In this document: piece by piece, positions 1 through 64,000 of the stretch | Layout of the letters: every line of letters starts with the position of its first letter | Position numbering within the stretch: the stretch's first letter is position 1 | Source: Hymenolepis diminuta | Lineage: Eukaryota > Platyhelminthes > Cestoda > Cyclophyllidea > Hymenolepididae | Assembly (NCBI GenBank): GCA_900708905.1 | Contig: CAADRB010000059.1 | Span: 973,855-1,037,854, forward strand | Direction: 5' to 3' | Length of the DNA stretch: 64,000 nt | Notes under the pieces: model-generated | The model's database searches: none | Told to the model about the DNA's origin: nothing | Seen by the model: only the letters and a program-made list of their open reading frames with translations | Position numbers and translations under genes: made by a program

Positions 1-1301
1 AGGTAACCTGGCGCATCTCTTTAATGACAAATTCATATTCGACACCAAACTGCCGCTAAAAATTGGGCAATAGGATTAGTCGTTACAATCAACGGATTTG
101 TGGAAATGAAATCTAGTTCAAACAGATATACGCCAAAAGGTAAAGTAAAGGCAAAGCAAATTTTCGTTTTAATGTTTTTATGATTTATATTAAATATTTG
201 ACCTTAGGCAGGAAATTTCAAGCTAACCCACTTCCAATAACACACACTCGAATATGTTGTCTTAAACTTTTAGAAAACTTGGTTTCAAAGTCCAATCTTT
301 CAATCATATTTGCCACAAATTTTCAAAATATTTAAATCATTTCAAAGTTTGAGTATAAATGATATTTTAGTTCAAAAATCGAAGTTCAGTAGCACGATAG
401 ACTGATCAGTCTTTAGTGCAAAAATATGAGAAGTTTCAAATTAAGTTCGCATGATCTAAACATGTCGAGAAGAGATCAGCATGTGCCGTGGGTACTAAAT
501 CCGAAAATAATGTTCGTTTTGTGTAAGTTCTCAGCAATAAAAATATAAAACTCTGTTTGTTGTAATCATCAATTACTCAAAAATACATCAATTCAATCTA
601 ACATTAGACATATACTTTTAAGAGAGAGCTATCTACAATCCTAGATATCTTATACCATGTTAGTATGGGACCAAATCATCACCATATATTCCAAATTTGG
701 CTAATTTCGGCTATAAGTTTTCTTCTAATATCGGAAAAGCTTTTCCGACATTAGGAAAATACAAAAAATCCTCACCGCTCAACGAAAATGACACCTGTGT
801 ATGCGTCACACAAATATTTTAAAGTTACGCTACAACAGAACGAAAAGGTCTCAAATAATGAAAATAATTAGTGTAAAGTGTCACAGATCACAACCCGATC
901 CATTCAAAAATCATGAGTTTAAATATCAGAATTTCCTAATTTCACTATTACGTTCCCTTCCACTATATGTTAAAGGGAAATAACGTATCTTCCTGCCATT
1001 TTTTATTATTTCATTAAGGAGACTTAGCAAAATGAGCATTCCAGATAGTAATCTCTGCCTAAGATTCAAATGTCCAAGTAAATAAATAAACTAGTCAATA
1101 TCATATTTACAGTTAATTAAGATATATCCTTAAATGTATGTTCTAAATGACCTTAGTCATTTTGCTTCCCACAACAATAATTAGTAAATTTAGACCGATA
1201 TGCCCAATTTCTGGATGTATGGAGCAAAAAGTATACTGATCGAAAATATCTATAGAATGAATATTTGCACGAACTCAGTTCAGTAAACATTCTGTTATAT
1301 A
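1..1301. other. intergenic, no gene recognised
   Basis: AT-rich sequence without a supported exon. Only short open frames occur, which are expected by chance at this base composition. The one notable structure is a 30-base near-perfect palindrome at 725-754, listed separately. A mariner relic follows directly. Confidence 0.6.
725..754. repeat. 30-bp near-perfect palindrome
   Basis: The core TCGGAAAAGCTTTTCCGA is a perfect 18-base palindrome. It extends on both sides to 30 bases (CTAATA... / ...CATTAG) with a single mismatched pair. It could be a dimeric protein-binding site, a hairpin, or two abutting transposon ends. No further copy was noticed in the window, and the function is unknown. 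Confidence 0.7.
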
Positions 1302-1483
1302 CAGGGTGTGTATGGTATCTGAGGACACCTACATTTTTGTAATTTAAACTAACCCAGTAGTAATCAATGCATTCTTATATCGGAAGATCTCATGGCAAAT
1401 ACTACTACGACCCAAGAAATGAAAAGACACGCCGTGAAAGTGTCTGTAAAACCGAAACACAATAAGTAGGATTCCTAAAAGTC
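1302..1483 (+). repeat. left inverted terminal copy of the mariner relic
   Basis: This pairs with 2312-2506 in inverse orientation. The outer 130 or so bases match closely. The match then continues more loosely through a copy of the transposase start (ATG at 1419 on the plus strand, counterpart of the ATG at 2384-2386 on the minus strand) and on through a shared GAAACACAA block. Ordinary mariner inverted repeats are about 30 bases, so this end looks like an inverted duplication of the 5' end. Confidence 0.7.
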
Positions 1484-2311
1484 GCGTCTGATGGACCTTA
1501 TTGATGTCCTCAATTGCTCGGGCCCTTGCTTCCATCGGAGAGGAGAATTTAGTTTTATAGGTTGCTTATTAACTTCCTTTTCAACCACTTCCTGCCCTAC
1601 ACGTAAGAGTCCAAATGATTAAGGTCTGGTGAATTAGGAGGCGGCATAAGTTTGGCCCGACATAATGACTAAAATTCTCCTCCATCCACTCAATCGTGAG
1701 TTTTGAGAACTTTATGGGATGGAGGCAAATTCTGTTGGAGGACATAGAGTCTTCCTCCATTGGCTATGCCGTTTATCAAGGCAGCTTAACAACAGTCTAG
1801 AGAGTCACGACATAGGCATCTATATTGACTCGAAAGTCTTGTGGAAAAGGTGAGAAGCCACAACGTGTCCTTCACTGCTAACAACACCGAAAACCATCAC
1901 TGTTGCTGGAAACTTCATGCGCATGCAAAACAGTTGGAACTTCAGCGGGGTCCGCCTGCACATACTCACCTATCATTTCTTGGACTGATTTTTTCATCCT
2001 GATGGAAGTTTTTTGATCGGTGGAAAACTAATGGTACTCCTCTTCTTCTGGGTCCTTCAGATTTTTCTTGAATTGTTTACGTCCCCATAAACTGAAGACC
2101 TCGCCTAAGAACGGATGATATGTATCCGAGATCCTGAGGAACAATGTTCCTTATTGTTCCTTCAGATACTTGAAGATCTTTGACAAGATGTCGTGCATTG
2201 ACTTCCCAGGATTTTTGCTCATCGTGCCATGCACTCTCCTCACAAACTCAGGTCTTCTTCATTGTTTTCATTCAGCAGCTCCTTTCTAAATTTGCAAATG
2301 AAAGGTCTAGT

Positions 2312-2506
2312 GACTTTCAGAAATCTTGCAGTTTCTAAATTGTTGTGTTTCACTTTTATAGACGCTATTACTACATGTCCTTTCATTTCTTCGGTCGTAG
2401 TAGCATCTGCCGTGAGATCTTCCGATATAAGAATACATTGATTATTATTATTGGGTTAGTCTAAATTACAAAAATATAGGTGTCGTCAGATACCTTACCC
2501 ACCCTG
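2312..2506 (-). repeat. right inverted terminal copy of the mariner relic
   Basis: This is the authentic 5' end of the transposase orientation: terminal repeat, short leader, then the transposase N-terminal coding region starting near 2386 on the minus strand. It is the partner of 1302-1483. Confidence 0.7.
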
Positions 2507-5500
2507 TACTAAGGATGGTGTGAATATAATAATTGGATTAGCGGTTGCATTGCTATAGCAGAAGGGAAAGATTCGGGAGGTTAGGGAGACTTGGGGATCG
2601 AGATAATTATTAATTCTCCCTTCATATGCACCTTCTACAAGAGATACATTGAAGCAATTCACATTAAATCCGATGTCAACATTAAGGAAGACATTCTGAT
2701 GTGTGTCGTTTCAACCACCCTTGTCTTTCAGGAGGCTTAAAACAACTAGAAATTGGGTCCTAGAAGTCCTTGTTGATCACTGCACTCGTATAACAGTGAT
2801 CCTGTCGACAGAGCAGGAGCACTTCTTTCTTTTCGGCAAATATTCACATACACTTGGCAGCTATGTACTTTGCCGTTTTCACTCGAATTCACTTCAGATG
2901 GGAATTTACGCTATATAAGACGGGAATTGACGTCATTATCTGTTTCAGTTGCAACACTTCAAGCGAACCAAAGGCCTTCTTGGCATCCTGATCGATTTGC
3001 TTTAGCCATAACTTTGTGTAAGCTTTCTGTCAAAGACGAGACATATTTCTTTTATGATCCTTTTCTGCTAACCTTTGAATTCAACTTCCATTTGAACTTT
3101 CTTTACGCTCAGCAGCCATATGGCTTTAATTTAAGTCATTAATCATTCAACTTGAAGACGAAGATTTTGAATGTTAATAGTTTCCCTTTCTAACAGCAAG
3201 CTTATATATATGAAAGGGACTGGCATTTCAAACATCTATGGAAACATGTATTTCTTGGAGGAGTTAAGGTGGAGAACATACTCCAAAACAAACTATACCG
3301 CATTATTTTGAGAGAGAACAAAGAAAACAAAGAAGTAATAGTACCTTTTTTTCCCGAAAAAACTCTTTTATGTTACTGATTTGATTTCGGTTTTAAATTA
3401 TTCTGCGGTCTCCGTAAATCTGTACAAAGTAAAAATGTCAATTTTTATTAAATTGAGTAAGTAGAACAAAAGAGTTATTGTTTATTAAATATTACTTACT
3501 AATCAATGGCTATTGCACCAAATTAAACGTGCCTATGATTTAGTCTTAATTCGAGAGCTTTTGTGATATCTTGGCCACCCCTTACTAAATAGTTAAGACA
3601 AGTCATCGATTTACAGTAAAGATGGCAAAGATGATATGCATTTATTTTTGAAGTATTCTATTGTTATAATTCGTTGGAAAGCGAGACATTTTGCATATGT
3701 AAATGGTGGATCGTTTGATAAAACCTGTAGAAGCAGGGTAATTCAAAGAATCTCACTTCCCTATTATTGTGGATTCATTAGAATACCGATGTTTAACTTA
3801 GAAGGCTCAGTTCGGCGCATCATTTCCCATAATTCATAAGTGCAATTTTCAGGATTCCACTTCAAGACTCCTGAGTGGGCTCACGCTCATGCCATTAAGA
3901 GCTCTTGGACCAGTTAATCTAACTGAATGGCTGACCATGACAAAACCTGTGTCAATATATATCTTTTCCTGATCATTTCCGAATACCCTTGGTGCAAGCT
4001 ATTGTATTTCAAAATGCAACCTAACCAGCTTCTGACTTCCACTGCTATGAATGCGAAGTCACTGAAAAAATTATAGGAAGAAAGCTCTATTTTGAAATCT
4101 GTCTGTGAATACCGGAAAATACTCGGTTAAAGTATGAGAGAATACAAGTTTCCTAAAGGGGTAAACATCTCTCCCCAAAATTTGTGCAGAAAAACTCTTT
4201 CATTTAATTTTATCATTAAGAATTGCCTATAAACATGGAGCTTCCCATCTGTTCAATTGAAATTAGTGTGAATTAAATTCCTATACATATGTTAATATCT
4301 CTCTAAGAAGTATTTATTTTGACTCTGCCGCCTTCTAATATAAACATTCAAATTAAAAAGCAGCTTCATTATTATTAAATTGGGCCAATAGCCATGGGAA
4401 TGTAATACAAAATGGAGCTTTCGTGAAAGATTGATATGCGTTTCTTTCTTTTATTTAGTTAATTAGGTAGATTCATGAAATTAGGTTTGAAGTTAGTTTT
4501 GATACTGGCACCATCTTATTATCCTAGCCTATTTAAAAGGTAAAAGTATAGATGAGTCTATGCCAACTAAAGCTTCTGCATCCCTAAAAACCCACCACCA
4601 AACACTTAAAATTGGTCCTATCAGGTGTATGCCTTCCTTTGGATTCAAACTAATTCGAACTAGACCTCAAAATAGGGACTAAATAATGTAAATGAATGAA
4701 AACCCTTGGTCAACAACAATTTTCAACCTCATGCTTTGAGACCAAAGTTCCAAATAAATGCTCCTAATAATCTAAAGAAATTTTAGGATTTTAAGGACAA
4801 AGAGGCCTTAACCATAGCAAAAGCCATCTAAGAATGTTGGTTTGCTTGTTGATGTTCTTCAGTTCGCCTTGTTACTCCCCTTGGTAAGTGTCATATTGAA
4901 AGCTTTGTACCCTGTCCAATCTTATGTTTAAAATGGATTTAACTGTTATTAGATAAAGCGAAAGCCATCTGAGAGTTTCGGAAATGCACGCCATCCACAT
5001 TTTAAGCGAGTGATCTTTTATGCTTGAAAATGCAGACTAACTGATTTTCTATTTCATAACTGAATATTTAAAAATGCCTATATATATTATTAAAATTTAC
5101 AACCTTGTTCCTTTCCACTTATGTTGGACTATTTGTTTCTGAGTACCTGCTGCTGGCGGCTAACAAGTGCGTTATTACAAATAGTGATCAGTTACATTCC
5201 TTATTCGTTATGTGTCAATGGAGATGATAAAAATGAGATACTATACTCAGCAGAAGTTGCTAAACAGGGTCATCATTAGGAAAGAGGTAAACTTGGAAGT
5301 AATTTAAAATGAAATTACCGTGACAAATTCGATTTATATTAATCTGATTTTTAACAAATCATATAGCCGTACCAATCAAAATACGACATCGACAGTAGAT
5401 ACTAGTCAACTGAGGTTTGAAAACTTTATTTCTTGGAATTTAAAGATAGTTTACCTGAACCTCAGCCTCTAAAGTAAGGGAGTGAAAGCTTAGTATATAG

Positions 5501-8500
5501 ATTCTAAGAGTGAAGATTTGCATACCCGTTTGCACATTCTTAATACTTCATTTCACTTTCCAGTTCTAAATCCTCTGATTACAAACAATGAATGCATCTT
5601 AACTGATAAAGTTTCAAAGATTTTTATAGTTACTGAGCCGTTAGCTGGTATAAGCTAGGGTGATTAATAATATGGTACTCTTTCAATTATACTTTGGTGT
5701 AATTTAATTATTTTTTTTGCTTTGAAATAGCCATTTCTGCCTCTAATGATTCTAAGATGCAGATCCGGGCTGATTTGATCTTATTTACTTCCGTTAATTT
5801 TCACAGCGTTTAGCTAAATGTTCCGTTAAAGCAGAATTCAGTATCTTTCTAATTAGACAGTGAATATTTATTGTTTACTTGTTCTCAGTAGGCTCTGCAT
5901 TCTCATTTGCTTTGCATCTGTAAGACCACTTTCTCAGTCTACAGTTTGTGTGAAGGAATAAGCACTAGAACCAATACCCGTTTTCTCACCAGTATCTTGG
6001 AAATTAAAGAACATATTTGCAGTGGCTGACCAACCACGAATTAGCAAACTGGTCAGAAAATTTGGTACAAATCTTAAAATTTGAACATTTGGTAATCAGA
6101 GTATGAATAAAAAAACGTATAACCCGATTCTGTGGACAAAATCATATCAGACACTTTTGATGTCTACTCTTCCACTAATTCATATCAAACAATTTTACTG
6201 TTTCCTATGTTTAGTTGCATTCCAACAATGAAGAATTATATATTGTAGATGTTAAATAAAAGCGAATAATGTTTATACAAGAAAAATTGAATTTTTCATA
6301 AAATCTGCATATTTGTTAAAATGTGCTAGATTGAAAGATCGTTACTTTGCACGGTTTTGAAGTCAAACTTACCTTTAAGGCAATTACGTGCTATTATTCA
6401 GTTCCTTGATTGGCGGCTATTTGGGAGGCTAAATTAGGTTATAAAAGTCAGCTTGCTGAGGAAAAAACTACATCTTTGAACAAAATCCTAATTTATTTAT
6501 GAAGAATTCACTTAGACCTATTTTAGGGTCAGGGAAAGATTCAATTTCAAAGTGGCGATATCTGCAAAATCTCAGCTCTTCTTAGTACATGTTGGGCTTT
6601 GTCTTTTCCGCTTTAAGCGTCATTTATTTGCAAAATTTTCTGAAAATGGAAAGGAAACTGGTACATAATCATGTGTTTTTTGAGGAAGATGAAATGCTTG
6701 GAATTAACTGACATGGATAGATCTAATTTTTCATCTTTGTACGATTTGCGAACTAAGTTTAATCCCATTCCTTATTTGTTTTTATTCAACAAAAGCATTA
6801 ATTTGCCATTCAATAGAAAGTGATGGATTTGAAATTGAAATTTTATCCTAATTTTGTACTTTATTTTTTTCTACGATTGGAAATTGGAAAGTGAACCTTG
6901 AAGCTTTAGTTTTTGTGGATAAAATTAGAGCAACAATGTCTTTTATATTGATTTTGAAAAGGTACGAAAAAGGCCACGAGGCTAATCGAAATCGGAAGGA
7001 GGACTGGAAAATGTAATGCAATAAGAAAAGTAAATAAATAAAACTGGATTTGAGGGTTTTGAACAGTAATTATTAGTTTCGCTTAAACATAGTTTCCGTT
7101 CAATAATAGTGTTTTCAGCATTAAATTTTAAATCAATTCTTAAAAACGCCTTTTGAATCATGGATTTTTGAGCGGAAACTGAGAGATCGTTAAAAGATTG
7201 TCATTTGACAAAATTAGTCAAGTAAAAAATGAATAACTGCTAATAAATGTTCGCGCTGGATGTGTTCCAGTAAACTCTTCCGTGTTTAAAATGTAGTTTC
7301 TAGTCTCATACACCTATTCAAACCTTTAAGAAAGTATAATTGAAGATAAGTAGCAAGAACAACTAGAAAGTTATATCAAACATTCTAAAAGCTCTAAATG
7401 TAGGGGTTATGAACTCATTCAAAAACCGGAGATAAATCCATGAAAAGTGACCTTTGGGACATCAGATATTGCTTGGAGAACCAATATACATTATGAGAAA
7501 GAGAATAACTCATTGCTTCCGGAATTCAAATTTATAATACTCTTGACACGAGGATTTCATGGTACACCCTTAATGGATTATTTTGCTACATTGCTTGTCA
7601 TGACAAAAATTGTGATGGAAAATAATGATACTGTGAATAGTGAATTAGTGAGTAAACAAATAAATAGCCAGTTTAAAGACTAAAGATAACTTGGCATCCT
7701 GATCAGGCATGTTGGAACCCGTGTCCTGGATATTTTTATATACAAAAAAACAAAAGTTTTGTTATTTTTTTGCATTTGACGCTCATGAACTTGTTTATTT
7801 GTCTGCATGACATTCCGATTTGTGTATTTATTAAAATAACCTAATGAATTAGAAATAAAACAATGTTGACATTATTTGTAAATTTTGGAAAGTTTATTTA
7901 CTGTACTTCATCAAAATGTCTTGAAATAAAATTTTAATTCAAGTAATTTACGAATTCCAAAGTTAAGGAATTATATTTATGAACCAGCCTTATCAAGCCA
8001 AGCTAACAGTTGGGACAAAGTGTTACAGCGCAGCCGTCCATGAATACGTCGTTCATTTTGGAGATCGAGAGTTCGGTGCCGATCATTGGACATCCTGTGA
8101 AGAAAATGAAAATGGTATTCATTATTAGCTTTGATCATGACAAATTTTAATGATTGACAAATTGCATTTAATAGAAGGCAACAGGAAGATAAGAAGTTAC
8201 GTTTTTATTCATTTGAATTCAGGATTCATCTACTTACCTAATAAGTACAGTCAACAGCGTCATTTCCTGATATTCAGTAGGTCAAATTCCCGAAACTTCA
8301 TCTCTTATTGCCACCATGACCAGATAAAAAGCACTTGATATGATGTTTTAACCATGCAGAAACCACTCAGAATTTACTCAAGAAAAGTTCTAATAATGAT
8401 CTATGCAAATATATGAAATTAATATTTTCCACAAAATAATTTTTATTTGCAAGATTTTTTTAGTTTTTTTATTTTTCGCTTCTTCTAATTCCCATTTGTT

Positions 8501-10949
8501 CGAACAAATTTATTTACATTACAAATTTATTTATTTACATTAATTATGTAAATGGGCATAAAATATATCGACCTATCAATACGGAACGTATGGCCTGTTT
8601 TTGACATTGTGGTTTTGGTCGGTTTATCTTTGTAACTAGGAAATCTAAGTGTCAGGTTAGCATACGGAGAAGAGCAGATCGTATCAATAAGTCGACAGGA
8701 GAAATGACAAATAAAACATTTTCTCACAAGAGAAGGTCCATATCAATCCTAATGTACCTAGAAACCAGACTGATATTTAGGATAATTGCTTTATTCCCGA
8801 AATCAAAAAAAATTGAACAAGTTCTCCTATAGTTTGATGTTTTAAAAACTAAAAGAATCTAAGTGTTAAGTACAAGTTTTGAAGTAGTTACTTCAATTCG
8901 GATTGAGAGCACTGCGTTCTAGTGGCACTTCGGCCAACGAAATAAAGGGTTGTAGCCTCGGTTTGATCAGCATATGTCCTGTGATTTGAAATGGTTGACA
9001 TTGGCCAACAAAAGATGGCGAAAAATGAATAAACTAGTATTTTTTCCATCTGCCTGAACTTAGCTGCCGCAAGACAGAATTGAGACGAGATTGATGAAAG
9101 GATAATTGGTTGGAGATGAAGAAGAAGGAAGTATAATCTTTATAACCATCAAACTGAAAAATGTGATCTGATGGAAGAATAAAATTCGTAATTAATGTGA
9201 TGTTGGCAGTGTTAGACAACGGAGAAAATCCATAAGGATGAATCGTACAAGCAGGGATGTAAAGAAGCAATAAAATGAATAAAAATTGTTTCCGAGTCAA
9301 GATAAGAGATGAGTAAAACAGTCACTGTCATCCGAAAACTGATTGCCATGAAAGAAATCATCGATCGATCCAATTTTTACAAAGTAATCAATCCGCAGAT
9401 CATATATAACATTATTATTTAAATCAGGCTCAATATTTTAGAAGCATTTCTCAGTTCTCGTCTGAAAAATACAATTATAACGTGGATTTTGGAGAGCATT
9501 TCAAATTTTATCGGGTTAGATCCCTGCTATGAGCTCTACCATGTTAAAATCATGTTATCTAGTATCGTCCTGTTATTTTGGCATGAAATAAACTCGTTAG
9601 ATCATACCACCTAACGGCTTTGTAAGTCTAATGGCTGACATGGTGCCAATATCTAATCTAATAAAAATTAATCAAGTAGGGTTCTTCAACATTCAGATGA
9701 ATTAGAACCGAATTTTAATATTAAGGAAATCAACAACTTCATGAATCCTCGACCACTTGCTCTGGAAGTTCAGCTCCGACCAAGATTCCCCTCCAATCCC
9801 CTCCAATGAAAGATTCCTTAGATAAAATTGGGGCTATGCAAAAATCTTTGTTTCAAGTCTGAAATCCCTACCGTTAATAACTATTATTTTGAAAACTTAA
9901 TGTAAAATAATATCATAGATACGAATTTCAGTTCAAACGGACTCAATAAATCGTATCAGACTGTCCTCCACTAATGCTTGAATTCGTCTACATTAGTTTA
10001 GAATCCTGAAACAGAACATGAACTAGTACGCACGCCCTAACCTGTGTCTGATCAACTGACTTCTTTGTGTGCCAAAATCATGATCATTACCACGCCCGTG
10101 TCATCATCCGCCTTCACTTGTCTCCGGTCAAATTTGTCAGACGACAACTGAAGTATGCTATCAGATTTTGGTTAGAGGCTGAATTTTCTTCGAAGTGGAA
10201 TAGCAAAGCCCTGAGTTTACAATACCAGCGATAAGAACAAAGTGACCTTAAAGTCAGTTGGCTTTGATTTATTTGAATTTAAAATTTCCATTTTGTCAAA
10301 TAAAGGATGGTCAGGAGTCTAACCTTGAGAGCCATTTCACTGTGTTTTGGACTGATTTTATTTATATTGGGGAAGCATTTCAGTATTCGACTGTCCCATA
10401 ATAACAATAAAATGGAGTTTTAAAAAATTTCAACTTTTACAAATTCAGGTAGAAGCTGTTATTTCAGGTTATAACTAAAACTGTGGTATTCTGCATGCCC
10501 GTCGTTCTTCGTTCACATATTGCCTTGGCTTAAAGAGATCTTTCGAGCTTCCTTACTAAACATAATTTTATTTAGTCATCTGGTACTTTTGTATACATAC
10601 ATTTCACTTTGACGTTAAATTAGAACTAATGCAAACAGTAAAAATATTTTTTGGAGTAAGAGCTATATAGGCCTAGGTTCATCACATAAAGAAAACTGTC
10701 GATCCTCTTAAACACTAATAAAATACATCAACCGTTCCAAAAAATCAGAAGACAGAGAGCTGATTTGGATTTCTAATGTATTAAAAGATTGCGGAGGAAG
10801 GGAAGAGGTGGAAAGGAGAGAAAGCTACAAATAAGAGAGCTGGCGTAGTGATTTAAAGACATTAATTTATTACTAACTTCTTCATATTTATCCAAAGCTA
10901 ACCCATATTGATTTCATTATTGCCCATCATCAGTTTAATGTAATGATCC

Positions 10950-11410
10950 GATTATCCTTTTGCTATATAATCGTATTATACGTTCTGTACCTGAAGTTCT
11001 ACGCTACACTTACTATACTCTTCTACTGTACCTATTATTTGTAATTCTAATATGCTGTTACTATACCGTTATACCAGTCATGTATGCCTTCCAATTCTCT
11101 GTTGATTTACAGTCCATTCGTCCAATCATGTATGTAGTTTTCTATTCATCGTATCTTGAAGTATATAATCTCTGCCTGCCTGGTTGCCTTATGTCTGTAT
11201 GACTGCCTGCCGGTCTCTATTTGTGCAGTGTCATCAATGCATTCCTATATGTGCACCTCACATAATACATGCCTTCCTTCAGTACTGTTATTGCATTCCT
11301 GTGGTTTATTCTATTAAATACATGCCTTGTATCATACGATTATCCGAAATTCGGTTTCATTGGTTTGATGCTACATTAGTTCTGAGAATAGCGGGTATTA
11401 TTTAAAATAT
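10950..11410 (+). repeat. pyrimidine-rich irregular repeat segment
   Basis: About 460 bases in which short C/T-rich words recur (TGCCTTCC, TGCATTCCTATATG, CTGCCTGCC, CATGTATG), giving two overlapping open frames rich in Tyr, Cys and Ile. The word repetition and skewed composition suggest a degenerate simple repeat rather than a gene. No splice structure or domain is visible. Confidence 0.35.
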
Positions 11411-11523
11411 TTTATTTGGCATCATCATTAGTTTCACTTCAGATATACTACAATCCGATGCCTGAAATACTTCAACATACTATATTTGGCGACGCGCCAC
11501 AGACAATAATCAACACGTTGACA

Positions 11524-11548
11524 TTGCAAGTGGTTCCACCCCTTGCAA
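11524..11548. other. hairpin-forming inverted repeat
   Basis: TTGCAAG and CTTGCAA form a stem with an inner GG/CC pair around a short loop. Three related words (CACTTCAGATATAC, TACTTCAACATAC, CACTTCAGAATATT) lie between 11440 and 11570, suggesting a small degenerate repeat cluster. Function unknown. Confidence 0.35.
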
Positions 11549-13771
11549 CACTTCAGAATATTATATCTGGGTTACATATTTAAACAGCATGTGTGAAAAT
11601 TATGAAAAAGATCAAAATAGGAGGTTGACTGGTTTAACCTATTGTGATAGACTGCTCTATGGGTCATCAAGTACATGCAACATTTTAACTGATTTGATAT
11701 AGTTTATGTGTCTCAGTGCTATATATTATGTGAATTATAAAATATTTTAATATCTCTGTCTTTAACTGACCTTTATTTAATTTCAAGGTTGACTAAAATT
11801 TTTTTCGAGAAAGAAACAACGATAGATACTGCCGTCACATTGGTTATACCTTTAAATTGCCATTCAAAACAGTCAAATGATTTACTTCTACAGACAGACG
11901 TAAATGTCAAACAACGTACACTTTTCAGAAACGAATATGAATAATTTTGATAGTTTGTTGACTTTTTGAATGTTTTCTTTTGTTTATCTAAAATAAGTGG
12001 AATACTTCACCCAAAAGTGTGGGGTATTCATGAAATTTTATCATGTAATATGCACAAACGAAATAGTACGCTCTGTTCGATCACTTTAGTGAGCATGTAA
12101 AGTTGAACGTACATATGCTACAGTTCGCTTTGAGTAAACTTTGCTCTTCGGCCTTCGTTACGCTAGAATCTTGCAAATTGAGTAAGATCATATAAGATCA
12201 CTCTGTTTTTTAGGGCTTCAAAAGAAGAAATTGGATGAATTGCCTAAACTGATCATCACAATTAGGCAGTCGGTCAAAGGCACTGAAGATTGTTAATAAG
12301 AACTTGGTCAGTTTTCCAAGGGACGAATTTTAAAACACGAAACAGTGAACTTCATTCAAAGATTATTTTACTACTCGAATTTGAAAATTAAATGAAGTAA
12401 CTCTTTTGACATTTTCTCTCCGACCTTCTTCCCTCATCCCTTATTGATATTTGCAGTCCTATTTCTGCTGCTTTTCAACAATGAAAATTTGCATGATTTT
12501 ACTTCACTGTTTTGGGTTATATTAAATATAATAAAAAAGAATAACCGATTTTTTGTCAATGTGTTTAGATGTATTCCTTGCAGTATCCGAATTAGTGAAT
12601 ACCGAAACAATTTTTAGTCATTTTTGGAATATTACTATAGACATACAAATTGATAAAATGTGCTGCTATATATTTAGAGAGTCAATATCTGAAAAAATAA
12701 TGAATCACTGAATGTGGTCGTGTCATTTTCTTAGTTACGTGAATTTAAAGTTGCATACCAAAGCATAATGAACTAGTTCCGAAATCAATCTCTTGGTTAT
12801 TTTTTAAGTGCGAAAGTGAAACATATAATTGTAACGTAAGTTTATTCGAAAATCACACCATACTTAGCAATGCAATGTGATTTATTATAAACTGTACAAT
12901 GAAATTTCCAGTGGCTACCGAATAATTTTTCATAGCAGTCTTTAGTTTATTAGGTTTAAGGAAAATTATCACTTGGTGGTATCATTTGGGGCAGAGAGTC
13001 GGCCAACACCTAGTGTAATTTTGAGGAATGAAAAGAAGGTGCAATTTTCGGTGTTGAAAATTTTAAATTACCTGGCACTAGAGGTCGAAATTTTTGTCTT
13101 TGTTCTTGTGCAAATACCGACAAACCTGTTTCAAGGCCTCATAATCTATGCCTTTCCGTACCATCCAACAGGTAATACTGACTAGCTATTCGCGAATTAC
13201 TAATTAACTTTGCTGCCTTGAGTTTTGCCGTGGGTGTCTTATTAACCCTTCTGTACGGTAGTGTTGCGTTCGGAACATTGAAACTTTTGCTTATCCAACC
13301 AATGACCAGATTAACTCATCCTACAGGCCGGTAGTGATTAAGAAGGGGGGAATTTAAATGCTGACTTTATCAGAAGTTCTAGCATTTGGTTTCGTCAATG
13401 ATCGAATCATTATATTGCAATAATAACATTATATTAATATACATATATATTTCATGATAAAATATTCCCTTTCTACGTTCTCTCAAAATGGCATATTGAA
13501 TCTGGAAGATACCTTTCCATTTATATACTGTTAGTGATGGTGATTGATACTTTATTCATAAAGCAATTTAAAATAATTTGTATTGAATCACTATGGGAGC
13601 ATTAATATTAAAGCCCCTTTTTATTGGTAAATACTTAATCAGACCGTTAAACAGATGAATTAAGTAGTAACATTTTCGATGCATATTCATTAATAAATTC
13701 AAGGCGGAATGTCAAATTCTCTGGTGTGTTAATTTAAAATTTCATAATGTTAAATAAAATATGTAGAATGC

Positions 13772-14032
13772 TGCTATGACCTGGTCTTTTCTGTAGGATA
13801 CCGTAACCGACTCTTAGATTATCTAAGACATTGCACTAGTTAAAAATACGATGCATGTTGTAATGTCGTATGAATAGGTTGATTTATATTACGGGACATT
13901 TGCAACCGTAAGGTAAATAAATTTGTTCAAATAAAAGAGGATTAAAAGAAGCAGGAAGTAAAGGGTGGAAGATAAAGATTCCTATATATAAGAATCATTT
14001 ATGGGAAAATATCATTGACCTCAGTCATCACA
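13772..14032 (+). repeat. LTR-like interspersed repeat, copy 1
   Basis: First of three related copies in the window (also 27287-27592 and 28962-29262). All begin with TG and share, in order: a CTGTAGGATACC block, TTAGATT, GCACTAGTT, a TTTATATT block, GTAAATAAATT followed by TTCGAATAAAG, and an AT-rich tail ending in ACA or a similar word. An AATAAA motif near the middle fits an LTR R-region. This copy is about 45 bases shorter because part of the middle is missing. No clear target duplication was found. Confidence 0.6.
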
Positions 14033-15671
14033 AGAAAGGAATGGACATAAAAAACGACTAAAGCTGAAAGCAGTTATTCTTTGGTGGAGTGGAATTCACA
14101 ACGCAAGTATTAGCTAATGAGGGCCAGAGGAATGAATCGTACATACAACTATGTGAATTTGGTAATAAACCGGATAAAAATCGGTAAACCAATCAAGGTT
14201 AAAAGGCAGCATAGTTACGAAAAATATTACTACTGAGATATATGTTTGAATTCATTATCATGGGTTTCTTTATCGAGTTAGAAACAAAGAGTTATAGGGT
14301 GATAACTGACTCGCTCAATCTTTCCCCTCCCGAGATAGGAACTTATTCAATATTAATTCATCGCTTCTCCGAACTAGGGAATATCAAATTAGGAACGAAT
14401 TAACCTTCATCAAGTGAAACAAGACTTTCCTACTTTGTGAATGTAAACGCGAAATCATACATTACATTTCATTATTATTATAACCCACTGTAAAGCAAAA
14501 AAATGTATATTTCATATAGGGGAAAGCGACTAAAATCGGATGGCAGAAAACGTCTAATTGAGTATAATAGGATGGGATTGGAGAATTAAGAGTAAATTCA
14601 GGATATCAGGAGTTTTAATTCATTTGATTTTTGGATTTAGGTCGTACAATATTTCCTAAATGGTTATCTAACTAATTCACGTTACAAAACTCTGCTTTCT
14701 TTAATTAACTCTTGGACTGCAGAATTACTTTTTGTCATCCAAGTCCAGGGCCTATTGACCAGTTAATTAATTTTTAAAGGTCTTTTATGATCTTAAGCAG
14801 CCTACAAACTCTAGATGAAGACCCAAACTTCCGCCAAAATACCCTTTCCCATAGAAGATTGATTCAGCTGTCAAGAAAGACCCAATTTTATCTATTGTAA
14901 GGTCATGTGGGGATCGGAATTAAAATATAATTACCATCTTACCATTATAAACTGATACATTTTTCAACATTGTTTAAGTTCTAAAAATTCGATATCCATT
15001 AAGTATACGTAACCGAAAGTAAGACACACGAATACACTTAGTACTTTTATTTTAACTTTCTAAGGAATGTAAAGCGATTTGAGTTTTAACTAATTTAACT
15101 CATCGTGTCTAGACATTGAGACCAGTAGTTTAGACTACGAAACCCCAAAAGGTGACCTCTGAAATAAGAATATTTAGGTCTAGGGTATGGCAGGAGAAAC
15201 AAGAATAACACCCAAACCCATCTAATAAAGCGTTTTCTAACTCTCTTTTCCGATAGAGATAGCATTATGGACTATCCATGAAGGGAAATTAGAATTTTAG
15301 ATAGTCAAATTTAGATAGTGTAGCTGGCCTTTTCGCAACGGTGTTGCGCCGCATTCGAGGCCTCTGACTTTACTAATGAGCACATTAAACGCTCTCTTAT
15401 TAATACTCTAAGTTTAAATTACAATTCATAATAATAATTCGTTACTATCCATGAGCTACACTTATGTCACCATTTCTAGGTTACCTGATTTTTTTATTAA
15501 TACGGCTTATCGGTAACTGGGATACATTATACATCATGGATGTTGCCACCATGTTTACATAAATATATCTCTCACACTCATATAGAAATTCAAGTGGACG
15601 TCAGACACATTATTCCCCTTAAACATAAAACAAAATTCCCCATTATCTCTTAACTAGTCTAACGGACATTG
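14033..15671. other. intergenic, nothing recognised
   Basis: AT-rich sequence with short chance open frames only. No exon chain, RNA gene or clear repeat was seen on either strand. Confidence 0.5.
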
Positions 15672-15997
15672 TGTTACCATATATCTATGAATATCAAGAA
15701 ATTTTTTTCATTTGTCCCATTTCCTACGCTATATTAATCCTACACCATCATCAGCTCCTATCTTCAGTTTTTACTGAGCAAATCTATAGCCAGACCCTCC
15801 AGTAAGTGCCTCTTTATCTGAAGTTCCTTTTACCACTGTCTATCTAAACTTCATATTGATCTTTTTTATATGTAAATCACTCTTTCTCTCTACTGCTTCT
15901 TATAAAGTGTCATACAACTAAGTCCTTTGTCTTCTTCTTACTCTTTCAACCTTCACATCTGGTGACCCATAGCTTATCCTGACAAAACTGGTGACCG
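15672..15997 (+). mobile_element. LTR fragment with tRNA-Trp-type primer-binding site
   Basis: A pyrimidine-rich stretch ends in CTTCACA at 15957. TGGTGACCC follows at 15960-15968, the word complementary to the 3' end of eukaryotic tRNA-Trp and known as the primer-binding site of CsRn1/Kabuki-type Ty3/gypsy elements of trematodes. A second TGGTGACC occurs at 15989-15996. A plausible LTR start is TGTTACC at 15672, giving about 286 bases. No gag or pol follows, so this is a truncated relic. The left boundary is uncertain. Confidence 0.5.
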
Positions 15998-18346
15998 TAT
16001 AGTCCCATTTCACAACAATATTTAACATTAAAGAATTGGGTCCTTGACAATGCAAATAGCTTTTACAAGTACAGATCTAACATGAACAAACCTCGAACAT
16101 GCCGAATGAGATGTATATATACTCTAAGTTTATTTCTTATTAAGAAAATTATGCTTTGCGTTTTTTAAATACAAATATGCTTTTCTCAGAAAAGAATTAA
16201 ATCAGACAAGAACAAAATATGGTCTTAAAGAATTTTCTCTTTAAATTCTAGAAATAATGTCAATAATATTTTTAATCCGACAATTTTTCTTAATCAAATT
16301 AAAATTAAGTTAAAACGTATTCCCACATCACAATCTTTCTCATCTATCTATTCCGAAATTAATTCCTGACTTGAACTCATTCCCGGATTCAACACTAGTA
16401 GCGATTTAATTCAAGTAAGCTTTGGAATTTAAAACAGTTTAAACATTTGCAATTTGGACCAGTGCATAATTAATGGAAGAAACTATTTGAATAAAACTGT
16501 TTATTCTGAAGGAGCAGAATTTTTTGCTCTCTGACCGAATAGGGCGAAAACTATATGAAAAATTTTGTGGATGTTTAATAAATTAGACTGATTTTTTTAC
16601 GAATTATGAGAATAAAAACTATTTGAGTAGTAATTTACGCTGTTGGTCAGCTTGATACAGGTCACAGGACATGCTCATCGCGCAAATTTAGAGAATTTGA
16701 TCAATCATTTCTGGTTAGAATAGGTGATAAGATGCGAATTTCTTATAAGGGTGGCTGCAAGATACGTTCCTACTACCCGACTCAAGATTTATTAGCACTT
16801 CTCTCAATGAAATTTGGACATTTCAGATCATTAATTTCGTCAGCAATATTATGCAACTTGAACAGAATCTACGTAAAGTCTCTGAATGAATAAGACATGA
16901 ATTTAGCGCATAACAGTTATCAGATTAAGGATATCAGATTTAGGAAAATCCAAATTTGTCCTGGCCGAAATGGTGATTAGTAAAATTAAGACAATATTAA
17001 ACATTTATTCCCTGCCATTATTATGTTGTAAACTGCTGAATATCAAATAAGTTCAATTTACCCTCTCAACCATTGGAAGAGAAAACGGAATAGAGTGGCA
17101 AGACCGACTACCATAATAAAAAAACCGGTTGATAAACACTGTACATCATAGACAAACATTTGGTGAAATCGAGGAGACGAATGATGAGATTTGATCTTTG
17201 GAGCATGAAATGCTGAACTGCCTATTATGTGAATATTGGACAATCTGGATCAAATAATCAAAACTAAATAAAACTCTGATACCTTAACATCACTCTCAAC
17301 ATGGACTTGATCCACTCCCCTTTATCAAACCTTGGACCGTCTGTTAACTGATCGTAGTCGCTTTTCAAAATTAAAAAATGAAATTTATTTGTATTAATGT
17401 GGGTAATAATAGTTGGATATCAGCACACTCCATATGTGACTTCCCACATCTACAAAAACTATTAACTAAAACGAGATAAAATAATCATGAAAATCATTTT
17501 AAAATAAATTTTTCGTAGACTAAAATATAAACTGCGTGAAATTTTGCCGAAAAGAAGTAATAATTATTTTCCTCCCTTCCAATATTTCTTAAGTAAATAA
17601 TAATTTACTTTCCCTCTTAATTTCCCACCAATAAAAGTCATTTTGCAAATATGCCTATTTGCTTAAGCCGATACACGCGTGTTTACCACAACGTGCCCCA
17701 TGTTCTACTGTGAGTCATATACTTCTACGTTAAGTTGGTGTATTATTGAGTTTTCTAGATTGGTCCGATCTGTGAGATTGCAACCGGGAGTTCTAGTTTG
17801 TTACGTTATAACAGATTCATTTGCTGATATAAAAATAATGTACAGTGGCCACGCAATTCATATTTATTGGTAAAATCTTCAGGAAGAAAAGTGTAAACTG
17901 TATTCTATTTTATTTAATTATAGATATTGTAATGTGTAATTTTAACGTTAAGCCTCAAATTAAACTATAATTGGCATCTGTAATGAATGGGCCACATTCT
18001 AGTACAGTTTCTTTTCTAATGTAAAGATGTCCTCCGCGGTGACTGTTAATATTCGAAGGGATGGTCAATTCACTTTTATTCTATCGAATTTGGCAAGCAA
18101 GGAATGTTAGCAAATTTATGTAAAGATTAAAATCATTAAAAATTATAAAGAAAATACGTATAATTGAGTTACATAATAGCCCTACTTTATTCTCATCGAG
18201 TTTCTTCTTTGGTTTCTTATCTTCTGAAATGATAAAAATAGCGGACCATATATATAAGCCTTGAGCTGTTTCATATGTAAATGATAAATAGCTAATACGC
18301 ATTGACTAATTATTAAATTTCCTGAGTAAGCGATTTTTAGTGCTTA
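15998..18346. other. intergenic, downstream of the ANKMY1-like gene
   Basis: No gene recognised. Short open frames (for example 17058-17243 minus and 17679-17873 plus) carry no domain and are of chance length. Confidence 0.5.
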
Positions 18347-18352
18347 TTTATT
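18347..18352 (-). terminator. candidate poly(A) signal of the ANKMY1-like gene
   Basis: AATAAA on the minus strand about 255 bases past the stop codon at 18606-18608. Others exist nearby, as expected in AT-rich DNA, so this is only a candidate 3' end. Confidence 0.3.
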
Positions 18353-18605
18353 TCGGACTTGACAGTTAAATCATGAATCTTTAAAATTAAGATATGAAAT
18401 TTTTAACATTATCACTTAAGTGAAATTTAAGCATCAGTATGAATGAACACTGATCGAATTGGAAGCTCTTAAGTCGCTGAATTTTCACACTACTTCCGCT
18501 TGATTTCATTCGACTTAGTTCATTGCTAAACCGTTTTTCTTTCAAATGAGTTTTTAGGCTTTAACAGGAGAATAATGAACGTGAATATTGAAATAAAAAT
18601 GACTA

Positions 18606-18762
18606 CTAACTTATAATGTACAGGCACTGTTTTCCATGCCATTCAAGCCATCCCATTTTTCTACAAGATTCAGAACAGAAGAAAACCCGCCGACAACGTT
18701 TACATTCGGATAATTTAACTCCAACCGATCGTCCGCAGTTGAAACAGAAGCACAGTTGACAT
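18606..18762 (-). CDS. ANKMY1: terminal exon of the ANKMY1-like gene, MYND zinc finger
   Basis: One base plus 51 codons and a stop. All eight zinc ligands of the MYND fold are present in this exon, in CxxC-CxxC-CxxxC-HxxxC order, and the helix ends in WLEWHGKQC. Splicing from the 31-base exon at 18834-18864 restores a Ser codon across the junction. The acceptor is TATATTAAG. Confidence 0.93.
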
Positions 18763-20324
18763 CTTAATATACAATGAATTAAGAACTGAACCGAATTTCG
18801 CAAATGGAAGGTCGAGTATGTTAATCGACTTACGAATCGTAGAGTTCGCACATTTGCTTTAAATCTAAAACATAAAATACAATACTAGGTTGCAATTGAA
18901 AGTAATAATTATAATTACCAGAAACAAGAGCTAACCTTTCGCCTGTTTCCATATATCACAGTGGAACACTGATTTTCTCAGTTCTTCAGCTAGAAATTTT
19001 AGAGTTTCTCGTCTCTCTTTGTTTACTTGTCGAATAATAGAATTGCATTTGTTATTGCAAACATTATTCTTATAGAAATAGAAGATATAATCAACTATAT
19101 TTCCTGCAGGAAAAAGATCTTGTTACTTAATAATTATAAATAGAAATAGAGTTTAAAGAACAAATTCAATGCCTTCAGTTATTTGATTTGGAATGATAAC
19201 ATGATGACCCATAAGTCCGTGAGAGGTACGATAAATCAGCTGTTTGAGAAGTTGCAGTCGTTTTTCGTGACTTCGAATGTGCTCGAACATTGGATGCAGA
19301 AGCAAGCAGAGAGAAGATCCTAGACCATGACTTAATGTCAAATCGGGTTTCGTTTTCTGATAGTTTAATAATAATAGCATAGCCTAATAAAAAAGAGAAA
19401 TCGAAATCCGTCAAGCATTGTAAGGCCCAAGATCGTTTGAATGTTGCATTAATTTCATAAATAGATATTACTGCCTTTCTTACCTCATCATTTGCCGTTA
19501 TGGCAGCCAAACTCAGAGCACTCTGTCCATTGCAAAGAAGATTTGGGTCTGAGCCTCTTTCCATCAACATTCTGACAATTTTCAAGGAATTCTAAATTAA
19601 TGAAAAAATGATGATGCATAGGTGTAAAGTTATTTAAAGTAAGCGAGTACTGACTTATGCATATTACTTTCTTATCGTAGATTCTAGCGCAACCTAAATG
19701 CAGGGCCGTTCTGCCTCCGTCGTATTTTGATTTCATGACCCTCGTTTCCGAACTCTAGGAGAATATTATTAATATTAGCTGAAAAGAGGTCTAAATAATT
19801 CATTAAAAATAAATTTCTTTAAGTTATACTCCAATATTGAGTTTTGCTATTTTTCTTAAAATCTTCCTTAAAATATTGTCCTATATCATCTCATTTGAAT
19901 TTTAATACATTAGTAAGATGCAACCCATCATCAAATATTTGAAGCAAACTTACTGTATCTTTCCTAAAAATTCTTAAACTAAAGTTAAAGCTGCTTGCCT
20001 ATTTAGTGCAAGGGTTCAAAACTATTCAGTAAGACTTCTCATTAATGTTCTATTTGATTAAAACATCATAGCAAGGATACAATTTGGGTATAGGGATGCA
20101 GACTCTCAGTATAGCATATTCAGAGGGAATGGGTGAGCAGTAGATTTTTAGATTTGATTTCAGTAGATTTTTATTTTGAAATTAAAGATTCTTGAGCAGA
20201 TTGAGTTACAGGTGGTGCCGTCATAACTTCAAATCTTTAAGAGTGTTCCGTCCAGGTGGACCAAAGGATAAAGATGAATAGTTAACAATTACACCGAATG
20301 TCCGTTTTAATGGGCAAAGATATG

Positions 20325-20359
<35 letters not shown>

Positions 20360-23300
20360 GTAATCTAGTATTCCATAAACCAGATCTGAGAGCAGAAGAA
20401 TAGAACTCGTATTTGACAAAAATTGGGCAGGCTGGGTTCTAACACTGTTACCATCTTTAGAGTTACGAGTTGCTCGTTGGTAAGTGCTACCTAGATTTGT
20501 AGATAATACAGTGACACAAAATATAATGTACCATGCTTATATTAACACCCACTTACCTCAAACTGGATAAAAAAACTCCCATCGGGATCCGCTCTCAGAT
20601 TTGGATCAGCTCCATTTTCGAGAAGAATCCTAGTCATTTCGGTACCCTTATTACCTTCTATAACAACAGCAAAGTGAAGAGGTGTAAGTCCATTCTGGCT
20701 TGTATTGTAGATTTTGCCACATTTATTGGTTAACTTTGACTGAAAAAAATAAAAATAAGTGGATGAATATTTTTATTTGAATTCATACAATTACTAAATA
20801 AATAATTATCGAGAAATTGTCAGCTAAGTTACTAATTTTAATCTGTAATTCTGATTAAACCAAGATGATCATGATAGAGAAAAAGATACGGATATCACGA
20901 AATGTTTTGTATAAACTGCTTTAAGTACCTCTGAAATTCGGAGCACAGGGTTTTATAATTCGGATAAACTATAACGTAACAATATCTCCTCCATTCAATA
21001 AGAGGATTAAATTAGCGTATCAGAGTAGCATTAGGATAAAGACTTAGTTATTTTCTTGTATACCTGTGTAATTGGTAGTAATTATTTGAAAAAAACACAG
21101 GAGAATTTAACTATTTAATTAATTTAAATATAATATAATTTCTAACCGTTTTATAAGGCTTGAAGGATGAATCTTTCTTCTCCATAATATTTATCTTACA
21201 TACTCTCTAATCATCACTAAATTTAATTATCTTGTCTTTATAGTAATGTCTGTAAACTTTTAACCCTTCCTGACCCAAGCACTCCATAGACAAACATCGT
21301 GTGTCCTTAGCTGGCCTATTTCTCATCGATCGGAAAAGGTAAGCATACCTCGGACGATAGTAGCAGACACCGCATGGTCGGCCCTGCTATTAGCCAGTCT
21401 TGTCTGCACTGGGCCTTCCTTTTCCTATAATCGCCCCGACCAATTAAAGCACGCATACGATTATATCCTTATGCGTGTCCTCACTCAAAGTGCCGATTAT
21501 AAATAGCCACCATCAGACACGACACCAAGGGACTCTAGCTCGTCCAACGCCTCTTCCATAGCTCAGTCCTTCTCCTCCAATTCCCTATTTTTCCCTTGAG
21601 ACTCTGTACTGAGCTTTGTTCAATACAACCTGGTCGATGCAATCCTTGTCGTTCTTTTTCTTTCATTTACTGTTAGCCATCTGCCGCTACATACTGGTGA
21701 CCCTCAACAATCTGGCGGCCCTCTACAAACTGGTGACTCTGCCACTACAAATTGGTGACCCTGTAAAGGACCATTACAGGCTTTTCTCTGAAATATATTT
21801 CTCAGCTAACTTTATCAACTGCTCAATACATAAAAAAATTAAATACATAGGGTTCAAACTCAAAAATTATACCCTTCTGCGTAAATGTCCGATATCAGGA
21901 GTCTTGATATTTGTGTCTGCTTTAAAGTAAAGCAACAGTTTGACTAATTCCAGATCTCTTGCCCTGGCAGCCGCTATTAACGGTGGCAACCCTTGAGATC
22001 GAATGTTTGGATCTGCACCTCCTTTTAATAATGTTAATATTGTCTTCAGTCGCGCTCGGAATCTAATAAAGTACAAATTCAATATAAAATTATTGCGACA
22101 AGCAAGTTAAAATTTGCTGGATACTCTCGACCACTGTAAGAAATAAATTCATTCATCACGTATCAATACCTTGAGCAATTAATAAATGGGCTCAGAAAGT
22201 AGCAAACATGACTTCGTTGAGAAACCTAGGGGTCAAATCTTTAAACCTTAGGACATGAAGTAGAAATCTATACGTTGCAAATAAAACAGTAAAATCACTC
22301 AAACAATTCTTTTGATGTTCTGACTCTGTTCTTGGTACTAACTAAATCCCTCGTTTACCATTTTGCTGTTGACGTGTTTTGGCCGCATTTCTATCGTTAA
22401 AGATTAAGATTTCCTTCTTTTCGTGGATAATAATAAAAAGGCAATCATATAGTGATTCACAACTTGTCAAAACCGTGACTATTCCCTGATGCGAGCATAT
22501 TGAATAGCGCAAGCATTTACATTTTCAGTGACATTTATTTTGGAGAAAGCGAGCAAATCTGCAGATGATTATTAAGGAAGTATTGTGTTGTTTTATTTTG
22601 ATAAGCTAAATGAAATATTAAGCTGAACGCCTAATTGAACGAAATAATCTTGTGCAATATAAAATGGAACCAGCCTGATTATTTGAACTAAATAGTTATA
22701 TTCCGAACTGGGCATCTCTGTTCATTTTCAAAATTTGCGTACTCTCCAAGGAAAATATCGTCAAAATTTGAATTTTCACAATGAACTTTTATACAATAGC
22801 ATAATTAGGATCCGGGTTCAAACAGTGAACAAAATCCGTGGACTATCCGATGAATAAGTGTTCCGGATTATTTAAGGCCCCTTTGATACTATGAAATTTA
22901 ATCCTTTCTTGTCAGTTCTACTATTTCCCCGATTTGGTATTTGTAATTTTCGAATATTGTTATAACTAATGACGGAAAAAATTATTTTATCTTTGTTTAA
23001 TGATACAATATTAACAAGCGGGTAAAATACACAAAGAGTGATATTTTCTCTATATGCTTTTCAATTTATTTTATGAGATTCAAATTAAACAAGAAATTAC
23101 CTAACACTTTTAACTTCCTTTTTAAAGGTTCCAGCATCCAGTTGGGTTCCTTCTGCAGCAACTGTTTTCCCGAACCGTATTCTCGATATACTCTCGTGCT
23201 TTATGAACTGATTTTCTTTATTACTTCTCTTAGTTAGAGCACTAACAAACTAGAGAGTTAAGATTATAGAAGAAATGGAATATTTTGTGGTATTTTAAAT

Positions 23301-26165
23301 GGTATGATATAAGGTTTTACATCACAGAACAAATAGTTTTCATCAATTTGTAAACGATATGAGTTAAAATAAGAAAATTTAACGACTATGATACTTTGCT
23401 TACTTGATTTTTTGACATAAATTTACTAAACTTTGGACGTTTGCTATCAATTTTCATTTCCGTCGGGTTATTCCTGAATGCTACCATTATGTATATTCAC
23501 TCAAATTACTTACTGTTGCATTTTAAACTCTTCTGGCATTTGCGTTTCAACGTAACCTTCTAAAAAGTAGATAAATATTCGTTCATAAATAGCACTTATC
23601 CCATAAGTAAGTACTTCTAACTATCTAAACACCAAAAGGACGAAATTTCGATTAAATGTATTAAATAATTTTAACTTTTACGTTACTAGCCTGTCTTCGA
23701 ACCACTTTTGCGATATAGTATGATTAATTTTGATAACTATGGGTCAATAAACTTAACACATATTCGAAGGTAGCAAAAAATAACAACAAACATTCTTCAC
23801 TCTGAGCAGAAATAGAATGACAAACTCCGCATGCTAAATTTCACACCTACTGAACAAATATACTCTCACCTCTCTTTAGATACTTTTCTTTTATTAGAAA
23901 TGGTTTGTATTGAAATATTTTCCTTATCATGGTAATACTGACATTAATTAACTGCATCTGATAAGAAGTCTATAACACAAAACCACAGAGTCTATGCACC
24001 ATTGCAAGATGAGCAATCTACAGTCCCTCCTCCATCAGTGCAGTAGTTAATTATATGTTCCTAATGCAAAGAAAACTTTTATGCTTATATAAGGCCTTTT
24101 TTAATAAAGTGACTTGGAGTAACTGCGCATCTGTCCTGTCTCTTTCTCCTCTCTTTCTGCTGTGTCAACTAAAACCTAGCAATATCCAGTGGGCAGATTG
24201 AACATGTCAGCAGAAATTGGACTTATTAGCATTCTCAGCTGCATAAGGGGAACCATATCCTATAAAAGGACTATAACTGTGTTTTTCAATCGTTGATATC
24301 AAAATGATCATTTGTACTAATTTACCTTCATCGATATCTTCAGATTCATCATGATCTTCCATTTCTGCGCTAGTTTCTGTAAAGTCGCAGTCTTCTTGGC
24401 GAGGGAAATTTAATGACCACTCAAGTTCAGCTCTATTCCAAAGACCTATATTACCGTTTTCATCTCTCAGTTTCATAAAATGAGTTCCTTGAGAAACACC
24501 ATTCGACTGTCTCTCCAAATAAGCCAAGACACAATGCGTTAGGCAGGTTGTTCCATCTGAAGTAAGGGGGTTTGGATTGGCTCCCAATGAGAGAAGAAGC
24601 TGAACAGCATCAGCATTTTGGTTTACCTAAAAGAATTATAATATTAATTAATAGCTATATATATAATTAATTTAGCAAATATAAATGAAAGTAAGGCATA
24701 TCGTTTTTAAATTTAGTAAATTTTATAAAAATGAAAATTACATAATTGCAAATAACTGCTTTCTGGAATGTAAATTACTCAATCTTACATTACAGATTAC
24801 TTTAACTGAACTTTCTATATTTGTAGAATAAATTCAGTTATCTCTAAGCCTTAATGAAGTAGAAAGTTCAGCAGTTAATGATATGATTTAGGTGGCGTAG
24901 TCAGTAATACACATGCCTATAGGTCTTAGCAGTCCCTCTTAAATACGCAATAGTGGATGAGAATAGCAAGTTGGAAAGGATGAATAAAAACATTACCGAG
25001 GCCAAATAAAGAGCTGTTATACCATTTGTATCAGCCAGATTAACATCAAAATGCAACACTGCTGGCTCTTTAATAATAAATTTGCAATCCGTTTCAAGGG
25101 AGTTCGTAAACACAGTTTTGATATAATAGATATCATTTTCTTCAGCTGCTTTGAATAGTCTTTTGACAACAACAGAAATAGGTCCATTTGATTCATATTC
25201 ACTGTTCAGAATTTCAACCAAATATTTTGAATTAAAACACGTTTTGGAAAGAAGGTTCGTTCGGGAAATAAATTCAAGGGTATATATAATAAAATCCGTC
25301 TCTAGAAGACTAAATCAAAGTTAGTTGACATGTCGGAGGCTTACAAATCGGGATTCGTATAAGTTTCGGAAAGCTTTAGCAAATCATTATCATTAATTAG
25401 AGCATGTAGTTCATTTAGTTCAGGATTATTAAGCCTGTCAAACTGAGTCTAATAATATTAATATAAATATACAATCAAATAGATACGCTGTCATTAAAGG
25501 TTGCTGATAAAATATCGTTTGAAACAACAGAAAATCTTTTGTTAGTAGTATTAAACAAGTTCTCAAAATATTGCAGTGAACTTCGAGGACTCATTATCGA
25601 CGTCGCATTGGTTAGATGCGCACGAATAAGCGCATTTTTTCTCCAGATTCCAATATCAACTTTATTATCTTTAAATAGTGATATTCCGGGTCCGTTTCTC
25701 AAATCATTTTCATAGAATCCCTAATGTAATATAATTTTAGAAATGTAAAACTTCCTACTATGAAGAGCATGTCGTTTGAATACATAGTGATACCAAATCC
25801 ATGGCGCAAACCCCTCCAAAATGTGCCGACATGGACTGAATGATTCGTTTTCCATACACCGAATCCATGCTTTTCAAAATTGAAAAATGTTCCACTGTAA
25901 ACCTAAATTTAAAAAATTTTTTGTTAAAAGAACTCGTACTAAAAATAAATATTTATGGAATTAAGAATTCTCGTACATTGCCATTCAGATATTCCACCGT
26001 ATGGAATAATAGCTTTGCATTATTAACTTTCGCAATCTGCAGGTTTGAAAAATTATCGCCCTCCTTTGGGTTTGCGGAACCTAAACCACTCAGACTCATG
26101 ATTAAATTGCCACCTTGGTTTGAAAGTAAATTGCTGTATTCAATAGGGAATAAGACCGCCATCAT
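18606..26165 (-). CDS. ANKMY1: ANKMY1-like protein: MORN, ankyrin repeats and MYND zinc finger (16 exons)
   Basis: Exons in transcript order: 26165-25977, 25902-25759, 25720-25487, 25448-25345, 25309-24997, 24626-24326, 23559-23514, 23241-23101, 22062-21873, 20739-20557, 19754-19668, 19591-19484, 19383-19173 (donor uncertain), 19103-18936, 18864-18834, 18762-18606. They total 2607 bases, 868 residues, with phase kept throughout. Residues 59-127 hold three MORN-type repeats (YSGTF..KHGFGVW, VGTFWRGLRHGFGI, FYENDLRNGPGI). Ankyrin repeats lie at about 312-350, 500-545, 570-605 and 625-680, with GADPN-type loops. A C-terminal MYND finger uses C823, C826, C837, C840, C846, C850, H859 and C863. The human protein of this architecture is about 940 residues. 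MORN segments usually contact membranes, ankyrin repeats and MYND bind proteins, and the family is linked to cilia. The start is an ATG ATG pair with an in-frame TGA two codons upstream. Function here is inferred from architecture. Confidence 0.9.
19168..19383 (-). CDS. ANKMY1: exon 13 of the ANKMY1-like gene, ambiguous donor
   Basis: The frame is open from the acceptor at 19384 to a stop at 19153 and carries the end of the ankyrin region and its linker. Exon 14 can only be read if exon 13 ends after one base of a codon. Two donors satisfy this: a GC donor after 19173 (ACTGAAG/GCATTG), or a weak GT donor after 19209 (ATGG/GTCATC). No good canonical donor in the right phase was seen. Twelve codons depend on the choice. 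Confidence 0.6.
20327..20357. repeat. (TA)n microsatellite
   Basis: A pure TA run of about 31 bases inside intron 10 of the ANKMY1-like gene. It is likely length-polymorphic. Confidence 0.95.
21272..21780 (+). mobile_element. LTR and leader of a CsRn1-type retroelement in ANKMY1 intron 9
   Basis: A block clearly richer in G and C than its surroundings, on the strand opposite to the host gene. It has a TATAAATA box at 21498-21505, a pyrimidine-rich region up to about 21600, and an LTR-like end near CAATACA at 21625. A leader follows with four primer-binding-site-like words: TGGTGACCC at 21695, TGGCGGCCC at 21713, TGGTGACTC at 21731 and TGGTGACCC at 21753. TGGTGACCC is complementary to tRNA-Trp. 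No gag or pol remains. The left boundary is uncertain. The base composition suggests it is one of the younger insertions here. Confidence 0.65.
21498..21505 (+). promoter_or_regulatory. TATA box of the LTR in intron 9
   Basis: TATAAATA lies in a GC-richer context with no other TATA word nearby. Transcription would start about 25-30 bases downstream and run antisense to the ANKMY1-like gene. Activity is unknown. Confidence 0.5.
22063..23100 (-). other. intron 8 of the ANKMY1-like gene
   Basis: About 1.04 kb with canonical ends (GTAATT donor, ATTAG acceptor). No nested gene or repeat was recognised. Confidence 0.7.
23560..24325 (-). other. intron 6 of the ANKMY1-like gene
   Basis: 766 bases between a GTAAAT donor and a TTTTTAG acceptor. 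An alternative donor nine bases further on (GTACAA after 24318) would change the phase and skip the 46-base exon 7. No other content recognised. Confidence 0.6.
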
Positions 26166-26183
26166 TAATCAAATTAAACGTAT

Positions 26184-26185
26184 CT
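26184..26185 (-). promoter_or_regulatory. candidate splice acceptor in the 5' UTR of the ANKMY1-like gene
   Basis: A pyrimidine-rich TTCTTTATTCAACTTAG precedes the ATG by 18 bases on the minus strand. It could accept an upstream 5' UTR exon or a spliced leader, since trans-splicing is known in schistosomes. Seen as a motif only. Confidence 0.35.
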
Positions 26186-27281
26186 AAGTTGAATAAAGAA
26201 ATTTTATACATAAAAATATGGTATTCAATTAAGCAATATTTCATTTATTAAGGCAAAATGCACATTCGTAGAGAATTTGTAAAAATTTAATCTAGTTTAA
26301 GTTGCTTCGAGCAAAATCGCCGTTAATGTTACTGAATTTCCCTGAATTCGCTACAAGTTATCAAAAAGTATGAAGTCAAATGCCTGTATATTCAAGGGTT
26401 TATTTAATTGGTTACCATTTTATTTTAAATAAATAGTAAAATTTTTTAATGACCGATCAAATGAAACTGTTAAAATTATTGCTAGTTACATTAAGGCCAA
26501 ATTACAACAAACCGTCCACGAGTTAAAACAAATGTTTTCATTCATAATTTTTTGGGGTCAATAGTAAAGCATTTCATCAATCACTGTGAAATACTCAAAT
26601 AATTCTTTAAAATATTTATTTTTTAGTTAATAATGATTTAGCTGTGTATCAAAATATTGCGCATTACATATCATTAACCGCACATAGTTTTACATTCACG
26701 CTTTTCGTATTTAACTAACATTGCTATTCTTATTTGAAAAATTTTTTCAGTAAAACATTGGATAAGCTTGATGATTTTGAGTGATAAAGCCTATTTTGAA
26801 TTCTTCGGAAATGCTTCCTTCCAGATTAGAAACTATAAATTATTTGAAAATCAGAATATTTGAGACCTTGTGTCATATAGACTAAGTATGCTAAATTTAA
26901 TTTTATTTGCTGTGATACTAATGATATGTCCTAATTGAATATAATTTCTTGCTCAAATAGTAGACATTTAAATCTTCCAAGTAAAATCTTCTTTTGATAC
27001 CTGACACTTCGCGGTACTTTTAATAATAAAACTTCTTTATGACTAACAGGTTTTTGAACTGAAATAGTCTAACTAAGGCCAATCCTAAGTTTTCTAATAA
27101 CCTCCTGCTAAGTTTTATTAGTTGAAAAAGGAATATTTACTAGTTTAACACATAGGTGAGACAAGTAATCATGCTTCTTCGGAAAAGAAAATAATTAATT
27201 GTGTTAGTTGTTCAGGATAGAAAACCATATGCGGTGGAGTGATAATAAGTTCGCTAATTCTACTCACAATCTGTTTATTGA
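26186..27281. other. region upstream of the ANKMY1-like gene
   Basis: Presumed promoter or 5' UTR territory of the minus-strand gene. No TATA box in a convincing position, no CpG cluster and no further coding exon were found. Confidence 0.4.
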
Positions 27282-27286
27282 GGTAG

Positions 27287-27592
27287 TGATGTAATCCGCC
27301 CCTCTCTATAGGATGCCGTAACCCACTCTTAGATTCCCAAAGACACTGCACTAGTTACAAACACGACATGACAATACCACAAAACAAAACGATCCAAACT
27401 ACTTTATCAACACAAGGTGTACGCTTTCGCATCAATAGATCGGTTTATATTTTGCGCCATTTACAACCGTAATATAAATAAATTTGTTCGAATAAAGGGC
27501 AATTAAAAGAATCAAGAATTAAAAAGTGGAAAATAATGATTCTTACATATAAGAATTATTTTGAGAAAAATATTACTTTCCTATATGTAACA
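27287..27592 (+). repeat. LTR-like repeat copy 2, probable solo LTR
   Basis: A 306-base copy of the repeat also found at 13772 and 28962. It starts with TG, ends with CA and is flanked by a perfect 5-base direct repeat GGTAG (27282-27286 and 27593-27597). This is the expected signature of an LTR retroelement insertion reduced to one LTR. An AATAAA lies in the TTCGAATAAAG block. The minus-strand open frame across it (27169-27351) is incidental. Confidence 0.65.
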
Positions 27593-28961
27593 GGTAGTTA
27601 AAGGAATTACTAGAATTATACAATGCATGGTTGCTCATGTATCTTGATTCTTGATCGAAAGTGTTAAGCATGCTATCCCCTTTACTTTCAATCATTAGCA
27701 CCCTATTAGCGGAATAGACAGAGAAGGTGACCGGGAAAAGTGTAGGCAGTTTGGTCTATACAGATGTTTATTGATGATGCAAGCTAATGCAAGCTAATAT
27801 GAAAGGCTATGAGGCACATGTGATGTATGAATAGTGGATATCAGAATCAAGAAGTATAATGTAAAAACTTTGGGTCAACCGTGGCTACAGCGATCAAATT
27901 GATGGAATAAATCAAGCCGCTCATGTTGACAAATCAGTTCGAAAGTGGCAGGCAAGCCAGCCCAATTTATTAATAAGTAAATTGGGTTTATATGCAAAAC
28001 ATTTCTGCCTTAGACGTCGGCCATGTCTTGTCGTCGATGTCTCGGCGTGATGAGTGGCGCCTGTATAGATGTTTATGTGCAAACATTCAAACACGCAGTG
28101 GGACAGCCTGTGGACACCGTAATGGAGATCATATCATCAGTCAATCATTTCCAATCGCCAGGTGGTAATAGACGTCTGCTGGCTATAGCATATATAAATT
28201 ACATAGAGCGAGTGGAAGCGAGCATTTTGCCTTATGATCCCACCTCTCTAACTTATAAGGAGGCATGGGAGTGATATCTTCTCATTTGAACAATCGCATT
28301 TGTTCTTCCATGTTTGACTGATTGGTCCGTTCTGTGCTCTGGCAAGTACGTCCATTTAGACTAGCAAGTTTGCCGGTCTTTGTATTTATTCAACATGCTC
28401 ATGACTTAACTAAATACATTTATTGATGAAGGGCTTGGTAATGGGAAGGGAAAACCAAAAGATTTGAAGTAGTTGTTAGATGTTATTGATTACGGTAACA
28501 TACCTTGAGTATATATTGTTCTAGGGATAATGCAAACATGTAGATAGATATAAAAAATAATTGAAACATAAATGATCGTCTAAGTTAATCTATGTTAGCA
28601 ATACAAACCTTAAAAGTATAGGAGGGGTTTAACGATCGGTATATAAATTAATGGCTAGTGGCGCAGAGGAACTTCAGTTCATATTAGGAGAATAAATACT
28701 TCAAGAAAGACTAGATGCAATGCTGACACCAGATAGGACCGAAGTGGCGTGTTGTCTAATGTCCTTAAAAGTAGGTAATGGATGCCCAAAACTTTTGAGT
28801 AGAAAGAAAATTTTGAGGACAGATGAACAGATTCTGAAATAGAGTCACTACTATAGATTACTAGGACAATTATGAAGTGGAAATTATTATGAGAAATGAT
28901 TGTCAATAAACATAGGGTTATGTATTAATTCTTGGCAATATCGGAAGTTTTCTATAGAAAG
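27593..28961. other. interval between two LTR-like copies
   Basis: About 1.37 kb between copies 2 and 3, which lie in the same orientation. It contains a GC-richer patch with an 83-codon plus-strand open frame (28023-28274) that I do not recognise. It may be the interior of a short non-autonomous LTR element or unrelated DNA. The GGTAG duplication around copy 2 alone argues for independent insertions. Confidence 0.35.
28023..28274 (+). CDS. unrecognised 83-residue open frame in a GC-richer patch
   Basis: The frame runs from ATG to TGA. The local base composition is clearly richer in G and C than the surroundings, and the translation has ordinary globular composition rather than the Ile/Asn/Lys bias of chance frames here. 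No domain, signal peptide or splice partner was recognised. It lies between two LTR-like repeats, so the likeliest explanation is a retroelement fragment. It may not be translated. Confidence 0.2.
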   Translation: MSCRRCLGVMSGACIDVYVQTFKHAVGQPVDTVMEIISSVNHFQSPGGNRRLLAIAYINYIERVEASILPYDPTSLTYKEAWE

Positions 28962-29262
28962 TGTTATGGTCTGCACTTCTCTGTAGGATACCAACCATTA
29001 GATTTTCTAAGAAATTGCACTAGTTGTAAATACAGCCCGGTAGCACTACAATACAGAATGATCCAAACCATCATGTCAAAATATGACGCATGTTTTCGTA
29101 TCACTAAATTAATTTATACTATGTGCCCTTTACGACTGTATTGTAAATAAATTAGTTCGAATAAAGGGAATAGTAAGAAACAGGAATTAAAAGATAGAAA
29201 ATAAAGAATGTTGTACAGTGGAATAATTTTGGGGAAAATATTATTTTCTTTTATGGTGCACA
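28962..29262 (+). repeat. LTR-like interspersed repeat, copy 3
   Basis: Starts TGTTATGG and ends near GTGCACA. It shares the ordered blocks of copies 1 and 2, including GGATACC, GCACTAGTT and TTCGAATAAAG, at roughly 70 percent similarity by eye. GAAAG precedes it and AAGAAAGG follows, so a target duplication is possible but not exact. Confidence 0.6.
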
Positions 29263-32200
29263 AAGAAAGGCAAAACAACGAACTCTAAGTTTGAAATTGT
29301 AAAACTGAAATTAAGGAAATTGTCTTGTACTGTCATAACCTTTTTTTGAGTCATCTGGCACCATGTGAAACTAATAAAATTGTTAGGTCAAAGACATGGT
29401 TAAAATCAGTCCTTACCCTATCAAGTTCTTTCATTTGACCAGATTGTCATTCCTTATCCTGGCTATTAGAAGAAAAGAAGCATATGAGGAGGTTGATCAA
29501 CCATCCAAAGTAATAAACTTTGGACGCAGCAATCACGAATTTACTCAGACAAATGGAAGCAAATCATGAACTTTGAACTCATGAACTCGTGAGTTAAAAA
29601 GCGGAAAACCCCAATCCGAAAAATAAATTTTAGAAGACACTTTCTCTTCTACATAGCCTCCTTCCCTTAACTAATATTGAACTGCTTCTTCATTCCCCAT
29701 GATAGTGGAAATCAGTGAAGTTGATTTGCCTAACGTCAGAAAAAAAGGAAAATTACAAGTCGAGTTTGTAGACAAAATACGGGACAGTATTTACATAGCG
29801 TTGCTCACTAAATACTTCCCAAAATCATTTAGTCAAAGCAAATTCATCTTCCGGCACCTGTTGTGTGCTAACCTTTAACTAAATATGTTTTCATGTTCGC
29901 ATTTTCGGACATTCTTTATAACATCAATATGCTTTGATTAATAATCCCAATGGAAGTGCTTTATTTAACCCTCCTGTTGTTTGGTATATGTTATATAAAA
30001 TTTATCAATGATTTTTAACCGTTAATATATTGCACAAAAGTGTACCTATTGGTGTAATCTACGCTGCCACTGCTATATTTCTATCGCCACCTAAATAATA
30101 CCTTAACCGTGGTTAGTCGGACCCAGAAAGAAAACAACTGGTGACCTGTAACTTAAAAGGCAGGTTAAGGTAACTTAAAATATAGATCTGTCTCTATAGA
30201 TTCGGATCAGAAGAAATGATTAGTAGCTTTTTAAAACTATTTTTGAGATTGTAATGCCCAATGCGGTCGCGGAAACCCAACAGTACGGGAGATGAAACTA
30301 TCATAGTTCATTCATATGTACCAAAAATATTTGTTGGACCATACCTTCATACCACCCTGCGCTATAATATTCGGGCAAAGGCCTATTAATATGAAATGTA
30401 TCAGCTGTGATTTTTAAATCATTTAAAAGCTCCGTGGCCAAGCATTAGTCATCATCCGATCTCCACCTTTTCAAATCCAGGTGTCCGCTTCTACCTGAAC
30501 CGAAATTTGTCATTGTGCTGCTATTATCATCACCCATAGCATGCACAGATTAAAAATAGTACATCTTGAGAAAGCTGTTTAACACAGGGAATATTAAAGC
30601 AGCTCATTATAGGTTAAGGGGGATGATCCAGAAGGTGCAGAAATGAAAGTTAGAAGGAGGAAACAGGTTCACTGTTTTATCCACAGTTTATGCCTTTCAC
30701 TTCTTTGGTATAATCAATTGCTACGTGTTCTAATGGTTCAATGTAAAGTTTCCAGGATTAGTTCCCTCTTTCTTTAGTGAATTCATGTTCTCAGTACCCG
30801 GAGATTATTGATCACTTTACTACTTCTGATTTTCAATCACATCAGACGCATATTTTCCATTAGCCAATATCAAATAATTACTAAAATATATTATTAATTA
30901 ATTTCACCAAAATCTCTTTAATTTGAACAGCAGCAACACTAGTTTTCTTATGGGTTGAGCATTTACTATTTTTAATACGGAAAAAGGCTAGAAGAAATAG
31001 GAATAATAATGAAACTTTATTTAGTTTCACATCTTATATTAACATTTAACCCTTATTTAGAAGACCATGATTTGTGTTTTGAATTAAATGGCTCTTGTAG
31101 TAAACTTCATGTAAAAAGTCACTAAGATAATACGTTTATAATTTTAAAGCGGAAGCCGCAACTGACAAAACAATATCAGGACTTATTTTTGAATCAAAAA
31201 TTGGATTCCTTTTAAGTTTATCGGTATATCTCAACTGATTTCAAAGTCACTAATCAGTAGCAACATAACACGATTCTCAGATAGTCGTGAGAACTAGACC
31301 CATGAAATATCTCTTTTGACGTCTGATAAACACTGGCATGAAATGTAGAACGAGATGCTGCCCCTTCCTTTTCCTCTTGGAGGCTGCTGCTTAATACTTC
31401 AGATTGGAAATTTCTTCAAGACAAAACTTTTTATAACAAACCACCATCTGACCGATGAAAATTTTGTAAAGACTAGCTATCTAAATTCCAGAGTGGGATG
31501 TACCTTGGTATTAATAAGGCCGATTGGACCCCAGCAGGAAGCGAGTTGTTAATTTTGCGACAACTCGTACATTCTGAGGCCATGGACCATGCATATGGGC
31601 TGTTTCATATCAAAGACGATTAGTAGTCTGTGAGATGTGAAATATCATCTCCGAAGTTTTAAGTAATGTCTTTTAACGTCCTAACTGAATCAGGTATACA
31701 CCGTGGCCTTTTTGATGACCTTGAATTAGGAATTGACATGCAAATTATCAACATAATTTGATCGACTCTGCCTACAACAATTTAGCAGCTTTTATGTTTA
31801 CATAAGCAAAAGAATACTGTATCTGCTGACCACCTATCCAGTGAAATTTCAATTACACTCGGTGATTTTACAGTAACCCTTAGAAAATTGTCATTGATGA
31901 AAAAGACTTATCTGGTACGCATCATAGGGAAAATGAGTTCAAAGGAGCAAATTTTGTCAGTACAATGTAAGGAATCTATTTATATGTAAGAAATAAAAAT
32001 TTCAGAGTTCTAACCGGATTTGAAAAGCTTCTAGTAAATTAAACATTTATCAAAGAAAATTTGAAAAAATCATTGTTTATAAACCTTCTGATTATTCTTA
32101 TGTAGCCTCTGTTCTCAAACGCTTTGAAAGGAATAGTGAATAAATTGTACTATGAAAATTTTAACCCTTGTTGTGTAGTCTCCTGGGAAGTAGGGGTTAT

Positions 32201-35200
32201 TTTTCCTTTGCTTGATCAATGAGAGTACAATCTATGTACCATCGGTATGCAAACTATAGCATTCAATTAATTAATTATGATTCTACCAAATATTGTAACA
32301 TATTAATTAGTCAGTTCTCGTTTAATCCTTAATGAAATCTACAATAATCGGAAATTCTTTAGATTGTAAATCAAATTCCTTCTTAAGGAAAGATGTCAAT
32401 AAATGAATGTTCGCTTCGTCCAGCACTGCACAATCTGTTTTTACTATTGTAATTACCTTAATAAGGAGTCAATCCATACCTCAGATTTAAAAGATGGTTA
32501 AATTCCAATGGACAAAAAGTAAATGAAGTTAGAGAATTTATTTCACCACAGAAGCTTACAACATTTGAAGTATTGATTTTTAGCCCTATTAAAGTGATTA
32601 AAATTTATCCAGACAAAATTTGAGTTTACTGTAAAACTATAAGACCCATTGATGATTCCGCGCTAGTCGAGGATAACCTCTGTAATAGGTATACACTCCA
32701 AACTGTCAACATTTTATTTTGTTATTGCTTTAATCGTCAAACTAGGTCGGTAATTTGTTAGATTTTGACTTGACGAACGTCCAAAATCTAGTCCCTCTCT
32801 TTTGCTCAGCAATAACACGTCTTCTGATTTTAGGTCTGTTGAGGATGGCAATCTAGTTTCTCTGAGGTTGGGGAGTTTAGTCATTTCAGACATTCGATTT
32901 GCAGCTCATTACTGTATATTTTCTCAAATAAAATATGAAACTCGATTTGTATGGTCTGATACATCGATAATAAAGCGAATAAGTGTCATTTTAAAGCCAT
33001 TATGATATAAGCGTTTGAGCAGCCTTCAATTTTCCGCTGCCTTATCGCAGTGGGAAGTGAAATTTCAAGTCACAGTTATTTGCACAGTTTTGCATTTGTA
33101 TGAAATCAAATACTTGGGATTTGCCTTTAGCAAATTGAAACATGTCCATTAGTGAAAAATGCTATTACATATGGGCATTCCAATTTAAATGATTGAATCT
33201 ATCACAACTACATTCCAAAGAATTCTTACTGACTATAATTCTGCTAGGAAAGTGAAAAGATTCCTAAGAGTATTGAGATGCATACCTTAATTTTGAAAAA
33301 GGACCTCTTGTTCAAAAAATACGTTGAAAAGAATCGCCGTATCCAACGCATTTGTGTGTCATTATCGCTAATTGTCTGGCTTTAATTTGCACGAAAATCT
33401 AATATTTCAATAGAGTGGTATTTATTAGAGAAAATTTTCGTCTAAGTGTTTTACGTGGTCCTTTTTTTCACAATCGAAAGCATAAACAGTGTCTAGTAAA
33501 ATGGCTTTCTGAGAATATACTACTTTCTTTAAAATTTGCTTATAATACAGCGAAATGACATTTAGTTCAAGTTCAAATGAGGGAACGTAAAAGTATTAGG
33601 AATAAAGTTTAAGAGCTCTTGTTTCACATTTTCCTTAGCTTCGCTTATTTTAGCCTAATATTATAAAAATTACGCACAATTTTCCCTTTTCAGAAATAAT
33701 TGCCTTTTTTATAAATTTAAGATATTTGCTTTTAATTTTCCCCTCTTAGGTATTTTAAGTTGCACCTTTGGAGTTTCAATTTGAAATTGCCTTTATTTAG
33801 GTTTAAATTTAAAGCAAAAGTTATTTTTTTATAAAACAATTTGGTTGTGACATTTTGTACTCATCATACGCAATACTATAGCTTATATATTATAAAGGGT
33901 AAGGTAGAGGGATGCTAGTTGATAAGGAAGCAAATTCGTATGGCTTTTAAAAGTATATACTGGTGCCATAGCGGTCAACAGTTCCACCTATCAAATAAAA
34001 AATTATGGGCTTGGAATTAATCGTAATGGCTAGTGGCATGGGCTAATAACCGTCTAAGAAAGTCGTCTGGAAAACTTCAGAATGAAATTTCGGTGCCCTA
34101 TTGTCTTTTTTGCTGAACATCTATATTTTAGAGCTTCGTGGTTATAAAATTTCCTATGCAAAGATATCTTGAAATCTGATATCAAACTGTAAGTTATATA
34201 GTAATGAAAACAGATGTTTTTTAAAAACCTCGCATAGTCAATTAAGGTTTAGGCTATTTTCTGCATTAGTAGTCTCTCAAGAGCTTCAGACGAATTTTTT
34301 ATCAATGCTTATGCTTTGATTATACGTATACTTAATTACCGATGGGATTGATTACCAGTGCGTTCTGCAAAACATTTTATGTTTAATAAAAACACCTGAC
34401 GTGCAATTGACAGTGTATTGGATTCACTATGTACGTTTTCGCTAGCTGATATATGATGAATTTCTAAGCAGATCTCGGTTAGTAAACAGTGAATATAATG
34501 TATGAGGCAATAATCACAGTCTTAAAGTAAAGTTTTGCAATTCGAATAAGGAAAATAATCGGTCTCCAGTGCCCAGCCACGGAATTGAGGAAAACTTTCA
34601 TTGAATAAACTGACATATGAATTGAACTCGATTTTAGGAACCTTTTTTCTTTGATGTTGCTCCTCTGAACATGGACAAAATTGTTTATCTGTTTAACACA
34701 TTGGGAGTGTACGGCTTATTTCAACTTCGGGTTATAAAGTTTTTACACGTTTCTGCTTTTTCAGGAATTAACATTCTATTTAATTAATTCGGGATGCTGA
34801 GTAAAATCTAAGAAGATAGCTGTATCATGAAATGAGGGACCATTTTACATATGCTATTAGACATTTAAAGGTAAAAATAATATTTTATTTAAAATTTTTA
34901 TTGAACCTTTATCTGATGGTGCACGTACAGAAAATATTAAGCAAAAACTTGGAAGGAAAATAAGAAATCCTTATTAAGAGAAGTCTTCCATAACTCTCTT
35001 TCTGGTTTTCAGGCTTGAATGCTCTCTTTCTGAGGAAATTACGCTGGCAGTCACACGAAATTCTCTTTTCTTCCCCTTACATTTATGGCACTGAATCTAT
35101 AAGTCTATTGGGTAAGTGTCTACATCTAAATCACTCTATAACTAAGTGGAGAGTTGATATTAGTATACATATGAAAAAGCGAACGCGACCCTAGATATAC

Positions 35201-37126
35201 TAGACGTTAAACGTTAGTGTCGATGTTTGACGTTAATAGGCGTCTTATCAAATCCCTCACATGAGTTAGTTGGTCTGGTTTTTTATGGATTTGTTTATGG
35301 TGGACAGAATTTCATTTTTGAAATATTTGATATGCGGGTAGTTTTTAAAATTTTTTACAGCTTCTACATGATTTTAAAATCAAAGGAAAGTCAATAATTG
35401 CATTTCTATTTAATTTAACTTAGAATGGTAGTATTTAAATTTTGACGCCTATTACATTTACGAATGAAATTATTCTAAAAGAAATGAAATTGAGGTAATT
35501 CGTCTATCGCATGGCGGTTCACCCAATTTTGTCATTCACACAATGATTCCAAAGAGATCTTCTAGATTTACTTACTTAAAATTAACAGAACGAGAACATT
35601 TAATGTCCTCCTTTTTCAGCCGACCGTTGATTTAGATTTAAGTTCTTAAGTTCCACCTAATCTTTAATGTTTGATTTATTTTATGACTGTTGTGATTTGG
35701 GGTTACCTCTATCTGCAGTTCCCTCTTCTTTTCAAGTATCCACTTGTCCACTTGGCCAATCACAATTATTTTACATATCATCATTCAGGCATATTTTGTC
35801 TTTCTCCTATATGCTTAAATTCATTCAATTACCTTTATGTTATTGACAGGATGCAATAATCTACAGTTATGCAGTCCTCTTAATCCATAGAATGGAGGCA
35901 TAACAACCTTAGATGTTGCTCAAAATACCGGCAATCATCAGTAATTAGATTAATGGTGTTTAATCCATGTGTTTCCTACCATTCATCAACATTTGTCTTA
36001 ATTCATTGAATCTGTATAACCTCGTTCTTTGCAATTAAAAAGCGATGAGATCGTAATTCCCTTTATTTGTTATTGCCACCATCAATCATAAATCTAGTCA
36101 GTTTTTTTAATAACTAGAATAAAGGTGATTATTTCAGATAGCAAAAGTATGTGATGTTAGGGCCATTGCTACTCTCACTATGATATGTCAATGTTATGAG
36201 AATTTCTATTTCAATATGTGCATATGGAATGAAAATTTGCAAATTATTATGGCTCTATCTTAGTCTTACCAACATCCTTGATATATTTGGGTTCATTCGG
36301 TGATATCCTTGTTAAATTATAAATATGCAAATATATAATAGGACTCTTTTTTTATTTCGAGCAAATCATATGCCATAAGTTCGATGCTGATTAATACAAA
36401 ACCGGTTATTAACTACAAGGTAAATTGTTGAGCGCTGCATTATCATAACTACTCGGATCTCACTCCATTGCTGCTTGTATTCATTAAAATTACTAAACAT
36501 TAATAATTATAGGCAGTAAAATATCACTTGATGGTACAATTGCCGTCAAATATCATTCCAGAAAGAACGATCGATTGTCTTAATGGGACTTGACTGAACA
36601 TAACTTGAGTCCAATTCTTCAAGGAGGCGCATATTTTTGAAGGTGGCGATTCTATCTATAATTATGAATATCAATTATTTATGTTTAGATGTTTCAGAAT
36701 TCTAAAATATCAGTAACTTCAAGAATTGTTCAATCCAATGGTGAATACTTGAGACATGTATTTAAATTCAATGATATTGCAAAATTGTTCTATTATAATG
36801 TCGTATTCGCTCAACCTAGAGTAATAAATTGCCTATGTATACATTTTATAAGATCCTAATGCCGTAAGTATTCCATTACCTAATTTCTTGAAGGAATTAT
36901 AAATAGGTCCAGGATTTATAAATTTTCCCTAAAGATATTAAGAGAATGTACTCAAATTCCACTCAAGTGTTGAATTTTGGTGAAGCTTAATCGAGGCGTG
37001 ATCAACGGACATGCCTGGCAGTCACCATTTATTCGGTCATTGTTCAAATCAAATGCTCCTCTTGATTTGGGGCCTAAACTAGACTTGTTTCCTCTTTCAC
37101 CTTTATCTGACTTTTAAAACAATCAA
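29263..37126. other. 7.9 kb without a recognisable gene
   Basis: Only short chance frames were seen on both strands. Two weak items are noted: a TGGTGACC primer-binding-site-like word at 30139-30146 without an obvious LTR, and tRNA-like A and B box words at 30435-30479. The rest of the stretch, which lies downstream of the Ly6-like gene, shows nothing I can name. Confidence 0.5.
30435..30479 (+). repeat. possible tRNA-derived (SINE-like) fragment
   Basis: TGGCCAAGCAT resembles a polymerase III A box and TTTTCAAATCC a B box. Their separation of about 25-35 bases is in the range of tRNA genes. The flanks do not fold into an acceptor stem, so this is at most a decayed SINE or a chance match. 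Confidence 0.2.
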
Positions 37127-37132
37127 TTTATT
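37127..37132 (-). terminator. candidate poly(A) signal of the Ly6-like gene
   Basis: AATAAA on the minus strand about 135 bases past the stop codon, followed by a GATTGTTTT stretch that could serve as the downstream U/GU-rich element. Confidence 0.5.
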
Positions 37133-37266
37133 CCAGCATTTTGGCAAAGTGCAAAACAGTAGAGTGAAATAAGACAAGCAGTTGTACAGTTGTCAGTAAA
37201 AATAGAATACAACGGAGGGGCAATAGTTGAAATTAAGGTTAATAGTATTAAACATTAGTTATAGAG

Positions 37267-38241
37267 TTAAATTGACATATATAGGAGGAGGAAAGCAGAG
37301 AGAAAAGGCACTGCAATTCCCGATGCTACCCGTATGGCTAAATTTCCATATTTTTTAAAATTCATAGCACCTGAAGCCGTCTTTGGAAGTTCATCGACAG
37401 CCTGATCATTCATTTGTGGTTCTTTGACAGTTTTTTCGACCTTCTCATTGTCAAACATAGTTCTGGCTTCCTTACCAGAGGTTTGAAGGTAGTCTTTGCT
37501 CTCAGCTGCATTCTCAGAAGATTCATGCAGAAACTCTTTCCCATAATGAATCATTTCATCTTTCTCTTCTCCATAATCTTCATTTTCTTTCATGTTCCTC
37601 TTTGAACTGTCAACTCCTGTTTCAAGAGTCGATTTTTCTTCGGTGATGGGTCTCTTAGATTTTTCTTCAGCAGACTTTACAAAATCCTGTCCTTCATTCA
37701 TTGTGGCACTCACGTTCTCCCTCGCGGAATCTACTGAATTGTTATCTTCATCTACCATAGACGAATCATGTTCTTCAGTTTCGTCAACAGAATCTGAAGA
37801 TTCTTCACCATTCTGAATAGGTAATTCGGATATATTATATTCTTCATCCAAAGTTGATGGATAACTTCCATCAATTTCTTCTGTTGATAGGCTCGATGGT
37901 TCTGATGTAGAATCAAGTGTTTCTTCTTCTGTTACTTCAATTTGTGATCTGGAAGTGGTTTGAGCTAGTTTTACCTGAGTTCTTTCTTCCTCCGTTATAA
38001 CCTCTTCTTCCACGGTTGTTGATTTCTCATTTTCACCTTCTCTTTCAGTTTTATAAGCTGCAGTAGTTGCTCTAGCTACGCCTCGGTAGAAGGCAATTTC
38101 ATTCTCTTTTTCCACGTATTTTTCTACTGTTTCCGCATCTAATCCGGTTTTAAAGAGCAAGTCTTTCATAACTTTAACGCGAGTTTCCGAAGCTGGAGTT
38201 GGGTCATGACATTTACTTTCGAAGCAACAGAGACGGCATGT
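37267..38241 (-). CDS. last exon of the Ly6-like gene: end of LU domain, acidic stalk, hydrophobic tail
   Basis: 324 codons plus stop, beginning TCRLCCF directly after a TTTTTAG acceptor. This is the longest open frame in the window. The stalk is dominated by Glu, Ser, Thr and Asp without clear tandem periodicity. A conserved-looking segment GLDAETVEKYVEKENEIAFY follows the LU domain and may form a helix. The C-terminus (from about residue 398) is hydrophobic and ends five residues after a Leu cluster, with no basic cytoplasmic tail. This favours a GPI signal over a transmembrane helix. Confidence 0.92.
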   Translation of the reverse strand, partial: TCRLCCFESKCHDPTPASETRVKVMKDLLFKTGLDAETVEKYVEKENEIAFYRGVARATTAAYKTEREGENEKSTTVEEEVITEEERTQVKLAQTTSRSQIEVTEEETLDSTSEPSSLSTEEIDGSYPSTLDEEYNISELPIQNGEESSDSVDETEEHDSSMVDEDNNSVDSARENVSATMNEGQDFVKSAEEKSKRPITEEKSTLETGVDSSKRNMKENEDYGEEKDEMIHYGKEFLHESSENAAESKDYLQTSGKEARTMFDNEKVEKTVKEPQMNDQAVDELPKTASGAMNFKKYGNLAIRVASGIAVPFLSAFLLLYMSI

Positions 38242-41200
38242 CTAAAAATAAAAATCTCAGAAGTTATATTAACTGAAAAGATTATTGAATGTTAATATAT
38301 ATTCTAAGTGCAACGATACAGAGGTGTCTGTGAACACTTTTGTAAGGCAGGCGAGTTAAACCTTTATAATTAAATATCGCTATTCAAATACTTGTTTATA
38401 TTGTACATTGTTATGGAAGTATTCAAGCTAATTATGTGGGTAGATACGGATTTATTTATCTTGCCTGCTGTAAGCAATCATTAATTTATCGTGATGAGTT
38501 TGTAATAGCCATTAAAAAATGATTAATCACTCATAACATTTTACGAAAGTGTCGGGTAGATCTGATGGAAACCCAGTTAAAAATGAAAAAATGAACTATT
38601 TTTTCAAGGTTTCGCTTCATTTTTACAATCTGTGCTCCTAAAACATATTTGAACTCTGGAACATATTCATCGTTATGTAGTGCTACGTATATATAAGAAA
38701 ATAGAGAGAAAAACGGAAAAAATATTTATTATAGGATATTATTAATTTTCTCTGTCAATATTTACTTTAACTAAAAAAATACTGTTTATATTTTGACAAT
38801 TCCCACTTTATTATCATTTTATCTACTAGGGAATTGGTTTTGACGTTTCTAATACTATTTTGCAGTCACTAGAGCGGGTTATCACGCAGGTAGTTTATTG
38901 TATTACTGACTCTTCAAATCAGATTTAAATAGTTTAATCTAAGATAAGTTTTCAAATAAAGGAAAGTATATTAATTTGACACTCTAAAAAGGATAGAAAA
39001 ACAAATAATCACAAAAATATTTTAAGGTTAAGCGGAATATCCGCCAAAGTTATCTACTTCAAAGACTAGTGGAAAAGTCTTTTACATTATTCTTGGAGGG
39101 AAAAATAGCTTCAACGAATCCTACTAATTAAATTCTTGTATTCAGACACTATTTATTTGTGCATCTGTTGTAATTTATCATTCCCTTCATTAAATATAAA
39201 CCATTGATTATGTGAACCTGACTTGGTAGACGCGCAATTTGACTGCTGCGCAACTGATGCAAAAAACAGACAATGATTTTACCAAAGTATTTTCTGCAAT
39301 CTCCTGATTAAAGCTGCTTTGTATTTTAACTGCTTACGTTATTCTTGTTACTGATAATACTGGTTATTCATATACATGGCAAAGCAAACAATTTAAAAAT
39401 TTTTAATCACGGAGAGCGTCTAAACAATAGGGAGGATTGAAGCTATTTAAGTAATGCCAACAAATTTGTGTGATAAGTAGAGCATCAAAGTTATATAGAA
39501 TTTGGACTTTTAACTAGTCAGACTGCATGCAGTCTAATTTCCGTTCATATGTTTTCAATTAGTCCATATCATCACATTGAAATTTCGGATGGCATATTTC
39601 CAAATCATTTCATAACATCCACTTTTTGCAGAGATCATGTAACAATCATCCAATGTTCAAGAAATTCCATCAGTTTGTGAAGTGCCTGTTATTCAGTGAT
39701 GGTTTATAGTGTAATTCCAGCTAATATCCTAAAAAAATTCATAAAAATGTCAGTAGAAAAGGGAAAAACGTCGGATTTAGAGTCGTTAGAGGTTTCTTGA
39801 ACGATGCTCGGTTGTGTCAGAAACTCCGTTTAATGGGCAAGGTTACTCATTAGTTCGGATAAACAATTTCATAATTAAATGTCATTTTCAATATGAAGGC
39901 GAAGAAAACAAAAATAAATGTTCACGTTATCAAGAAGCAAATATTTAATAGCCTGCATACTTTTGCTATCTCCTTGAAACCTCCTCAGTGTTTAATCTAC
40001 ACCTTCGCAGTATGATTTTCTCACTTCCTATTAGAATTCTGCTTGCAAACCACATCCTCTTTCTCACAGAACACCCGCTTTGCATTTTAATTGGGCTCTC
40101 CAAGCCAGTTCTTTATATCAGAAGCTTGTGATTTTTTGAATCTCGACAATTGGGAATTTAATGAAAGCTCTAGGTATGGTAACGCCTTTTTAGTTTCAAA
40201 TTACCCTGAGATTAAGCCAATGCTTCTGTAATTGCCGGCAAGGTTTCTTAGAGCAGACTTTTCTGCCAGTACTTGAAAACTCATAGAATGAGAGTCATAA
40301 TGGAAATTTTTTGTGTTGCTTTCAATACAAGTGACTAAATTTTTAATGCCTTTGTTCAAATCTGATGAATCTAACTTTTGAATATCATAATGTTTAAATA
40401 AAATAAAAAGCTTTAGATATGAAATATGACTTAAATCAACCATATAGTCATGTATAAACGTCATATTTGTTAGTAAACCCGATTTGACTATTTATTTGAT
40501 AAGAAGAATGATGCAATTTAACCTTGAGAAGCTAAAAATATAGCTTAATTATAATATATCCAAAGTAGACTTTGTAAAACAGTTATTTTATGCATTTTTC
40601 TAGGTCTAGGAAAGAAATACAATTAAAATTGATGAATTGTTATGGTAACATAAGGAACATTATTTACAGTAATAAATACAATACATATAGCAACCAACCT
40701 TTACTCCTCTAATAAAGTCCGTACACATCAAATTTTTGTAGCCTGACGGACAGCCATAGCGTGTTGCACATCCTGATCGGAAATTAAACTTCTTTGTTCC
40801 ATTTGGCACGAAGAACATTTCAATCTACAAAAATTGAGATTGATAGGTAAGGAAGTAATAACAAGATGCGTCGTAATGATAATACTTTTGATTAAAAGGT
40901 CTGCTTTCCTTAGAAATTTCTTAGTGTTTCGGAATAAATGTATGTTTGAAACATGATTGATAGAACAAGTAGGATATAACCGAAGTTGGTTTGAAAAGTC
41001 AAGCTTAACTAAGCGCTGGGCATATTTTACTTTATTTTGCATAGAGTAAGGCTCTAGTAGACAAGGAAGGGACTACTCATAAATATAAGATGAGCAATTG
41101 AGTATGAAAAAGAACTGACCACCGTAAGACAAAAAATATCACAAACCACGGAAATATATATCTACTGGTCAGGAAGTTCTGAAATTTTTCTGAACAAATC

Positions 41201-44200
41201 ACACTCCTAAATCTGGAAGTCTGCTCTAGAAATTTGAAAAGTAGGTACTCTTCAGGAGAACATGAACAACTGAATGCCTACGTAATTTAAATGAATGTCC
41301 TGACTTTAGTATGTGCCTGTTCTTGACCATACACCAATTTAATACCCTATTGGAACCATTTTCTGCTTTTCTTAATCAAATAATTTCCCTCGATAATAAG
41401 TTGCAATTCTTTTGCAATGTCACGGGCAGTAACAAAGGAACAAGAGCAGAATACTGTGCTGCGAATGAGACAATTTTTTAAAGAATTTACTCTATTCAAC
41501 AATGAAATATGCGCCGTGGATATGAGAAGAATAAAGATAAGCTAAAATGTATTTCTAAGAACATTCGGAAAACAAATCAATTGAAAATTGTGCAGAAAGC
41601 TTTGGTACTCCATATTACTCAAATCTCACAAAGTATTATAAGTGTGTTTTACTCACAAATTAGAATGGAAAAATCCCCATCAAAGCAATTTTAGATATAG
41701 CATGGGTTAACTTGTACATAATTTAAGTAATAACCGCATTTACTTCTCATTATTGTGATTTTTGATAGAATTTAGTAAAAATTTTTATGTAAATAATGCA
41801 ATAATAAAAATTACCTAGATATAAACTACCACTTTCAGTTATTTAAATTCGATCATTCCCACTAATTTAAAAGCATTTTAATATATTTTTATTCTTCGTA
41901 GGTAACTACGAATGACGCCGATATGTGGAGAAAAGTGCGCGAAAATGTAAATTTAATTATAGTTAATATAGGATATTATGTTTTTTCTACTTATGCTTTT
42001 CTGCAGGATTATGTTTGCAGTTCATTATTAATTTCAACATCAATTAAACATTCAATCTACTAGTTAGGGATTATAAAATAAGTGCTAACATTTTTCACGA
42101 AACTTATTAGCAAATTACAATGAAATAGAGGTAATAATGATGACGCAGACTGTAACAATTGTGTCAAAACCAAATGGCTAGAGACATCGTACAGCTTCAT
42201 TCAAAGTAATCGAAAAGGCGTTCCTAACAGTTTTCTCATTTTTCGTGCAGCTCTTTGCTCTAAATGGTAAACAGAGAGGCGACGAGATCTAGGAGTTGGT
42301 AGACGTGCAATTTACGAAACTGACTTTGAACCATGATTTTCACAAATTGTTAAAAATTGCGGGCATGACATATGACGGATTTTTATACCTGATAACTTAT
42401 CAGTCTGGTTATTAATTCAGCAGGCAAACGGGAATGCTAGTTTACGTAACTTTAAAGTAAATAATTTTATTTAGCAGAAATTTTTAAAATTTTTTTTTCT
42501 ATTTTAGTGCGACCTGATATTAACCCTCTGTTGCTAACACTTTCTTTGCCCTAGTGACCTATCTGATTTGAAAATAGTAAAAGACTAATAACTCAATGAT
42601 TATTATCCTTTCTTCAGAAAGTGGAACTGCTTACAAATAAATTTGGATGCAACAAATTGATTAACTAGCTGATTAGTCGGTAATGTATCTGTGTCAAAAT
42701 TTCACTTACAACCATGAGCGTTCAAGAGCAGCAATCGAATAACCCAAATGCTAAAGGTACGGATTTTGTCCGTAGAAGACATGCAAAAAAAGTATCACAA
42801 AAATATTAATGGAGCAATTGATTATATGCATAATATTATTTCGAATTTCCGCTTCATCATATGTGTATTTAAAAGCAAATAAGTACGTCTTTGCTTTACC
42901 GTTGTGGATGACGAAATTCAAAAACGCCTTAGTGGTCACTTGGCACAATAGGTATTGTGGGTAAGATAAACGAGTAGATTCAATTAGAGATTGGAAACAT
43001 ATTTATTTTATCGAAACAGTTCAACATTTTTAATTTTGAATTCATTAATTTTTTTATTTTGAATTAACTACCATGCAGTTATTTTGGAGTCAAAATTTAG
43101 AATTATGTCCGTAGGTTCTCGGGTGTTTTACCTTCCAAGAAGTTCAGAGCTTTTATTTCTAATTAAAAGTCAAGCGACTAATAAAAGCATACAAATCCTC
43201 GAATTTTCAAAAATGTATAATAAAATGGGGGTTAGTCTCTAATATCTACTAATATTTAAAGAAGCTTATTTCCCAATATCTGCTGCGGAAGAGTTACAAA
43301 ATCTTCAATGACTAATCCGCATAAACAAATGTCAGCATATTTTCTCAAATTCCTGCAGAAGAGGTGATAAAAATGACTAATGTATAAGACACAAATTTCA
43401 AAAGACCATTGTTGATCAAACCAATTTTTGGAAGTTAAATGTAAGCTATTGCCGTGTATGGCAGTCTTATTTAAATAAACAGAATTGTTAAAGCAATAAC
43501 TAGGACAGATTGGCACTAGGACTCGCAAACGTGAGCACATAAAGTAAATTTCTGGATCTCCTGTGCAATATCCAAGATAAAATGTCATGAAGAAATGCAA
43601 GAGGTTATTGGATCTCCTGCTAATCCGAATAATCTTGCTCTACTTGTCAGTCAAACCGATATCATGTAAACTCACGTATTATTTATATTCTTCTCCTACG
43701 AAATATTAAGTGGACAGTGAAATCAAAGCAGATAGCTGAATAATATTTACGAGATTTAATTGATCAAAGGCATGAGATAATCTAAATAACAGTGGGGTGC
43801 AATTCATGCTTTCATAAATATTTATTTAAGGCAATTTAATTTGTGCTTCTAATAATTATTTACTTATCAGTTATTTTCTGTTAATTTACATTAACCGAAA
43901 AAGCGTCTTTTTTAAATCACTCCATCCTTAACATTTTTCCTCCCTTTGAGTAATTCAGTCAAACTGTAGTTAATAAATTTTGGTGATTCCTAAAATAAAT
44001 CAAGCTGTGACTTCCGGATATCTGAAGGCCTTAAGGGCTGTTCGAGCTTAGATGAATAAGAAGCTTGTTGCATTGAAAATGAAAACAATAATTTATTTGT
44101 TCCTTGTTAACAGGTTCCCTTTGCTGTTACCCTTGTTATTTACAAAAATATAAAATTGAAGTGGCTAACAGCCATCTGAATTTTTTAATTTGTCAATTTT

Positions 44201-47200
44201 TCCACCTCTTTACATATAAATTAAAAGTCATAAGTAAAAGAGTAAAAATCAGCAGATCAAAATAACATTCATAGTTAATCGAAATGTGGTTAAAACAAGT
44301 CAATTTATGAAAGATTGGAAGTGGCGCACTTTCAAAATTTATTCTGACGAGTGGATTGCTATAGAAGGGGACTTTTTAATGATCTGTAAAGTGAGTGTAT
44401 TGAATTTTTGTTACAATTGGCAGGAATCTCCGTGTGAAATTTTTTGGATAAAATCTCGTTGTGATGAAAAGTTAGATAATAAAAAGTGATGCTAGATGGC
44501 AAGTATTATTTATGACATTTATAAATGATATTAAGGCGATAAAATGCTCCCTTGATAAGTCCTAACGGAAAGCTGGTCAACGCGAATATTATGTGTACTT
44601 AACTCTTCTTTGTCTTTGACAATGGCTAAATCATGTGCACACCATTATAAAATTCTAAATAAAAATATTTGAATAAGTCACGGAAAAACAAAAGGAGGAC
44701 GGAGTTTACAGAAAATAGGCTAATAAATTTTAATTAATTGGAGTGAATTGCCCGACAAAACTGGTTAAGCTATGGTGGGATCTTTGAACATATATTAATA
44801 ACCTGTCTTCTTAACTTTTATAAATTTCGACGAAAGTAATCAGTTCTTTACTTTTTTGTATGGAAATGGCTAAAATTGGAAAACTGGAGATTTGCTTCAC
44901 GAAAATAATAGTTGATATGCAAATATAGTCAATAAATTATAGTGGCGTCCGAATGAGCGAACGTATATCAAATAAACAAGAATGCTTAATTAATTCAAAA
45001 CAGTTCCATTGCGACAGTGTAAGTAAACTGCTCTTACTTTTTTACAGTTCACTTAAATGAGTTACAATTTTTTCTTCCGATCAAGGAAACATTTCGTTAT
45101 TCATATCGGAACTTACTTTAGTAATTAAATGAAATATGTTCTGATTAGTGTTGTCGCTAAAAATTGAACTCAATATCATCACTAACATCATATGCAGACG
45201 AATAAATCCTTTTAGCCTATTCCGAAATATTTTAATAACAATTCACTTAATTAGATGGAAGATATCTAGAAACTATTTTGATAAGTGCTCGAATCCTGAC
45301 ATCTCTTTTGTTTAACAGAACAAACCAGTTCAGATGACTATTTACATCACTTCAATCTCAGAATCTTTAAATTTGATGGTGTTTACGTTTAATATTTTCC
45401 GGCCAAGCCCATTTAGGAAAGCTTTCTTTAACACCCAGCCTAATCGGAGCAGTAAAATTAAGAAAAAACTTATTTACTAGCCAAACTTTGCCAGTCGGCA
45501 CCAGTGAGCATTAGACCAGTGACTTCCGACTTTGTAGATGAGTACGTAAGAGATTGCACCAACGGCGCACAAATCAATGTTAATATTATATCGGCTGTCT
45601 TTAAAAAACTGATAAACTATCACCCCTTACTAGGTTTACTAAATGCACGTTTCTAGGCTATAAGCGAGAAAATCTCCCAAATAGGCACTAATAATTTGAG
45701 AATTTTATTTTTAATCCTCTCTTATGAAAAGCATTTTTTCCTTTATTAGATAAAATGAATAAGGTCCTGAGATTGATAAAGTACGTTCCCCACTCAAAGT
45801 GCATTTTGATCACTGACATAAAATTAATTTAAATATATGGCAAAAGTAACATTTTTACCGGGAATCTTGCAATTTGCTATTTCTTATCTAGGTTTTTCAC
45901 TTAACATAATTATTGAATGTTGCATATAATCTAATAAATATACTCGTTGTTATAATTGCGTTTATTTGGTTCGGCGTGAGACCACAGAAATTTTGACGGA
46001 TAAATGACCACAAATATGTTTCACTGCCTACTTAAATATGGCGATGCTTCACATATGTGGTATTTTTAGGCCAAGTGTCAAATCCGAGTATGGGTAAAGC
46101 GCTGAGATTAACCATTTTCACCTATAAAAACATATTCCTTAATTGCAGACTTCATGAAGTATTTTCAACTTCTTTATAATGGATTAATTAAATCCATAAT
46201 CCTGGTTGAAAGGAAAACATTTTAATGTAATGTAAACGATGAAATAATTAGTGCATATCTCGCAGACTTGGACTAATTCTAAAACTAAATTTAATGTTGC
46301 TTTATTAAAAGAAAGGATATACATTAATGGTCGAAAATTTGCAAGCAAGAACTGAAATAACAAACCGATATTGAAAATCTAACGGGTTGTTGCTGGAAAT
46401 AGAGTTAGAAATGAAGGCATGGATAATAAATGAATGAGTATCTATCCTGGGTATAAAAATCTCGAAACATACAATTGCTGTTTTAATCAAAACATATATA
46501 TATATATATATATATATATACATGTTAGAGGAGGAGTAAACATTTGAAGGGAAATCTCTGCGCATTTTTTTAAGTGGATATCGTTTTAAATGATTCTTAA
46601 GGAAAAAATCAATAAATTACTGACAGTTTAAGAACAGGGAACAAAAAGCCTAAGAGCATCAATGGTCATTCCTGCATTAGTGAATTGGAAGATTTAATAA
46701 TGTAAAGCATGGTGTTAGATTACTTATGTGAAAGGACCGATAAATCATATTAAAAACTTATGTGTCAAAAATTTATTTATGATTCACCAGTCGCATTTGT
46801 AGTTTCTGAGTTCATGAAAATGGTTCCAAATCAATTTGCTAACAAAAAGAAATCAGTTTCAGACTTTTTTTAGATACCGGTGATTTTTCTTATTATTTAG
46901 CATATGTTATGTGTATATTGCATCTTTGAAAATATGGTACGGTGTGACCACCCATTCAGCAAATTTTACATGCAAATTTCTAAGGTATACATAATTGGAG
47001 GTATCTGATATGTACTATATTTAAAATTATTTAGATATTATTGAATATTCAGAACTTTTAATAAAGTCTTATTGAAAAGGGATTTTGACTTACCATGCAA
47101 GCTATAGTTCCGCTTTGGCAGACTTCGTTCGTAATCATCTCAGCTCTACAACCCTGCATCTCATCATCGCATTTATGGCAGTTCAGTTGCTGAATATCTG

Positions 47201-48854
47201 TTGTCTTGAACCATGGGAAACAGATAAAATTTTCAAATTATTTGAAAAGTACAAATAAGTGGCTTAAGCCAAAGAATTAGAGTAATCAATTCAGAACCAT
47301 CTGATATAAATATGCATGCAAATTTGAACATTTCTTTCAATTTTATGTGAAATAATTCGAATATACGATACATCATGTGATGTGGTCATCTCTATATTTA
47401 CTCAGAAACTCAATATCCGCTGCCTAATTAAAAGTTTTATCAAGACACTTAGGATTCATTCATGTAATATTTATCTTATTAGTTCTGTTTCCTTTCGTGT
47501 AGCACAATTGACAGTCAACGCGGAATGAATTTGAATAAATATACGATTTTCTTGACTGCATGCAGGAATTTAGCAAAACAAGTGATGTGAAATAAGGTTA
47601 ACATGCATATCAGTGACTTACCGAGTAATCTAAGATAAATGCACGAGGGGTTTAAAATTCACACAATCATAGTATAAAAGTTAATTGCCTGCTTTAAAAC
47701 CAGTTTAAAAATTCTTTAAAAATAAATGCAGTAATATACTATTAAAATTTAACATGAAATCAAGGAGAACAGTGTCTGTTTAATTAATCATCTACCCAAG
47801 ATTAATTCCTCAATCTTTCTAATAATCTAAGGGACGTAGAAGCACCAATCACAACTCAAGCTTCTGCGAAATCTTTATCTTCTAAATCTTACTTTCCACT
47901 TCAATTTAAATTTACTATTAAAATAAATACACCTTACGAACCAAATCAAATGAATAAATTGATTCATTTCGATCAAATGGATCAATTAAGAGAAAGTAGA
48001 TTAATTTTATAATAAAAACTGATCTTTTTCCCATGGATTTTTAGATGATAGAAGACATTTGAAATCATATGAATTGGATTTATCTCAACGTAAAAATTTC
48101 TCTTTGTTTAAATGCAAGGGCGATTTCAATCTCAATTTTGATCAGTACATACTTGTTTGATGACGCTTATCAATCCGTACACATGATTTACAAACTTATG
48201 TACTTATATTCACGAATTCTAGAATATAATTAACATTCCAGCACTTTGCTAATGAGAGAAAGATACTTCGTTTGTAGACAGGCTCAAAGTACGTTTCCTA
48301 ATTCTAAATGAGTTTAGCAGTCCTAAATTTAATAAAAATTAATGAACTTGTTTCATTTTAATCCTTCTGAATAATCACTAAGAGACACATCTTTTAAAGG
48401 TCATTATTGAAGGTGCTAGTCCAACATAACAATATTAGAGATATAGAGAAAGATGTGTCCTCGTTAAGTCTTTTATAATTAATGCCTTAAATAAAACTTT
48501 AGTCATCTGCAAATAAAGTTTTATATATCCGAGCCATAAGACATTGTTAAAAACCCATCTCACGCAACTGTCTTGAATAAGCATTAATAGAGATCAAAAA
48601 ATAGTAAAATAATCTCGATTATGAAAACGAAATTGAGTAACATTATTAAAGTATAAAAGACATATTCTTTAAGACTTCTAACCATTACCTTCCAGAGGCA
48701 TATCATATTCTTTGTAATCAATTTCAAATACTTTATTAAACAAGTTTTAATAATAGACGAAATTACTGATAAACTGTAACTTACCCTTTTGAGGAGCAGA
48801 AATAACGTAGGATGTAAAGAGTAAGAGGGTACCGATGCATTTTGACATGGACAT
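37267..48854 (-). CDS. Ly6/uPAR-domain protein with long acidic stalk and GPI/TM tail (4 exons)
   Basis: Exons in transcript order: 48854-48785, 47197-47094, 40824-40699, 38241-37267. They total 1275 bases, 424 residues, with GT-AG borders and matching phases (1, 0, 0). Residues 1-18 form a signal peptide (MSMSK, then a Leu/Phe core, then SAPQK). Residues 30-111 form one LU domain with twelve cysteines: C30, C33, C40, C50, C57, C77, C83, C92, C102, C105, C106 and C111. It has the LxCxxC opening and the CC....C ending. The Asn that normally follows the last Cys is His112. Residues 114-395 are a hydrophilic Glu/Ser/Thr-rich region. The last 25 or so residues are hydrophobic, as in a GPI-anchor signal or a membrane anchor. 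Such proteins sit on the cell surface, and in schistosomes on the tegument. Most Ly6 proteins are 100-150 residues, so the stalk is unusual. Partner unknown. Confidence 0.88.
38242..40698 (-). other. intron 3 of the Ly6-like gene
   Basis: 2.46 kb, donor GTTGGT, acceptor ATTTTTAG. Only short chance frames inside (for example 40201-40464). No nested gene or repeat recognised. Confidence 0.65.
40825..47093 (-). other. intron 2 of the Ly6-like gene
   Basis: 6.27 kb with donor GTAAGT and acceptor TTTTGTAG, splitting the LU domain between its fifth and sixth cysteines. It contains a TA microsatellite at 46494-46520. The longest internal frame (43256-43600 minus) has a chance length and no domain. 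Confidence 0.65.
46494..46520. repeat. (TA)n microsatellite
   Basis: A pure TA run of about 27 bases in intron 2 of the Ly6-like gene. Confidence 0.95.
47198..48784 (-). other. intron 1 of the Ly6-like gene
   Basis: 1.59 kb between the signal-peptide exon (donor GTAAGT) and the first LU exon. Two AG acceptors lie six bases apart upstream of exon 2. Only the inner one (GACAACAG) keeps the phase. Confidence 0.7.
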
Positions 48855-48855
48855 T

Positions 48856-48857
48856 CT
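48856..48857 (-). promoter_or_regulatory. candidate splice acceptor directly before the Ly6-like start codon
   Basis: CTTTATAG ends two bases before the ATG on the minus strand, preceded by an AT-rich run. An acceptor this close to a start codon fits either a 5' UTR intron or spliced-leader addition. The ATG itself is supported by the signal peptide and an upstream in-frame TAA. Confidence 0.3.
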
Positions 48858-50104
48858 ATAAAGTTGAACGTTTTATTATTATTATTTCACCCTCTTAAAC
48901 AATATAGTTGATTAGTTTTTTCATATCAAAAACATAATAGTAATGAAAATTCAAGATTCTAAGTTTTTCGACAAATCTACTAGCAATCCCACTTAGCGCC
49001 TAAAAGAATCCAAATATTTTGGCTTTCAGAATTGCCAGTATTTTAGGCCTAACTATGAATAAAAGAGTAGTATATGTGCAGTATCAATATCATTGTCTTA
49101 TAAAAGGCATCTGTTTGATTTCTCGTCATCTCAGAAATCTCCGTGAATTAAATAATTTTTACAAAATATATTCGAAAGCAACTATTGCCTCTAACTTACG
49201 TGTATAAATTAGGCTGACTTTCAAATTATAACAATTGACTCATTCGAAAGTCATTAAACAGCTTAAGGTCAAAGATGATTGGCCAAAAAATTATCCAATC
49301 ATTGAAGAGCACAGTCAAATTAGCCATGTCAATGGCCTTCTAAAAACCAAATCACAGAGTTATGTGAACAAAATTTGGTACGAAATGGATGATAAAAGCA
49401 TATTAACCGCATAACGAATAGGTGAGGATACTTTTATCACCTCAGAACATTAAAGAATATAAAAATACTAATTAGAACGGAAAGCAGATAGAGACAAAAT
49501 AAAAAAGCTTTCGAGACCGAATTTATGAAAAAATTTATCGGTAAGCCATCATATGGCGATGAGAACCTTCAAGTTATGTGAATAATATAGGTGGCAATAC
49601 TAATTGCTATTTCAAATTAGATGACAATAAAAATCGTACCAGTTACTGTTTTTACTTCAAAATTTAAAGTTTCAATTTAAGACCAAAGCAAAGATTCTAT
49701 TTCAAATGCCTTTTTATTCAAAGAAGGAGATCTGTTAGAGAATGTCTACAAGATAAAATGAGGTGACCATATCAAATTCTACTTCCTTTAAATATTGCTC
49801 TTGAATAAATTTTGAAAGAATGCATGGAATCGCAAAAGTTTGCCTGAACTGATGTATAATAAAAAGGATGCATTTTTGTCTGATAAACGTACATACTAAG
49901 GCAAGTGGCTGATTCACCAAAAATAACATAGTATGATGCTTCTTGATAAGATTTAAAATAGTGCCGTTAATTTTGCATATAATTGACGAAATAATGAATA
50001 TTCTACTGAAAATATTCTCTACTATTCATCTACTAAGAAAGTTTCATTACATTGTCTAAATTTTCTTATTAGTATATGCTAGTTAAAATGAAATATTTTA
50101 TCCG
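48858..50104. other. region upstream of the Ly6-like gene
   Basis: No coding exon recognised on either strand. It presumably includes the promoter of the minus-strand gene, but no distinctive element could be assigned. Confidence 0.4.
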
Positions 50105-52860
50105 CCTGGTCTCGACTGGCTCGGTTAACTTCGTCATTTGGATCTGCCTATAAACGCCCTCTACAATCGGGTGCATTCTGATACATACCACTCCATTTAC
50201 AGCAGAGATAGTGGTCCAGCGTTTTCCTGAGGTAAATCAAGAAGGTTTTGCTTTATATAATCACGCTAAGGCAGCATTAAAACTGTTAGCGAATGCTTGG
50301 CCAATTTTCCATTCTAAGCGATCAGTTCCACTAGTAGCCTTGCTTATCGTGGACGAAAGACCTAAACGTCAGGAACAAAAGGAAATTATAAAGCTCGTTT
50401 CTTGTTCAAAATGGGTTCCATCTATTGCTTTTGTTCGAAAGGCAAATTAAACTTTCCGGTTGTGCGTCAACTATTTCAAGGTTTAAATGACTCTGTGGAA
50501 CCTAATTTTCATTCACTACCATTTCCTGATGACATCTCGAATGGTGGCAAATGCTATGCAAGGTTTGATTTAGCAGAGGCTTTTTTACAATTCGAAGTTT
50601 TATCAGAGGCACGGGAGCTACTGAGTGTAAATACGCATCGTAGTCAATACCAATATACCAGACTTTCATCCGGTGTCAAGACAGCTGCCCGTAATTTCCC
50701 AAAAATAATGAATTCCATGTATCAGGCCTTTAGGGAATTGCTGCATACCATGATAAGATTGTTGCAGCCTGTCCTCAGTTGGAACTTTAAGGTGTCTTCG
50801 TATTTCTTCAATGTATTCAGAAGCACGGTTTCCGTCTTCGAGCTGAGAAATGTGCAACCTTTGTGACCTCTAATAAATACCTAAAATGTATCTTTGAGAA
50901 AAATGGCCGACGCTCGATTTCAGAAAAGCTCCGAGCAATTACAGAAATGTCACAGTCTACGGAAATTACCACATTGCGTCTCATCGACTACTACGGTACA
51001 TTTCTGTCAACATTGCATAATATTCGGGCTCCTCTAAATGAGTTGCGGGGAAAGATGCTAAATGGAACTGGACTCCTAAATGTGAGAAAGCATTCACTAA
51101 ACTAAAGGATATGCTGCTTTCTCATTTCAATTAGAACCTACTAATCATAGTGGCTGCAAATGCTTAAACTATGACAATGGTGCTGTTATCTCTCATGTCT
51201 TCCCTGATGGTTCAGATTAAGCAGTTACTCATTCCATTCGAAATTTTACTATAGCTGAGAAAAATCCATAGACAGATTGAAAAGGAGTCTTTGACCATCA
51301 GCTTCTCTCTGAAAGGTTTCATAAATTCCTCTACGGAAGGCATTTCACACTGCTGATGGATCTTAAACCAGTTCCCCCTATCTTTGAACCTAAAAAGGTT
51401 ATTCCGGTTTACAATACAAGCCGACTTTAACGTTGGTCGACCATCTGCCTTGACGATGATTTCGAAATAGAACATCGGAACACAACAGAGTTCGAGCAAG
51501 TTGATTAACCTGAGATGTCCCAACAAGGAAACCGTTATTTCAAGTATGACTATGGAAGAAAATGCGCAAACTATTATCTGATGTTGGCGGCAAACTTCTA
51601 GTAACTGCAAATGGTATTTACGATATGACAGGTAAAGATTCATTTCTAAAGAAGGCCATGAAATATTTTCGCACTTGATGGCTAAAATCAAGCCAAAAGT
51701 TCAATCTGCCTCAATTTTAATGACGGTTTAATGATCTCTCTGTGGTTAAATCATGTTAATTGTTTGCAGGTATGAGCAGATTCCTTCAGCTCACCTAAGT
51801 GCTGAAGGAATGACGACAGTTCCATAGGAAGGAACAGTTCCATATCAGTCATCTGAATGTTAGCCGCACAAAATCTGTTACAAGGATGCTTTCATACTGG
51901 CCCGTAATGGACAAGTATATCAAAGCAATTATCCACGGATGTTCAAAACGCCAACAAGCGGCTAATCTTCCTCCACACTAGGGATCCAGTCTCTCCTTGT
52001 TGTCCGCTTACACTTAAATTTTGCTGGACCTGTCAAAGGTCTCTCATATTTCATCATGGTAGATTTGCACTCAGAGTGGCTCGAAGTTATTCCACTAAAG
52101 TCCTCCGCAATTGCCATGTAGACCGATAGTCTCCGCCACATATTTTCAATTCATGGACTAACAGAGACCATTCTAACAGACAACAGCACTAAATTCTTTT
52201 TAGTCCCTTTTCAAGACTTTTTTCAGAGTTATAATATAACTTACGTCTACTCTCCACCATATCATACAAAATCAAATGGTCAGGCAGAACGATTCGTTGA
52301 CATTTAGAAGTCCCTTGGGAAGGAACAATGGAAGAAGCTCCCAAAACCTTCCTTTAAATTTACGGAACAACACCGCATCTAGCGTAAATGACCTCAGTTC
52401 TGTTTAAACTCTTGTGGGGCGTAAACCCAGGCCGATGCGCAGCGCCCTACTTCCAAAGAATTCAACTCTCTCTAGTTCATTTTCATGTGCTAAGAGGACA
52501 CTTCCAATCTCACAACAGTTTATGCGCAGGATCATTGCCCGAATGGCACGTAGGCAGAAAGTACCATCAGGGCTCCACGAGGTTGTGTGCAAGATGAAGT
52601 ATGTATTGATGGTCAAACTTAAATGCGTCATCGAAACCATTTCCATCTTCGGAAGCATCAAAACTGAAAACAGTCTTCTGGATATGATCTTTGATTTTTT
52701 GGCCTCTCACTGCTTGGAAATAACGGTATCACGGAAATTCCACCCAGCAGTTGGCAAAACTTTCGTTAGGAACGTTCCAAAAAATCGTCTAAAAGATTTC
52801 AGCTGGGCCTAAAATTCAAAATGTATGGTGGGAGATTTTCACTCTGGGTGTTGGATAAGG
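50105..52860 (+). pseudogene. broken Ty3/gypsy pol (reverse transcriptase, RNase H, integrase)
   Basis: A colinear but shattered pol, readable only by changing frame. Reverse transcriptase covers about 50200-51100: KRSVPLVAL..VDE and NGGKCYARFDLAEAFLQFEV blocks, then TRLSSGVKTA. The catalytic YxDD box is degraded to YHDK near 50740. RNase H covers about 51150-51500, with the GRHFTLL..D block. The integrase zinc region lies near 51780-51970 and the core at about 52010-52310, with HSEWLEV, LTDNSTKF and PPYHTKSNGQAERF marking the D, D and E positions. A linker to about 52810 follows. At least six stops or frameshifts occur, and no gag, protease or LTRs are attached. The domain order RT-RNase H-integrase identifies Ty3/gypsy. 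It is an old inactive copy. Confidence 0.88.
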
Positions 52861-55800
52861 TGAAATATTTGTTTTAAAAAAAGAAATTAATGAAAAAATT
52901 TTAAATGGTTATCAATATTATTATTAATTATTCGCAATTTTACATGACTGTTGAAATATATTAAAATTATAATTAAAATTCAATTAGGGAATTTGTGGCT
53001 ACTTTAATGGTTAAGATACTGTTTAAAGAATATTGAACTAAAAATATCACACAGTAACGATTATACAAACATCATAAGATGTTGAATTTCAGAATGCATA
53101 CAAAAGATTTCAATGATATAATCCTCATGAATTTGTGAGTATCTAAAGTCGTCACCCACTCCAGTTAAACGAGCGTAAAGTTCTCCTTATAATAAAAGGA
53201 TATGACGCAATTTAATAAGCCAACGTTTTATCTGAATATCCGTTATTAAGTAAATAGTAAATACATAAACATACGTTTGGCACTGATTTATCCTTGAAAT
53301 TGACACAGAGAGGGCACCTTTTGTTATCTAATTGTCACATAACCTTATAAATAATCCAAAGATACTGGGGATTATTGCTACCAAAGGAAATTTTTGTCAT
53401 AGTTTATTTTGCATTGATTGATTATCTGAACAAAAACCCAAGTCAACTTAACCCCTCTTTGTGCTAAGGCTAGTTCCTTTTTCTTCAATCCCTAATTCAT
53501 TTTCCTATCTCTTCTTCTTTTGCCGTTATTGTTCTACAGTTATTTAATTCATTCATGGTCCAACTCAATTCTTTGTTTTCTGATTTTGGGAAAAGCTATT
53601 ACTACCTGTTAGCCTTTAAAGAGGTTTATTTTTGGGGTGGTAGTGAAATAAAATCTTTTTTCGGGCTCTTAAAGTATATTAAAGATTAATTTTATTTTAG
53701 AGTCTTTTAGACAAGACAGGAAATTTAACATGAGCTCTATATTAATATCCGATTAAAAAACCAATATTTTTCACTTTTATTTCTTCTCTCTTCAGGAAAT
53801 GAATTTTAAAAAAATCATGCGTGTCTTCGTCCAAGAAATTTCCATTTCCAAAAACTACAATAAATCAGTGATAGCTAATTTTATAAACAAAGTATTTTAT
53901 ATAACTGATTAATTTTTTCGGTTAATGCGTTGTTATGCGGTAGAAATGCATTTAAAAAATAAGGAAATTAATAAGAGAGATTAAATGAAGATAGCAGAAT
54001 AAATAGGAAATTTAATTATTCAAAGAAATGATCCTTTTACTAGATTTTTCGGATGACTACAAAATGTAATAAATTTATTGGCACTTTATCTATCACCAGT
54101 TAATTCTATGAATACGAAACAATAAAGATAGCTAATTTGCGAAACATGTGAAGATTTAAGTATTTTAGAATAATTAATGCCTTATGCCACTTCACAGAGG
54201 TTAAGCCAGGTGTCAAGAAATCGGTGCTTATCAGTAGAAACCCACAATAATCTATTTCACATACTATTTCCTATCCATAAGACGGGAGTTGGTAGGCAGA
54301 ATTTATATGATAACGGATCCAGGGAGCTTTTTAAATATGTATGGAAATTTTGTCACCAAATCTTTCATTTTTGATAATACACACGAAATTGAAATTATCA
54401 GCAAAAATTCATGGGTCTAATAACAAATAATCTGGTATTTTGTTAATGTAAAATTATAAGTCCCTCATATTAGTGAAACATATCTGTTTATTTTGATTTA
54501 AATAATTTCGAAAACAAGGAACACTGTACTTTCATACTGCTTATGGTTAACGATATTGATGCTCACTTAAAAAAATAATATTCTACTACTCAAAAAGTTA
54601 TGCGAGCTTAATCAATTTTTTAATGTTGTGCCTCTTAAGAAAACCAAAATTCTGCATAATCACACTTGTTGAAATAATTTTAAAAAATCCTTCTTAGCTT
54701 TTGACATATCAGATCGAATGCCTCAGAATGAAGTAATTTTGCATCCGCATAAGTATGATATTTAAACCGGTAGTCAATGTTAAAATGCTTAGTATTTATG
54801 GATCATTCAACTGCCAATTTTTTATTATTAAAAGGCAGTAGTAAATATCCAGCTAAAGATATTTGCGTCTAAAAATATTTTACACTAGTATTTAATTTAG
54901 AAACAAAGAGTCGAATTTACAGGAGGTTAAATTATCATGATTATAAGTTTTCAAATTCATCATTAATTATAACATGATTGCAATAGTCTTAACACTGATA
55001 GCTGGCCAAATTATATTACTTGATAAAGCGAAGGGCTTTTAAAGTGAATGAAAAACTCTAATTTTTGAATATCTTAATGCCCTATTGCTTATGATATAAT
55101 ATGGAGGCTTCAAAATGAAATCAGACTGACGGTTGCATAAATTAAATGAGTTCCACCTGTGACTTATGAGAAGAGACAGTTTGGTGATTCTGGAGCTGAG
55201 GTAAGCAAGGTTACCTGGTCAAGCAGAAATAATTGAACTTTTCTTCAGAATGGCGTTTGGTAAACATGCGGGTATAATATTTACCGTGTTGAATTTTCTT
55301 GATGATATTTGCTTGTGATCACGGTAAAACAGCAATATACTACCCGATTTAGTTGTTTTAACCAACTTGAGATTTTTTAGCCATAAATAAATTGATGGAA
55401 TTTGTTGCAACAAATATCAAAATTAGTCATGCTGCACATCTACAAACTCTCGCTCTAAGTAAACAGATAGCAGAAACTTTCCAGAATCTAGAAAATCCTG
55501 GCAATAATCATTAGAACTTACGGAAATTGATTCAAGAGTTATTATAGAAATGATTGCCTAATGCATACGTGCATTTGGATATATAAACTAAAGGTCATAA
55601 ATGATATCAAAATGCTGATGAATCAGTTATAGTATAATGAATCTTAGATCTCATATTGGAACTTCAAATGCAAGATGTTGATGATGAAAAGTGCATCATA
55701 CGAATTACCATCTTAAAATAGCCTATCGCTATTTACTTTTCGAACAAATATTTGATTTACGTCATTTTGGTATTTCATGTGTTGTTTCAGTCGAAACAAA

Positions 55801-58800
55801 AAAGCAAATGGCTAATTTTGTAAATAATGATCACAGAAATCGAAGTTAACAGTTTTAGACCATGATGTTAAACTAAAAATAACTTTGTCGTATTTCAGAT
55901 AAAGTTTTACTATCTCTTTTTATGTAATTAACTCAGTTTTATCAAATTACTTAAGTCCATTCATCAAAAAGTACATATCTTTGGTGTAACTTCATATGCA
56001 TAGGTTTTAGTGGTAATATCTTGAGAATTCAATTAAAACAGTTTACTTTCTTGATGAAAAAGCCATTATTATTTGCAACAACAGAATATATTTATCCTTT
56101 AATTTAAAAAAATAATGAATTATTTATATTTTTTCATACAAAGAGAAATGGATAAAATACTCGTATAGCCGATAAACTAAGAAAAAAACAAAACAATGCG
56201 GATTCCATCGCAACTCTTATTTCAGTTCAGAATTAATTCCTCTAATTTCATTCCAGTGAAAAGTCTAGAGATTGATATAAATGGGACAAGAAATATTTCT
56301 GAAGAAAATGCTGCTTGACTCTTTTGGAGTTTGAATTCATCAGTAATTTATTAAGATTTGATTAATGGTAAAGCATGAAACAACATATCAGTATGCATAA
56401 TATAACATAGGATATTAAAGTTCAAACATCCGGGGGCACTGTACATTTGGAAGTACACAAGAGCATCATTAAATAGGATTACCTATTAAATCACCTAATA
56501 AAGTTTAGCCTAACCGTCAGTTAATGACATTTCTTTAAGGGAATATCGAATCGAAGTTTTATTCGCTAAATTAAAATCCTCGTAGTCAGTAAATTTGAAA
56601 ATTATCAACCTAAATAATTCATTTTAGTGTAATGGATAGATAAGAAAGTATTTTATTTTCATCAAGTGGTCTACATTAAAAATCAAATTTTTAACAGAAA
56701 TCATAAAAAAATAGTTGTTTTCGATAACATTTGATACTTAGCTTGTCAAGACAGTTTTAACAAAAGAAAATAAGTATATTTACTTTATATATGTTTTTGC
56801 TTTTTCCGTTTTAATTTAAGGAAATGGTTCAGAACCTCCGAAAATTAGGTTTTTGTTTTATTTACCTTTAATTTATATTGATCAGTACATTCGCTTAAAT
56901 GGTCACAAAAAAATCTGAATAAAGAGCTATGTAAATTTTTAATGATACATTAGTTGGAAGGAAAAATTATTGAAATCTAAAGATTTCGATTGTATAACTG
57001 AATATTTTTAAACGGCCTGAACTGCAGTAGGAGCCAACTTTTCATATATAACTTCTGGAGATATTTTAAATCATTAAGTCGGAACTCAATTTTAAAGCAA
57101 TTTTGCAACAGTTACGTTGGATCTGAGTTTTCAACAATGAAAGATTGTATTTGATCATTTCTTCTAGTATTCATGTTTTAAAATCCAGCTCCAATTTATC
57201 TGGAAACAAAAGAGTGTGTGCACCAATTTTAAAGAGTTCACATCTTCCAGGCTGTAAAAATCCTATTTGATGTAATAATGATTTTTCTATATATTAAATA
57301 TTGTTATAAAATTAATAATAGTTCTACCGCAAATTAGATTTATAAGTACGATTTCTGGAAAGTAAAAACAGGGACAATAAGAAATTCAACACATTTATAC
57401 CAAGAAAAAGGCTACGAATTATAAATTATATTTAAAAAACCCGCATAATTTAATAAATTTAGTGTATTTTCTCTTCTTTTTCTAATACATAATAAAATAT
57501 TGAAAATTTCCAACATTTTAAAAGTCGTCATAATAAATTACCTTTAAACTAATAAATAGAATCTGCTTTATGAATTAGAAAGGCAAAGTCCGACTTTAAT
57601 TCCACCACTCATTAGACTAATTCAGTGGAAATAAAATCTTTGGAAGTATTAACTACATCAGTCAATTTCCCAAAAATAGTTTTAATTATTTCATAATGCG
57701 CTACAACTTATAACTCTGTGCACTAAATTTAAATTCATTATGAGGTCAGGATTTTCCCTTAAACTGCCTTTAGTAGACTAATCAGGAAGTTATTTTGATA
57801 TTTATAGCAGTTAAACGAATTCTAATCTTTTTTGTTTTTACGCAAACTCATGTATTTTAATTTAAGATAAGCATAATGACTGAGGACAAAAACTGAATGC
57901 AAGTAGATTGTATAACATGAAAAATATTTATAATTCTAACTATATATAGGCACTTGCATGAAGATTCGAAGATCACTCTGAACTATCTTGAGTTTTGCTT
58001 GGCACTTTTCAGCGACTTTGACTCCATATGAGCATATACCTCTGCGATGATTCATCGCTAATTCTGCATATAAGCAATTGAGTTCCTAATCTTAAACTGT
58101 GTCGATAATGTAGTACGCATTTAAACGCTTAAACAATGAGAAACAATGACAGAAAATAACAGCAGTTCCCAAACAATTTTAAAAGGCTTTTGAGATCCCA
58201 TCGTGAGTAGAAGGGGTGGTATCTTAGAGACTTCCTGCTGAAAAAATCGAATTCTGCCACATCCTCTATCAGGTATTGTATTTCCTGAATCTACATTAAT
58301 AAGCACTGAACCCCTAACCATGGCATTCATGGACGAGCATGTCAACTGCTGTGTCACTTTTTGATTATCCAATATTTCATTTTGGGAAAACATTGGATAA
58401 ACTTAGAATTTTCCGTTTTTAATTTCTCTCAGCTCATTAAATAGATTGAAATATTAGATTACCTTAATAAAATAGTTAAAAAAGATGTACAAGGTTGAAT
58501 TATTTGCCTAATTTGCAAGGGTTAGGGCTAAAAAATTCATAGATGGCAACATTTTTTCAAGACGGCACATGTGAAGTAACAGCCCCTGTATCATAAATCT
58601 GGGCTAAGTTCAACTCGCTTTTCACAAGATTTTTGCTAATAAGATTTAGATTAATATTTGTCCAGATTGTGTTTATTTTCACGTTTACAAATATTAAATG
58701 CATAGAAATATTTCAACTATAATTTATCAGTTCCTGGAGATTCTGCCATTTCCGTTATGATTTAACAAAATTTAGAATTGTCCAATTTTTCAATAACACA

Positions 58801-61800
58801 TCCCAAACTATGCTTGGTCTAATTATATTTCCTATGAAAAATAGACTAAGCTTTCATAAAAGCAATTTAAATGGAAAAGCTTTTACTTAATTTGTGGCAT
58901 CCACAACAATAAAGACAATTTGCTTATTATTGGTGGAACCAAAACAAGAGGAAAAAGAAGCAATGAAGTGGAGTCGATGCAGATTGTAGGAAGCTAATGA
59001 ACTTAGTTTCATCTCAATACTGTATTTCACACGATGATCAACTTTTCTTATAAGGATGCTTTTGCTCTGACATGTTATAGCATATCAAATCATTCTAAAT
59101 ATAATGCCATTAACAATTCCAGGCTAATACTCACAAAACCACAGTGTCGAATAAAACATTAAGATTAAAATAACGTACACGAGTGTTCTGGCCAACACTG
59201 ACTAACCATTTGTAAAAGTAGCAGTTTTTATTCTCTACAACTCTGTTTCTTTTTTCTGGTGACCATATCTATTATTCCACTAATGCTGGTTGCCTGATTT
59301 CACTTTCTGTTATTACTAAAGACTTTGAACCTACCTTCTTCCTCTTACCCATTTCATCTGACGTCAAAAATGGAAGTCGCACCTTCAAAAATTATGAAAA
59401 ATGTATTGTAGTATTTAATTTTATTTTATTCCTATATGAATCCGTATTGCTGGGATACTAATCTGTATTAAATCTATAAAAGTCCAATACTTTCAATTCG
59501 GAACACATCACAAAATGTCTGCCTTTTCAATATCTATACACCACCTTGTTAGAATGTGTAGGAGTCAAGTTGGAGGCCGCAGCTATCAAAACATTCAAGC
59601 GTACATAACAGAATGAAAGTAACTATCTTAAAACTTATCCATTTATTAAACTTTCCAGTAGCTTGAATAAAAAAGAATGTTAAAAACACTTTATTGATAA
59701 AGAGAGATATACTGATCTCCTAAATGTTACTGAACCAATATATTATTAAAGTAAACGTAAAGTTAGTTTTTTCCTGGGAATATGAACTTGTTTATGTCTC
59801 ATCATAGTTTTTTCTTGTGATTAATAATAAAATAAGAAAATACCATTGCCCAACAATAATGATAATCTTGTTCACACTGCAAATTTGTTTTATTAACTTC
59901 TTGCCATTTCTATAAATTGAAAGTAACTGGTAAAAGTGGCTCGCATTTACTAATTTACCATCTACAAACTATTTTTAGTCCTTAATATCATATATTTAGC
60001 GCTTTGGTACAAGTACACCATTGGTTTCATTATATCTTTATACTCGAAAATCTCACTGACTCTTGCGAAAAACTAAAAAAACCAGTTAGATAAAGCGTTT
60101 ATTGGTGTTATTTTTACATAAGCCGTATAGCCCGAATTAAATGGGTTATTTTAATACGGACATGCAAATTTGTATGCATTTGTTCCAACTAAAATAACTT
60201 TTCTCTCTTAAGAATTTTGCCCACAAATTTAGTCCTGGGTTGGCAAAATTACTATTCTAGAGCTGCTAAATTGTCGTCCTCAATGTGTTGCATATTAATA
60301 ATCGGACAAATTGAATGCGTCTGTTCACCGCAAGTATAGGCGCAGCTCTTTGATGGAGGTCTATTCTCCCTATTTTAACAGACGACTCATTAATGTTTAA
60401 GTGGAAGTGTCTAGAACACACTATGTATATTGGTTTTAAGTAGGGAATAATAAGTAACACTTTGGTCTTTTGAGACAAAAAATATAACTAAAGTATTTCT
60501 TTATATTTAAATAAAGTATTTGCTAATCCTTATGGGCTTGTTATAAGGATTCGTCCTCTCCGTATATTAGGAATTGACCACTATACCATCGATGGGTGTA
60601 AAACCGGTTGGCCGCCTAATTCTGACTGATAAAGTTGGAGTTTTAAGAAAAAAAAGTTAGAATAAGTTATAAATGTTGCTATAATAAGAGATATTATTAT
60701 GGGTTTTCGTACTTGGTGAGGAAAAAATAACATCCTTGAAGCTAACAGACTAATCCAAAAAAGAGTTATGCTGTACGATTTGTGATGATTTCCAGTATAG
60801 CACTATTTGCACCTGTCATAAGCTTATCACCTGAGGTGAGTCAGCTGCAAATGAGGAGAATACATGCTTATGGGATACCCAAGTTTAATACCTTCTGTTA
60901 AATGTTTGATGGCTTTTATTTGACTTCTTAAACTTCTTAGCTCACAATAAAGTTCAGTAATTATGTTTGATAATTTGTACTGCAATTAAAGGTGTGTGAA
61001 CCGTATGTGTTTAGGTAAAGCGTCAGAATGGATAAATGTGATAAACAATGACCCGCATTCTGTACGGTTCAAGCCTGATTTTAAATAAATGATTCTTATA
61101 TATTATTGTCTTATCGTGCAAAGACGACGTTTTTGGCCTCGTATTGCAATGAAAATCTTGACATCAGCTAAGTCAAATTTCTGAGAAGTGCAATTTGCAC
61201 ACCCTAATATAGCTCATAAATTATTTAATTAATTTGATCAGGTAATGATTATTTAAAGTCTACAGCAAATATACTATTTGGTTTGGGGTTATCAATTTAG
61301 AACGTAAAGGTAAGTAAACTTAGAGTTCTCATCTTGGAGAAACAGGAACATCTCCTTTTCCGAGCGTTGATTAGTTCTTATATGATCTTCCCTTTTTTCA
61401 GTTCTCTCGTTAAGTTTGTTTATCACTTAGTCCAAAAACATCAAGGGATGAATTAATTTGATGCATGCACTCAAATTTACATTCGAAATTCCATAAAAGT
61501 GTGAGATTTGAAATTAAATCCGCTGTCAAAGCAACAGAGTTGTTAGGTGGAAAGGCTCCGGTTTGCTACTTTATAAAGTTAGAAAATTGAATTACAGATA
61601 TTAATAGCCGTTTTCAACGATAAAATAGAAGATCACGGACATACTATCAAAAACAGTAATGCAAGTATGAGGGAAAATTATTGAAAAGATGAATAAGACA
61701 CAAGAGCAAAGGGAAAGAACTAGAGAACAGAAGGTCTGCACAAATGTTCAAAATATTGGGGGTGTTCGGCTGAGTCATCACAAGGCGAATAGTCGATATT

Positions 61801-64000
61801 GCGTGCGCTTTGGAAACAGAGAAATGAGGTTCACCGATGGCACTTGGTTTGCGTAATTATCAAATGTAGATTATCCTGAATTATTTTACACAGTACTTCT
61901 TAATAAAACTTTGTAAATTAATTTATGGTTTAAAAAATATGGGGAGAGCAATCATTCAACCTCCTCTAACTGAAATGGATTGTAATTTAATTACCGCAAC
62001 TGATTTCGGAAAATAATGTCAAATCAGCACTTTGATTAAGACAAGTGTCAGGATTCCTGAAATATCTTCTAGATTACTAATGATTTACGCAATCCTTAAG
62101 CGAAGGGTTATTCATTTTATCCTCCTCCGACATTACTCTAACCAAAGTTATAAATTCGTAATTTCGAAGCAAGCATAAAATATCTATAATTTATTACTAA
62201 TCGTCCAGCTAACTCAGTTGGCAAGAGAAATAATATTCTATTTCTTCTGCTCTAAGGAAGCCCACTCAATTTTTATGCTGGAACGTCTGCATTTTCAAAT
62301 TGATTTAAAATTTAACCAGGGTTTACAGATGCAACTTTACCAAATACGTAAACATCCGACTAAGTCAAACCATAAAAATATCTTTAATCATACAAATATG
62401 AAATCAGAAAATAGTTCATAGTCTGAATACAACAAACTTTTTTGATAATTGCCGCTTGCATTTGTCATCGTTTGTTCTGTCTGGTCTAACATCAAGTAAA
62501 AATTTTTTCATTTTGTTTTAAATTTATTAGCAAGAGTGTTATTGGCCTAGATGTTTCGATAATCAATCAATTTGAGCAGTTTCTGTAAAATTAAATATGA
62601 CGAAGATAACGACAAGTTATATTTGTCGTTATTTGGATTGATTCTTGAGCTTTTGATGATGCGTACAATCTCCACTTTTTTACTTAAGAAATAGATTCAA
62701 GTTTAGCAACATTTGGTGACAATTCGTCCCTTTAAAACCATAATTAATCAGTAAATATGAGTAATTTATAGAATGTTCGCATACAATGTGGTGTGCTTGT
62801 GGTTTTTATCTGGCCAAAGGCGTGAAAATAATTATTATTTCCTTTTAATTCTATATCATTCAACTGTATGCTTGTAATAATTTCACACTTTTAGTCGTTC
62901 GAATGGAACCTTTGATAAGATACTTATTTAATTTGTAAATTAATTATAGCCTCTGACCTAAAGTTCGGAAATGAAGTTGCCTAGTCCCTTAATTAATCAG
63001 CACATTTAGCTTCATTTTGAATATTGCATATGACTTCTTCTCCATGTCTAAAATTTCCATCTGTCATTTATATCTTACTGCGGCATTCAATCCGTTCAGC
63101 CAATTCATCGGTTTATCAGTAAAAATCTGACGTTTTCTTTCTTCTGTATTATCTAATAAAAGTGCCCAACCTCAATCTCTGCCGACTTCCTTTTCCGTAT
63201 TAGTGAAATTTGTATTCCAGTCTGCATTCTCCCATCAAGGAGAGTGAAGGAAAGCAATGCCAGTTCCAAAATGGGAATAACAGAGAACGAGATTGAAAAT
63301 GCCTACTCATGTGCATGATTCTCTAAATATTACTTTTCCTCGTCAAATATTGCTTTTCAATTTTCGATTCTTTTCAATACGGTTAATCACTGAACACAAA
63401 TACATCAGGAAAAGAAATCATGTTAATAAATATTTAAACAGAATGTGATATGTCGATTTACATATTCAGTGTATGCGTTGTAATTTTTTTTCGTTTACCC
63501 TCCAGTGTGAGATTGGTTTTGGTGCATGGAGGTTAGAAGTGGGCAAAATAAGTAGAATACAAATACTTCTACTTCATCTAAATCATGAGGTCATGTCAGG
63601 TATTATTAACATATGTTCATATTTTAACATTTTAGAACACAGATTTTGATTGCGTGCACGTATTCAGAGTCAGCTGTATGCATACACGGAGAGTTACTGT
63701 TTAACGACGGAAGACGTAGGGTGTATTATCTGATTCCAAGCACTCTAAAAAAATGAATGGTTAATTTTTCAATCTGATTGCTATTAATAGTAATATTTGT
63801 TGGATTTTTATCATTTGTTTTAATAAGTCAGAGGATCATGGTACCATTATTCCAAAGTTGTGCGGTGATACCTAAAAAAGATTACACGAATACGAAGTAA
63901 ATATATTGTAGGTATCATCAGCCTAGCAAAGATTCACGACAGATAATAAGAAAAAGACTCTTTAACCGTATGAAAACTATATATAGTTCGTCATCGTTTA
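52861..64000. other. 11 kb without a recognisable gene
   Basis: AT-rich, with only short open frames. Noted but weak: a minus-strand frame at 58121-58396 with a hydrophobic C-terminus; a TGGTGACC word at 59257-59264 after a pyrimidine run, possibly a retroelement primer-binding site; and a tRNA D-arm-like word GCTAACTCAGTTGGCAAGAG at 62208-62227 without a matching B box. None of these supports a confident gene call. Confidence 0.45.
58121..58396 (-). CDS. possible exon or gene fragment with hydrophobic C-terminus
   Basis: An open frame of 90 codons, less AT-biased than its surroundings, with TTCTAAG as a possible acceptor just upstream. It contains a TCSSMNAMV...RGC segment that faintly resembles the middle of a Ly6 domain, and ends with a hydrophobic stretch FKIVWELLLFSVIVSHCLSV like a GPI signal. 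The CC....CN end of a Ly6 domain is missing and no partner exons were found. Frames of this length occur by chance here. It could be a decayed neighbour of the Ly6-like gene or nothing. Confidence 0.2.
   Translation of the reverse strand, partial: PMFSQNEILDNQKVTQQLTCSSMNAMVRGSVLINVDSGNTIPDRGCGRIRFFQQEVSKIPPLLLTMGSQKPFKIVWELLLFSVIVSHCLSV

What the first reader, a model, noticed from the sequence alone, without database searches (positions are those of the whole stretch)
37267..48854. Ly6/uPAR protein with an exceptional 280-residue acidic stalk
The sequence shows a signal peptide, a single 82-residue LU domain, then about 280 Glu/Ser/Thr-rich residues before a hydrophobic C-terminus. Known Ly6 proteins, including the schistosome tegument set, are usually 100-150 residues with the anchor soon after the domain. 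A long, charged, probably disordered and glycosylated spacer would hold the three-finger domain well away from the membrane, a design I do not know for this family. Exon borders and phases are all consistent, so the fusion of LU domain and stalk in one exon is not an annotation artefact.
Basis: partly seen in the sequence, partly recalled or inferred. Interest (0 to 1): 0.75.

Follow-up and report, generated by a model that had tools for sequence, protein, structure and literature searches.

The report
Tapeworm three-finger protein on acidic stalk
A rat tapeworm gene encodes a probably surface-anchored protein with a small cysteine-rich head, a short conserved collar and a long, fast-changing, negatively charged stalk, a layout shared by related tapeworms that I could not find described.

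Summary
Four minus-strand exons with gt/ag introns join in frame to 424 residues. The gene is single-copy in its genome at the sensitivity used, which a 99% protein match places in Hymenolepis diminuta. Echinococcus, Taenia and Anoplocephala proteins share the layout. Against other tapeworm families the stalk keeps 14-19% identity, against about two thirds for the head, yet it is net negative in 14 of 14 sequences, at 60 to 226 residues. The head looks three-fingered: the cysteine order fits, one ortholog gives a sub-threshold UPAR_LY6 match, and one of two structure models matches uPAR/GPIHBP1-type folds; the other did not fold. But the asparagine said always to follow cysteine 10 is missing in 13 of 13 sequences showing the site, so I do not file it as a strict Ly6/uPAR member. 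Best reading: a GPI-anchored surface protein whose head rides on a polyanionic tether. Anchor and function are untested.

The parts
48795..48854 (-). signal peptide, residues 1-20 (exon 1 spans 48785-48854, ends in phase 1)
   Evidence: translation; hydrophobic core and VISA/PQ site judged by eye, no predictor run; similar N-termini in P0004 and P0006-P0008
47094..47180 (-). first part of the three-finger-like domain, C30-M58, five cysteines (exon 2 is 47094-47197)
   Evidence: 15-17 of 28 identical over residues 30-57 in the five relatives with a complete head model, P0004-P0008
40699..40824 (-). exon 3, residues 59-100: middle of the domain, including the first cysteine (C92) of an extra pair in loop 3
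   Evidence: 29-30 of 44 identical over 58-101 in P0004-P0008
38209..38241 (-). end of the three-finger-like domain, residues 101-111 (TCRLCCFESKC), in the same exon as the stalk
   Evidence: cysteine 10 is followed by His, not Asn
38080..38193 (-). conserved collar, residues 117-154 (MKD...ENEIA.RG), predicted as two helices
   Evidence: invariant columns; helices 127-139 and 144-160 in the E. multilocularis model and 123-135 plus 140-169 in the Anoplocephala model
37414..38079 (-). variable acidic stalk, residues 155-376 (222 aa, net -37, no cysteine)
   Evidence: pLDDT under 50 for 163-366 in the E. multilocularis ortholog
37402..37413 (-). conserved MNDQ patch, residues 377-380, close to the membrane end
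   Evidence: M377 and D379 invariant in the 13 aligned sequences (MSDQ in P0004, MKDE in P0009); MNDQ in P0013 too
37270..37344 (-). candidate GPI signal: N400 (motif GN-x-A) followed by a hydrophobic tail 405-424 ending at the stop
   Evidence: GN[LSV]A in the window, P0001, P0002, P0003, P0004 and P0009, not in the others; no GPI predictor was available
37127..37132 (-). AATAAA, possible polyadenylation signal about 135 nt after the stop codon

Best explanation
This is an intact single-copy gene of a tapeworm protein family found here only in the order Cyclophyllidea. It encodes a secreted precursor (inferred) that probably ends as a GPI-anchored surface protein (inferred). A three-finger-like head with up to six disulfides sits on a short helical collar. 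A fast-evolving polyanionic disordered stalk and a conserved membrane-proximal MNDQ patch join it to the anchor. The head and collar probably bind a ligand. The stalk probably works as a soluble, repulsive tether: selection seems to keep its negative charge and lack of structure but not its sequence. By denatured-chain scaling 230 residues would span roughly 12 nm, which would lift the head clear of the membrane or glycocalyx. Shown: gene structure, conservation pattern, charge. Inferred: anchor, surface location, ligand binding, spacer role.
Against: Cysteine 10 is not followed by Asn in 13 of 13 sequences that show the site. No UPAR_LY6 match for the target, or for the E. multilocularis and T. 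solium heads, at E 5, and only 1 of 11 relatives at E 1. No Foldseek row reaches E 0.001. The second structure model did not fold its head (pLDDT about 40) and hit mainly antibody chains, and in the first job only the best of five models reached mean pLDDT 46.6, the others 30-36. The Taenia/Echinococcus tails are only moderately hydrophobic, with Lys or Glu in some; P0005 ends in a different sequence and P0013 is cut short. The stalk of P0013 is only 60 residues. No transcript, localisation, anchor or ligand data.
Confidence: 0.55

Rival explanations
1. Electrostatic capture arm: as in GPIHBP1, the acidic disordered segment gathers or stabilises a basic ligand and hands it to the head, so the charge, not the reach, is what matters.
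For: Negative charge is kept in 14 of 14 sequences although length varies from 60 to 226; GPIHBP1 is among the top fold matches, and its acidic arm raises the association rate with its ligand more than 250-fold (PMC6600238, passages).
Against: GPIHBP1 packs 21 acidic residues into 26 at the N-terminus; here acidic residues are 19-29% of the stalk and mixed with Lys and Arg. No ligand is known.
Confidence: 0.2
2. Shed or secreted three-finger protein: the stalk is cleaved, releasing the head and collar as a soluble factor.
For: An exposed disordered stalk would be open to proteases (inference); 11 human LU proteins, SP-10 among them, are secreted (PMC6600238, passages); the tails in Taenia/Echinococcus are weak.
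Against: The MNDQ patch is kept across genera and GN[LSV]A precedes the tail in six of the sequences, from Hymenolepididae and Anoplocephala.
Confidence: 0.15
3. Single-pass membrane protein without a cytoplasmic tail, or a protein of an internal compartment, with the cysteine domain being a different disulfide fold.
For: Missing Asn after cysteine 10; an extra cysteine pair; UniRef labels some relatives 'ShKT' or 'LEM'; the second model did not fold.
Confidence: 0.1

Closest known systems
Trematode Ly6/CD59-like proteins (SmLy6A-K, FgLy6A-T)
   Same: signal peptide, C-x-x-C start, CC-x(3-5)-C end, hydrophobic C-terminus
   Different: 109-197 aa in the two published tables; C10-N was a selection criterion for both sets; here 424 aa, collar plus 222-aa acidic stalk, C10-H, 12 cysteines
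GPIHBP1 (mammals)
   Same: one LU-type domain combined with an acidic disordered segment and a GPI end; among the top fold matches
   Different: its acidic arm is N-terminal, short and coded by an extra exon (PMC6600238, passages); here it is C-terminal to the head, long and within the last exon
SP-10/ACRV1 (mammals)
   Same: LU domain with a disordered extension of variable length (PMC6600238, passages)
   Different: extension N-terminal, protein secreted
C4.4A/LYPD3
   Same: GPI-anchored; among the top VIA matches; a Ser/Thr/Pro-rich region before the anchor (recalled, from no call)
   Different: two LU domains and, as recalled, a shorter region not marked by acidic residues

Membership tests
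Ly6/uPAR (LU) family | 10 cysteines in 60-110 residues with C1-x-x-C2 at the start | tested here: met
   CHKC start; 12 cysteines within 82 residues, of which ten fit the order
Ly6/uPAR (LU) family | asparagine directly after cysteine 10 | tested here: not met
   HDP, HNP, LDP, VDP or IDP in 13 of 13 sequences that show the site (P0003 starts later); the review calls the Asn invariable (PMC6600238, passage)
Ly6/uPAR (LU) family | CC-x(3-5)-C end | tested here: met
   CCFESKC
Ly6/uPAR (LU) family | Pfam PF00021 above its cut-off | tested here: not met
   best 18.6 bits against 24.8, Anoplocephala head only
Ly6/uPAR (LU) family | three-finger fold | tested here: inconclusive
   one model matches three-finger chains, the other did not fold
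Ly6/uPAR (LU) family | gene layout: signal exon, then two exons for the domain, flanked by phase-1 introns, with the inner intron at the tip of loop 2 | tested here: inconclusive
   phase-1 intron after the signal exon present; but three further exons with two phase-0 introns, one right after cysteine 5 and one in loop 3
GPI-anchored proteins | cleavable C-terminal GPI signal | not tested
   judged by eye only; no predictor at hand
GPIHBP1-type LU proteins | acidic disordered arm N-terminal to the LU domain | tested here: not met
   only about nine residues lie between the signal peptide and C30

The most novel reading that the evidence does not exclude
An order-restricted tapeworm surface family in which a divergent three-finger head and a conserved helical collar form one binding unit, held off the membrane by a C-terminal polyanionic disordered tether selected for charge and reach rather than sequence: the mirror image of GPIHBP1, evolved inside one exon rather than by adding an exon.
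Probability: 0.4. Interest if true: 0.55.

Novelty: new variant of a known kind. Interest (0 to 1): 0.4.

Why it matters
Trematode surface Ly6 proteins are studied as antigens and possible complement regulators (PMC4492491 and PMC3812095, abstracts). No listed title or abstract start in my ten literature searches described one from a tapeworm; the listings were capped. An unnamed, single-copy, order-wide tapeworm family with a likely surface position gives a defined protein for localisation and ligand work. It also gives a comparative case for how a disordered stalk can change most of its residues between families and still keep its charge.

Tried and rejected
Chance open frame: rejected (200 mononucleotide shuffles, maximum 162 against 324 codons; conserved orthologs). 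Mis-joined exons: rejected on consistent phases and on the same intron sites in P0009 and P0011-P0013; reads were not available. ShKT, LEM and CLIP labels on relatives: no such Pfam match at E 1 in the target, the 11 members of A3, or P0009 and P0013. Other weak Pfam matches (New_glue in 2 of 11, best E 0.0098; FimV_N and HCMV_UL116 in one each) and Cas_VVA1548 I take as chance or low-complexity matches. Paralog cluster: not seen; only this locus matches in the genome, and no other CC-x(3-5)-C[NHD] in the window. The PF00021 search of the whole genome was silent, but its controls were silent too, so it shows nothing. Solved-structure sequence searches gave nothing useful: five short matches, mostly designed 'Cake' proteins, over 16-17 residues, no hits. 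NCBIfam gave noise. A profile search of the head and collar returned only P0012 and P0013, and the full-length profile at E up to 1 only the same 12 proteins; both find only relatives sharing short exact words and of similar length, so trematode relatives are not excluded. The second structure model failed. The VIA rows cover residues 31-138 of the model, so the collar's fold is barely tested. Prior description; among the papers listed no title or abstract start named a tapeworm Ly6 protein with a stalk, but one search listed 20 of 22, 12 of 97 and 12 of 479, and the library holds open-licence papers only. PMC3812095 mentions 13 uncharacterised relatives from other Platyhelminthes in a supplementary figure that I did not see; its main text has no word beginning cestod, Echinococcus or Taenia.

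Full report
WHAT IS THERE. Stop codons precede the ATG in frame and an AATAAA lies at 37132. The last open frame of 324 codons is twice the longest seen in 200 mononucleotide shuffles of the 13.5 kb region. The genome is 170.6 Mb in 203 contigs. The best protein match, 99% over 86% of the query, is an unnamed Hymenolepis diminuta protein whose model begins only at MFFVPNG and so lacks the signal peptide and half the head. A six-frame search of the genome at E up to 10 returned four places, the four exons, and nothing else: the gene is single-copy at that sensitivity.

RELATIVES. One search found 12 proteins at E up to 0.001; those with organism names are from Hymenolepis diminuta, H. weldensis, Rodentolepis nana, Anoplocephala perfoliata, Taenia crassiceps, T. 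solium, T. asiatica, Hydatigera taeniaeformis and Echinococcus multilocularis. All six genera belong to Cyclophyllidea (one species or more of each genus looked up). One search added P0013, a short model without a source name. The E. multilocularis protein (379 aa, named 'expressed conserved protein') and the Anoplocephala protein (353 aa) carry signal peptide, head, collar, stalk and tail complete. Intron sites are shared: the Rodentolepis model reads into intron 2 after ACM with the same residues that the window's donor sequence spells, and P0011-P0013 reach TCRLCC through LQ or MQ, as a phase-0 acceptor ending in cag would read.

ANATOMY. Residues 30-111 hold 12 cysteines: ten in the Ly6 order and an extra pair (C92, C102) in loop 3 (for positions). 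After it comes a collar, 117-154, with invariant MKD, ENEIA and RG (P0013 departs slightly, ETEIA). Both structure models make it two helices. Then 222 residues (155-376) with 27% Asp+Glu, 23% Ser+Thr, 2% Pro, no cysteine, net charge -37 and three N-glycosylation sequons. Then the MNDQ patch (MSDQ in Anoplocephala, MKDE in Rodentolepis), and a tail whose GN[LSV]A motif is shared by the Hymenolepis, Rodentolepis and Anoplocephala sequences and P0003, followed by hydrophobic residues to the stop. Taenia, Hydatigera and Echinococcus sequences lack that motif.

EVOLUTION. Against the window, head identity (residues 30-57, 58-101 and 102-116 added up) is 57-59 of 87 in the five relatives with a complete head model, P0004-P0008. 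P0009 and P0011 have faulty head models and were left out of that figure. Stalk identity (155-372, aligned positions) is 19/136 for Anoplocephala and 16.1-18.8% for P0005-P0008 and P0010-P0012 (Taeniidae, two of them from unnamed sources and placed there by similarity). Within the own family it is 53/136 for Rodentolepis and 178/218 for H. weldensis. The stalk alignment is uncertain, so the low figures are rough. In 14 of 14 sequences (window and P0001-P0013; window and P0001 are the same species) the stretch from RG to MND is net negative, -0.101 to -0.217 per residue, and 60 to 226 residues long. The taeniid stalks are Thr-rich (14-23%) and hold one or two cysteines, so the Hymenolepis stalk is one form of a shifting region. 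What persists is net charge and, for the window where I computed it, a disorder-prone composition (charge-hydropathy -0.33 for residues 155-384, +0.13 for the head).

HOW IT PROBABLY WORKS. The signal peptide, a tail ending at the stop, and an N-x-A site suggest a GPI-anchored surface protein; no predictor was available, so this is inference. The head and collar are the conserved, likely binding part. The stalk behaves like a tether whose sequence is free but whose charge is kept. With denatured-chain scaling 230 residues give an end-to-end distance of about 12 nm and a contour of 83 nm; the repulsive charge would stretch it more. The short stalk of P0013 (60 residues) shows that reach varies a lot, which weakens a pure spacer reading and leaves room for an electrostatic role as in GPIHBP1.

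AGAINST WHAT IS KNOWN. Listed trematode Ly6 proteins are 114-191 aa (11 of S. mansoni, PMC4492491, section 9 read) and 109-197 aa (20 of F. gigantica, PMC8763315). The review PMC6600238, which I saw in passages, names GPIHBP1 and SP-10 as the only two human LU proteins with an extra exon for a disordered segment, both N-terminal. A C-terminal acidic stalk within the last exon is thus a variant I did not find described in ten searches, all of them capped listings of titles and abstract starts.

VERDICT. A real, intact, single-copy tapeworm gene of a family found here only in Cyclophyllidea and, as far as I could see, uncharacterised; a new variant of a known kind; moderate interest.

Noticed in passing
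window 24210-24626 (-) and 19178-19591 (-): Open frames that look ankyrin-repeat-like by eye; Ank_4 below cut-off (E 0.0098) in the first, no Pfam match at E 0.01 in the second. Possibly exons of one ankyrin-repeat gene.
   Followed up: partly
window 50366-50863 (+): Weak reverse-transcriptase match (RVT_1, E 0.0037, below cut-off) in a stretch of higher G+C (0.394 for 50001-52000), which looks like a decayed retroelement upstream of the gene.
   Followed up: partly
residues 377-380, window 37402-37413 (-): MNDQ patch kept next to the membrane end while the stalk beside it is free to change; its role is unexplained.
   Followed up: partly
P0001 (public H. diminuta model) and relatives: Public models are truncated or oddly labelled: P0001 lacks the first two exons; UniRef calls relatives ShKT, LEM or CLIP protease proteins although Pfam shows none of these at E 1 in the target or the 13 relatives.
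   Followed up: partly
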